Assembly (NCBI GenBank): GCA_950295325.1
Contig: OX485804.1
Coordinates: forward strand, 38,256,001-38,320,000
Length of the DNA stretch: 64,000 nt
DNA from: Polytrichum commune
Taxonomy: Eukaryota; Streptophyta; Polytrichopsida; Polytrichales; Polytrichaceae
Direction of reading: 5' to 3'
Shown: piece by piece, positions 1-64,000 of the stretch
Numbering within the stretch: position 1 is the stretch's first letter
Layout of the letters: each line of letters opens with the position of its first letter
Made by a program: the position numbers and the translations under genes
Notes under the pieces: model-generated
Told to the model about the DNA's origin: nothing
The model's database searches: none
Seen by the model: the letters and a program-made list of their open reading frames with translations, nothing else

Positions 1-1785
1 CGTATTAACCTACAAGTGTCAGTATAGTAGAAGTGCCTTTGATGAGCAATTTGAGCACTTGGAGACTCTCACAAGAAAAGTTGCAAAATTTCAAAGAAAG
101 TTGTCAAAATTGGCAAATCGATAAAAATGTTAATGCAATTGTGTTCATGAAAATTTGACAATGTGTGCTTGAGATATGATGAATGAATTTCAAGGGTTAT
201 TTGCATTCTAAAGTGGTCATGTTGACTGCCCAAAAGTGATCAATGTTGAGCGTTTATTTTTTTCGTAATCTCTTTTAATCAATGAGCTATATTTTTTGAT
301 TAATCCTTAGAATAATATCATTGGTACTCAAATTTTTCTATGCACTTGCTCACTTTGGGGCCAAACTAGGTGTTGAAGTTGGGTACTACTGCTCTTCAAG
401 AATTCATGTGAGAAGATAAGAACTAGCTAGTTACAAGTTGGTGCTCACATAACACCTAAGGGATGAATACTTTGAGCACTTGAGACCAAAATGTGCTTGC
501 AAATTGTCATGAAAATCTCCAAAAATTAATATTTTCCAACTCAAGGTTTATACAATTTATTCAAGGAAATTGCATTTCGATCGATTCATATATGATTAAT
601 GAAGGTCAAAAGTTCTTTGTGATTTAAAATGGCTACATACACCCTCATTAACAAATAATGTTCAATTCTTTCTCAGTCAACGATTTTTTTTTTATGTCAT
701 TCTATATTTAAATTCAATAAAAATATCCTTAGAGGAATGCTATTATTATTTTTCAAGTTGGAATATGCACCTAGTTGCCACCCCTGGCTTGGGGATTTTG
801 TTTCCCAACACATATCGAGGGGGGCAGTAAAAACGTATCCCCTTATACGTTTGTTGTTGATTCATCCTAATTTAACTTCATAGATTAATTTAGGGTGTCT
901 AGCCCCGATTGAAATGTTAATTTGGCTGCAAATGTTAACTCACGGTCTTTACATAGGTAGTTTTCGATGTTTTCATCCTCTTCTTTGATGGTGCCATGAA
1001 CGTTTCCCCCCATCTTGAGCTTCATGGCCTCTAGGTAAGCTCATCCATTATGGATGAAGGAGCATGAGTTAAACACACTCCCCATAAATTGTGGGCTAAT
1101 TCGTTTTGATTGAATTAAGCAATGAATGCCATTAAATGAAGATCATTGAGTCTTAATTATGTTTTACAATCAAATATGATGTTGGAGTTGGGTCACTGAC
1201 ATAATTGGGCGTCTGTATGAAGTCATGAGAAGGTAAGAACTATTAATATGAGCAACAGAGCTCGTGATGTTGGTGGTGCTGGGAGTCTCTTAAAGATAGA
1301 CACATGTCCAACTAGCTTTCCAAACCAAAAGGGCCACATGCCAACAATCCATCCTGAAAACAAACATGTGACAAAAGAAAGAGAAAAATAAATGTGGAAA
1401 GGTGGGGAACTACAAGCACAAAAGGTGGACATGGTGGAAGAAATTAGGGAGAGTTGGCATGCATCGAGCTAAGGTGGCAATTCGGCATGGACAATAGGAC
1501 AAAGTAGGATAATTTTATTGAAAGAAAAGAAAATTCATATTGCTTTTCTTAAAAAGCTTCATGGGGACATGCTGATGGATCATAAGGGGCTTATGAACAT
1601 GGGCATACATGCACATGACGGGTATACACATGCCTAAGCATAGACATATGATTATATGGTTGCATGAGGTTGGGTTCATCTAGTATAGTATATGAATGCA
1701 TACGGACGGGAATTGGACATGGGTCCAAACTAATAACTTACATAAGACCTAATAAGAGTCTTTGAACCAAGAAACTCACTCCTTC
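1..1785. other. Intergenic, no gene seen
   Basis: AT-rich sequence with stops in all frames and no recognisable coding or RNA feature. It holds short poly-T runs and small self-complementary words around 'atccat..atggat', for example near 1040. Such words recur across the intergenic parts of the window and are probably decayed repeat DNA. The last few hundred bases should contain the distal promoter of the SAYSvFN gene. Confidence 0.6.
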
Positions 1786-1925
1786 TCACTATCTCTTCTC
1801 TCTCTCTCACGGAATTAGGCGCCTTACATGAAATTCATGACTTGAAGGTAAGCACTTGGTAACTCACATGACATGAGCTCACGCTCACTCTCACTCTCTC
1901 TCTCACTCACTCTCACACACCCAAA
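1786..1925 (+). promoter_or_regulatory. Pyrimidine-rich core-promoter/leader region of the SAYSvFN gene
   Basis: Two CT-rich tracts (about 1786-1811 and 1883-1920) lie about 320-450 bp upstream of the ATG at 2242. Plant core promoters and 5' leaders often carry such Y-patch or CT microsatellite tracts. No convincing TATA box was seen directly upstream. The role is inferred from position and composition only. Confidence 0.35.
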
Positions 1926-2241
1926 ACGAAACAATTGAGCAATCGTTCGGCTTCAATTGATACTTGGCAACACTGGTGGCAGGACGATGATTGCAGATAT
2001 CCATTTCTGCATTGCCCTTGTGGAGTGGCACCAGCGAAGGGAGAGTTTCCATCTCTCACAACAGGAACAGAAGCTGCTGAATGAATAAGGCGGTAGAGGA
2101 GTTTTGCTCGCAATCGGGGTTACGCTTTCTCTGTACACAGTTGAAAGCTACAAATTCAAAAGCGGAGGAATCACGACGACGCAGGAGAGTGTGAGAAGAA
2201 AAAGATTTGAGGAAACGGGGGGTTGCGGGGTTTTGGAGGTG

Positions 2242-5028
2242 ATGGTGAAGGTGAACATCAGGACGGTGGGATCAACTCGACTTCGCGTCATCGACCTTCC
2301 CGCTGAATCCGATGTTCGTGGATTCGTCAACTTCTCAATTCCTACGCTCTGTGATTTAGGCTCCTTGACTTTCCATTGCTTTTTCTATTGAAAGACTCCC
2401 AGTCAATGCCCTGCTACGTAGGCCATTCTCTCGTAATCGGTTACGATGTGTGTCCAAATTGGAGGCTTCCGCATTAACGAGCTTGCGAATGTGGATGTTT
2501 TGTGGTGTTATTATGTGTGCTCCGATTTAGTGTTGTTGACGAATTTGTGGTGTAAGTGGTGGATTCTGTGAACTCTCTACGTAGCTTGTGCACTTAAGCA
2601 ACGGTTGGCGTTCAATGTGCGACTTATAGTTAATATTTGTTATTCTGCCTATTTGACATGAGATTCTTTGATATTGATTTGAAGTCCTGACGTGACGAGA
2701 TGATTTGTTATGAATCTCTTTGTCGTTTTACCTCCACAATTGTGTGTTTAATTATTAGGGTTAGGGTTGTGGGGTTTTGTTAGGTTGCTGCAGTCCGGCG
2801 GGTAATAGAGCAGGAACTGGGCATGCCGTATGAGAGACTGAAGCTTGTGGTCGGTGGAAAGACACTGGAGGATGAGAAGAATGACAAGCCTGTCATGGTC
2901 AAGTTTGTTGATGAAGGTGTGTGTAAACCATACCTCTATATATTCCTGTGTTGTTGGGACCCCTATTGAAACTTGATTTACTGGGACTTGGACGACTCTC
3001 CCATATCAAAAAGATTCAAGCATCAGGACAAGCATCTAAGGGATCCACGTCATGACAAAAGTAGAGTATTTCCCGGCGACATGGTTCATGTGATCGCACT
3101 AGTGCAAAGGAGAATTTCTGAACAAGGTTGCTTCTTTATATGCGTGCACACAACACAACCACCTTCCATTTCTCAAGCACCTCAGTGTTGCGGTGACTAA
3201 TCTTCTTGGTGGTCGCCTTCCATTCTCAAGCACGTAAGCGTTGCGGTGACTAATCTTTCTTGGTCGTCGCCTTCCATTCTCAAGGATCTAAGTGTTTTGG
3301 TGTCTGATCTATCTGAGAGTCATTTGCCCTAGTTATTATGGGCAACTATCCACATGTTGGTGCAAGATCACCTTCAAGTGACTTTTTCCATGTGGTTCAC
3401 ATGGTTAAATGAACTGAGAACCAATACGATATTTTTTTTTCTCCACTTTGCCCCCAATTTAAAAGAAAAGCCGTCTCAGGGTGGGACCCCTTATATGTTT
3501 GGATGTGCAGACTCAATGATAGCGATGCTAGTACCAAAGGCACCACCAAAACATATTTCAAGCAGAGATGGAGAGATTGACGATGAAGATGAAGATCTTG
3601 TAAGTGCCTTGACTGAGGGATTCTTTGATACATATTTGTATGAGGTTGCAGTTTCAGAATTGACAATTGACCGAAATTGCTGGAGGCTCATCCATTGTGA
3701 AGGTGATATAATTTTCCTACTTGCATCTGTGCAGAGATTTAAACTCCAAGATTCTGCAACTCCATTGCAGAGACGCCTTGCGCGATTTATGCGAGAAAAA
3801 TTAAGGGTTCCTGGTAAGTAGTCTGGTTGCTGTCAGGGTGAACCATATTTTCTTGCAGCAATTATAAGGCTGGAGCTTTGAAATGCCAAAATGTAATATT
3901 CTGCAGGTTCTGAATTGTTGAATGCTTCTGGGTTGTCAAATGGGAGCAGATGTGCTGCTGATATTGCTGTTCTCACTCAGCCCGCGTGCATGGCTTCTGA
4001 TCTTCTTGTGGTTTGCTTTGGCTCCCTTTGCACATCGGTGGGACCTGGGGCCTATGTATGTAAGTATTCCTGGACATTGATTTTGAAGGTCTTGTGCATT
4101 ACTGATTTTATTAAGCATGCACATCGCAGAGCCCTCCATTAAAAGGTGGCAGAAGCCTGGGGTTGAAGGGGCTCTCTCCATTTATGGTTTCTTCCTTGGG
4201 AGACAGGCATTTATATCTATCTAGCTAGCTGGCATATGTAGTGGTGCTACCCTCTAAAGTCCATGCAACTGGTGTACAGATTATCGTCACAGCTTTTGCT
4301 GTGATCTTCTTCAACCTAGGAAAGCGTCAAGTAGGAGAAGCCAGGTATGCTATCCTAAAATGGTAATTTCTCTTGCATTGTTTGTTTATCATGTTATGAG
4401 TGTGATAACTGATAAATCTGAAGAAGTTTAACTTCCAGTCTTCCCTACTGCTCTACTCCACCTCATCTTTTCCAGCAATTGAGTTCCAGTATACAGGTGC
4501 AAGAGAGGATTGATTTCACCGAATTTGTGGAGTTTCTAGGGCATACTTCCACCTTGATAGAATAGGATAGATGGATCATTCAAACTTCTACTGTGCTCTT
4601 CACTATTTTTCACTCAGGTGCTACCAGGCTCCTCAGATTTCATGTGGTGACAAAAGTGTTGTGTGTGGACTTTCTCCCCAACAATGATAACCTCAATGAG
4701 TAACTTGCTGTGCCTGTTTGTCAGTACTTTTCGAGACATTGGATATTAAATGAGTTGAAAGGATCAGTAGATTTTATCTACTTGTTTACTTCCAAGGCAG
4801 CTGGCAAGATCAATTTTTCATGATAGATGCACTTAAATCATTTTAGCCATGCCTCTCCCTTGTGCGCACAATTTCCCGAAAAATGGCTGTCTTGATAAAC
4901 ATGTTCAATTAACATCACCCTCTTGTTTTTGTAGTGCTTACTCAATTTTCAACGAGGGCTTCCGGGAGCTGCCAGGAACATTGAATGCTGACAGATTAGA
5001 CAGAGATATTCGTGCTGGCCAGTTCTAG
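2242..5028 (+). CDS. Ubiquitin-like and SAYSvFN domain membrane protein (SAYSD1-like), seven exons
   Basis: My exon model is 2242-2313, 2784-2916, 3511-3599, 3735-3813, 3950-4059, 4280-4344 and 4935-5028. It gives 642 bp with all phases consistent and a 213-residue protein. Residues 1-68 look like a ubiquitin-like fold (LKLVVGGKTL), followed by an acidic linker (DDEDEDL near 93-98). A hydrophobic stretch follows at about 126-145 (AWLLIFLWFALAPFA) and another at about 162-179. The C-terminus is the diagnostic SAYSvFN block (AYSIFNEGFRELPGTLNADR). Animal SAYSD1 sits at the ER translocon and acts in quality control of stalled, UFMylated ribosomes. The plant protein, with an N-terminal ubiquitin-like domain, is inferred to act at the ER too. 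Weakest point: the first donor. GT at 2314 gives the better ubiquitin-like fold; GT at 2318 joined to a later acceptor is the alternative. Confidence 0.85.
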
Positions 5029-5660
5029 GAGCTTTCACAATAACTCTCTAGGGTTTCCGATGGGGTCCTTAACAAAGCTGTACATTGGTAATTCATACAT
5101 GTGCATTTCTTGAGCACAATCTGCAGAGTTTGTCTTAGATTCCATTTTCTCTGTGAGCAATGCAGATTTCACATGGTTGCTGCCAGCCAGGTATCAGGGG
5201 ATGCGGTTCTCAAATGATGGACAGCGCATCTCACTATACAAAGAGATAAAAGGTATTTGTAGGAAAGTGGGTGCAACATCTGTGTGTTGATGTTAATTGC
5301 ACTTTTATAAGTATGATTTCTGATTGCCTCGGCAACTTTTTATGATGCCTTCCAGGGCATTTCATTACTTTGGCAGGTGTGTCTTTGTGTACACTGAAAT
5401 CATTTTGGTCACCGGCACATATATGCATCATGTAATGTTGTATGATGTAAATTGAACTCTTTTTAACAAAGAAAGAGGATGTTGAGGGAGAAAGGGAATT
5501 CTCGTGTATGAGCATACCGCTCATCCATCCAACATAAAAACTTTACCTCCTTTAAGTTTGTTGTGAATTCACCTTTAATGACTTTGAGGAGACTAATTCT
5601 GGGTCTTTGAAGCTAATTCCGGTGTCAAATTAACCAAAAACATTAACCTCCATGTCATTA
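5029..5660. other. 3' flank of the SAYSvFN gene
   Basis: This probably contains the 3' UTR in its first 200-400 bp. No further coding sequence or RNA gene was recognised. The distal part is AT-rich and runs into the dispersed repeat that begins near 5661. Confidence 0.5.
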
Positions 5661-5981
5661 TGGCATGTGGGCCTTATATGGTTGCTCATCTTAATTGAAC
5701 ATCTATATTTTGAGTGGAAGCTATATGGCAAAGCTGCAGTTAAGAGCAGAAGCCAAAATGACAAGTGTTCTGATAAAATTGGACTATGTGCTCAACTATG
5801 TATAGGCACCACTCTAGGTTCAATAACTAAACCAAGCACAAAGGTCTATGTGATCAATTCAAGAGAAAAAGAATGTGCATCCTCTTAGCTATAACTCCAG
5901 TTCTACAATTTGAAATGGCAATCTTTGTTATGTGTAAAATTTCTAACCAGATGGGACAATTCCCAATTTGATCCAAAACTT
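5661..5981 (+). repeat. SINE-like dispersed repeat family A, 5' part (split by the copia element)
   Basis: It resembles 31729-32130 over its whole length: a start around 'atgtgggcctta', a middle around 'attggactatg', and a late part around 'caattcc..gatccaa'. The late part in the 31.7 kb copy carries a perfect-looking pol III B-box-like word (ggttcgatcc). The remainder of this copy lies beyond the retrotransposon, at 8805-8857, ending 'ggctacgtacctta'. It is therefore an older repeat interrupted by the later LTR element. Confidence 0.6.
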
Positions 5982-6204
5982 TGTTAAGACAGGATGAATG
6001 TCATCCATTCACTCTCTGGTTCCATCCATGGCTTAGTAAGCATAGGACGATAGCGATAAAGTAAAAGGATGTTAACTCTAGTTACACTATATATCTTAAC
6101 TTGAGTTAACCAACTATATTTCATCACTATATAACCATAATGGAATAGAGCTCCGGCTCATTCTTTTTGATGCTCATATTTGTGTTTATGCTTGTCTCTC
6201 AACA
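5982..6204 (+). repeat. 5' LTR of the copia element
   Basis: A 223-bp direct repeat of 8582-8804 with TG..CA ends. A TATA-like word (ctatataa) lies near 6127-6134 and probably marks the element's own promoter. Confidence 0.92.
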
Positions 6205-7081
6205 CGTTATCAGCACCGTTAGCTCTTCCGCCATAGCTCTTCCATGATAGCTTTTTGTAGCTTTCTTATAGATTGTCTATAGAGGAGTTATGTTGCCCAA
6301 TTTTCTTTAGAAATTTTGTCCATAAAAAGGTTATGCTGTCTAAATTTCTAGTCTAGCCTTTACATTTTTTAAATATTCTTTCAGATTGCACTCTCTTACC
6401 GAAATGTTGCCGAAATTCTCCTATAAATTTGTTCTAACTTTTTGCCTTCATTCCTGGACTCTTTATGGTCATAACAAATCCTATTGTTATGCTGCCCAAT
6501 TTTCTTTAGAAATTCTGCTTATAGAGAGGGGAAATGTTGTCCAAATTTCTCTAGACCAGCATCCATAAATCTCAATTTTCTATAAGATTGCATTCACCCT
6601 TATCAAATTGCTGTCGAATGTTTTTTAGAAATCTGTCATAATTTTCTTCTCTTCATTCTTGGACTATTTCTTTATCTTCTGGCCATAATACATCTTACTA
6701 TTATGTTGCTAAATTTTTCTCAAAAACTTTCTAACTAATTTTTGTGTGTACATGTGTTTCTGATTTGTATTCCTCTAACTCTTTACATATATATATATAT
6801 ACACTAATCTCTTATAACTTTTCCTTCTGTATATATATATATATTGTTTGTATATATCATATACATATATATATATATTGTTTACATACATATATATTTC
6901 TATACTAATCCCATGTTTTCTTACCTAAACCAGGTATGTCATGTTTTACTAACTTTCTCTGCTTACATTCAGGGAGTCCCACATCTCCGGCGCACCACGC
7001 CGGAAGCCAAAGGGAAATTGGAAGCCCAAACACACGTGGCACCGTTATTCCAAATCCCAAAGTGCCTACACTCATACCGTT

Positions 7082-8500
7082 TTGCAAGACCATGCGCAGT
7101 TTGAATTCAAAACTCAAAATGAGTTGTGGCAAACTTGTGACATAGTCACAATCACAGGCAAACGAAACTTTAAGTTTCGTGAGGGCCGTGCAGTTGTGAT
7201 TCTGCCCGGGGGAGCCCCTCTCATCTGCGAAAGGGCCATGTACGCCCTGGACGCCCCTCGGAGCCTGATCAGCTACCGAGACTTACGGGCTAATAACATC
7301 CACCGCAGGTACTTGAGCTTAGGCAAGGGCCGCGGCGCCTCGCCACCGCACACGTGGCAGCCAACGGCCTATATAAGCTTTGCATCACGCAAACTAGCCC
7401 CCCTTGCAAAGGTGAGGAAGAAGTTGGTGAACATTGACATGAGTGTCACCCACATCTACCCCTAGGGGGTGCCCATGCATCTTTTCTAGCCGCCAGCTCC
7501 AAAGCCAACATTTGGCATCGTCGGTTGGGGCACTCCAGGACGATCATGATGCGGAAAATGATTCCCATTTTAACTGGTCATGACCTATGTACGAGTGATG
7601 CGGAACGCGTGGAGGAGTGCGCAACGTGCATTCAAGGGAAGCTCATCAGGCTGCCATCACGGTGGAAGCTCCCGACCGAAATGCCAGCGGCATTGTATCG
7701 TCTCCACAACGATTGGTGAGGCCCCATCACTCCCCAGTCAGGTCAGTTCAAGTACTTCTTTGTACTTGTTGATGCTTCTTTGTTTTTGCTTGTACTTGTC
7801 TCTCCCGGCATTGGCAGGGCGTCAAGCATCTCCTGCGCTACCTTCGCGGAACGGAGGATCTCGGCCTACACTTTCGCAAGAATACTTCCAGTGACATCAT
7901 TGGATACGTAGACTTTGGCTTCAAGACAGACCCCGTTTCAGGCAAGTCTTAAACCGGCTATATCCTACACTTTCGCAATGATACTTCCAGTGACATCATT
8001 AGATACGTAGACTTTGGCTTCAAGACAGACCCCGTTTCAGGCAAGTCTCAAACGGGCTATATCTTCATAAAAAATGGCGCACCGATCTCATGGCGTTCCA
8101 CCAAGTAAACCGTGACAGCTACGTCCACAAATCATGCTGAGTTACTCTCATTCCACGAAGCCTCCCTTGAAGCCGTTTGGCTACGCACTATGCAACAGGC
8201 CATCCTTCACATGAGTGGTCTTCCATTGATGGGCAAACCCACGACCATATTTGAAGACAACGCGGCCTGCATTGAGCAAGTTTCCTCCGGATTCATCAAA
8301 GCCGACCGTGTGAAGCACATCAGTCCTCACCTCTTCGGCTATACTCAAGACCTCATGGAGACCAAGCAGACGAGGTCAAAAAAATTGCATCAGCATACAA
8401 CATCGCCGACGTCCTCACGAAGGCACTACCAGCCCCTCAACACCGCAAGCTCATCATTGTGGTTGGTCTGAGGACCCTTACCGAGCTAGAGAGAATTAGA
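7082..8500 (+). pseudogene. Decayed copia pol remnants (protease/pre-integrase, integrase start, RT end, RNase H)
   Basis: At 7082-7330 the frame reads a pre-integrase/protease-type block (APRSLISYRDLRANNIH). At 7610-7790 an integrase start follows, with a C..C and GK pattern and then YFFVLVDAS. At about 7795 the sequence jumps to the RT C-terminus (GVKHLLRYLRGTEDLGLHF). This is an internal deletion that removes most of integrase and RT. RNase H follows at 8100-8460 (HAELLSFHEA, EDNAACIE, and ADVLTKALP in a shifted frame). Stops, at least one frameshift near 8370, and a 99-bp internal duplication show it is dead. Confidence 0.85.
7865..8062 (+). repeat. 99-bp tandem duplication inside the copia RNase H region
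   Basis: Two adjacent copies of 99 bp (7865-7963 and 7964-8062) start at 'cctacactttcgca'. The copies differ by a few bases; the first has a stop where the second reads a Gln codon (aagtctTAAacc against aagtctCAAacg). The length equals 33 codons, so the frame was kept. Confidence 0.85.
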
Positions 8501-8581
8501 TGGCGAACGATGACTTTACTCTTTTTCCTTCACAGCATCATGAAGGTTTTTTAACGAGGAAGATCATTGTTCGAGGAGGAG

Positions 8582-8804
8582 TGTTAAGACAAGATGAATG
8601 TCATCTATTCACTCTCCGGTTCCATCCATGGCTTAGTAAGCATAGGACGATAGCGATAAAGTAAAAGGATGTTAACTCTAGTTACACTATATATCTTAAC
8701 TTGAGTTAACCAACTATATTTCATCACTATATAACCATAATGGAATAGAGCTCCGGCTCATTCTTTTTGATGCTCATATTTGTGTTTATGCTTGTCTCTG
8801 AACA
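8582..8804 (+). repeat. 3' LTR of the copia element
   Basis: Direct repeat of 5982-6204 with four mismatches. It is preceded by a purine-rich tract and followed by the second half of repeat family A. Confidence 0.92.
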
Positions 8805-8999
8805 AAATTGAAATTGGATGTAGAGTTGGATGTGCACACAATGAGGCTACGTACCTTACACCCTCGGCCGCCGATTCAACCAGTAACTTGGTAACAAACC
8901 TATCAGCAAATATCAACCTCCTAACTAAGTTAATGAAAGGTTTCTTGGATTACTTGCCTCATGAAGGCTCCAGATCGACACATCATAAGTTCAGACTAA

Positions 9000-9095
9000 C
9001 TTTTAGTTAAACTTTTACTTTTACTTTTAGTTAAACTTTTAGTTAAACTTTTAGTTAAACTTTTACTTTTAGGTAAGTAGCTTTTAGTTGAACTT
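9000..9095 (+). repeat. Short tandem repeat of (aaacttttagtt/aacttttac) units
   Basis: About seven units of 9-13 bp built from 'acttttagttaa' and 'acttttac' run head to tail, about 0.8 kb upstream of the ALDH7 start codon and just before the G-box region. It is a minisatellite with no other feature visible. Confidence 0.75.
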
Positions 9096-9131
9096 AAAGA
9101 AGATTCATAAATTGCAAAGGCATGTGATGGG

Positions 9132-9331
9132 CACGTGGCAGATGATGACAGACAGCGTGGCAATCGATCGAACCACGTCAGTCGCTGATCCTACGAGTCA
9201 CGCTGCTTCTTGTTCGCACGAAATGCTCTTGGCCCCACCTGCAGATCCGACACAAACCCAAAAAGCTCATTCAGCTTGCGACGGTAACTTCAACCTACCA
9301 CCAACAAAAAGCACATCCCTCAAGTCACGTG
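9132..9331 (+). promoter_or_regulatory. G-box/ABRE-type cluster in the ALDH7 promoter
   Basis: Three ACGT-core sites lie within 200 bp: CACGTGGC at 9132-9139, CCACGTCA at 9173-9180 and CACGTGGT at 9326-9333. They lie 300-500 bp upstream of the inferred 5' UTR donor at 9610. bZIP factors of ABA and stress signalling bind such sites, and plant ALDH7 genes are known to respond to dehydration and salt. The regulatory role here is inferred. Confidence 0.5.
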
Positions 9332-9884
9332 GTCATCACATTCGCCATTCCTACTCATTGAGCCAAGACGTGCGGTATCGAAACTCTCAATCATATAACA
9401 TACACACCATCATCATTCACAGGCTCCGGGTTGTGTCATTTTGACTGCCAGCTTTCTTCGCAATTGCATCACGTCTCGCGCATTGGGGGCAAGGTAAAGG
9501 AAGACAGGAGGATCGGAGGAGAGAAAGAAGTCAGTCCCTCGCACCAATTTGGTTCAGCAATTTGGCTGCGCGTTGCTCTTTAACGGACGGAATTGGGGTC
9601 GGCTGTCCGGTAAGTCGAGAAAGGGGCGTCTTTTGCCCTCTCCATATCTTCTTGTGCAATTATATGATGGGATACACATGATGGATGCACGGACTGCATG
9701 TTGAGAAATTGGGATTCAATTTTGGAGTTGGGATTGTGAAAACTTGGTGCAGATCTGTGGAATATGTAGGATGCTCTGTTTCTGATGCTGTAGTGACGTG
9801 TATGTGATTGTGTCTGTGTTGCTAATTCCCTTAATTGATGTGTGCATTGTCTGGTTTTTCAATGGATGGGCAGCGCAGAGAGCC

Positions 9885-12800
9885 ATGGGGGTAGAGTTCG
9901 AGAGAGATGATTATGTCTTCCTTACGGAATTGGGGCTTAAGCCGGAGAATCTCGGCTGCTATGGAGGCGGTGTGTGGCGTGGAAATGGACCCACTGCCAC
10001 TTCCGTCAACCCCTCCGACAACAAGGTATGCATAATCACAAATTTATTTCATTTTATCTTTTATATAAATTTTTTTGCGGTCAATTTCTGGTGATGTCTG
10101 CGAAGATGTGCTCTTGAGTTTTCTTTACTCGAGGAAGAGCTTCGTAGAAGGAATTTACGGCAGTCAGTGGTCCCTGGAAGTGGGATTTCGGATTGTGTCG
10201 TGGTTGGTGGGCTTTCTTAGAGTTCTAGGGTGTGAACTTCAGGCAGCAATTTGTTTGGTTTGTTTTATATATATATATATATATATATTCTTTTATTCCC
10301 CGCCTCTTCCGGTCTAAGATGCATTCAAGGCAGCAACTCAAATTGACTGTACTTTTTGTCTTACATAACATGGCTATTGTGGTGGCAAATATACTTGAGT
10401 GCTGCATATTGCAAGAAATTGAGGGTGATGAGTAGTGTAGGTTAGGTTGTGTCTAAATTGTGGTTTCACTGGAGAACCATTACTCAATAGTAGGTGAGAG
10501 GATGATGGCACCATACCTGCCAGTGTAATTACTGTAGCATTTTTGCAATCAGGTAAGCCACCTTTGGCTTCATGCAATTGGTGCAATGCTGTTGCCATTG
10601 CTCTGTACATATCCCTTTTACTGTGATGGATGAGGGCTAGAGAGTACATATACACATACAGTATGCTTAGTTTTCCTGTGCAGCTAGATTTCTTGCTATC
10701 AGTGATCAGTGTAAAGAATGGCTGTGCTGGGCTTGATGCAAGTGGTTTGCGGTGCAGCCTATTGCAACAGTGACTGAAGCTTCACTTGAGGATTATGAGG
10801 ACAGCATGAAGGCTTGTGTGGAGGCCCGGAAAATGTGGATGCTGGTACATAATGCAGTCCCCCTCCTTTCCTGACCAAACTAATTGCTTTAAATAGCTGG
10901 TAATGCTCACCCATGGATCCGGCTTGCTAAGTGACTGTTAAGACATCCTGAAATAAGCTGCTTGTGATGATGAGTTTTGTTTTCAAAGCATCAGCTGGAA
11001 ATATGAGCAGATTATTGAATTTTATGTTGTGAAGTACATCTCTGGAGAGGAAAATTTGCAAGCAGAATGCACTTGAGCAATTGTTTTGCATACAATGGGG
11101 AGGCACTGAACTGATTGAAGGCTGAATTTGTGGTCAGCAGCATTGTCAGTGGCGGATGTGGGTGGGACTACTATACGTATGTTAGGACTTTGTGTGCATG
11201 CCAAATCTATAGTCTACATGTGGAACTGGTGCTGATGTTGTTTCCCACTCCCTCTGGAACAGACTCCTGCACCAAAGAGGGGTGAAATTGTGCGGCAAAT
11301 CGGAGATGCCTTGCGGGCAAAATTACCACAGTTAGGCAGGCTTGTGTCTATTGAGATGGGAAAGATTTTGCCTGAAGGCATTGGAGAAGTCCAGGTAATT
11401 TCTCTCTAGTATTTGAAATTGCCACAAGGGGATTAGAGTGTTACACACCCTTTCCTCTTTATTTCAAAAGAGGAACCATATGATACACTCAAGTCCTCCA
11501 TTGAAGATGTTTGCAGATTCATGCATCTAAATGTGGTTGTGAGTACCCACATGTCTGGTGATTTGATGCTTGCCATTCAGTTGAGGTGCATATTCCATTC
11601 ATTGAAAACTTGTGCTATCAAAACCACCTGATAAACAGATATATTATGTTGCACTATATCGTTCCAGAGTTTGCATACAAATGTATGAGTGTGAAGTGAC
11701 TGTTATTACTGTGTCCTTGGCTTGCAGGAATTCATTGACATGTGTGACTATGCAGTGGGGTTGAGCCGACAGCTCAATGGATCCATCTTACCGTCTGAAC
11801 GTGAGCAGACAATCTTTATGTGCTAGAATTGGTGATCATCAGAAGTTGGCTCTAATATTTTTAAGTTGGTCCCTTGTGGCCACCCTATAGCAATTTGCAT
11901 GTTTCTTTTCCTTTACTTCCCTACTTTGTGCCATTTTGTTGGCCCTGCTTGCAACTGCTGCAACTTGCTCTATTAGAGCTAAGGCATTTGACCGCTTTCA
12001 CTGCATGCAAATTATCTGAGATTGGGTACATATGTTGTGGACATGGCAGGTCCTAAACATGCCATGATGGAGGTATGCTTTGGTATCCTAAACATGCTTT
12101 GGTTTTGCAACCCTCTCTCATTTTCATCTTTGCAAAGTTAAATGGGGTGACGCCACAAGGCTATCATTCCTATACTTCTGTCTCTCGTCACTTTCACTTT
12201 ATTCTACACTTCATTCTTCACATTTTTTTTGGTACTCATAGGAACCAATATTTGCATAAAAATAGTGCAGTCAAGTACGCAGGGAATCATACTTTGGGCT
12301 ATGATTGGCCTGCATGTCCAGGAAAGGAGGGATCATAACTGGGCATCTAAGTTCTAGATCGATTTTGACAATTAGAGTGCAGGGAGGCTGATTGCATTTG
12401 ATCCAAGCAGCATAATCCTCAAATCTTGTGCAAGGTTATTTGTTATCTGGAAGTCAAGTGTCTAGCATTATGTTGAAGATTTCATTGGAAATGCTTAGAT
12501 CATGTTTAGTAGCAAAGAGGGTCATGTTGCTAGTCACCAGAACAACAACAACGTGTAGATGCAAGGAGTGACTCCTCCTGTATTTCAATGTGCACAGGTG
12601 TGGAATCCTTTGGGAATTGTGGGTGTAATTACTGCATTCAATTTTCCCTGTGCTGTACTTGGTATTGTTCCGCCTCCCTGGCTGTTAATCACACGAGTTG
12701 TGCTTGTTGTAAGCAACAAAAGAACATCAATCTCCATCTGCAGGGTGATATTTCCATGCAAGAGCTACCTGTGCCACGTGTTGTTGCATTTCTGGTGTAA

Positions 12801-15800
12801 CTTTCTCATGCGGTGGATGGGTTATGGGATACAGGATGGAATGCTTGTATTGCTCTAGTGTGTGGCAACTGTGTTGTCTGGTGAGACTACGAGTACTGAA
12901 GCTTCTTTTCTTCCTTTCAGAAGTGGACATTAGGATCCACTATTCTAGATGGATGTAGAGTTCTTGTAGATGTTGCATGTTGCATGGAAACACAAGAGAA
13001 AGAACGTTGACATTCCAATAGCTCTGCAGTCTCTGATGAACTTGGCAATCTTGTAGGTTAAATTATTGCAATAGTGAAGTTGATATTCATTGTTAGCAAT
13101 GCACATGGGTACTCTTTAGGTAATAATAGTAGAAAAGGGATTGTTGTGTGGATGAATAGGAAGGGTGCACCAACGACAACACTGGTGACGTTGGCAACAA
13201 CAAAGATCATTGCAGAAGTGCTGGAGAAGAACAAGCTCCCTGGAGCCATTTTCACATGTGTGTGTGGGGGTGCTGAAATTGGAAGTGCCATTGCAAATGA
13301 TGATCGTATCCCCCTCGTCTCCTTCACTGGCAGTACCAAAGTAACTCTTCTTCTGAACATGAAATACTCTCATTGATTGAAAACCAGTCAAAGGCTGTGC
13401 ATCACATTTTTAAAGCATGCCTCAGAAATTTCCAAATGGTGGATTATGTTACTATTGCATTAAAATTTTACCTAGTGGTGTATAGTGTAGTCATCGTATA
13501 ATTTATGTATTGTTCTTATGTAACAATAAGTTTCGTAGTAGCATAATGCGGCACATATTAGAAGAATATACGAATTTCATACAAGTAACGCATTGATCAG
13601 TTAAGTTATGATGTCAGATCAACAACTTCTTGTTTCGAGATGATAATTTTGCCTCCGGAAATTTTGTGATGTGTACATATTGTGTGTTGCAGGTGGGGAA
13701 GCTAGTGCAGAGTATTGTGCATGCCAGGCATGGCAGGACTTTGCTGGAGCTTAGTGGGAACAATGCGATCATTGTGATGGACGATGCAGATCTTTCCCTG
13801 GCTGTGCGGTCTGTCTTGTTTGCTGCAGTTGGCACTGCGGGTCAACGGTGCACAACATGCCGGCGCCTGGTAATCGGGCCTGAGATGCCCTCCTCAGTAC
13901 ATCATATTTTCACCATGCCACACATCTTTTGCTGGGAAAGTGACAAATTCATATTGTTATCTACATAAAAAGCAAAGATAGGAGTTGGAACTATCTATAA
14001 TATGTGAATTAGATCATTCTTTTGACTGACTTTCTTGTTACACTAAGGGCTACTTTACACTAATGGCCAAGGGCCATGACCATGAAATTCTGAGGGCCCT
14101 TAGAAAGTCATGCAAGGCCGTACCATGGAAAATTTAATCTGAATTTTGTGTGGTCATGTGGCTTGAAGTATAGTGTGCAGACATATGCGACAAGTTCTCA
14201 GTTGAATGCTATTTCATTACCATCCTAGTCCCTTCTACACAATAGGTTATAATTAATCAAGGGTTGTGTCATGGTCTCCTGGTTTTGTGTTATACTCACC
14301 TCTTTGAGGTGGGATCAACACAAATCTGTTAAAAGTTTGAAACATTATCCATTTCAGATCATGTAGGATTCCATGTATGTTTTTATTGATTCAATCTTCC
14401 TCAGTCCTTTGGGCCCTCAAGCTCTAGTGGAACATGCCTCTAATATTAATCATGCCCACATCTCAAGTTTATCTTTGATTGTTGTGTAGATAACAAACTG
14501 TGATACATATATTATGTCCACATTTCAATTGAATGAGCACTTTATTTTAGTATGCAACCTTCCAGGATAATTACACTTTGAATAAAATTGCCTTCTTGAT
14601 GTGTTATTTGTCTCTTGATAAACCATTGAGTTCATAAGCAACCGTTTTCTGATATTGTAGATTGTGCATGAGAAAGTGTACGAAAAAATGCTGGAGGAGC
14701 TCTTGAAGGCTTACAGTCAGGTAGAGGCTGGAAACCCTTTGGAAGAGAAGACTCTGCTCGGACCCCTTCATTCCCCACACTCAAAGACGAGTTTTGAGCA
14801 GGGTATTCATGAAATCAAGGCTCAGGTAAGATCTTCCACATTAACAGCAATGCTTATTACATCCCCATTAGTCTCCACCATATGTACATGTTTCGGCATG
14901 GAATGGGGACTAGAAATGTTTTGCTCTAATCAATCGACTTCCTTCCTCAAAAGTTCAATTTGAGCTAGTGTGCCCTTCTAAAAGCTTGAGGGATAGTCCT
15001 TTTCCCTAGGAGAGTGAGAACTATTGAAGGCTATAAACATCAATATAATGGAACCAACAGCTTTGTTTCCATGTTGTTAATATTCGAAAATTCTAATACT
15101 GAAACATTTCTAAGTCTGATAATCTTCTAAGGTGTTTCCATGGGAAATGCAGGGAGGCAAGATCTTGACTGGTGGTTCGGTAATTAACTGCCCTGGCAAT
15201 TTTGTTGAGCCCACTGTGGTAGAAATATCACATGACGCACCAATTGTCAAGGAGGAACTGTTTGGACCAGTCCTCTATGTGTTCAAAATCAAGGTATGTT
15301 TAAGATAGATGTCCAAGTTGCTATTGTTGTTGTTCCATCTGCTTCATTTGAATACATATCTATTTCCCCATACTCGATTCACATGTATTGTCCTTTGTCA
15401 TAGTCAATTGCTTTTGTGTTTTGATCTTTTCCTCCATGTCTACATATCATTTCATGGACCAAACCCACAAATTAGGTGTTTAGGTTATCTATACGAATTG
15501 ACTCAAATAAAGCAGGAACTGGTTACTGGTTATATTTGACATTTCTCAGATGGTAGCCGAGCTAACTGTTGTTGCCTCCAATTTGCTAAGTTTTGATTCC
15601 TAACAACTGAAAATGCTACTTGCACTGTCACATCGGTGTTTTGGTGAACAAAGTGATCACTAAAGAATTGCTATATGCTACTGTCATTGGAGTGCATACC
15701 ACAGATTTCTCTCTTCTGGTTATTTTCTTCTAGTTTTCTCAAAGGATTTTTATTTTGGCATGTCCTACAAAGTTGGAGTGTGTGATGGTTATTTTGAGAA

Positions 15801-17441
15801 TGTTGATTTTGCTAAATGGTGGGTCATGTGTTCAGTCACTGGAGGAAGCCATTGAGTTGAACAACTCGGTGCCACAAGGTCTGAGCAGCTCAATATTCAC
15901 TCGCAACCCAGAAACAATTTTCACTTGGATTGGGTTTGTCTCTTATAACTCCCAATATCCTCTTGTCTTCATATAAAAGGCAGACTTGTACAAGTCAGTT
16001 TTAGAATTCTTGAACTATACCACAAGAATTATATGCGACTATAGCACCAGCTTCTGGAATGGACAAGAATAACATAGATTGCTCTATTGACCCTGCCTTA
16101 CCTTTCCTTGCCTTGAGATTTATACCTACCAGCGTGAATTGGTTACTGGGAAATTACTTGAGGCATGATAGGTGCATTCTTGAATTATTCTCTAGTATAT
16201 CTTGGAGATGGATGGGCAGAGTCTTTTTAGAGCAAGCGCGCAGCTTGTAAAACACATCATGTGATACAATTTAAAGTCCACTAATTAACATAGATCAGAA
16301 TGGTCATTCTTGTGCCGTCCCATACCAATCTGGCTAACCCTTTCTGGTGCATGATTACTGCACCCCAAGGATGGGTGAGGATTGGGCACCCATGCTGGTA
16401 GTTAATAGCCTTATGAAGGCATCTTGTCATGGGGAACTAGGACGACACTGATCTTGATGACGTGGAGTATCTTGTTTTGCCAAAAATTGATGTGGTTAAT
16501 TGGTGAATTTCTGCAGGCCTACAGGGAGTGATTGTGGTATTGTGAATGTAAATATTCCCACAAATGGAGCAGAGATTGGGGGTGCTTTTGGTGGAGAGAA
16601 GGCAACAGGAGGCGGCCGTGAAGCTGGTAGCGATTCTTGGAAACAGTACATGCACCGTGCAACCTGGTATAATGTTAACCTTTGGTTCCTCTCAAATTTC
16701 TAATTCCAGGTTAAGTCTTAATGTAAACTAACACTTTTTGAGTCCTCTTTGTATGCCATCAGCATGTACTCTTCAATTTTGTAAGGTAAGCAAGCCTAAA
16801 ACGGACACTATTATCTCTGCACCCACTTTTCCTAAGGTAGGAAACATGCCATTAGTTCGAGACCATTTGCAAATCCAAATCAGGGCTATAGCCATTGTTG
16901 TCACAACTTTTGGAGCTCATATGAATAACTAATTATTTTCAATCTGAAGATGACCTTTCTTATTAGATTACCATATAGGTCTCTCTAATTATGTTGACTA
17001 TGGAGCCTAGAATGGTGAACAAATATTGAGCAATCTCTTTTAATAAGATTCTTTTTGGAGTCCGTTCTGAGATCCACACCTAACCACACACCACTCAAAT
17101 ATAGGCGTCTGATTACGTAAGTAACTGACCTAGGCCTGCTTCCCTTAAGTAGTCTTGTGACAACAAAACCAGGGAAAGGCCCAAGTTACTAAGTACAACT
17201 GCCCAAGGGAATCAATGGAGTCGAATTGAATCTTCATTTAATTCACATTTGACCGGTTTGATTGCCATTCTTTGCAATCCATGGCAAGAAAGTCAATTCT
17301 TCTTGTCCATCCTTACAAATATTTTAGGAGAGCTCGATGTAATATTGTGTATGCCACTAACTTGCATCACTTGCTTGTTGCAGCACAATAAACTATGGCA
17401 ATGAGCTACCATTGGCACAAGGCATCAACTTTGGGGGTTAA
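9885..17441 (+). CDS. ALDH7B: Aldehyde dehydrogenase family 7 (antiquitin, alpha-aminoadipic semialdehyde dehydrogenase), 14 coding exons
   Basis: Coding exons are 9885-10025, 10758-10844, 11263-11394, 11728-11800, 12050-12072, 12598-12661, 12835-12880, 13160-13340, 13693-13869, 14661-14825, 15153-15293, 15836-15933, 16517-16666 and 17384-17441. They sum to 1,536 bp (511 residues), close to the roughly 508 of plant ALDH7, with every junction in phase and GT/AG. The Rossmann-type NAD site includes Asn167 (ITAFNFP). The general base is Glu268 (LLELSGNN) and the nucleophile Cys302 (GQRCTTCRR). The C-terminus keeps [15 protein letters not shown] and [12 protein letters not shown]. The enzyme oxidises alpha-aminoadipic semialdehyde and stress-derived aldehydes with NAD+, mainly in the cytosol. 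A non-coding first exon probably ends at 9609, with the leader intron at 9610-9873. Exon 5 is only 23 bp. The gene looks intact and functional. Confidence 0.96.
17055..17165 (-). repeat. Repeat family A fragment
   Basis: On the minus strand this shares the family core 'cctatatttgagtggtgtg' followed by a 'ggatc' block with the copies at 25.4, 31.5, 31.7, 43.8 and 57.0 kb. It lies in the last intron of ALDH7. Confidence 0.5.
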
Positions 17442-20400
17442 AAGTTGCACCCTTACTTTTTGGCAGAAAAGCAGGGATTGTATTAAAATTCTCATGCTTC
17501 TCAATTCCGGGTGAGGGTGTCTAGAGACACCCGTTTTTTTCTTTTCTTTTGGCAGGAAGGATAAATCTCCACTCAGAACAGGGCTCTGCAAAGTCCTGCC
17601 AAGCTTTGGAAACCTGAAGTTCCTCACCACAGTAATGGAGTGAGCTTGATGTCTAAGTGGTTTTATTGTATGTCAAACCAGCCCGTCTGGGTATTGGAGT
17701 ACATAAGACCACATGTCTTCTCACGAAGATTCATATTAAACGCAGTACATATGTAATTTTGTGTTATTTATTCAATACCAACATCATGTCTGGGCAAAGA
17801 AAGAAATTGGCTTTTCCTTTGCTTACTTCTCTGGTTGCCATGTCTCCAAGCCAATCTTTCATTGCATTTTCTGTGCTCACTTCAGGGAGTCCATGGCATG
17901 CATTTCAATGTTGGCTTTCAAACGAATGCTAACTTCTGATAGTTGTTCTTAAGAACAAGCCCTAAACTGAGTTTTCTAGTAATTGCATTAGTTTTACACA
18001 TGTCATGGTCGTATGGATTGATGCTAATGAACAACAGTCCCAAAATTTTGGTTTGAGTTTGTACATCCACACACGCTTTCAACTAATAATATTTCTATCA
18101 CAGTTTCTTTTTGAAGGTTACTGTTCTGAAATGAACTGACGGAAATTTCAGGTAATGCAGACGCAAGGAACGCATTACGTGCAAGAAATGCCAATGCAGA
18201 TGAAGGTGCTCAGGAGGAAATTAGTGATAATAACTTGGTGAATGTCCACGTGACTGTTAAAGTAGGTTGATCTATTCAAAGGTCCCAGGTTTGTATTAAA
18301 TCAAGTTCTTGAGAATCTAGTTGGGATTTGTTGAAGCTGGTCCTCACATTAAAATGCGGTGAGACTTGTGATAATTAAAGTACATGCATCATGGATTTGA
18401 ATTGCAATAGATTGATCACAAGAGTTCTTGGTCCGACGTTCTCTATTGGTTTAACCCCCTCAATATCAGTGTTGAGACTTGCATTTGATCACTCGTGTTT
18501 TTCCAACCTTGGTGCTAGAACACGAATGTTCCATTCTCCATGTTCGGTAAAAGGTCTGAAGTTAAATCACCTTTTTAGATCATTTCTCATAACATTTTCC
18601 ATGTATTCAGAGAAGGAATCCAGTTATTGTCCTAATTTGCAATATAAAACTTGTAAACAAGCTTACAGACTTCACAAACTGATGGACCTCATGCATTTTG
18701 ATCACAATAATGCACAAAAAGACCCACTAATGTAGTAACAACATCCTTTAGATAACATGTCATTATCCTTGGCAACTTCGCTTTGGGAGTACTACACTTC
18801 CCAGTGTGCTATTTTTGATATCTTAGTAAGTATAAAGCCTTAAGATTAGCCCAAAAGTAAGAATATCAATGAGAAGAAGCTTCACAGAATTACTGATGAG
18901 GTATTGGCCGTGCGTCACTTACACATTAGCTATAACTAAACAAAGGACTGAGAAAACATTGCTAGAGGTAAACCTAGATGGGGCTTAAGGCTCTACTTGC
19001 TGGCTAGTTAGATCATTTGAGTCCATTTGCGGTTTCTTTAACTGTGAACCAACCCATTACGAACGCCTAATGTCAACTTTAGCTCTTCAATTATCGAGGA
19101 CAATTTCTTGCCACACATAAGCATCACTTCGGCTTGGGTAAATTTGTGTGTACTATGATCAATTCCGTGTTAGTGCAAAGCCTAATGTGTGGCCAATGGC
19201 AAGGATAATTAGGAGCATATTAGAGCTTATGACTGCAAAGTTGAGCTTACTTTTAGTAATCTTACTTGCCATGGAGGTCAATTGGCTAGGTGCACCTCTA
19301 GCTAAAACTGTTCAACTTTTGATTTAGCTTTGCCAAAACTTTGTGGAGGTCCATAGATTTGGAAGCAAGTCTTCATGAAACTCTTCATGTCTGCAGCAGT
19401 GAATGTTTTTTTGGGCTATTTATCATTCAAAATGCTATATGTACATGTTTGTGGGGCTAGAATATTTGGTTTCGTATTCCCTCTTTTTGGCCAGATAGTA
19501 GTACTGAAATCTTCCCAATATTGGAAACATATTGCTCTCTTTTGGATGGAAGTACCTGAGTTTGGATGAACAAATACACTTCATCCTTCATCCAATATTA
19601 TGGATGTAAATAGGTACTTCTCTCTCGAGTAGACCACATATTCTACTCCCTATCAAAAATGGATTTTAAAAAAAACAAAACAAAACAAAAGATAAAAAGA
19701 TAACATCCTTGGTTTGCAGTAGGGCAACCAAGGTAGCAATGTGATTAATATGGAAAATTTCAACCATTCATCCAAGTCAACTATAAACAAATGTTTCATA
19801 GCCACATGGTTAGCTCCATCTAAGTCAAACCTAAGCAATGTTCACCATAGCCACATCGTCATACCTTATAGCAAACTTCAAGCATCTACTTTGCATGTAA
19901 AGGGTATCAAATGACTCAGAATATATACCATAGGTTGATAGCACGTTGGCAGAAAATACCCAATCTTAGGGGTTTGCGAAAACATATATGAAAATTAGGC
20001 AAATATGTATATGTTTATTTAGTCATTTAGTCATTTAGGCACCTAACATATCCTACATACAAATCCACATACTTTACCTTAGTTTTTCACACGTGAATGT
20101 CAGCTTGACTTCATGTGAATGTTAAATTGAATGCACGTGATAAGTAGTGTTGGCAATGCTTGTGAGTTGTTGACTTTGACCTCATTCCAAAATACACCAA
20201 ATTTTCAAATATTTAGACATTTTTATTATTATATTTCCTTTCATTTAGGCCATTTCACTCATTAATTTCTATAAAAAAATAGGCTTAATTTTTTTCCCGC
20301 CCAACCTGCTATCAGCCAATGGTATATAAAAAACACCTTTACTGTCCAAGATGTCAATTATGACAATATTCTCGAGCTTCTTAAGCTTCATACTCCTTTG

Positions 20401-21934
20401 CCCCACTGGTCTCAACACCAATTTCAACCTCTTCTCCATCTCCTACGACTCCTTTATTCTTCCCAAGCTCTTCATCCTTAAATTAATTTATCTTATAAGC
20501 AGTTTTAAAGTGTTTGTTCGTACTTTCCTTTGTTTGCGCAACTTTACGTAACACATCATTGTTATCCATGATGGATGTAAAATGCACGTTTGTTGTGAAC
20601 TTTACTAGGACGAAGATATGGCGTAAGCTCATGCGCATTTCCAACAAATAAGCCAATCAAGAAGGTTTGGTTCACTGATGATATAGTCACCTCCACTCAT
20701 ATATCGTAGGATGAGCCAAGCTTTCCAGAAGACACACTCAATTTGTACTCTTTGGTCCAATTTCTCGGCGCCATACACTAAGCAACCCTTGATGGGCTTT
20801 GCCCAAGGTAGTGTTAGGTCCAATAAAGGTTGGTGGAGTCTACACTGTTGGGATAATGGATCAATCTGACTTAGTGAAAGGCCCCACACATCATGAAACA
20901 CTCAACAAGGAATCAAGCATGAAAGTTTTTTCCACATGCCTACCTTTATTATGTAGCAAGTCTTTTGGATTATCTAAAGGAAATCATCATACTATTCAAG
21001 TTATTATTTAAAAAAGAATGAAAATCATACACATGTTTGAATGTGTGCATCTCCATCCACTCACATAGATTCTTGAGATAGAAAAGCATGCCCTCATGGC
21101 TTAGAAAAGACATGAATCTTGGTGGGTAAAAACATAGGATCCACTTAATTCCCATGAGGAAAATCTCAATAAACATATAGAGTTAACATAGGGTCCCTTA
21201 TTGATAAGTAAAAAACACAAGCATGTGCATAATACCTACCACTATGTGGGCATTAGAAAAAATATAGTGTACCAAGAAAGGAGTTAAGATATTTTGAATT
21301 TTTATAAGAGCATATTCATGGTTTACTTGAACTTGGATGAAATTTCTTTATCATCCCTACTCATCCAAAAAGACGGAAGCCAACTTGAGTTCATTTTAGG
21401 GTTCCAACTTTGTGCTCATTTTTCCAAAGCGTGTACTAGTTGAGGAACATGGCATCAATGCACATGGAGCCATGATTCTCTACCATGCTACACAAATATG
21501 TTGAATTTCATTACACGTGTGAAGGCACAAGTAGGAGGCCTTTATTATGACATGAGCCAAAAATTGAGCAAGTGGGAAATGTTGACCGGCCCTCAATTTT
21601 GAAATGTCAAAGACAAATGCATGATTGAAACCATATTGGAACAATCGAACACAATCTCATCAAAAGTTCATGTCATTCATGACCCTACCAATTGGGATAA
21701 ATCATTTGAAATCACTAATCTATGCTTTAGTGCGATAATGTTACAATAATTCTTGAGTGAAGTGTTCCCCTTAAGATGGGTTATGCTTGTTGTTTGTTTT
21801 GGTTGGCGAAGGAAGGTTTTCATCTAATTTGGATAAGTGTTGGGAGTTTTGATGGTTTTCAATATCTTTCCAACGGTATATTACACGCCCCCAAATGTTT
21901 TAAATTTAAGACGCTAAACCAAAATTACAAATTT

Positions 21935-21953
21935 GCAGTCGTTTAACGACTGC
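21935..21953. repeat. 19-bp perfect palindrome
   Basis: GCAGTCGTT and AACGACTGC face each other with one base between. It is isolated, in repeat-derived DNA, with no gene nearby, and its function is unknown. Confidence 0.6.
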
Positions 21954-23103
21954 AGATCAAGTTGGTCAAAACACTCGCAACCGATTACGCCTGCGGTTCT
22001 TTTTGGCGTAGTTTTCTACTAGTGTTTGGTACAACCAAATTTTAATCAAAAATATATATATCTAACAAATATAATGTACTTTGAATTGGGTAAACCGTAC
22101 AAGTAACAATAAGGTCATTAAATTTGACTAAAAGTGAGAGTTTTATATACAACAATAGGGTGCATTCAAATAAGGATCCCATACATAATACCCCCAAAAT
22201 AAGTACCCTCTTAACATATGTATAGATTGCAAACTAAGTTAGACTAAGTGCTTCCCAAAGATCATGCCATCACCATCGCAACATTTGTCAAACTCCCTTC
22301 GAAACTTCCAAAAAAAAATCACTACACAACTAGTTGGAAGGTGTGCATCAACTACTCTCAACAAGGACCAACGCACAAACATATTTCCACATTATTTACT
22401 ACACTAAAGTACATATGATATTTAATGTCACCAATTCTAATTGTCTTGCTCAATACCAATTTTAAACCTCGGTGTAGTGTCACCAACACTAAATGTTAAC
22501 CCAACATTATTCATCATTCCTTGTCAAAATCTTGGGGGATTATATATTTACAGTGTTGCAATTGGTGTCACTTACAAAGTGATCTTTCATCTAGTTTTCA
22601 ATCGTCCATGACAATATTTCATCACAAGTTGCTGACAAGAGAAGGTAGGGTTTTGGCCAATGGATGAACACATCCATCATCCATGATGGTATTTGTCCAC
22701 TTATTCATAAGAAGTGTCATATGAAAAGTTGCCAGTGACATAAAATACCATATGACACTAAATATCATATTTAGTGTGCCTTCATTAAATAGCACCTACT
22801 TTGGAATTCATAAAGGAAATCATCAGATTGGTCAAGACTTTTTTGAAGGTGGATGAAACATCATGTATATGGATGAACATGTGCATTTCCATCCATAACC
22901 TGAATACTTCAAATTGAAAATCATGTCATCACCACCCCCAATTCTGGTCAAACTTCCTTCCATAATTTAAGAAAAAAATAAACAATCCACAACCGTGTAC
23001 TATGTTTGTCAGAGTAATGGAAAGGTAATGTAAACTGTCCTATTTCCGAGGGGGTGCCCTTTCATTGAGCTCTAGGGAACAAATTCAAAAAATAAGGTTC
23101 TAG

Positions 23104-23360
23104 GGTTTCCAAATGAGGGAGTGGAGCAGTGCCCAGGAAGTTTTTGGGCATAGTCGGTCAAGATCCTAGTGATTCTAAATCCAGTTAGTTACATGTTGAC
23201 ATCTTCCAGTTTGGCTAAATTCATTTGAGATATGTTTTATAGATTCACGTAAATTGACTGGTAATTCTCTTGAAGTCCTTGAACTTCAACTGGTTGTTTC
23301 TGAAACTCAACCGGTGTATTTGTAACTAACAGACAATTTTCCCCAGACAGTGGAGTGGAG
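23104..23360 (-). repeat. Dispersed repeat family B, copy 1
   Basis: It shares with the copies at 48.0, 51.0, 52.1 and 62.8 kb a block reading (minus strand) VEFQKQPVEVQ, then a second block around 'gatcttgaccgactatgccc'. The order and spacing of the two blocks match the 48 kb copy. The sequence is degenerate, and no terminal repeats or target duplications were identified. Confidence 0.6.
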
Positions 23361-25374
23361 GTGTCGGAATTAGGTGGAGCCCATATTACTAGGATCGCAG
23401 GGCCAAGGCAACAACAATTTTGACTCCATTCTTATTGAAAAAGACTAATATGACTACAATCAATATAGTGATCAGATTGGACACCTGTGATCAAATAATT
23501 GTTGTTTGGGTCATGTTGCAATGACCATGGTCAGTTTCACACATCTTATGTGGGAAGAATAATATACCGTATATATTAAGACACCCTATGTCACGGGACT
23601 CGCTTCCTTTTTATATGCAGTTTTGATTATATTACAAATATTTTGACATCATGTGCCGCATGACCCACTTTCCTTTACTTTTCGTTTTGATCTTACTAAG
23701 TCGAATTTCATTGTAATTGTTTCACATTTAAAAATGCCTACATTATAAGTAGTCAAATCTAGCCATAGGTAGGGCCCAACGTGGCTTTTCCAAGTGCCTA
23801 GGGTGCTAGCCTAGGAGAAATGAAAGGCAAGGGGGTTTAAAGCTAGGACCTCATGGATCCCAAACCAAGCTCTTAGCCACAAACTCCACTCACATCACAT
23901 CTGCACATAATTGGTAGGTAATGTAGTTATTGAGTAACGGAGTTACTGCAACCAATTCTTGCAACTAGTTACTACACATAATTATTGTACATAGTTACTG
24001 CATAATGATTGCATATAGTTATTCAATACTTTGCAATTTTGTGTAGGTGGCATATGAATTTATTTGTTTTGAAAAAATTTATGAAAACTAATTATAGGTT
24101 TTTAGATGTATGGTATTCATTTAGAATTTTTTGAAGCTATTTAACCTACCTAGAAGGCTCATTTCTTTAAATAACTTTGGAAATATCTTAAGGTTGCATA
24201 TGAATTTATTATTTTTTGAAAATAAGTTTCTAAACTCTTTACAGGTCTTCAAATCTATGAACTTTTTTTTTTATTAAATCTATTTAACTTGCCTAAAAGG
24301 CTCATTTTTTTAACTACTTTGCAAATTTTTGTAGGTTGCATATAATTTTTATAATTTTTAAAAATAAAATAAAATTGTAGACTCTTTAGCCTTTACTGGA
24401 CCTATGTATAATTTTTGGAATTTTTCAATCTCTCTAACATGCTTGAAAGTTTGTCTCATGCTTTTAGTTCTCATCACTATCTTAAGCTCTGCAGATCTAC
24501 CATGATCGTGGGGCCAAATAACAAGGAGCTTACAAAGTGACCATATATATGCATGAGTGGGCAAATCTTCCTATAACTAGGATGGTGGCTTCAAACACAA
24601 ACTTGCAATTGACTCAGTGATCCCTTGGTGTAAAAATGAACATTTGGCAAATGATTACTTCGACACAAAGAAACATTGTGTCAAATGCAAGTGTGTGGTT
24701 GTACCCACAATCCTAGTAGTGCATCCTCATGTACACAATTTAGAAGCACTCACATGGGAGATGCAAGTACCAAAAATAAAGAATACAATCACTATGAATA
24801 TGAAAAGGTAAGCATAGTTCAAGGACAAGAAAATTCCTTCCTATTCCTTTGCTATGGTTGGTTGGCCAGGGTGTTAGATATAGGACACTTGATGAGGATA
24901 TTAGACCCAAGTTAGTGTTTAATTAGCGCATTAGGTGTCATCTTCAAGACACATGATGAGTGTGTAAGGATAAACTAAGAGGTAATAGATATACAATGTT
25001 TGATAGGAGTTGTTCAAGTCTAGAACAACACCTTTTGAAATCTATTATAGCACACCCTCGCATAATACTTTGAAATTTCATAATACTTTGAAATCAATTC
25101 AAGAATGATAAATTAAATCCAAAAGAATAACGGCAAATTTTTGTTCATTCCCTTTACATGTGAAAAAATATTCATGCCAAATGCCAATGTAAATAAATAG
25201 AAAAAATTGCTCAAGATGTAGAACTCTATAATGGGACACGTTACCTTAGGACTTGCCCCATAAAATAGGACCGAAGCACAAACATTTTATTCCACATATC
25301 TAGTAGTAATATCACGTAAGATATGAAAACATAATCATAGTTCAGTCTCTTCTTCTTACCACATGTCTTTGAGG

Positions 25375-25465
25375 AGTTTGTTCTTTGATCCTCACCCAAT
25401 ACCACGCGAATGAAATATAGGTGTTTGATCAAGAAAAATAACCGAACAACACCCACATACTTTAT
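25375..25465 (-). repeat. Repeat family A fragment
   Basis: On the minus strand this reads 'gtatgtgggtgttgtt', then 'cacctatattt', then a 'gaggatcaaagaac' block. It matches family A copies at 31.46 kb (minus) and 31.73 kb (plus). Confidence 0.55.
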
Positions 25466-28400
25466 TTTAAGGGGGGGGGGTCACTTGGAACTTCACCATA
25501 GGGGGTCCCAAATTCAAACTCTCCGTGGTCTCGTGGCACCCGACCCACCCTATAACAATAAGTATCTCCATCTCCATCTCACAAAGTAGGCATTGGCACC
25601 CGTCCTCGGTCTTTGGAGCTTTGGCACTTCAACCAAGGTTGGCCAACAAACCTTGGTCCACACCATCAATGTTAGGTAACTTTACTCTTCTTCCATTTTT
25701 TCCGACACATCCTAGTCAATGAACGAAGGAGCAAAGCATTGTGACACCTACTACCATGGGAGAGGATGAAAACGCATAGAAACATCATAGAGGATGATGG
25801 TTACCTTTACATTTGTAGTAAGAATGATACATGAAATGGGGTCAAATACAGATGGGTTACCCTAGTTCTCTAGCAGCTTGGGCAAAAAATAATCAATTTT
25901 AAAGGTGCATTAATTAATTTGGGAAATTTTATTTTGTTGAGGGTCCAAAAATAAGAAATATTATTCAAGGAGTGCCTAAAACAACAATAATGCAACAATA
26001 ATGACATTCACTGGAATCCAACAAAGTAGCATCAAATAACTTCAACGTGTCTTCACGCGGCATCAATCTCACTCATGATCTAGAAACAATACAAGTATGA
26101 ATTTGCCCCGCGAGTCATGCTAACAGACTACCATAAAAAAAATGGAAATGAGACAAACAAGCGGGAATGAATGTCTAACTTATTTTAAATTACTTCTTGA
26201 ATCTGCCCATTTTTAGAATATGATTTCTTGGGTTGCCTAACTTACTTTTGCATTTTAATTAATTGTTAGGCAGATAGGTGCCCAAACTGCTAGAAAACTA
26301 CGGTAGTCTAGAAGGACACAATTCAAGTGAATCAATAACAAACTTGAGAGAGGCCAATTTTTACTACGCCTCCAAAAGTAGACATTATGAGTCTAAGTTC
26401 CACAAATAACTATCGTTGGTCACATATGTTTGTGTATAGTATGTCATAGTGTACAATATGAGTTATAGAGAAGTTCATTAAGTTGATTAAAGTGATGGGT
26501 GTAGTGCATATGTTTCGACCAAAGACAAATACTTTAACTAAATAAAATGCATAAGCATATGTTGGTGTTAGTTTTCTTTCTATATTTTATATATTTGGTC
26601 ATTGTTTTCTTAGTGTACAATTTTACATTTCTTGCATTAATTTGAGTGTTCAATATAGTATAAGTATGTGTAGCATTAGACTAAAATGTGGTCATTGTTG
26701 TCAACTTTGGGGTCAAATGGGGGTCAAATCATCTTGATAAAGAACAACTCGTTCTAAAAGAGGTTTCCAATGTTTTCACCTACAACTTGAGTGCATTGAA
26801 GGGGAGGAGGAGTTCATTGGTGTCCCATTGGAGAGTGCCTTGCGATAAATGATGGGTCATGTTAATGTTTTAGAGTAGAAATTGTGAAGTTTTATAGGGT
26901 TTTAGGGTATCGAGAACTAATTTTGAGGCTATTTAGGTAGATTCTAATAAAATTCATTAAATACACAAAATTTCATTGTGCTTAACTGAGTGCCATGAAT
27001 GCTTGGTTGAATACTTGTGATGTAGTTGAATTAAAAGATTCAATGTTTGTTTGATTATGCAAGAAAGAAAGATTATTCATACTTTGTTGTACTTAATTAG
27101 CATGTAAGTAGATGGGGTTTGGAGATGGACAACTTCAAATTAAGAATTGGGCCAGACAACCAAAGAAAGAATGTCACACAAGGGCTAGACAACCCATGAA
27201 GGGATTGTGCATGGGAGTTAGATAGCTCATGGTCGAAGATGTTTGTGTTAGAGTTAGACAACCCCAACTAGAAGATATGGATCAAATTCATAACTCCCGT
27301 CAGATGGATGTAATTCATTGGAATTATTTAACTCTTAATGAATAACTAAATCCAGTTGAAATTAGGCAATTCCAACTAGCAGAGTAGGTGAATGTATCAA
27401 GTTGGAATTTGAAAAGTTCCAAATAATGGATTGTGATTGAGCCAAAAGATTCATATTAGAACCAAAGATAGAGCTATGTATAAAGGACTTTGATTATATG
27501 AGAAATAGAAAGTTAAAGTAATGCCTTTGGTATAAAAGGGAGCTTGGGGGAAGAGAGAAGGGATTTTGTCTCTTTCCTATAATTGGGTGGTTCGAGCTCA
27601 TAAGACAATGACAATCTTATGATTGAGTTGTAAAGCTTTTTGTATATACAAAGTTGGAAGTTCACAATCCACATCTTTCCACATGGCAAGCCCTATCCAA
27701 GGTAGACAAGCCTTACTTGGTTATTTTTCTTATTATGACATCTATATTTAAGTGGTATGTGAATTGATGTGGCTCCAAGAACCCATACCAAAAAGATGCG
27801 TGTTTAGCTCTTAATATCTTGGGCAACCACAAAGTGGTTGATTTATGGTCAAAGGGCCAAATCATAAATTTTTAAAGCATTGTTGGAGACATTTCTTTCA
27901 AAAGATGTTTAAATTAGGTTACAATGTGTTTTTGGACTGTTGGGATTGAGAAAAGGACCTAATTTGAAGATTCTTCATTGTTGCGAAATTGAAATTGGAA
28001 TGCCCAAATGCAAACAAAATTCTAGGGATGCTTCAATCATGTGTTTCTTGTAACTTTTTCCTTTGAAATTTCTCACCTACTAATGAACGTGTACTAGCTC
28101 TCCCACAAAGGAAATTTTGGATGAAATTTTATACTTCAAATAGATTTAGTTTCAAATTTAGCTATTTTACATGAAAAAATTATTAAGTAATTCAAATATG
28201 GTTCAATCATGTTGAAATTTTGGTTATAACTTCAATATATAACTTTCTACTTATGTAGGATTTTGTTTGAGATTTGTGCTCCTTCGAATAAACAAAAATT
28301 ACTCATATGTAGTGCTCTAACTTTTTGGAAATAGGCCCAAACATTTCGAGGTTGACAAAGATTGGATGCATGCCCAAAATATGACAACCATCTTAAGCTC

Positions 28401-28536
28401 AAATGTAAACATACTTGTGGGGGGAGGGGGGACACCTATATGACTATTTAACGAGCACGAGAATCAACTTCACTTTGATAATGAATAAGATATTCATACA
28501 AGCTCTGTATACAATGAAGAGAGTACTACATCATTT

Positions 28537-28860
28537 ATGGTATTTAGTGTCATGAATAATAGTATCAGTTACCCTATTTTGAGGTGTATGCTAGGTTACA
28601 TTGATGATTAACAACTTCACCAAAAGTGTCCTCTCATGACACTTGGCATTCAAGTGTGCTTACTACTATCTTGGCATGAGTATGTTCAATAGTGGTATGA
28701 GGTACATGCTCGTGTTACACAATGGTCTACAAGTTGACCAAAGTGTACACTAATGACGCATTAGTATCCTCAAGAACATCTTCCTCTTGCATACTAAAAC
28801 GTAAACACATGACACTTGCCATTATCACGCTAAAAAATAATGTATGTGACCTAAAAATTC
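28537..28860 (+). repeat. MITE-like repeat related to 48642-49090
   Basis: It starts with ggtatttagtgtca, continues through 'accctattttgaggtgta' and ends around 'gtctacaagttgaccaaagtg'. All three blocks occur in the same order on the opposite strand of 48642-49090. The right terminus is degenerate here. Confidence 0.6.
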
Positions 28861-28981
28861 ACCGTGCTCGTGCGATCGATACACCTGCCACACCAACCAA
28901 TCCCCCCGGTTTGGAGCCCAACGAGGGAGGCGATGACCAACCAAGGCACTAGGGACAAAACCCCGTAGGTGCTCTGGCTGA

Positions 28982-29325
28982 CTACACTAAATAGGTAGAT
29001 TAGTGTTAGATGAAGATTAGTGTTAGATGCAATAGTTACCTAAAACACTAATTTTCAACTGATATTACAATTAGTGTTTGAATAGGGTTTGAACAAATTA
29101 TACCTTTTACGAGGTTCTCATATTCTTCTTCCTTCAATTCTTCATTCCAAGATTTACAAAATATCATCTAACACTAAATGCGCTCATGTAAATATTTAAA
29201 GTTACTACTTGGTACAAATAGTGTTAGAGTTGACATTTAGTGTTCTAACACTATAGAGACAATTTACATGTAGCGTTTTCGTCGACTATTAGTGTTTCCA
29301 ACACTAATCTACCTATTTAGTGTAG
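28982..29325. mobile_element. MITE with perfect 26-bp terminal inverted repeats
   Basis: The 344-bp element has arms 28982-29007 and 29300-29325 that are exact reverse complements (ctacactaaataggtaga... on the left). The terminal CACTA word with flanking TA fits either a CACTA-type or a TA-inserting (mariner-like) non-autonomous element. The interior carries about ten copies of the octamer TTAGTGTT in either orientation, as expected of subterminal transposase-binding sites. It has no coding sequence. Confidence 0.88.
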
Positions 29326-29397
29326 CTATAAGGCATCCCCTTGCAACCAACCAACCAACCAGAGCACCTGCCCATTGCTTCCGATCACACAATTCCT

Positions 29398-29617
29398 TGA
29401 TGCACAAAATAGTTGAAACTTATTAGTGGTTAGCGGAACACCTGCCCGCAGGCTCAGGTCAGGCAGGTCCTGATGTAAAAAATAATTGAAACTTATTAAT
29501 GATTAGGGGAGCGCCTGCCCGCTGGCTCAGGTTGGGCAGGTCCTGATGCAAAAAAATAGTTGAAACTTATTAATGATTAGCGGAGCGCCTGCCCGCTGGC
29601 TCCGGTCGGGCAGTCGC
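29398..29617 (+). repeat. Three tandem 73-bp units
   Basis: Units start at 29398, 29471 and 29544, each beginning 'tgatg', then 'gttgaaacttatta', then a GC-rich half 'gcctgcccgctggctc'. The third unit runs into a non-repeated GC-rich stretch. The GC-rich half is partly self-complementary (cctgccc / gggcagg). Confidence 0.85.
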
Positions 29618-30224
29618 CGGTGCCTGCCACACCGAGCCGGCCCAGCCAGCTCCGGTGTGGCAGGACTACGAGAGTCTTGAGCCGTGTTGACTTCTGGTGC
29701 GGATTTCGGCAAGCGAGCAAAATGTGGGGTAAATTTGAAGTCAGTGACTCATTCGCACTCTTGGGGAAGTTGAAGATTGTCGTTAAGAGCTTGCAGGCTG
29801 TATAAATGTGATTAGATTTGTGATTGGTAAAGAGGAAGCATGTCAAGTGTGCTCTGACTCCAAATTTTATTCCACAACTGCCTTTTGCTTCGAATCCTTG
29901 TGTGATGTGAATCAAGCGCATAAGTTCTATCCTGTCTATGGCGTAGTGGGAATTCCAGCTTCAAGTTGCAGACTCGGAGGCGTCACAGTATCCATTCTTG
30001 TTGCGGACTACATCGGATCTTTTCTGAATCCTCAAAGTTATATAACGGTGAGCACTTATGGCTTGTCGGAATTTGTGTGCCACATCGATGCTTTGGAGTT
30101 GATCAGTCTATAGAACCATCGATTGTGTCCAACTTCCACCCGAGAGGGAAGTGTTGGTGTGAATCTTCACAGGGTTTGGTCGTCAGTAATTAAAATACTC
30201 AAGTTCCAAGTATTTTTGAGGATA

Positions 30225-31180
30225 TCAATCGAATCATTGATCAAAACAAATGGATTCATTGATCGAAATGTGTCATCCTTTTAATGTGTGGGTGAGTTGC
30301 AGAACGAAGCGAATCATTGAACCTCCTGAGTCTGTTTAGGCTGAGTTGTTAATGCTGTCGGTGAACTGTGGGATTCAAGCACCTAGTATCTGTAGTCCGA
30401 AATTCTTTTACACGGTTTTGTGAAGTTTGGGTCGTCAGTATTCGAGTACTCGAGTGCGAGTTCTTTTTGAAGATTTCAATCGATTGTTGTGTGAACATAG
30501 TATACCAGGACATAAGTGGTTCTTAAGTACCAATTCGCGTGATCCAAAAGTGCGATATAAGTCGGTGTACTAGTGAATGTGATGTGCTCTAATAACTCTC
30601 TCGTTTAATGGCGCAGTCTCTGCAACAAATCAAAGCAACTGCTGGAGCTGTAAGTAGATCGCAAATTTTCACAAAAATGTTGCAAGGTTTAATTCCACAC
30701 TTGTCATCCTTTTGATTTGTAGGTAAAGTTCAGAACAAAGAAAATGATAAAAAAAACACCTCATCTTTTTCATTTTTTAGGGCTGTAATGCTGTCGGTGG
30801 AACTTCGGGATTTGGGTCAAGTGCACCTCTGAAGATGGGCGATTTTTTGTTTTTTTTCAACATTAGTAGATAACCAGGACATAAGTGAATCTTGAAAGCT
30901 CCCGTTAACCAAAACTGTGACATTTAGTCGGTGGTTTGATCTTCACTTAGTTGAAGCTTTTTAGGTGCCTCATTAAGCGGCCCATTCTCTCCAACAATTA
31001 ATCCGGCTGCAATGTTGCAGGGTTTAACTCCGCACTTGTACTTGTTCCTTTTCATGTATGATTGCATTACAGAACAAAGCGAATGACTTAACCAACCTTT
31101 GAATCTTTTTAGGGTGAATTAGATCGCTGTTGGTGAACTCTGGGAATCAAACAGCTAGTAAGTACTAATAAGGTATGTCG
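30225..31180 (+). repeat. Three degenerate tandem units of about 320-420 bp
   Basis: The same ordered blocks occur three times: 'cacttgt..tcctttt' with 'cagaacaaag', then 'tttttagg' with 'gctgtcggtgaac', then 'gggattcaag'. Starts are near 30270, 30690 and 31030. The first two units also share 'accaggacataagtg' and 'agtcggtg'. The copies are strongly diverged, with no clear reading frame across all three. Confidence 0.55.
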
Positions 31181-31454
31181 GTGGTATTCGGCTCGTTTCA
31201 TGTTCTCCAACTTCTACTGATTAGATTTACATGAAGAAACTTGTGTTGCATTAGCAAATCTACGATGAAGCAGCAGTAAAAATCAGACCTCCCCTGATTC
31301 AGTTATGGTTATCGGAAGTGCATGTTTTTGGATTCCTTAACTGAATACATAGGTCCTCCCGATTCATGCGTTCATTATTGAGTGTGGAGTAGTTAACAAG
31401 ATTTGAAGACATAGTCTCTTTCAAATCTCTTTCAAACATGATGTGTATTTTATG

Positions 31455-31550
31455 TTGTTTGATCTTTGATCCTCACCGTACTGCACACCAGTCACTATAG
31501 GTGCCCGATCAAGAAAAGTAAGCGTATAATACCCGCATACCTTATTGGAT
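31455..31550 (-). repeat. Repeat family A fragment, inverted relative to the next copy
   Basis: On the minus strand this reads 'taaggtatgcgggtatta', then 'gggcacctata', then 'gaggatcaaagatca'. It lies 180 bp from, and in opposite orientation to, the longer copy at 31729. Confidence 0.55.
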
Positions 31551-31728
31551 GTGGTTTCGGTTGTCTTTCACCTCTAATGTTGTTTGTGTTTAATACTTAA
31601 GTCGATGTTTGATCCCTTACAGAGAGCTTGAAATTCCACAAGAAGGCTACAGTTGTTAGGGCTGGAGAAAGAACAGTGGATATTCTTCAGCCTGCCGGCA
31701 GTCTAGCCTTCGTTTCGTTATCCTAAAG

Positions 31729-32130
31729 GTATGTGGGCCTTATGTGGTCACCCTTCTTAACTGGACACCTATGTTTGAGTAGTATATGTCAAGGTTTGTA
31801 GTTAAGAATAGACACCAAAAAGACATGACGCATTATGGATGAGATTGGACTATGAGCTCAAAAGTTATCAACCGTCGAGGCTCACGTTTCTAACACACAA
31901 TTGGGAGGGGCGTAGGGTATATGATCACTTAAGAGGAGATAGAGAATCTTCTTCAGTTTGACCTCTTCTAACTCGCACATCTCAATTCCGATTCTGAAAC
32001 TTGAAATGACACTCCTTGTGATTTGCAATTGCTACCTGCATGGGCCAATTCCCGGGTTCGATCCAATGGTAAAATTTGTCTGTGAAGTTCGAATTTCCCA
32101 CAATGGGGCTACGTACCTTAGGAGTAAATT
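31729..32130 (+). repeat. Repeat family A, most complete copy (SINE-like)
   Basis: About 400 bp, from 'aaggtatgtgggcctta' to 'ggggctacgtacctta'. It contains the word GGTTCGATCC, identical to a pol III B-box core, near 32057-32066. The B box lies far from the left end, unlike a canonical tRNA SINE, so the element could be a composite. It serves as the unoccupied version of the site split by the copia element at 5982-8804. Confidence 0.6.
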
Positions 32131-32482
32131 ATGGTATCTAGACACAGGATGACCTTGACATATTCAAAGGGACAGATAGTGCTGCTACAATTCTCTTTGA
32201 GCTTGACACAGAGCTAGCACCCCATGAAGAGATTCATTTGGCTATGGAGAAAGTGTTGTATTTTTTTGCCAGTTTGAAACGTTGAGCAAAAGTCTTGCAT
32301 CAAGAGAGCAGATTTCTATGTTATTGAGTAATGAATTCCATGTGACTAGAAAATTGAGTTGGGATGAAGCAACCAAGCAACCAAGCAACCAACTGACGAT
32401 TGGAATGTACTAGGTTTCGTACTGAAGTTTGCGGGCATCACATTGCACGAGAAACAATTCAATCTTTTTGCTAAGAGACACG

Positions 32483-33583
32483 ATGCCTTGGAACAAGTCC
32501 CCGAATCTTGGGATGTACGAGGGCGCCAACTGGGATGGCTACGTGAAAACGGTTCCAAACAGCTCCCCCGAGCAAGCACGGCGAGTCGCCATGTTGGATC
32601 CCACCATCACCTTCTTCTTCTTCTTCCGCGAATACATGGTGCTCACAAACCCGCAGTGGCCGAGCTCCAAAGTATTCAAGTCTGGCGACGCGGTGTTCTT
32701 CAAAGGCGAGCCATGGTTCGGAAGCGCGACACAGTGCGACGCGTACCAAAAAGCCGGGACGAGCATCGCCTATGTGAGCCCGTCGGCCGTGTCGGTACCC
32801 GGCTGCTTCACCACGAGCAACGGTAGCGCGGCCGTCGACGTGGTGTGCATTTTCGCGGCGAACATCGACCAAAAGCTCCCGAACGGCTCCACGTTGCTCG
32901 CTCCCAACGTAACGGTCGCGTCGAACGGCTCGATCGCGTGCGGGAACCCCGAGACCATGCAAGCACTACGGAACACGACGGCGATTCAAAACTTGCAAGC
33001 CAAGGGCATCATGGTGCTGCTCACCCTACTTAACAACCACGACGCGGCCGGGTGGTCCGAGTTCAGGAGCGCGTCGGACGCGCAAACGTTCGTGAAGCAA
33101 CTCGAGGTCGCCGTGAGCACGTACGGCTTGGACGGCATCGACATCGACGACGAGTACTCGGCGGGCTCTTCGGTTTCGAGCTCGCTCGCCATGGTCACCT
33201 CCATGATGAAGACCGCGATGCCCGACAAGATCATCTCCAAGGCGTTGTGGGACGACACCCAATACTTCGGCGTCGTGTACGAGAATTCGACGCTGGAGCA
33301 ATCGTTGACCTACGGATGGGAGATGTCGTATGGCTCTCCACCCGCGGACGTCATGCCGAAATATGTGAGTGCGGGCATGAACAAGAGCGCGTTGTCAAAA
33401 GGGTTTTATGCCCCCCAACCTTCTGCGAATGTGAGTGCGGATGTCGAGTGGTTGAAGTCGAATGGCTATGCAGGGGTCATGGCCTATGCTTTCCAGGATG
33501 AAGTCAACCAGGTATTGTTGGGTACCCTGGTGGATGCGTGGGTTGGGCCAGGAAACTGGAACAAGGCCGCGAATTGCACATAA
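32483..33583 (+). CDS. Endo-H-type GH18 endo-beta-N-acetylglucosaminidase, intronless
   Basis: The single ORF of 366 residues carries the GH18 signature DxxDxDxE as D217, D220, D222 and E224 in LDGIDIDDEY. E224 would be the acid and D222 the assisting residue for substrate-assisted cleavage of the chitobiose core of N-glycans. Further Endo-H family blocks are VVCIFAANID (121-129), KGIMVLLTLLNNH (174-186), FVKQLEVAVSTYG (203-215) and MPDKIIS (246-252). The family is mainly bacterial and fungal; the usual plant enzyme is the unrelated GH85 type. Eleven N-x-S/T sequons suggest a secretory route, yet no signal peptide follows the ATG at 32483, so an upstream exon may be missing. A stop at 32423-32425 closes the frame upstream. 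The ORF is markedly GC-rich compared with its flanks, though PetM here is too. Chitinase activity is an alternative. Confidence 0.85.
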   Translation: MPWNKSPNLGMYEGANWDGYVKTVPNSSPEQARRVAMLDPTITFFFFFREYMVLTNPQWPSSKVFKSGDAVFFKGEPWFGSATQCDAYQKAGTSIAYVSPSAVSVPGCFTTSNGSAAVDVVCIFAANIDQKLPNGSTLLAPNVTVASNGSIACGNPETMQALRNTTAIQNLQAKGIMVLLTLLNNHDAAGWSEFRSASDAQTFVKQLEVAVSTYGLDGIDIDDEYSAGSSVSSSLAMVTSMMKTAMPDKIISKALWDDTQYFGVVYENSTLEQSLTYGWEMSYGSPPADVMPKYVSAGMNKSALSKGFYAPQPSANVSADVEWLKSNGYAGVMAYAFQDEVNQVLLGTLVDAWVGPGNWNKAANCT

Positions 33584-33618
33584 TTGGACCGATCGCTTCA
33601 TCCACCAAGAGTAAGGAT

Positions 33619-33620
<2 letters not shown>

Positions 33621-33652
<32 letters not shown>
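33621..33652 (+). repeat. (GA)16 microsatellite
   Basis: A pure GA run 38 bp after the GH18 stop codon, probably within its 3' UTR. No other feature was recognised between it and 34560. Confidence 0.95.
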
Positions 33653-33656
<4 letters not shown>

Positions 33657-34564
33657 GCCGAACAGCCCATGCTTGCTTTGGTCCTCATGTAATTTGCTTG
33701 CAGGTGCTCAACTAGGCACATGCAAGAAGGTTCTGACAGATGAAGAACAGATCAGGAAGTAGTATTCCTTAGCGTTACTCTTAAAGGTCAAATAGAGGGT
33801 GAAACTCAAGAAAAATTCATTGAGTTTCGTAAGCACTTCTATTCTCGTAAAGCTTCACGACATCGCTAAGCCTCATGCTACCTCACCCCCTTTCTAAATA
33901 ATAAAAAAAAGATGCCCTATTTCATGAGGACCTTGCCGCAAAACTACGAGTGGAGGCCCTTGTCCACCTCATCCTACCCAGAGTGTTTATCTCTAGTATT
34001 ATATGAACATATATGGAGTTTCCCACCTACGCACTTTTCTAGTGCCAGACCTAGTTGGATGTGTACATGGCAGATGCTAAGACCCACCATATCCACCAAG
34101 GCTGGCTGCTCCAAAGAAGCTGCGCTCCAGGTTTTTCGTAGAACTTTGCAACAAAAACTCATGATCCGATTGGCTGCAACACAAAAGTATGGGTGTTAGT
34201 TAATGTGTGAGGAGGAGGTCCATTAGATAACAACGCTGATGTAATACATTCACTCATGTCTGCGTGGTAACAAAGTGAAGGAAGAGTTTTCTTTGGAACT
34301 GATGGAGGAATGGCAATCTGCAGAAGAATTGTGGAGACGAAGTAACTTATATATTTGTTTCGGTCTTGCGTGTTCCGAGAGCTTGGATTCTGCAGGTGGA
34401 GATCCATTTGAAGGGTTGAATCCTCATTGTAATGGGATTTTGATCTGTGAAATTGTCCACTTTCATACTTGACGAGGATTATTTGCAGGGTGGCTTGATA
34501 CATGTATAATTTGACGGCCATGTCACCGTCACGTCTGCTTCGAGTGATGAATGTAAGGCCCAAG

Positions 34565-34690
34565 AGATTACCCTTGCCTTGCACTTGAATGCAAAAGAAG
34601 CGGGTTGTGTATTGCGTCGAGGCGGAAGAGGATTACATCGACATTCTCCTCAGCTTTCTCGTGCTGCCATCGTGAAGTTGTTCACAAAAA
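34565..34690 (+). pseudogene. Fragment resembling the N-terminus of plant DUF674 proteins
   Basis: One frame reads ITLALHLNAKE and, after a shift of one base near 34598, another reads RVVYCVEAEEDYIDILLSFL then VLP and a stop. The pattern (short strand, basic turn, VV.AEA..D.VDIL.SFL.LP) fits the opening of DUF674, a plant family of unknown function. The frameshift and the lack of downstream sequence indicate a broken copy. The match is from memory of the family pattern and needs a profile search. Confidence 0.4.
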
Positions 34691-34699
34691 GTATGAAGT

Positions 34700-36550
34700 T
34701 CTGTGATGTTTCCACACATCTCAAAATTCACTGTTAACCCTCTTTTTTATGAGATGTGATACTCTTCACAAGTGGAATTTTGGCCATAGGATGAGAAAAG
34801 TTATCAGACCATCATCACTACCCTAAACCCTGAGATGTCCATCGCACAATTGAAGTTGGAAAATATGAATGTAGGTTGTTGCCGCAATGCACTATGAAGG
34901 TCTGGCTATCTTCATTCCATTCCCACTTTCCAACATAGCCAAAGGAATCAAACATATTAGAAAATTCCAAGCATGAAGAGAAATAAAACTCACCTTGGCT
35001 TGCTAGAGTTCTCTGCTTTGGTTTGTTGCTCTTGACTAGAGTTGGTGCAGTGAATGCAAGGTAGACATTTAATAATAATGAACACCTCACCTCTAGGTTG
35101 TCTAGCACTAGGACCAAGTGTGAAATGTAGATACCTAAAAATCTAGCTCTTTAATTGTCAAACCAGAAACCCACTTTGCGGTGTGAACAGAGACCCTGAA
35201 AAGGAGTCAAATCTTAGCAAAAGAACAATCACCTTAGCTAGTGTTACGTGGGAATGGGGCATTTAGGCTGTCGTTTCTTGATAAGCACATTGTGTATATT
35301 TCCGGCCCTTGGCCATATCATTTTCTTGCCTAGGGTAAGTGGCAAGTAGAGCTTTAGCCATGTTATGTTTCCTCTCGTGTTACTAGGACCTATGAACAAG
35401 ACATGTCCAATGAGTTTTTCCTCCTATTTGTTAAATGTGGATGAAACTTTGATTTGTTGTTTACATCCATCTATGTGGATAACATAGGAATCAAGCTGAG
35501 CCAATCAAGTTTAGTTGTAGGATTATGGTGCTAAGCATCTATTTGTATATATTCCTCTCTCTTCTAATTGAACATCATCTTTTGATCACATAGTCATTAT
35601 TCCATTATTCTTGGCCTCACCGGAGTTTAATCACGAGTTTGGTCGTTTTCTTTGGGATGAACATGAAGATTGAGTTTGGGAATCTGTTGGCATCCGCAAA
35701 GTTGGTGGACCTAATGTGTATGTATCAAGAGCATTCGTTGGGCCTGGAGCTTACACATGAAAGACCAGAGGCACCTCCAAACATTGGATGGTTGAGCATG
35801 CGTGTTTAAATGCCCCTCATTCTCATGTTTCTCTTTGTCGCAGGATCATGCAAGTAGTCTTGAGGGTTTAGATGCCATAATTGGAAATTTGAGTATACCT
35901 TCATATTTGTGACGCTATACTTCTTGTAAAACTTCTAGTTGCACTCTACCACTACTCAAGAGGCGCGATAAATGGGCATTGAATTAGCTTACCTCAATTG
36001 TAAGTAACCATACTCCATCCCCCAACAACAATTATCTCCCTCTACTGCCAAAGTTACAAAAGGTATTGGGTGAACCCAGACTCCCACAAACAATGCACAT
36101 TGGGCATAGCAAATGGGGAGATTTTCTCTATGAAGCCTCTAATAATGGTTGAGATAGGCCCCAACTAGTTGGAACTTATTCTTGGTCACGTCGAGGTGGG
36201 ATCCACTAAGCTAATATAGTTTAGATTTCACCCATTTGGCATTTTAGCTTGGTTGTAATTTGTATGTATAAATAGCCGCATGGTAAAGAAGTTATTCAAG
36301 TAATTTTTTTAATTTTTTTTCGTATGATTCTCTTCACCAAAAACCCAATTTGCCTTTAGGAAGAGTTGAACTTGGGTCAAATGCCCCCAATGGTTAGGGA
36401 CTAAGGATTTACAACCCCTCAAACCACTAATGACTTTGAGGACTCCACAACTATGAGGATCAAATATAAAAAGTTCTCATACTTAGTGTGATTCTAGATG
36501 TGACTTTCAAGGTGTGATTCTAGATGAAAATTGACAAAATATCTTTGAAA
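34700..36550. other. Intergenic, no gene seen
   Basis: AT-rich with no frame or domain I recognise. Scattered words resemble the repeat families elsewhere, but no element boundaries could be drawn. Confidence 0.55.
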
Positions 36551-36559
36551 CTCTTATCC

Positions 36560-37490
36560 AACCAATGCATACCTATTCATAATCTTCTTCTTTTTTATTG
36601 TAAATGAGTTCATTAAAGAGGACATTTGACTTTCATCAAGTTTGCATCCAACTTCATATAAGTTAGATAACAACTCTAAATTAGTCACTCTCCACTCAAC
36701 CAAACCAACTTGTTTAAAAAACATTGTTTTGTAAAAGTACATCGCTGCACCAAACATCATGGTACTTATTACTTTTAAAAGTCACTGAATAATCTCATTA
36801 GATATCATCCTTCATATTTGAATTAAGGGAGAATGTGATATTTGGAATGTAAGATCAGAATTTACCTTCTCCTCCAACATCTTTGCAACCTTATTTTTTC
36901 CGATCATAATTTATGCACCGTCACAGCCAAATCCAACAAACATGTCAAAAACCAATCGTTATTCCTTCATATTCCTTGTTAATAAGTCAAATAATAAACA
37001 TGCATCTTTCTTCTCATCTTGGATGTGCAACAATCAATCCCATAAAAATGCAAAGTGGGAGACCTTCTTGAACAAAACCAACAAAGACAATTAGATGGCA
37101 TTTTACGAATATATTTGCAAACTCATCAATCATAATACCAGAAAACCAATAGTTTTGGTCCCAACCCAACACTTTCCTTTGAACTACTTAGATTTCATTT
37201 GGATTGCTTTTATTTATTTTTGAAAACTAAGATCCATTGCCTTGTCCTCATAATTGCTTCATGGGAGCAACTTAACTCCTATATATCCGATCTCAATCAC
37301 TGCGTATTGGTGTTCTCTAAGTCTCTTGCTCTCTATGAGATTATGTTTGATTCTACATATTAAAAATAATCTAGCTTCCCCCTCATCAACCTTCTTCTTG
37401 TAGAGCCAACAATGGTTGAGGCTTGTAACCACTTTTAAGCAACAATTGCCTCCACTTTTCTCTTCGGATGATAATCCAACTACCAACTAA
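36560..37490 (-). pseudogene. Decayed hAT-like transposase (DUF4371-type region)
   Basis: On the minus strand, 37490-37260 holds an open stretch with a zinc-finger-like C..KH and EHQ pattern. From about 37165 one frame reads YWFSGIMIDEFANIFVK and then HLIVFVGFVQEGLPLCIF to near 37050. Another frame reads DEKKDACLLFDLLTRNMKE, then FVGFGCDGA near 36920, then MIGKNKVAKMLEEKVN. This is the order seen in hAT-like/ZMYM-type transposase derivatives (the 'MxDExxD.. / VGFGSDGAxxMxGKKNGV' pattern). Multiple stops and frame changes show it is dead. Terminal repeats were not found. Confidence 0.65.
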
Positions 37491-37499
37491 TGGATAAAG

Positions 37500-40270
37500 A
37501 CAATAAGATCTATAAATTGCCAGCACATATTAGGCTGTAGCTGAAAAATGTGGCTTACAAAACTAGGATTCAAGTATATTTGGATTTATGCATGAACTTT
37601 GAACAATTCCAACTACCATTATGATGGACACTAGATCGCAGATTCACACAAATATGGTGGTTGGCGAACATGGAATGCAAACATTTGAAATTGCTATTGT
37701 TGCTTTTGTTATTATCGTTTGATGTTTTTGTCCCCCAGAAGTGCACATCCTTTATTATTTTTGGACAAGTGATTTGTCCAAATATACTTCAATGTCAGTT
37801 ACAAATGATGTAGATTTGGAAAAGATAAGCAACCAAGGCAAGACCATAATGCACATAAGGCTAATTATAAAGCCCTCGTGCACATTCGGCCGAGGCCCAC
37901 ACCTGCTTGTTGTTCGCTTTTAGCATATCATCATATAACGAGACCGAGTTGGGGTGGGGTAGGTAAAAACATTTGTGGGCTGAAGTGTCAACCTTCGGTC
38001 CATGACATTTTTAATGCAAATGCACGCAAACTCAGTGGTAAGCAAGCTCGATTCAATGAGAGACAAGTGCGGAGTCAAATTTTTAGAAATTTTAACTTCT
38101 TAACAGGGCCCGAAACCAAAAACAATGTGAATAGGAGTGTTATTTGAACTAGGAAACATAATTAATATGTGGATCAGAAGGCTATAGTCCAAGAGATCCA
38201 CAAAGTGGGATTAGAGGAGACAATGAATGTATTAGAAGAGATACAACTTGAGGAAATGAGCGCATGTGATAGCTTCTGGTATTAAAGGACGAAGTTTTTC
38301 TAGTCAGCGGCCGTAACTTATGTGTACTCAATGCATTGAAACTCTGCTGAAATTTTTGAGACCAAATTTGTCTTTGTCTCAAGTATTGGATAGATAAAGA
38401 TATGTGAGAGATATCTTTTGAAGGAATCTTTGTACTTGTTGGGCATTGTGAATTACATCAGAAAGTCTATGTTGGTGTTATATATATATATACATGTGTG
38501 TGTCTGGAACTTGGAAGCATGGAGGAGTCACTGATTCCTTGTACCAAACTATATTCTTGAATTTCATATATTCTAGTTGTGAGAGACTGACTTTATCTGC
38601 ATTGGTATTTATCTATTTGTGCTCCTTTGAAATAGACATGTGGGCTGCAAAGTATTGGATTATTATGGTTGGCTTTTTCTATGATTACAGGTTGGAAACA
38701 ATGCGTGTTACACTGCTCATGTGGTCAAATAAGTGGCTAAAGGTCCCGACCCGCCAGACGTTGACTAAGATTGGGTGTATTAGTTAAGAGCTTTGAACCA
38801 CTTGCATGCCTTGGTGGAATGTTCTATGGCACCTTGACTATGAATATGGTCTGTTTCGGGGATTTCTTCTGTATGTCAATCAAAAAGCTTTGCTCACGCT
38901 TTAGTGTCGTTTTAGCAAATAACAATAGAATTTGCAGCCAAGTTGAACATAAGAATCGTCGGCCTTCTCACATCCTAGTAGCTATTACCGGCATACCCGT
39001 TACTGCATGCCTCCTTCAAACCTTGCTATCTTGGCGGGAGAGAGGACTTGCATCCCAGAGTTCAAAGTTTGCCGCCCAATCGAACTTTACTGCTTCGCAC
39101 CTAGTCCGTAGAACACCCCTGCATCGCTCATGAGATTGAAATCCAGCTCGAAACTTTAACCATGTTCGTTTTGCTTCTATTCTGCGTACGCTACTGACTA
39201 GTGCCTAGATCGCACAACTCAATTCATGTCCATTTAATTTAAAAAATTGAATTCCATACCGAGGTCGCTCAACCTCCGATGTTTCCAAGACTTGCTACCG
39301 AAACATTCATGTCCTGCATCATTGTCTAAGATTCACAAAGCTGCACCCGGCAAGGCTAGGCAACCTGAAGCTGCCGGGCGTGTAGTTCTAATGTAGCCAC
39401 CTCCAACAAGGTTTCTTCAAACACCTTCTCTCTCTCCATTTTTCATTTGGACCGCATTTCTCTCATGTACACACGGGATCCTCATTGCAGATTGTTGATT
39501 TTTAACCCTTGTAAACTTGAATCATGGTTGCCTTTGCTATGGGATTATTCAGCTAGTGATGTTTGGTTGCTATTCTCATGAGTCTAATGGGATTGCCGAG
39601 TGGCTCGATCGAGGGGGAGGGACCTGCGTTAACATTCATGATCACATGTCTCTCGCTCAGAGTGGAGGAGCTAGGACTCATATCGCAATGCAAGGAATTC
39701 TAACGCACGGGAAAGACTTGTGCAGACCAACATTCATTCAACGGTATATATAATGGGATGGGCAACAAAACAAAGAGATTGTGAAACATACTTGTCAAAC
39801 TAGTGTTACCACCTGCATGCAGGAGGAGGAGCACCACCGAAATTCCAAGCAGCACCCGGCATGGCCATCGATCATTCAGAGCAGCAAAGTCAATCCTTGC
39901 ACAAGTGCAAAGTTGAGACTTCTAAAATGAGGAGTACTGAAGAGCTCTAAGGGTTGGGAATCATGTTTTTTTTTTTTTTTTAATTTTAATTTTTACCATT
40001 TTGTCACAAACATAACCCCCCACCAATTTGTGATACTGGCAAATTTAACCTTAGACTCATATTTCTAGACCCTAGATTAGTCTAAGAGAGGGTGTCCACA
40101 AATGACCAAATATTTTCAATCAATTACTTCATGCCCCACACATACACACCCAAACTCAACTTATTTGTCATATTATGCCCTAACAACATGAGACCGATTT
40201 TTATAAGTAGGTCCACTCCTCCAACCATATGCATTTGACAATATTTCCACAAATTTTGATGACAATAATA
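37500..40270. other. Intergenic, no gene confirmed
   Basis: No protein family was recognised. A stretch at about 38940-39230 is less AT-rich than its surroundings and could be a decayed gene or regulatory remnant, but no convincing exon structure was seen. A (TA) run lies near 38478-38492 and a poly-T run near 39966-39982. Confidence 0.5.
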
Positions 40271-40275
40271 AAATT

Positions 40276-40305
40276 ATATATATATATATATACACACACA
40301 CACAT
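40276..40305 (+). repeat. (TA)n(CA)n microsatellite
   Basis: A compound dinucleotide run adjoining the left end of the long inverted-repeat element that follows. Confidence 0.9.
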
Positions 40306-40315
40306 AGTGCTTTGA

Positions 40316-41290
40316 TAAGATGAATTCACAGAATTGAAAACTCAACTCCATGAAAATTAAATACCAATTTAGCAATAGGTTCTACCAATTTCACTAAAAT
40401 TTTGAACCTGGTTGACCATATAGATAACCAATTTAACTTGAACTTTCAACTGGTTTCATTGTATTTTGTGAACGATTTCATTTATTTAGTACCCATATTC
40501 ACAACTTCACAAAATCAGTTTCATGAATTGTATGACTTTATTTCACAAAGAGTGGGACATCGTGTATAAGATTCTCCTAATCGCTCCTCACAACTAGCTA
40601 TACGTTAAGTCTAGAGTCTTCTAGATAAACACATAACAAAGAAGAACCAATGAACAATGAGAAGGCAAAGAATACAAACATTGGTTAGAAGGTTCATGAA
40701 CTAGACTGGACCCTTCATGAAATTGAGTTTGCACTTTTGTGAAGTCATCTTACCAAAGGAATATGTGTTTACCTGGAAGTATGCCTCTAGCCTTGACATA
40801 GAGCTACATTGTTATGTCTAATTAGTGTGGGTTACCATTTGGAGTTGCGTGGTGCTATTACTTTCTTACCGAGAGTTTCATTTTTTTTACCTTGATAACA
40901 TAAGTAGTTAGTATGCACACCAAAGGATGTTAGTTGGTAAAAAATGATAATGTTGGGAGAAATATATAGCAACACGTAACTCCAAATGATTTCCCACACT
41001 AATAAGACAAAAGAATGTAGTCGTGTGGAGTGATTAGGAAAACTTATACATGATGTATTGTTCTTTGTGAATTTAAAGTTATACACTCCATGACATTGTT
41101 TTTGTGAAACTGTGAATATGGGTACCAAATCATGAAATCGTTCACAACACATAATGAAACTAGTTGAAAGTTCAAGTTAAATTGGTTGTCTATATAGTGA
41201 ACTTGGTTCATGATTCCAGTGGAATTGGTAGGACCTATTGCTAAATTGGTTTATAAAATCATTAAATTTGAGTTTGCACTGGTGAATATG
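40316..41290. mobile_element. Non-autonomous element with long (about 280-bp) inverted arms
   Basis: Left arm about 40316-40600 and right arm about 41010-41290 are reverse complements at roughly 80-85% identity by eye. They share 'accaatttaacttgaact', 'ttcaactggtttcatt' and 'gtacccatattcaca'. About 400 bp lie between the arms. A second inner inverted pair (40826-40860 against 40965-41000, 'catttggagttgcgtg') suggests a foldback or Mutator-like deletion derivative. No transposase frame is present. Confidence 0.75.
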
Positions 41291-41426
41291 TAACACCATC
41301 GAACAAGAATTTAATATTAGTATCAATATAAGGGCTTTCATTTAGTATCAAGCTTACCAAAGGAGTAATATGCAATGCCATTGAATAGGACTTTAATATT
41401 GGTATCAATATAAGGGCTTTCATTTA
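41291..41426 (+). repeat. Direct duplication, period 82 bp
   Basis: Two copies share 'tatcaatataagggctttc' at 41321 and 41403 with similar flanks. They lie immediately after the long inverted-repeat element. Confidence 0.8.
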
Positions 41427-41430
41427 CAGT

Positions 41431-42133
41431 TGGTAATACGACACTCGTTTATACGACACCCTCAATATTACAACACATTTTTGCAAGACCAAATTTTTTA
41501 ATTTAAAACTCCCTCTTTTATATGACTACGACACTCTATAATGCGGCATTTAGAATCTCCATTTTGTTATATGAAAGAGGTAGCTAATGCTAAAATTCCT
41601 TTCATCTATATATGTTATGTACATCTAAAATACATCCATTTTCACCTTGGAACTACTTGGGAGCTTCACTTATCATTGGGAACTTAATGATAATTAGGGT
41701 TAGAGTGGCCTCATGTCAAGTATCATCAATATCTTAATGCTAAACGTCATGCATCATTGTGTTGTCTAGTTTGTTATTAGAGATCACTTTATAATTTGGT
41801 GTTAATGAAACTATTAATTTTCAAAAGTTAGTAGGGAATTTAGATAAGATGACAGTTGCTAACTTGGGTAGGCAACAACATAGATCTTTGGACTCCTATT
41901 TCAAGAGTTCTTGAGAATATTTGTATTTGTTTGGAGTTATAAGTTATTATTTCATATCATCTATATTGCTTAAACTCGTTGTATATATTTTAAAGCTCAT
42001 ATTACTTATGTTTTCGTATTCCCTCAATAATATGACAACTTTACGCCATTTGTCATATTAATGAGAAGACGACACCTTGACAATACGACTTTTTGTGTGT
42101 TTCCTAAACGTGTCATACTAAAGAGGGAGAATA
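41431..42133. mobile_element. Possible MITE with 'tacgacac'-type ends
   Basis: The left part repeats words like 'tacgacactc' and 'tacgacaccc'. The right part carries the reverse-strand equivalents (gacgacacc, acaatacgac, gtgtcatactaaagagggag). The inner left word 'ctccctcttttatatgac' mirrors the right terminus. The arms are diverged, so boundaries are approximate. Confidence 0.4.
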
Positions 42134-42480
42134 GTAGTATCAAGTTCGTTTGGCTAGGTTTGACCAAAGAACACTTCTCTTTTTGGGTCGTGTGCCTAGT
42201 CCTTTAAGAGACGCCCAAGGAGACAAATCGTCATGTCATGAACAATCTTTCGCTTGTGCAAATGGCAACACATTGTTTGGACCAAGGATTTCAAACCCAC
42301 GAGGACCAAATTGGTTCTCAAGTAAGTTTGAAATGTACCATCTCTCTACTGGCCAATAACCAAGTCCCAACAAAAAAAACAACAATATTAATCGACGCCA
42401 CTTACAATGCAAAGACATAGAAAATTAATGTTCTATCATTTAATTTGTTAATGTAGGTGTGATTCTTGACTTCAAATTTT

Positions 42481-42829
42481 CCCCAGGTTAGATCACATCT
42501 TCATTCAGGTGGGCCCTGCCCCTTCCACGCCTCTTTCACTACCCGGTTATCCTGCCCACGTGGGAACTCTTCCCTGTTGGGAACCAATGTGACAATACCC
42601 GGTCACTGAAGCCATTAAGCTCCTTTGACATATGAAAGAACTTCATCGATTAACTTGGGAATAGTGAAAGTGATGTCAACTTGAATTTTTGTAATTTTGA
42701 CCGGGTATTATTACATTGGTTCTCAATGAGGAAGAGTTCCCGCGTAAGTGTGTGGCAGGAAGACCGGGCACCGAAGGAGGCGTGGGAAGGGCGGGCCCCA
42801 GCCGAATGAAGATGTGAACCAACCCAGGG
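42481..42829. repeat. Foldback with about 125-bp inverted arms
   Basis: Arms 42481-42604 and 42699-42829 are imperfect reverse complements (about 80% by eye) around a 94-bp loop. Shared blocks include 'cacatcttcatt', 'gggaactcttcc' and 'gaaccaatgt.a.aata', and both inner ends read 'cccggtc'. The arms are GC-rich compared with the flanks. A transcript would form a long hairpin, so it is a MITE and a possible small-RNA source. Confidence 0.8.
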
Positions 42830-43254
42830 CATCAAATTCTATTCACTATTTAATTTACTAAGATGGTGCAACCAAAATAATAGAAGGAAATCTAAGAATG
42901 AATAGTGGAACATTGGATCCTTTGACATCTATCTTTTTTTCATTTCTAGTTTGAAGTACTCTACTACAATTGCACTAGAAATCCACTTGAAGAATCTAAA
43001 CTTCACGTACTTCTAAACCACGTGTGTTGTGTGTTTGTAATCAATATATATAATTGCAAAATGTTAGTATGATGAAAAGTGGCACAAGTCAAGAACAAGT
43101 CCACTAGCCAAAATCGTTGTGGTACGTCAAACTTATAGTCGGCCACAATACACAAGGTGTGAGAGGTGTAGGTTTACAAATCGAACGGGACCATGACAAG
43201 GGGAAATTAATTGATGTGGAGTCCCATTTTGAGGTGGTTGTTATCGATAAGGTC

Positions 43255-43450
43255 CCAAACTCCATGTTCCAAAGCTCGGAGCTCTATTGGTGATCGTGAT
43301 TGGGAGGGAGAAAGGTACTATAATGTTGTTGTGCGGAGATTTGGCAAAGTTTGATGGTGCTTCGTATTTTGTGCGCTTGGTGTGGCTACCCAATATTGTA
43401 ACATAGTGTTGAAAAATGTTCTTAACTTATTGAATAGAAGCTTTATGAAT
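43255..43450 (+). repeat. Dispersed repeat pair E, copy 1
   Basis: It shares 'ggtgat.gtgattggga' and 'tggtgtggctaccca.tattg' blocks with 63500-63700 in the same order. The pair is degenerate, and its element type is unknown. Confidence 0.5.
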
Positions 43451-43827
43451 GTCGGCATCTTGATTGTTGTATGTTTGCACACACTATCAACGTTGCATTA
43501 TTATGTTGGGGTGGGCCATGTATGGTATATAAAGATTTTATTCCATTCTCACCCATGAACCATTAACTTATCGGCCATATATTGTCACTATATATATAGC
43601 ATACCCATGGGACATTCGATGTTCCCATTACGCTTCTCACCAACACCTTGTACTTGGATGCTCATGCGTATGTTGAGGATATCTATCTCAATGAAAGCAT
43701 AAGAAAGTTACAAGATTCTAGCAAGAAGTAAACGTACAAGATCCTTCCAATGGAAATGTACAAATATTTTCTAGATGCAACGAAGCAATCGTATGTGCCA
43801 TTAAACATTGTCTTTTTGGTGTTTGTT

Positions 43828-43880
43828 TTTAGATCCGCACGTACCCCGCATTCCCACTCAAATATAGGTGTCCAAATTAT
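43828..43880 (-). repeat. Repeat family A fragment
   Basis: On the minus strand this reads 'ggacacctatatttgagtg' followed by a diverged 'gtgcggatctaaaa' block, the family A core. Confidence 0.5.
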
Positions 43881-44029
43881 TGCTATGTTGGATTTAGGCA
43901 CGTTTACCTTAGGTGCACCTATGACCGAGTCCCTACCCAATACCGAGGGCCCAAAAGTGACGTGGAACTGGTCTGATTAGTTCCATCCGGCAGAGCGGAT
44001 GAAAATTAGAATCATCAAAGGCAGCGCTG

Positions 44030-45758
44030 GCAGATATAGAATGTACATCCTGCGTAGATGCTAGCATTCGGAAGAGATCGCTGGCGATGGCAGGGGAAGC
44101 AGCGACAGGGATCGGCGACTTCTCCTGCCCGCCATAGCTCCCGTGCTTCGCTCTTGCCCTGTTTCAGCTCCTCACTTCCCCCTCGTCGTCGTAACGAGCG
44201 TCTCATTCAATACGCGTTTGCGTTTCTTTGACAAAACGAGACCTTTTTTTCGAAAATTTGAACGCCGTTTGAGGTACGGGGGGGTGTTTGGGGTTGCAGA
44301 TCTTGTGGTTCAACTGAGCGGGAGCAATTCTGTGTCAGATTTGCGAGCAGGCATCCGGTAGTGTGTAGTTCAGTTGTTTTTCTCTGGATTCTTTAAGAGT
44401 TCCAGTGTAAGTTGGGGTGTGAGAGTTTTAAGTGGTAGTAAGCAGACGTCGCTATCACCACGTTGGAGTTTGTGTGAGCGTTAGGTTTTGGGGCTGCGAG
44501 AGGTCGTGATTAGGGGGCTGCGGAGTTCTGCTTGGTGGTGCTTGATCCCTTTTCTCCTTTCGAGATATTGTCCTGCGAGGGGTGGAAACCTCGGACTTGG
44601 TCGTGGTGTTTTTTTTAGGAGATTGTAGACTTTGGAGTAAAATACATGGATGTGCTAAATATAGTGACAATTAGCATGTGAGCAGTGGGCACTTAATTCA
44701 CCTTGTTATTACAGTGGCATATTCTCGTGGTTTCATTTGCAATTGAGATTAACTTTTCCTTGTTTAAAGATTCTTCCAACTCCTCATTTACTTGCGCGGC
44801 TGTCAGATCTTTCAAAATTTGCCACGAGGAGTCTTGTAAGTAGGCAACCCTGTTTGTGATTCTATTCGGCTGCAACGGCTGGTTGTTGAGAAACAACCGG
44901 ATGATAGATCGTAGATCTGAGATTTGATGATGTGAGTGTTGTGATTGAGGAGGCACTTCTGTCCACTCGCCTTCCAGTGGCTAACGTAGCCATCAGCACT
45001 TCCCACTCCCTTCCACGCTATACTCCCGCATCAAATAATCGCCCTTTCTCTAGTATTGGTTTCTTCACTTGAAGCGCTGAATAGAAGATCTCAGTTTCAA
45101 CGCACCAAGGGCGAGCGCGTGGGCAGGCACAACAAAGTTGCACTGTGGAGACATACGGTTCTCGCAAAAGAGGCGAGTTATCTGACAGGAGCGGGGAAGT
45201 CCTCGGGATGCGGGACGGCGGAATGGACGTCATTTCCAGAGGGTGAACAGCGGGAAACAAGTAATCCACGGGGACGGACTCCAGTTCTGTGCATGAACTT
45301 CTTGCCAGAGTGAGCATCGTAATCAACTCCCCTTAACCCTAAAAGTAATGGTTTATGATTCTTACTCTTGTATCTCCATCTCCGTTTTGAATTTCTCGCA
45401 GGCGCACTAGAACGATGCTCTCGACTTTGCTTAGTCCATTTTGTGAAAAGCTCACCAACTCGATTGCTTGCATAGAACAGTCTCACATGAAATCATTTGT
45501 CTAGTTCGAACATAATGTGGAGACATTATGCAACTGTTTAGTATGAATGGCGCAATCCTTTCATGTTTTTTTGCTCCAAAAATTCCAATTGTGATCTTTC
45601 CTTTGCGGAATCACTTGCCTCTTCAACAAGCATTCTTTCGAAGCTGCTTCAGGGCTAAGGAATTTTGAAATCATCCAGGTAGACAAGGTCGAAATTTATT
45701 TGCAAGTAAAGCTTACAGGGAATCTATTTCTGTGGACAGCGTCTGAAAGAGGGCAGCA
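44030..45758 (+). promoter_or_regulatory. Promoter and probably intron-containing 5' leader of the left GT31 gene
   Basis: Conserved with the right arm over most of its length, especially 44060-44350 and 44410-44530. It has no long frame. Conservation of leader segments separated by diverged stretches suggests non-coding exons and an intron. The exact start site and splice sites could not be fixed; a possible donor is near 44359 (ccg|gtagtg). Confidence 0.5.
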
Positions 45759-46934
45759 ATGCGCATCCGGGGGAGTGGAGGATCAAGTGCCGGCAATGTG
45801 TCATGGAAGGGTATCCTGGTCCTCTGCTTTGCAAGTTTCTGTGTTGGATTGCTGTTCACAAATCGAATGTGGAGTAACCCAGACTTCAATGACGTGATTA
45901 GAAGTGGATGTGAACCTAAGCCCAATGGGGATGGTGCCCAGAAGAATTTTTTTGACGAAGTTTCCAGGACACATCAAGTGATCCAAACGCTCGATAAGAC
46001 AATCTCTTCTTTAGAATTGGAGCTTGCAGCTGCCCGTGCGCAACAAAGTTTTGCCAGCACACCACAGCCTCATACGATCCGGGAGACAGGATTAGCGCCT
46101 GCCGGTGAACGGCAGAAAGCTTTTGTAGTAGTAGGGATAAACACGGCGTTCAGTAGTCGGAGGAGGCGGGATTCGGTACGGGAAACTTGGATGCCTCAGG
46201 GGGACAGGCTGAAGCAATTAGAACAGGAAAAGGGCATCGTGGTCCGGTTTGTAATCGGTCATAGTGCAACCCCTGGAGGTATTCTGGATCGGGCAATTGA
46301 GGCTGAAGATGCCCAGCATGGAGATTTCATGCGACTGGATCACGTTGAGGGTTACCACGAGCTGTCCATGAAGACCAAGATCTACTTTGCAACAGCAGTT
46401 AAGAAATGGGACGCAGACTTCTATGTGAAGGTGGACGACGATGTGCACGTGAACCTTGGGATGCTTGGAACCACATTGGCCAGACATCGGTCGAAGCCTC
46501 GCGTATACATCGGGTGTATGAAATCTGGGCCCGTCCTGGCACAGAAGGGTGTAAAATACCACGAACCGGAGTACTGGAAATTTGGGGAGGAGGGGAACAA
46601 GTACTTTCGGCATGCAACCGGACAGATTTATGCACTTTCAAAAGACCTCGCAGTGTATATTGCTGTGAACCAGCACCTTTTACACAGGTATGCGAACGAG
46701 GATGTTTCTCTTGGTGCTTGGATCATTGGACTTGATGTGGATCACATAGATGACAGGAGCATGTGCTGTGGGACTCCCCCGGACTGCGAATGGAAGGCAC
46801 AAGCAGGAAATGTGTGTGTGGCATCCTTCGATTGGACATGCAGTGGGATTTGCAAGTCAGTAGAAAGGATAAAGGACGTTCATGAAAGATGTGGGGAGGG
46901 TGACGATGCTGTCTGGGGTGCCACATTCCAATAG
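45759..46934 (+). CDS. GT31 beta-1,3-galactosyltransferase-like protein, Golgi type II membrane protein, copy 1
   Basis: 391 residues in one uninterrupted frame. A short basic cytoplasmic tail precedes a single membrane segment at about 18-34 ([16 protein letters not shown]). The stem carries a coiled, Glu-rich stretch at about 64-95 (DUF4094-like, [18 protein letters not shown]). The GT31 domain runs from about 120. It has the RRDSVRETW motif (136-144), the metal/UDP-binding DDD (226-228, [10 protein letters not shown]) and EDVSLG (314-319), and ends in a Cys-rich tail. Plant members add galactose to arabinogalactan proteins or other Golgi glycans from UDP-galactose; the exact acceptor cannot be told. 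Plant relatives usually have several introns, while this coding region has none. It is about 93% identical by eye to the inverted copy at 58593-59777. Start chosen by shared ATG context (ggcagcaATGcgcat). Confidence 0.92.
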
Positions 46935-47309
46935 AATTTATGCTTCCGGCTGTATTAGTGGCCTTTGTAGTGACTAGGTTAATGTGAGTGAATAATTTTT
47001 TTAGGTGAAAGGCTTGCATCTTAGCCTTCCTGGGTGGCTGCTTGGGAAATTCCAAGCATGCATTTTACCCACATTGTATTCAATATGTCGAGTATGTTAA
47101 CCAGGTGTACTGGTGATGAATCTGTAGAATGCCCATGTATACATGTGAACCTGAATCACAGTAGGAGCTTCCTCTGTAACCTCTGGAAGCATGAAGGCGG
47201 AAACGTGATTAGATTTCAGGTTCCATATCTGGGTGAAAGTCAATGGAGTGCGACGGAAGAGGTGAATGCGGTTTCACTCACGAGGAAGAAATTACCTGAA
47301 GATGTTCAA

Positions 47310-48035
47310 GCTATATTTAGGGGGAATCTCCTGAATATTTGGTGACATTAAAGGATTTGAGGATAATTTGATTTATAATTAGAAATTCATGGTTTTCTGT
47401 ATAAATATTCTTGATGCCCTCATGGTGATACAGATGAATGTTGTTGGACTTCTTTTGGAAGGTATACTCTGCTCGAGTTTTGAGCACAAATTCAGTGGAC
47501 ACAGTATGTAGTTATCAGAGTTCTCTATATTGCTGAAATTATGTATTCAGCAATAGATTAAGTGGATAATTTCTTGCTCTAAGCTTTGGACTGCTTTGTT
47601 TTTCACTTTGGTAGGATACAAAATTTTGACATGTCAAAGCTATGAGACAGATCTTTATAGAAATTCTCTCTAATGCAAGCTGGGTAATCAAGATTCAAAT
47701 TGGGGATGTTGTCTTTAGCATTGTGAAATGAGTTGCACATCAACATCTATTTGCCAAGGTTGGCATAATGTTTTACAGAAATTCGCACTTGCCAATGCAA
47801 TAATGAGTATTTTAGTCTTAGAGTATTTTAGAGAGGCATCATCTTCCCAACCATGAGCCACCAGAAGAGGTCTTTAGCAAATGCCAACAGGAGAGAGATG
47901 AAAGTGACATTTCTGGATGCATTTCAAACAGTGTGATGTATACAGCTATAAATAATGCTGAAGAAAATTATGATGTTTGTGTCAGCTTGGCACAGCTTGG
48001 CGTGATTTGAGATTCTCACAGCACCTCTGCAGACT
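47310..48035. other. Intergenic, no gene seen
   Basis: AT-rich flank after the duplicated block. No coding or RNA feature was recognised. Confidence 0.5.
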
Positions 48036-48039
48036 CGAA

Positions 48040-48360
48040 TGTGCCCCATCTCAAGCCACAAATAATGCACACGAAAAAAGTCACAATATGGACTCACTGC
48101 CCCAGTGTCCAGGGAGATTGTTGGGCATAACTGGTCAAAATCTTTGTATTTCCAAGCCCACCTCATTACAGGTCGTGATCTTTCATTTTTTTTCTTTATT
48201 GATTTGAGGTATATTCCATACATTTCTCTAAAATGAGCGGTAATTTTCCTGAAGTCTTGAACTTCAACTGGTTGTTTCTCAAACTCAACCACTTCATATG
48301 TAACTAGAGGTCGGTTTTCTCTGTTCATTGCACTACCCACAAACAGCATTATTTGGGGCA
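48040..48360 (-). repeat. Dispersed repeat family B, copy 2 (longest open frame)
   Basis: The minus strand is open for 151 codons over 47924-48379. It reads VVEFEKQPVEVQDFRKIT, then HFREMYGIYLKSIKKK, then WAWKYKDFDQLCPTI. The first two blocks recur in other copies, so this may be the best-preserved fragment of an ancestral coding segment. No known family was recognised. Confidence 0.55.
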
Positions 48361-48641
48361 TATCTAAAAAAACTACCATAAGATTCTTGAGCTGTTTGTG
48401 TTTCCAATCTTATATATAATAATTACTGAATTGTTGGAAAGTTACACTGAAAAGTCACACTGAAAAGTCCAGAACATTCTTGTAGCTGTGAGACCCTGTT
48501 GCAAGAAAGAGGAGTGAATTTCAACAATACATGTCTTGAGAAAATTAAGTTGCTTTTGTAGCCACTCCTCTTCTCCCATGTTCTTGTAGACATCGTTGTT
48601 GAAAGCATGATAATATTTTTACATCGAGGTACACCATTTAA

Positions 48642-49090
48642 GGTATTTAGTGTCATTTACACTATTTGCGAAGGGCCTAAACTACATGCCTAGAGGTCTC
48701 AAAGTGTCATGACTGCTAATTGCCAATATGATAGCTTCTGTCAACATAAGTAACTTTTTAAAGTGAAATTTTATTTAGATTATAACATTAAATTGGGATA
48801 TGTGAGATGATAGTTTTGCGTTGAAGTATGCAAGGGAAGATATTATTATTGAACACAATAATGGCACGTATCATTTGTGTACACTTTGGTCAACTTGTAG
48901 ACCACTATGTAACATAGGCATGCACCTCATAACATTATTGAACATACTCATGGCAAGATATTAGTAAGCACAATTGAACACCAAGTATCATGAGGTGACA
49001 CTTATGCTGAAGTCATTAATTATCAATGTAACCTAGGATACACCTCAAATTAGGGTAAGTGACACTATTGGGCATGTGACACTAAATACC
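48642..49090. mobile_element. MITE with 14-bp terminal inverted repeats
   Basis: Left end GGTATTTAGTGTCA (48642-48655) is the exact reverse complement of the right end TGACACTAAATACC (49077-49090). The 449-bp non-coding interior matches 28537-28860 in opposite orientation. The shared TTAGTGT core resembles the MITE at 28982, but the termini differ. Confidence 0.75.
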
Positions 49091-49794
49091 ATAAACATTG
49101 TAGTTACCCACGTCTTATAGGTGACAATTTGGTAAATTGGTTAACAACCAACTGAAGGCGTGATAATAGTTTTGCATCAAGGTAGTACTTAATCTTGGAG
49201 CTTCGACCACTACAGAGACATTTGCTAACAAGGCAACCAATTGAGCCAAAGTCAATAGAGGCTAAAAAGGGTTGCACAAATTTATTTGCTTTGGCCATGA
49301 TGAAAATGCAACATAGCATTACTCAACTAATGAGTTGTGTTCAATTGCCTTAACTTCATACTCAATATAAAGCACTGGGATTTCGACATCCGGAATCTTA
49401 ATTTGCAAATCTACTATTGGGCCCAAGAACACATCTCATTGGCTGTGTAATGTTATGACAAGAATTGTATCATGATAAAAACTTGCCAAAAAGGTCCACA
49501 TCACAATGGATTGCAATTCCATCAATAAAGTTTCTTTTGAGATGGTTTGTTAAGAAACTAGGTAGTGTGGAGGACAAAAAAATTGAGTTGGTTTTAAGCA
49601 CATTATACACTCATGCAGCTAGAGAATCGTAACAATGCACTAGAGTTGACCTATGAATTTGAAAAACTTCATAAGGTAGGACAAAGTTTAAACACATAAT
49701 AGTAATAAGGCATTGAGGTTGAATTTTGAACTTGAACATGAACTATGATTTGTTCTTTAAAAACTTCTTATTATTTGAATCTTACCTATATCAC

Positions 49795-49977
49795 TTAATA
49801 TTCCCGGTTGTGAAATCTTCTATCTACGTGATGGGAAAATCAACAACCCACCCACTACAAGGTAGGCAGTAAACCCCACCCTGCATCAAGAGGATCCTTG
49901 AGCAGGGGTAGGACCAACAAGCTCAAATTCACATCGGATTTCCCGAAGTTATTATTATTATTATTATTATTATTATT
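49795..49977 (+). repeat. SINE family C, truncated copy with (TTA)n tail
   Basis: It shares with 50375-50623 the blocks 'tgtgaaatctt', 'tacgtgatg', 'gatccttgagcaggg' / 'gattcttgaacaggg' and 'aggaccaac..gctcaaattcac'. It ends in about nine TTA units (49949-49977). The tRNA-like head is missing, as expected for 5' truncation. Confidence 0.75.
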
Positions 49978-50374
49978 TCAATACATATATGTAAATATGC
50001 AAAAAGTCACCAAGAATCTAAAAGTTTTGTATTACATTTGAACTACAAATGTGAGTGCCTGGCGGTTATAGTTCATTCTACGCATCATTTTACTGCAAAT
50101 GTAAGCCCTCAACAAACAAATGTGTATACAAATCTGACCTTACCTTCATGTTTCTAGACCCGAGTTTAGTTTAAGGTGTCTATATAATGAATAAACATTT
50201 TTATATTCATTTGAATTCTCATACCATATATCGTTCAAATATGGTATATCCATCACATTCGTGTCAAACTTCATGAAACTGATTTTATCAAAGTAGTTGC
50301 ATTCCTTTTGGATTGTATGTTTGACACTTTCTACAACTTCCACTCATCATGGTTATGGACAACAATGCATCGCC

Positions 50375-50623
50375 CTAGTGGTCCGAGATGACCTTAAACT
50401 ACCAGGTGATAGTGGAGAGATACTCATTTTCTAATGAAGTGGTTGGCGGTTCGATTCCCACTGTGAAATCTTTTCTCTACTTGATGAAAAAAACTAGCTA
50501 AGTAGGTAAGAAGCCAAGAGCTCAGCCACCGCAAACCAAGAAGATTCTTGAACAGGGTAGGACCAACGGGCTCAAATTCACGTTGGATTACCTGACATTG
50601 GTTGGTTATTTATTTATTTATTT
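50375..50623 (+). mobile_element. SINE family C, full-length copy
   Basis: The 249-bp body is flanked by near-perfect 10-bp duplications: atgcatcgcc at 50365-50374 and atgcattgcc at 50624-50633. The head has an A-box-like 'tagtggtccgag' near 50376 and a perfect B box GGTTCGATTCC at 50448-50458, about 70 bp apart as in tRNA-derived pol III promoters. The 3' end is a (TTTA)n tail. The head, body and tail order fits a tRNA SINE. Confidence 0.85.
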
Positions 50624-50984
50624 ATGCATTGCCGTATAAAAATCATGTTAGAGCTAACAAGACCGTGACGGAAACGCATATTAACGTGTTCTATACAAGA
50701 AAACTACAACTCTTATTTCAAATAGTGTGGACTCCAAAATAATGTGGATAATAAATCAAGTGGATCGCATCAATTCTCAAGTGCCTTAGAAGTTGAGTGC
50801 AACACATTCAACGGCATCATATGAACAAAAGCACAAGCCACATGATTCGTATATGAATGACGGTGGAATCACAGTTGCAAACCGATGAATGGACAAATTG
50901 AACTACATAACAACACACCTTGTTTGGAATGCCAAAATGTGTCTCGTGTTGTGGTGCGATGGACAAGGGGAACGGGTGTAGATG

Positions 50985-51190
50985 AAGTGGTTGAGATTGA
51001 GAAATAACCGGTTCAAATCCAAGACTTTAAGGAACATTCCCCGGACGAGTTAGAGGGATCTTCTAGAATATTCCCCCACTTTCGCATAGAAAGAAATGCC
51101 GAAAGATGTCAACACGTAACCGGTTGGTCTTGGAAACACTAGGATCTTGACCGATTATGCCCAAAAGATTCCCCGGACACTTGGTGCTTA
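50985..51190 (+). repeat. Dispersed repeat family B, copy 3 (opposite orientation)
   Basis: The plus strand reads VVEIEK, a stop, then PVQIQDFKE. After a diverged part comes 'ggatcttgaccgattatgccc' in two halves and a 'ccccggacac' end. The stop replaces the Gln of copy 2 (TAA for CAA). Confidence 0.6.
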
Positions 51191-52146
51191 AAATCGGTGT
51201 GGTCCACAACACTTGTTTGAAATAGATGTTATAGTGCGATCCCTATGTGATTTGTACTATCTAATAACGCGGCTCTTTGCTTCGCACTGAAAGGCACTTG
51301 GCAAGAGGAAGGTTAGTTGACCTATGGCTTTGCATTCAGTGTTGCGTAACAATACTTGTTGGACAGGCCAATTGAGAACATTGTGCAAGGATGATCAACA
51401 CTAGGCCAACGGGCTCACCTTCATGCCGGTATTTACGTACTGGCGTAATTTTTCTTTTCTTTTCTTTTCTTCCTTGTGCAAGTACATGAAGGAAGGGGTC
51501 CAAAGTCCATATATTGAGACAAACCTACCAACTATCCTAAGAAGAATAAATTTGTGTTAATTTTACAAGTATCAATGTGCTCCTCATCGATTTCAAAATA
51601 CAACCTTTGCTTTAAATTAGTGCACCCAATTTTGACTATTTATAACTCAAGGAGGGCACTAACGTAGCTTGTGTAATACTACGTGGGTGCATAAAAGGCC
51701 ATTAATTGAGAGCTTGGTTTACATAACGTATACATATGGGATGGGTCATGGGTATTGTTCCATTTTAGTTTTGTAGAAATGAACAAGGTAGTATGAATTA
51801 TGTCAAAGAGGTAAGCTTTTCTTAAGACCCCCCAAAGGTTTCTCGTAAGAGAAGTTTATTTCATCCATATACACTTTGCACGCTCAAAAGTTCACATGCT
51901 TCCATCCACGAAGCAATATTTGTCATCGTCCCCCATGTCAACAAAAAGTGAGCATTTAACAAGATGTGTTCATTTATTTGCAAATCATTTATGTTTTGTT
52001 TTACATATTGTACTCTAGGATTTAAAATTCATGTATGACTATCATGTAGACTATAATTTGTATGTATAATCTTCCTTTTGGTCATTAAAATGTTGTATGT
52101 AGGAGGTCTTAATAAGGGGTCCCCCATGCACATGGATCCCACTTCT

Positions 52147-52770
52147 AAAGGAGACTCCAGGGAGATTTTTGGGCACAGCCAGTCACATCCTATTGCTTCC
52201 AAGTCCAACTGGTTACATGCTGTGATCTTTCAGTTTTTCTTTACTAATGTGAGGTATGTTCCATAGATTCCTCTTAAACAATCAGTAAGTCTCCTAAAGT
52301 CTTGAGCTTCAACTGGTTCATCTGTAACTAACCGCCGGTTATATTCGATAGATTCCTCTAAATTGATTGGTAATTCTTCTAAAGTCTCCAACTTCGACCG
52401 GTTATTTCTCAACTCAACCGGTTCATCTGTAACTAACCGCCGGTTATATTCGATAGATTCCTCTAAATTGATTGGTAATTCTTCTAAAGTCTCCAACTTC
52501 GACCGGTTATTTCTCAACTCAACCGGTTCATCTGTAACTAACCGCCGGTTATATTCGATAGATTCCTCTAAATTGATCGGTGATTCTTCTAAAGTCTCCA
52601 ACTTCGACCGGTTGTTTCTCAACTCAACCGGTTCATCTGTAACTAACCGCCGGTTATATTCGATAGATTCCTCTAAAATGATCAGTAATTCTCCTAAAGT
52701 CTCCAACTTCGACCGGTTATTTCTCAAACTCAACTTCATCTGTAATGAACCGCCGGTTCTTCTCGAGCAG
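52147..52770 (-). repeat. Dispersed repeat family B, copy 4, with internal tandem expansion
   Basis: Outer blocks match copy 2 ('ccagggagattttgggca', 'ggtatgttccata', and the minus-strand frame VEAQDFRRLTDCLRGIYG). Its middle has expanded into the 105-bp tandem units listed next. Confidence 0.7.
52321..52738 (-). repeat. Four tandem 105-bp units, open in frame on both strands
   Basis: Units start at 52321, 52426, 52531 and 52636 with about 95% identity by eye. 105 bp equals 35 codons, so any stop-free frame stays open: 169 codons on the minus strand (units NNRSKLETLEE then INLEESIEYNRRLVTDEP) and 141 on the plus strand. Each unit holds palindromic CCGCCGG and ACCGGTT words. Translation is not implied. 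Confidence 0.9.
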
Positions 52771-52799
52771 TGGTGTGGTTCATCTTAACTATTTTAAAG

Positions 52800-54570
52800 T
52801 ACGTGGCGTAGTACAAGGTGTACTACGTAGAGTAGAGGCGCCTATTCCCGATCAGTATGGCCACCTCTACTCTAATAACCAGTTGAGAGTGTTGTGAAAA
52901 AGTACATGAAGGCAGGGGCCCAGAGTCCATGAACCAACCTTTTTTCTAGGAGTTTTTTTGGGTCTTTCCACCATGTGCCACCGATGAAAAAAAGAGTGTA
53001 GCAGGTTCATCCACATTTTGAATGAGATCACAATTAACAAAAACGATGAAATGGATGATTTTTTTGACCATAGACTTGGTATGAATTCCAACAAATATAA
53101 CATTTTTGGACAGAAGAAGAAAGAAATGTCGCCTTTTAGCTATATTTCGCCACCAAAAAAAATGAACATATACCTACTCTAAGAAGAAAAGGAATAGGAG
53201 AATAAAATCCCAAATGTTGATTTCAAAACTTGTTTGGGTCCACATCCATATTAAATATGGATTCTTTAAATTAGTGTGTCTCATTTTAACTATTTGAAAT
53301 AAACGGTGCAGTGTAATATGTACTAATAACCGGTCAAGAAGTGTTGCAAAAGTGGAAGGAGGAAGTGGGTCCATAGACGCATGCCTACCCTAAGGGGAAA
53401 GAAAGAGCTAAGTCGAAGAAGAAAATTCAAATTGATTCCATAACCAATCGATCATCCAAGAGCATAAGGATTATGAGAACTTGTCACAACGTTTCATCTA
53501 AGTAGGCTACAATATCATCCATAATTCCAAGGTTTTGCCTGCAAAGTTGAATAAATTTGTTAATTAGTTGGAGGAGGCCCAGGGAGTGCACTGTTCAAGT
53601 ACTGTATTTATACACGTGGGTGCACAAAAGGGGTGTTATTTAAAACAAGCATGTACAAAATGTACGTACAAGAGACATATTGCTATTAAGCAAGAAGTAG
53701 ATATACATGAGGCTATAGAAAAATATATGTAAAGTACGCATTTACGCGTTTACGCATTCAAGTCAGACCTGGACCAAGAATCATGTGTTTTTTCATCCAC
53801 TAAGTAACGACTTTATAACTAAAAATCCATGATTTGATATTATACATATAATAGGGCCATATTTTTGCATTTCCAAACATGTGTACACATGTTATATACA
53901 TATTCTGTATTTGTTTTTGGACCCTTGTGTATGTATGGAAATGTATTTTGAAGCAATGAGATTTGTAAGTATATTGCTTGATTTTAGCAAAAATAAAATG
54001 TATACAGGGGTATTTTAATAAGGGGCATGCACGCACGTGATGCTTGGTTTTAATGAATAGTGCACTCCCTGAGGGAGGAGGTGGATGGCTTGTCATCCAC
54101 TCTCTCCTCTCAACGGTTATATAGTCCATAATCATTGTCGACTTCACCAATGGAAGCTTAAAATGAGTGTGATCCACACTAATTGAAACAAGCGGCTAGT
54201 CGCAAAAGTATTAACCTGAACACGCGGCTAGATTCTAGTCAGTTGTCTAACCAAGGCCACAATTTGGCTCATTTTGGACACCACTTTAGATCAACACAAA
54301 TTTAGCTTACAGATGAACTCCGCTTGAAGAGCGAGTTACTAACAGCATAGAATCAAAAGACGTATGTGGCCAGTTCCATTTGGCTGCCGAAATTTGGCCC
54401 ATTTCACAGACACGCCCCTAGGTCTCTTCCCTCATGGCACAACCAATAAATGGTGTACTATTAGCTACACCAATCATCCCAATTAGCGAGGGTGGCAACT
54501 AATTCCCAAAGCCCGCACTATTTAGCCAAACCTCAAAGTTACCGAGGGCTAAGATTTGTTACCCAGTGAC
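52800..54570. other. Intergenic, no gene seen
   Basis: AT-rich. Two similar passages near 52890 and 53340 ('ataaccagttgagagtgttg' / 'ataaccggtcaagaagtgtt') suggest a diverged repeat with period about 455 bp. No gene was recognised. Confidence 0.5.
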
Positions 54571-54574
54571 ACTA

Positions 54575-55570
54575 AATTCATGAATACATGTTTCGTGTAC
54601 CATGGATGTCAAGAAAATCAATGCACGCTCTAAGGTGTTTGTAGAGCGACAAAAACAAACTTATCTGGGAACACATGCTTGTTAGCGAAGAGTGCCAAAC
54701 ACATGTACTTTCAGTGCATAGTAATTTCAATGAATATTGTTGGGATGAACAACGCTTCCTAGATCTTTTGGTGGCACTAATTTCACAGCGTAAAGAATCT
54801 TAGCATCACCGTCACTAATCTCCCGCACTCGCTATTAACCCTCTCCTCCCGCACTAATGGGGACAACGAGTGTGCATAGTGCGGGAGGAGTCCATCGCCA
54901 CAAGAGCACATTTCATGAACACATGAATACATGCTCATTTCCCATGGATGTCAAGAAAAGTAGTGCACGCTCTAAGATGTTTGTAGAATGACAAAAACAA
55001 ATTTATCTGGAAACACATGCTTGTTAGTGAATAGTGCCAAGCACTGGTACTTTCAACGCATAGTAATGTCAAAGAATACTGACGGGATGAACAACGCTTC
55101 CTATATCTTTTGGTGGCACTAATTTCACAGCGTAAAGAATCTTAGCATCACCGTCACTAATCTCCCGCACTCGCTATTAACCCTCTCCTCCCGCACTAAT
55201 GGGGACAACGAGTGTGCATAGTGCGGGAGGAGTCCATCGCCACAAGAACATCTTTCATGAACACGTGAATAATGTTCCATTTCCCATGGGTGTCAAGAAA
55301 AGTAGTGCACGCTCTAAGATGTTTGTAGAATGATAAAAACAAATTTATCTGGAAACACATGCTTGTTAGTGAATAGTGCCAAGCACCGATACGTTCAGCG
55401 AATAGTAATGTCAATGATTACTGCCGGGATGAACAACGCTTCCTATATCTTTTGGTGGCACTAATTTCATAGCGTAAAGAGACTTAGCATCACCGTCACT
55501 AATTTCTCGCATTACACTAATGGGGACAACGAGTGTGCATAGTGCGCAAAGGAGTCCATAGCCACACGAG
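54575..55570 (+). repeat. 342-bp tandem array (about three units) with hairpins, next to PetM
   Basis: The word 'catggatgtcaagaaaa' (one base changed in the third unit) recurs at 54601, 54943 and 55285, exactly 342 bp apart. Units one and two each contain a perfect 14-bp hairpin (ctcctcccgcacta / tagtgcgggaggag, 54843-54856 with 54877-54890, and 55185-55198 with 55219-55232). In unit three the hairpin has decayed. The array ends about 110 bp before the inferred PetM leader. Confidence 0.88.
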
Positions 55571-55679
55571 CGACCTTAATGTCTCCTAAGAAGGAGAGAA
55601 AAAGGGGAAAGGTAAGTAGCTAAGAAGGTGGCCAATCCAAGAGCGGGTAAATAAGGGGGAGGGAGAAGACGAGGCTGAG

Positions 55680-55866
55680 AAAGGGAAGGGGCGATGGCCG
55701 TGTGAGAACCACGCACGGCAATCGCACCTTATCCTCACGCTCATTATCCCTCGCTCCGCTTCACGGTCGCTGCACTCGAACTCCTTCTCGCACTCAATCT
55801 CGTCTCGTCGCTTCGCATCGCATCGCATTTCGGAGTGATTGCAAAGACCAAAATCCAGGTGCAGAA
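55680..55866 (+). promoter_or_regulatory. Proximal promoter and leader of PetM
   Basis: GC-rich and CT-rich sequence between the tandem array and the ATG at 55867. It contains an I-box-type GGATAAG (minus strand, 55728-55734), common in light-regulated plant promoters, and pyrimidine patches (ctccttctcgcactc). The transcription start was not resolved. Confidence 0.4.
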
Positions 55867-56244
55867 ATGGCAGCGGCAACGGCAATGAGGTCGGCATGCG
55901 CTGCGGCCGTGGTGCCGTCGCTCGCACAGGCACCCGCGGCCAAGAGGTCGAACGCCGGCGCGTCCATGAGCATGCGGAGCTTGAAGGCGTTCGGGGGTTT
56001 GAAGCCTGAGAGCCAGGTGTCCAACCTCGGTGTGTCGCAGTGCACGGAGCAGGCCTTCGCTGCGGTGAGGGCGAGGTGCAACAAGCGTGCCGGAGCTTCC
56101 CGGGGCGGAGCTGCCGCGTCGACTTGCGATGTGGCGTCCGAGATTTTTCGCATCGTGCCAATCATGAGCGGCCTGACGTTGATGGGAATTGCGCTCGGGT
56201 TCGTGCTGTTGCGTGTGGAAGCCGCCGTCGAGGAGTCGGAGTAG
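55867..56244 (+). CDS. petM: Cytochrome b6-f complex subunit 7 (PetM), plastid precursor
   Basis: 125 residues in one exon. Residues 1 to about 85 are rich in Ala, Ser and Arg with almost no acidic residues, as in a chloroplast transit peptide. The mature part ([19 protein letters not shown] then [16 protein letters not shown]) has one membrane span at about 96-115 followed by the FVLLRVE and acidic tail typical of PetM. PetM is a small peripheral-helix subunit that stabilises the b6f dimer in the thylakoid, between photosystems II and I. The ATG at 55867 starts directly with MAAATAMRS; the frame is open further upstream, but that part looks like leader. The gene is GC-rich and lies between the two GT31 copies. 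Confidence 0.9.
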
Positions 56245-56299
56245 GCTCAGCCTTTTCTTGATTTGCTTCTTTTTCCTTCCTTTTACCACGGAGCCCTTT

Positions 56300-56785
56300 G
56301 TATAACGTAATTCGAATTCAAAAGCATTTGTCGAAATTTCATCTTGTGTCAGGAAAGAGAAATGGCCATGCATTGCGCTGCTGCAAGATTATTATTGTTG
56401 CGCGCAAGATATTGTTGGAAGCGTACAAACTTAGACTCTCGTTCTCTCTCGTATGCTCGGGCGTGATGCCTCTCCATGCGGGGCCATATGTAACTTAGGT
56501 CAAGAACTTCAAAATTGAAAAGGTTTCCGTTGATTGATTCCTCTGAGGAACTGCAGGAACGTCTGTTTCATTCCATATTGTTCTATGCATATCTAAACTT
56601 ATAGTCGATTGTTTGATTTCGGTTTTCTACCACCAGGTCCTGGATTCCCCTGTAGAATGTAATTCGATTTCAAAAGTTTCTGTCGACATTTCACCTTATA
56701 TCAGAAAGAGAAATGGACATGCATTGCGCTGCTGCAAGTTTATTGTTGTTGCGGAATTAACTTTGTAAGCGCGCAAGATTTCTAT
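56300..56785 (+). repeat. Duplicated PetM 3' UTR segment
   Basis: About 130 bp at 56300-56430 recurs at about 56655-56785 ('catgcattgcgctgctgcaa', 'cagaaagagaaatgg', 'gcgcaagat'). The copies lie about 357 bp apart and are roughly 80-85% identical. The coding region itself is not repeated, so this is a local tandem duplication behind the gene. Confidence 0.75.
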
Positions 56786-57004
56786 AGTTCCATATCTCAA
56801 TTCGGTAGTAGTCAATTAGCAAATGCAGTACACAGAGTTTGTCACCCTGTCACAAACCTAGAGCATTGCGCACTCAAGCTAGTGCTGATTTTAGCTTTTA
56901 TATAGGTATGCTTATACGTCATTCTTCGATCCATCACAGTGTTATGATACAGCACGCAATGTCAATTCACACTGCGTCATAGTTCTTTGGAGCTAGCTAT
57001 ACCC

Positions 57005-57190
57005 CAAGTAAGGAATACGGGTATTATGTGGTTACTTCTCTTAATCGGACTCCTAAATTTAACTGATGCGTTTTAAGTGAGGATGAAAGACCATAAAGCT
57101 TAAAAAAAATTAAGTACTCCACACTTGACGGTGAATAGACTTGGGAGGAGTTACCGAAAGAGGGGAGGTTATATTTTCATTGTGTACAGC
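57005..57190 (+). repeat. Repeat family A fragment
   Basis: It reads 'gggtattatgtggttact', then 'taatcggactccta', then 'cttgggaggag' in the order of the family A copy at 31729. It is diverged and truncated. Confidence 0.5.
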
Positions 57191-57199
57191 TGTCTTTAG

Positions 57200-58255
57200 C
57201 TGATGCTGTTTCATAGATCTGCTAATGTAACACAAGATTCACTATGTATATCTAGTTGGTACAAGTTGGAGAACATTAAAAAAGCCCAAATGAGAGATCT
57301 GAAGCAGGTGTGATACAATTAAATGGGCAGTGTGTTCCAACGTGTGTTCCAAATTAGTGCAGTGGCAAGGACTAGGATGGTGGATGTGATATAGTTAAGT
57401 ATCAGTAATTTTTTACAGTTGCTGTGACCGAGACATTTACCAGAAATGTCTCAAATTTGTAACTATCGCTGCCATGTAAATGGGACTTTTTGTGAACTTT
57501 TGTATTAGTTGAACACCGTAAAATGGTAAAAAAACACTGCTCAAATGGATAAACGTGTAACTCAAGAAGGTTATTGTCCAGTGATAAAAAGTTTTTAGGG
57601 CAGCAATTCTGTAACATTTTTGTGTGCAACGCTTCCAAGAATAATAGATAAATTCGATGTCACTCAGACGAATTTTGAATTCGTTGACTTGATTTGCATT
57701 GGAGAAAATTCAACTCTAGAGAGTAACACTTACTAAGCAATCTCAGGTGGGAAAAAGATGAGCATGGTATCTTTGACGAAAAGAAAACACCAAAAGCACC
57801 ACAACATCTCGGACCACATCCATTCCAACAACATCTCAGTGGTCCTGCTTTGCCCCTCCTTGTAAAATTACTAGAGTAACATTTGACCCAGCTGCCTACC
57901 CTCATGACATTGACAAAGATATAGTTTGTGGTAACTGGGCAAGAGAACAGATTGCACAATCGAAGGTGCACAATCAGAGTAACACAACTTCCGTTAGATA
58001 ATAAAAAAACAGACTCCTGCTATTTAATGGCTCAGGTACTCAGTGACCCAACGAAAACCATTTCAATTGCATCCAGACACAGCAACTAAAACTCAACGAG
58101 AGGTAATCTTCCAAAACAACTTCACAACAGTCATCTGTAATCAAGAAGCATACAAGGAAAACAAGAATATCTAGTCAGAAAAATCATCAACATCTGATGG
58201 TAATCACTCTCCTGAACTCCTTGCATGTAAACCCACAATCAGGAGATCCCTTTGG
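57200..58255. other. Intergenic, no gene seen
   Basis: No coding frame with recognisable content and no RNA gene. The end leads into the 3' flank of the right GT31 copy. Confidence 0.5.
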
Positions 58256-58592
58256 TTAGGTTTGAACAGTTTCTTCCATCCTCTTCATAGTCTGTGAAAT
58301 CAACTTCACAACTTCTGACAACTTCTACCCAACTTTCACCCAGACATAAAACCCAGAGTCCATAGAAAGATCTATCCAATGGTACAGAGGAAGCTTGTCC
58401 TATCAGATTCATCACCAGTTCATTTAGTAATCATACTCGCCATATTGAATACAATGTGGGTAAAATGCATGCTTGGAATTTCCCAAGCAGCCACCCAGGA
58501 AGGCTAAGATGCAAGCCTTCCATCTTAAGAATTTATTCACTTACATTATCCTAGTCACTACAAAGGCCACTAACATGGCTGCAGCACAGATC

Positions 58593-59777
58593 CTATTGAA
58601 ATGTGGCGCCCCAGACAGCATCATCACCCTCCCCACATCTTTGATGCACCTCCTTTATCCTTTCTACTGACTTGCAAATCCCACTGCATGTCCAATCAAA
58701 GGATGCCACACACACATTTCCTGCTTGTGCCTTCCATTCGCAGTCCGGGGGAGTCCCACAGCACATGCTCCTGTCATCTATGTGATCCACATCAAGTCCG
58801 ATGATCCAAGAACCAAGAGAAACATCCTCGTTTGCATACCTGTGTAAAAGGGGCTGGTTCACAGCAATATATGTCGCTAGGTCTTTTGAAAGCGCATAGA
58901 TCTGTCCAGTTGCATGCCGGAAGTACTTGTTCCCCTCCTCCCCAAATTTCCAGTACTCCGGTTCGTGGTATTTTACACCCTTCTGTGCCAGGACAGGCCC
59001 AGATTTCATACACCCGATGTATACGCGAGGCTTCGACCGATGTCTGGCCAATGTGGTTCCAAGCATCCCAAGGTTCACGTGCACATCATCGTCCACCTTC
59101 ACATAGAAGTCTGCATCCCATTTCTTAACTGCTGTTGCAAAGTAGATCTTGGTCTTCATGGACAGCTCGTGGTAACCCTCAACGTGATCCAGCCGCATGA
59201 AATCTCCATGCTGGGCATCTTCAGCCTCAATTGCCCGATCCAGAATACCTCCAGGGGTTGCACTATGACCGATTACAAACCGGATCACAATGCCCTTTTC
59301 CTGTTCCAACTGCTTCAGCCTGTCTCCTTGAGGCATCCAAGTTTCCCGTACCGAATCCCTCCTCTTCCGACTACTGAATGCCGTGTTTATCCCTACTACT
59401 ACAAAAGCTTTCTGCCGTCCGTCGGCAGGCTCTACTACTGTCTCATGGACGGGAATAGGTCGTGGTTTGCTGCCAGAATTCTGTTGCGCACGTGCAGCTG
59501 CAAGCTCCAATTCTAAAGAAGAGATTGTCTTATCAAGCGTTTGGATCACTTGATGTGTCCTGGAAACTTCGTCAAAAATGTTCTTCTGGGCAGCATCTCC
59601 GTTGCCCACTTTGGGCTTGGGGTCACATCCGCTTCTAAGCGCATCATTCATGTCAGGATTGCTCCACATTCGGTTGGTGAACAGCAATCCAACACAGAAA
59701 CTCGCAAAGCAGAGGACCAGAACACCCTTCCATGATACATTGCTGGCTCCTGATCCTCCACTCCCCCGCATGCGCAT
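58593..59777 (-). CDS. GT31 beta-1,3-galactosyltransferase-like protein, copy 2
   Basis: 394 residues, intronless, with the same architecture as copy 1: membrane span at about 18-34, Glu-rich stem, GT31 domain with [19 protein letters not shown] (DDD at 229-231) and EDVSLG (317-322). Differences from copy 1 concentrate in the stem at residues 40-115 ([14 protein letters not shown], and [14 protein letters not shown] for [12 protein letters not shown]). The catalytic part is almost unchanged, which suggests purifying selection on both copies. The two genes point towards each other with about 11.6 kb between their stops. Confidence 0.92.
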
Positions 59778-61440
59778 TGCTGCCTTCCTTAAAGACTCTG
59801 GTCACAGAAATAGGGTCTTTGTTAAGTGTATACTTATACACACACAGTCAAACTTATACACACAGAGTCAACCTTCTCCACCTGGGTTAATTCAAAAACC
59901 TCAGTGCTTGCGCAGGGGTAACATAAAATAGTTGAAAGCATTTCAAAAAGAAGATGAGTTTCCTACATGAAAGATCTCTGCACACTTCCATTTCGCAGCA
60001 CCTGCAGAATAGCAGACTGCATGATATATAAATTTTCCATGATACGTACGAACCCAACAAGAGTTTTCACAGCAGACTTGTGCGATCTTTGAGCATTACG
60101 TTGCTGGGCGAATCACAAACGGACTAACCAAAGTCACGACACCATTCCTGTGCACCTTCCAGAAAATTCAAACCATATATGGAGGAGATACAAAAGGTAA
60201 AAATATATCGTAACGCATTATTATTATTATTTTACAGGTTGGGCGGAGAGTTCATGGCGATGACTTACTCTGGAAAGGAAGTTCATGCACAAAACTGGAA
60301 GCTGTCTTGGAGTAGCTGCTTCCCCTTCACCTTCTCCAAGCAATGTCCATGTTCAGAAACCCTGCCTCTTTAGCCACAACCCTACGTTCAGATAATGCAA
60401 CTGTTTGTGGCTTAACATTAGAATCTTCACCGCATCACATCAAATGAAGAGACCAAAACTAAAACAGGTGGGAGTTTTTCAAATGGGGTAACGACATTGC
60501 CCCGGCACTGACTTTCAGATCTACGATCCAACTGTATTTCGAAACTGCTAGCCAACGCAACCTGGAGGAAGAAGAAGAAGGAAGAAGGAAGAAGGAAGAC
60601 TCTCGTCGTGACGAACAGGAAGACCTCACAGATTCTTCAACCTTTTGAGGTGACTAAAGTTCTAACCGCCGAGTGAGTAATTTAGGCATAGAAAAATCTG
60701 AGAAAGACACTTGTTATCATTCTCAAAAAATGAAAAGAAAACAAGAAGGGGGGAAAAGAAGAAGTAATGGCGCCCTCAACGTGCACACAAGCGCCCCTCT
60801 AGTCGTCGCTATATTTAGTTCATTGATATATTTTATTCGACGCAGCGACGAAGTGAGCCACGGAAATCTACACCTCTCGCAATACTCACTTACACAAAAA
60901 AATGGAGGAAACAGGAATCAATCCAACCACAACTCTCTCGCGACCCCAAAACCTAACGCTCCGCAACTAACTTAAACTGCAACCCGCGGAGTCTCTACTC
61001 CCAACCAAAACTCTCACACCCTAACTCCACTCACCCCGGAAACTTCGCACAATTGCGCAGAAAAAAACACAGGAACTCAACCACTAACTAAAGGATTTCC
61101 GTCCTCTGCGCTGACATAGAATTACTTTCCCCGCCCTTCCTTGCACCACAAGATCTGCAAACCCAAACACTTCCCCCTCTGCCTCAAACTGCGCTCAAAT
61201 TCTCGGGAAAAGGACTCGTTCGGTCGAAGAAACCAAAACAGGTATTGAATGAGATGCTTCTTAAGAAGCATACGGGGAAGAGAGGAGCTGAAACAGGGGA
61301 AGATCGAAGCAAGGGAGCTATGGCGGGCGGAGAAGTTGCTAAGTGCTGTTGCACTGCTGCTGCTACTACCCCCCTGCCATCGCCAGCGATCTCTCCCGCA
61401 ATCCAGCATGTACGCCTTGCGTACATTCGACTATGAAATG
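59778..61440 (-). promoter_or_regulatory. Promoter and 5' leader of GT31 copy 2
   Basis: Conserved in patches with the left arm (best at 61150-61430 and 60930-61030), implying shared leader exons and promoter. It contains the GAA/GGAAGA microsatellite at 60566-60599. No coding frame of its own was recognised. Confidence 0.5.
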
Positions 61441-61454
61441 TTCTCGGAGAGAAC

Positions 61455-61590
61455 ATACCCGTAAGCCAATAGGCCTATACGTGGCAGAACGTTGGGAGGT
61501 AGGCCTCCGTAAACAGGGACTTACTAATCACCATACACTAATCACTAATCTTCTTACTAACACACTCAACTCGTGATTAGCTTGTACAGT
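61455..61590 (+). repeat. Repeat F, copy 1
   Basis: It shares 'cataggcagaacgtt'-like and 'actaatca..' blocks and 'gattagcttgta' with 62535-62665 in the same order, about 1.08 kb apart. It abuts the outer edge of the inverted duplication. Confidence 0.55.
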
Positions 61591-61599
61591 CCACCCTCA

Positions 61600-62530
61600 A
61601 TATGTGTTACTGTACCCTGATACAGTAAGTGTTAAAATTGCAGATGTGTTAAGGAAGATTGCGTTCCCAAAAAAAGAATCCAAAAAACACACTAGTGTGT
61701 GTTAATCGGTAAATGTTACGAGAATTTATAATGATCATGCTCTCCTCCTTATCTAGATTTCATCTACATAAGTGTAAATCTATATGAAAGGGAGGCTATG
61801 AAATTTTATAATTTGGATAAAATTGATAAAAATTCTGACCCTAAACCTTAAACCCTAAATCTTATTATTTTACTATAATAATGGGCATGGTTTATGCAAA
61901 GAGAGAAATTAGACTCACTATGAATGCAGATGAGTTTCATCAATTATGAACTGAAATTCATTCTAAACAATCATTACATACTTGTTGAACAAGAAAATTA
62001 TAGGTATGCTTGATGAAAGAGATGATGCAACTAACAATGTACCCATAGAAGAAGTTAACAATGTGCATATTGGTGATGTGGTGGTAGATAGAGTAGGATT
62101 CAAGGATGATGAAAGCACACTAGTGACCTTGAAACATTTTTTGGGAATCAAGACCTACTGATGTTACACCTCTTATCATTTGAACACTTTGAAAGAAAAT
62201 AAGATCTTGGCATGCACAAGAATTTCATCAAACTACTATAGATTTTTCCTTCCATTATGCTTAGATGTATGATTACATTCATATATGATGTATTTTCATC
62301 CTTTATTTATATAAGCGTTATTTTTATTAAATTTAAAGTCGTATAAGTGTTACTCATGCAAGTGTTACAAATTGTCTATGCTATCCTTGATAAGTGTTAA
62401 AGTGTTAATACCACATAAGTGTCACAAGTTTCCTTCCTCCGAAGTGGTAATATATATCCAAGGTGGACTATAAACCTACTTAAACCCAAACCTAGCATGC
62501 CTCTCATGAACACTTTGAGTATAATGTTCT
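61600..62530. other. AT-rich intergenic DNA, no gene seen
   Basis: It contains a short degenerate run of telomere-like words (61839-61860, ccctaaa). No gene was recognised. Confidence 0.5.
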
Positions 62531-62534
62531 CATT

Positions 62535-62665
62535 GGAAACATGCCTGCAAGCAAGTCGGGCCCTAACATGGCAGAGCATGGCGAGGCAAACCAATGTAAC
62601 ATGGACTCACTAATCATTGATCATGTTACTAACTCACTCAATGTGTGAATAGCTTGTAAACTTAT
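62535..62665 (+). repeat. Repeat F, copy 2
   Basis: Degenerate second copy of 61455-61590, ending 'gtgaatagcttgtaaa'. Confidence 0.55.
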
Positions 62666-62754
62666 TGACACCTACTTGACTTACTTTCTTTCATACTCAA
62701 GGGTTGCTTACACCATGGACCATGAAGTCATCCATTGCTCCCCTAAAATATGTG

Positions 62755-62945
62755 ATCGAGTTTGAGAAATAACCAGTTGAAGTTCAAGACTTCATGAAAT
62801 TTACCAATCACTTTAGAGGAATTTAGAAACTATGCCCAAAATTAATGAAGAAAAACCAAAAGATGCTAACTTGGAATTGGTTGGACTTAGAATCACTAGG
62901 ATCTTGACCAGTTATGCCCAAAATTCTCCCTAGACATTGAGCAGG
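62755..62945 (+). repeat. Dispersed repeat family B, copy 5 (opposite orientation)
   Basis: The plus strand reads VIEFEK, a stop, then PVEVQDFMKFTNHFRGI. It continues through 'aggatcttgaccagttatg' to 'ctccctagacattgag'. As in copy 3, the conserved Gln codon is TAA. Confidence 0.65.
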
Positions 62946-63499
62946 ATCTCAATGGGGAATCATATAAGGTAAGTTAGAAACACCTATCATGGACACTCAT
63001 CCTAGAAGGAACAAGTTTATTTTTCTAGAACACACAAAAAGGTTGACAAGCCTACTATGGTTATGTCATACAAGTTTGGCCTCTTATTATGTGCAAATAA
63101 CTTAGGCAAAGAATTGAATCATTTAGTAAAATTTGTATGAATCTAGATGATGTTATAAGGTGATTGAACTTCATTTTGTGACAAAATTTAAAGTGCATAC
63201 ATGCAATTTTCTTAAGTAACTTAGACAGGTAGGTGTGTCAAAAGTGGTAAGTGTTGAACATATATTAAGCATTGATTTTTTGACTAGTCCAACCAATGAG
63301 CCATTGTATTCATCCTTAGAATAATAATAGATACAAGTGTGTTTTTAGAAAAGTCATCAAACCACATTACATCCAAAAGTAGGTCCTTGAATAAGACATG
63401 TCCACCTTAGGACAATCATACATTGGTAACTGTATTTAGGAAAGGGTTGTCTGGAACGGGGCCCTCTGCCTTATTCTCACATGCTAGAGTTGGCAATGT

Positions 63500-63700
63500 C
63501 CAAATGTGAGCTTTCTAGGATTGAGTACCATGGATGATGATGGTGATTGGAGAGAAAAAAATATCATAACATTATTATGTATATCATACCATTGTTGCAT
63601 GTTTTGTATCACATGCTTATGGTGTGGCTACCTAGTGTTGCAATTGTCTCAAAAACAGTTAGTCATTGGAGAGACACTTTACGAATGTCAAATGGCAATT
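63500..63700 (+). repeat. Dispersed repeat pair E, copy 2
   Basis: Degenerate partner of 43255-43450, sharing 'tggtgattggagag' and 'tggtgtggctacc'. The rest of the window to 64000 shows no gene. Confidence 0.5.
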
Positions 63701-64000
63701 GCACCAAGTAGTGTAGACCACACCAGTTCAAAGCATTTATATTTTGAATTAATGTGGACCAACATTTGGCACAAGATGTTCTTTTTGTTCCAAAGATAAT
63801 GTATTTGAAGTCAATGAATGTAACTTAAATATCTTGTCCATATGTCATGCACCATCACCGTTGTCATTGGTAGGCATCACACTATCATTTGTCATGGTCA
63901 TCCTTTCATTAATATATTAATCATGCACTTAGTACCAAACACTACCAGATGTCATCTCTCCATGTCATTTGTGGTTCCAAATTCTCAGAATCATGAGGTT

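Follow-up and report, generated by a model that had tools for sequence, protein, structure and literature searches.

An intact gene for a predicted bacterial-type, Endo H-like GH18 protein in the genome of the moss Polytrichum commune

Working with a window of DNA from Polytrichum commune (the whole stretch analysed, 64,000 nucleotides, C2:38256001-38320000), we find an intact single-exon gene whose predicted product, P0001, is by its sequence a bacterial-type Endo H-like GH18 protein. The account that we favour, and consider probable, is that the plant received an endo-beta-N-acetylglucosaminidase (ENGase) gene of the Endo H branch, the donor being a bacterium or else some unsampled lineage that carried a copy of bacterial type; a gene encoding the GH18 domain plus an N-terminal domain of ~88 residues would thus have entered the nuclear genome horizontally and stayed intact. 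The direction of transfer is something that we infer, as are the activity, cytosolic location and biological role of P0001.

An intact Endo H-like reading frame

The open reading frame extends in a single frame of 366 codons from an ATG at 32483 to a TAA at 33581–33583 (Table 1), and is closed upstream by an in-frame stop. An earlier note on this stretch, made from its letters alone, had described an open frame of this length with the motifs LDGIDIDDEY and MPDKIIS, and we confirm both motifs as well as the ATG-to-TAA frame. The start methionine is backed by 11 bacterial homologues that align from the same residue; in 10 of these it is the first in-frame ATG, with the eleventh (L028) having a further ATG six codons upstream.

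The Endo H-type GH18 assignment proposed in the same note also stands: P0001 scores 36.5 bits against the Pfam GH18 family (PF00704), above the curated cut-off of 29.6, and Endo H is its best match in the PDB both by sequence (E 2e-21 with the single protein; 3e-37 with a 12-row profile) and by fold (see below), with Endo F1 and the Bacteroides ENGases next in the sequence ranking and chitinases far behind. Against the NCBIfam Endo H equivalog NF045482 the score (E 8.6e-31, 107 bits) falls short of the 300-bit cut-off, so that P0001 is to be regarded as a relative of Endo H and not as Endo H itself; its bacterial sister sequence, L030, likewise stays under 300 (113 bits). A protein search of the whole 408-Mb assembly (407,808,757 bases, 64 contigs; E <= 0.01) with P0001 returned its own gene as the sole match.

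Table 1. Positions of the gene, its parts and its surroundings in the window; in the last row, positions follow the name of each locus.
Feature	Position	Strand	Basis or remark
Single-exon ORF, P0001, 366 aa; predicted bacterial-type Endo H-like GH18 protein	32483–33583	+	Frame, Pfam, PDB, NCBIfam, homologues, tree
N-terminal domain, residues 1–88, common to 11 bacterial homologues	32483–32746	+	Alignment with homologues
GH18 (beta/alpha)8 barrel, residues 89–362, Endo H fold	32747–33568	+	Predicted model
Catalytic motif DGIDIDDE, D217–E224	33131–33154	+	Alignment
High-copy host repeat upstream of the gene	31170–31545	+	Scored copies mostly 76–80% identical, on C1–C7
Upstream stretch, no match elsewhere among the 40 of 8,416 candidates scored	32121–32482	+	Holds the in-frame stop at 32423–32425
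Host repeat downstream of the gene	33955–34600	+	Long copies (78–85% identical) on C4, C7 and C2; shorter pieces as well
Host single-exon GH18 genes	L013 1078–2148; L015 1219–2178; L016 1189–2175		Single open frames

Predicted fold, active site and N-terminal domain

An AlphaFold model of P0001, calculated with 12 sequences, has a mean pLDDT of 90.9. In this predicted model the barrel superposes on Endo H with a TM-score of 0.85 by target length (Foldseek), and VIA-align gives a Z of 28.9 and an rmsd of 2.3 over 252 aligned residues with 29% identity. All four acidic residues of the DxxDxDxE motif (D217, D220, D222 and E224) are invariant in the 12 rows of alignment A2, which comprises P0001 and all 11 relatives that match it from residue 1.

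The published study of EndoBT-3987 (PMC7021837) names D312 and E314 as catalytic, and gives N230, N245 and H277 an important part in the binding of high mannose; it describes the latter three positions as preserved in Endo H, in Endo F1 and in other enzymes, and as replaced in the fungal enzymes Eng18B, Endo18A, EndoT and EndoFv. One row of our alignment A1, L018 (its source being a record in the phage collection that derives from human faeces), carries N230, N245, H277, D312, E314 and Y315 in agreement with the numbering of that paper, and these residues align with N127, N142, H186, D222, E224 and Y225 of P0001. By alignment, P0001 therefore has both the counterparts of D312/E314 (D222/E224) and the Asn/Asn/His triad for the alpha-1,6 mannose arm (N127, N142 and H186); the intact catalytic residues claimed for it before are indeed in place, as are all residues of the catalytic motif. 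All 11 full-length bacterial rows have N127, D222, E224 and Y225, whilst N142 and H186 are each present in 10/11. The tyrosine of the MSYG motif, Y283, probably corresponds to Y380 of that study; the alignment is three columns off at this point, with E280 facing Y380, and the pairing is accordingly our own reading. A fungal Endo T-type origin was considered as well, and is disfavoured by N127/N142/H186 as aligned.

Residues 1–88 are well conserved, with a mean column identity of 69% over 12 rows. Searches with this domain gave no Pfam match above a cut-off in the six rows tested (the best, for the plant row only, being plastocyanin-like at E 0.14, below cut-off) and no credible sequence match in the PDB, where the top hit (complement receptor 1, E 0.0051) adds up weak stretches between residues 55 and 78. 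A single-sequence model of the domain alone was useless (pLDDT 42), and when the whole model was searched by fold, most of the rows among those listed covered residues 87–366 only. Two cysteines found in the bacterial rows, C27 (10/11) and C48 (11/11), are both lost in P0001, where Ser and Phe take their places (window 32561–32626).

Chromosomal setting

The earlier note had placed the gene among repeats, and had named contamination of the contig as a finding that would overturn a transfer. Repeats do flank the gene on both sides (Table 1): the upstream one returned 8,416 first-look candidates in the assembly, of which 40 were scored, some with identities down to 67%, whilst the 1,017 bases downstream of P0001 have 33 listed matches elsewhere, some of them long and many short. 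The gene thus appears, from the host repeats either side of it, to be integrated in the host chromosome. That the contig is contaminated or chimeric is a reading that could call upon the step in GC at both edges of the gene and upon relatives that are bacterial; we regard it as highly improbable, because both flanks carry repeats that are copied on other large contigs, and against it also stand a window without any N, the position of the gene inside C2 (at 38.29 Mb, with other matches on C2 reaching 55.3 Mb) and leucine codons nearer to those of host GH18 genes than to those of L030.

A pyrimidine-rich tract at 32464–32475 (CTTTTTGCTAAG), together with an AG just before the ATG, may represent the 3' splice site of an intron in the 5' leader. 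The genes that could be named nearby lie 12 to 26 kb downstream of P0001: two galactosyltransferase-type ORFs (PF01762; 45759–46934 on the forward and 58593–59777 on the reverse strand), closely similar to each other, single-frame and inverted, with PetM (within 55702–56244) between them. A further ORF at 52230–52739 on the reverse strand is built of tandem repeats of a unit resembling LRNNRSKLETLEE...SIEYNRRLVTDEPVE, and has no Pfam match above a cut-off. Elsewhere in the assembly, PsaA and PsaB are found on contig C8, with short PsaA/PsaB-like fragments containing stops at C4:47707642-47707821 and C5:337267-337371 that are probably plastid DNA insertions. In the PDB, the chains nearest to this PsaA are 8htu and 6l35, from Physcomitrium patens. 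The remaining own-genome matches, among those listed, are all on C1–C7, which suggests seven nuclear chromosomes; n=7 is typical of Polytrichales.

Base composition and other glycosidase genes of the host

The ORF has a GC content of 0.584 and keeps its codon-position structure (GC1 0.50, GC2 0.46, GC3 0.792), and in tiles of 100 bases there is a step up near 32500 and a return to 0.39–0.47 near 33600–33700; the statement that the gene exceeds its flanks in GC is thus borne out, at the 3' side by tiles of 0.39–0.47 outside the ORF. Its use, together with the want of introns, as a sign of foreignness fares less well. Both features are true of P0001, but three other GH18 genes of the host (L013, L015 and L016) are likewise single-frame and GC-rich, with GC3 values of 0.635 for L013 and 0.708 for L015 and L016, and we have set both arguments aside as proof of transfer; on the other side of the balance, six more GH18 matches, in three close pairs, have the look of split genes. 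The caveat previously attached to the GC content, that high GC alone is weak as PetM is GC-rich too, is sound: the GC3 of PetM is 0.689 over the whole listed frame and 0.787 from its presumed ATG. The corresponding values are about 0.51 for the galactosyltransferases and 0.790 for L030.

Synonymous codon usage in P0001 correlates at 0.82 with L013 and L015 taken together, 0.83 with the L030 homologue, 0.74 with the neighbours of L030 and 0.42 with the galactosyltransferases. Leucine is encoded mostly by TTG and CTC, and rarely by CTG (the main leucine codon of L030), in which respect P0001 is nearer to the host GH18 genes. As its codon usage fits the host GH18 genes and L030 about equally, composition neither proves nor dates a transfer. 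Nor is richness in CpG a foreign mark, since the observed/expected ratio of 1.25 in the ORF (flanks 0.36–0.84) is accompanied by high values, 0.95–1.22 and 1.06–1.07 in two sets of calculations, for L013, L015, L016 and the PetM region.

The same figures bear on the question of whether the frame is an idle passenger, or encodes a non-catalytic binding protein. Some plant GH18 relatives have become non-catalytic, the DNA around the gene is rich in repeats, and C27 and C48 of the N-terminal domain are gone; against this, the 366 codons contain no stop or frameshift, every residue of the catalytic motif is present, and CpG is not depleted in the ORF as compared with its flanks. On balance we think either reading unlikely.

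In total, the genome gave 11 GH18 matches: P0001, the three single-exon genes, six that fall into three close pairs and look like split genes, and L017, which is below cut-off and has no frame of 150 aa. By eye L015 and L016, about 10 kb apart on C4, are near-identical; L013 has a chitin-binding domain. GH85 matches come in three pieces at C4:10467604-10469641, with stops within the matched stretches and stop-free stretches that alternate between frames, as in a gene with introns. On these matches, both ENGase families appear to be represented among the genes of the plant.

Bacterial relatives and phylogeny

The search for relatives that the earlier note called for has yielded sequences that are bacterial, or from plasmid and phage records. 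Bacterial genome contigs were scanned with alignment A1, and the best 80 of 366 relatives (79 loci) were kept, so that nearer ones may be missing; with four from plasmids and phages (L002, L003, L018 and L019) the analysis comprises 83. Single-protein scans of genome contigs and of viral contigs found no relative, nor did a scan of viral contigs with A1, and partial matches to P0001 were present in 4 records of the phage collection and 5 of the plasmid collection.

Eleven of the 83 match P0001 from residue 1; all are bacterial, with identities of 43–62%. They comprise L030 from the Proteobacteria MAG SZAS-23 (62%), three Flavobacterium sequences, those of an Acidobacteriaceae MAG, of Owenweeksia, Fluviicola and Methylobacter MAGs and of an alphaproteobacterial MAG, and two from Dyella. 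On its contig L030 adjoins ilvC and genes for the acetolactate synthase small subunit and an ABC transporter, which mark it as bacterial DNA. A full-length profile (E <= 1e-40) matched 1/397 genomes in the order of L030's genome, 1/385 in its class, 2/397 in the family of the Flavobacterium genome G002 and 1/396 in the phylum of the Acidobacteriaceae MAG, each count including the seed genome; the sole non-seed match, in G702, spans profile positions 89–363 and is without the N-terminal domain. On account of this rarity the two-domain family looks sporadic amongst bacteria, as far as such counts can tell: the samples are even draws from larger groups in which carriers can be missed, and although the Flavobacterium carriers L021 and L022 are known, no second full-length match is among those listed for the Flavobacterium-family sample. 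In the Dyella family (233 genomes), a profile of the N-terminal domain matched two, with open frames of 365 and 378 codons. Separately, the Thermoanaerobaculia MAG G008 (source of L031) has two Endo H-like genes, at C46:34844-35893 and C99:21091-21921, one matching nearly the whole profile and the other from position 85 only.

Our larger tree contains 37 rows, namely P0001 and 36 of the 83 relatives. Left out by hand were L018, L039 (frame broken as extracted) and a further 45, for the most part near-duplicates of Streptomyces, Curtobacterium, Pedobacter and Mucilaginibacter; L031 and L032 entered as partial proteins. A second tree is built upon the 12 rows of A2, and the full-length second gene of G008 is in neither A2 nor this tree. 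In the 37-row tree P0001 pairs with L030 (99/98) within a clade of 14 rows (100/100), the others of which are all bacterial: Pseudomonadota (5, including L030), Bacteroidota (5), Acidobacteriota (2) and Myxococcota (1). The branching order inside this clade is partly unsupported, and the root is a midpoint for drawing only. The pairing with L030 recurs in the 12-row tree at 91/89 (not starred), at 95/92 with the GH18 part alone and, weakly, at 69/56 with the N-terminal part alone; a tree constrained to group P0001 with only the Flavobacterium rows is rejected (p-AU 0.0079, for a group named after the tree had been seen).

The tree that the earlier note had proposed as a check thus nests P0001 amongst bacteria, within a comparison made up of bacterial rows only. 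As P0001 is the sole eukaryotic sequence in both trees, the direction of transfer is read from sampling, and a plant or fungal clade could lie between it and the bacteria. Nor need L030 be close to the donor, and the mixture of bacterial phyla in the clade, as far as the sequences tell, fits movement among bacteria as well.

An identity of 62% to the nearest bacterium, and a tree path of 0.58–0.68, would also allow great age. The gene could then belong to an old plant family, passed down vertically since an ancestor among the early land plants or algae (perhaps itself after an early transfer) and lost in most plants, with which a codon usage compatible with the host would agree. We consider such a history quite improbable, as the closest relatives found come from Pseudomonadota, Bacteroidota and Acidobacteriota alike, and we know of no Endo H-like GH18 gene of the P0001 type in seed plants.

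Sequons, leader sequences and cellular location

P0001 contains 11 N-x-S/T sequons, as against 1–5 in each of 13 bacterial rows (two of them partial). Shuffling of P0001 gives a mean of 3.61, with 11 or more in 0.02% of shuffles (1 of 5,000), in a test chosen after seeing the sequence; five bacterial rows shuffled in the same way have counts near expectation. Eight of the 11 (at positions 4, 113, 142, 148, 164, 300, 316 and 364) have no sequon in the same columns of the 11 relatives, with that at 26 being common to 10/11 relatives, that at 268 to three and that at 134 to one. So many sequons are odd for a cytosolic protein, and we have counted them against the explanation that we prefer.

By eye, neither P0001 nor any of the 11 bacterial rows shows a signal peptide. 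A scan for a leader exon in 1,990 upstream bases found two hydrophobic starts that overlap and that both lack a donor site; such a scan is weak, because one or more complete candidates also turned up in 26% of 62 control stretches.

The gene could have reached the plant through a eukaryotic go-between, such as a fungus that took it from bacteria and secreted the protein, and both the excess of sequons over the bacterial rows and the eight positions absent from the relatives' columns speak for this, as does the report of moss NAS genes of fungal and of bacterial origin (PMC12454661). Set against it are the residues at the three mannose-binding positions, which are bacterial in P0001 and differ in Eng18B, Endo18A, EndoT and EndoFv according to PMC7021837, the want of a visible signal peptide in P0001 and the 11 bacterial rows, and the choice of the sequon test after looking. 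We judge a go-between unlikely.

Alternatively, a captured Endo H may have been reshaped for the secretory pathway or cell surface, with sequons being gained and the two conserved cysteines lost on the plant branch; exported through an unrecognised upstream exon or unconventionally, it would remove the N-glycans of microbial glycoproteins, those of fungi among them, as a defence enzyme distinct from the plant's GH85. This we hold to be doubtful.

Proposed activity and significance

Returning to the transfer of an intact ENGase gene, which we consider the best explanation, P0001 would hydrolyse the GlcNAc-GlcNAc core of high-mannose N-glycans by a substrate-assisted route. In this scheme E224 would serve as the acid/base and D222 would position the acetamide, whilst the alpha-1,6 mannose arm would be held by N127, N142 and H186. 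In GH18 chemistry an Asp turns the C2 acetamide for attack and a Glu donates a proton, leaving one GlcNAc on the protein. The triad would point to high-mannose specificity, and the missing signal peptide to action in the cytosol, where P0001 could act alongside the product of the GH85 gene, its substrates being free glycans or glycoproteins that have misfolded; it might otherwise meet microbial glycoproteins by non-classical release or on wounding. A leaderless form is the one that would be expected to be kept, since an Endo H directed to the ER would deglycosylate the glycoproteins of the cell itself.

The transfer of microbial genes into mosses is a known kind of event, to which the Endo H-like gene would add a new member. 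Transfers from both bacteria and fungi into mosses have been published, and mosses are described as having NAS genes of both origins (PMC12454661); from a hornwort, a transferred glycosyl hydrolase gene is reported (PMC7027989). In the titles and abstract openings of the open-licence literature we found no publication on a GH18 gene of the Endo H-like kind from mosses or liverworts, which does not prove that none exists.

Laboratories use Endo H, an enzyme from bacteria, as a standard reagent; a plant with its own intact bacterial-type Endo H beside a GH85 gene would offer a natural test of what cleavage of the N-glycan core is used for in plants, and would add to the microbial enzymes that mosses have retained. 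With a single match in the assembly and an intronless frame, the expression, activity and loss of the gene are directly testable.

Comparison with known systems

The closest characterised likeness is to Endo H of Streptomyces plicatus (GH18; PDB 1edt/6ve1), with which P0001 shares the barrel fold, the DxxDxDxE motif and the N/N/H residues for high mannose. It differs from Endo H in its 88 additional N-terminal residues, in having no visible signal peptide and in reading SKALWDD where Endo H has SLYNIG; compared with the Streptomyces row, it has 12 more residues between N142 and H186. The barrels of EndoBT-3987 and BT1285 (Bacteroides thetaiotaomicron) and of Endo F1 are the same as that of P0001, at Z 25–28, and the key residues of EndoBT-3987 are shared. 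EndoBT-3987 itself differs in its signal peptide and in the beta-sandwich domain at its N-terminus (PMC7021837).

Nearest in architecture are the bacterial two-domain proteins (from Flavobacterium, Dyella, the Acidobacteriaceae MAG, the Methylobacter MAG, SZAS-23 and others), which are like P0001 over their full length, in their aligned start and in lacking a visible leader; unlike P0001, they keep C48 (11/11) and C27 (10/11) and have few sequons. Within the host, L013, L015 and L016 are, as is P0001, single-frame, GC-rich members of GH18, but they have hydrophobic leaders by eye and were not returned by the P0001 protein search of the assembly (E <= 0.01). The cytosolic GH85 ENGase of plants belongs to a different glycosidase family (PF03644); it has the same class of reaction and, if P0001 is leaderless, would share its compartment.
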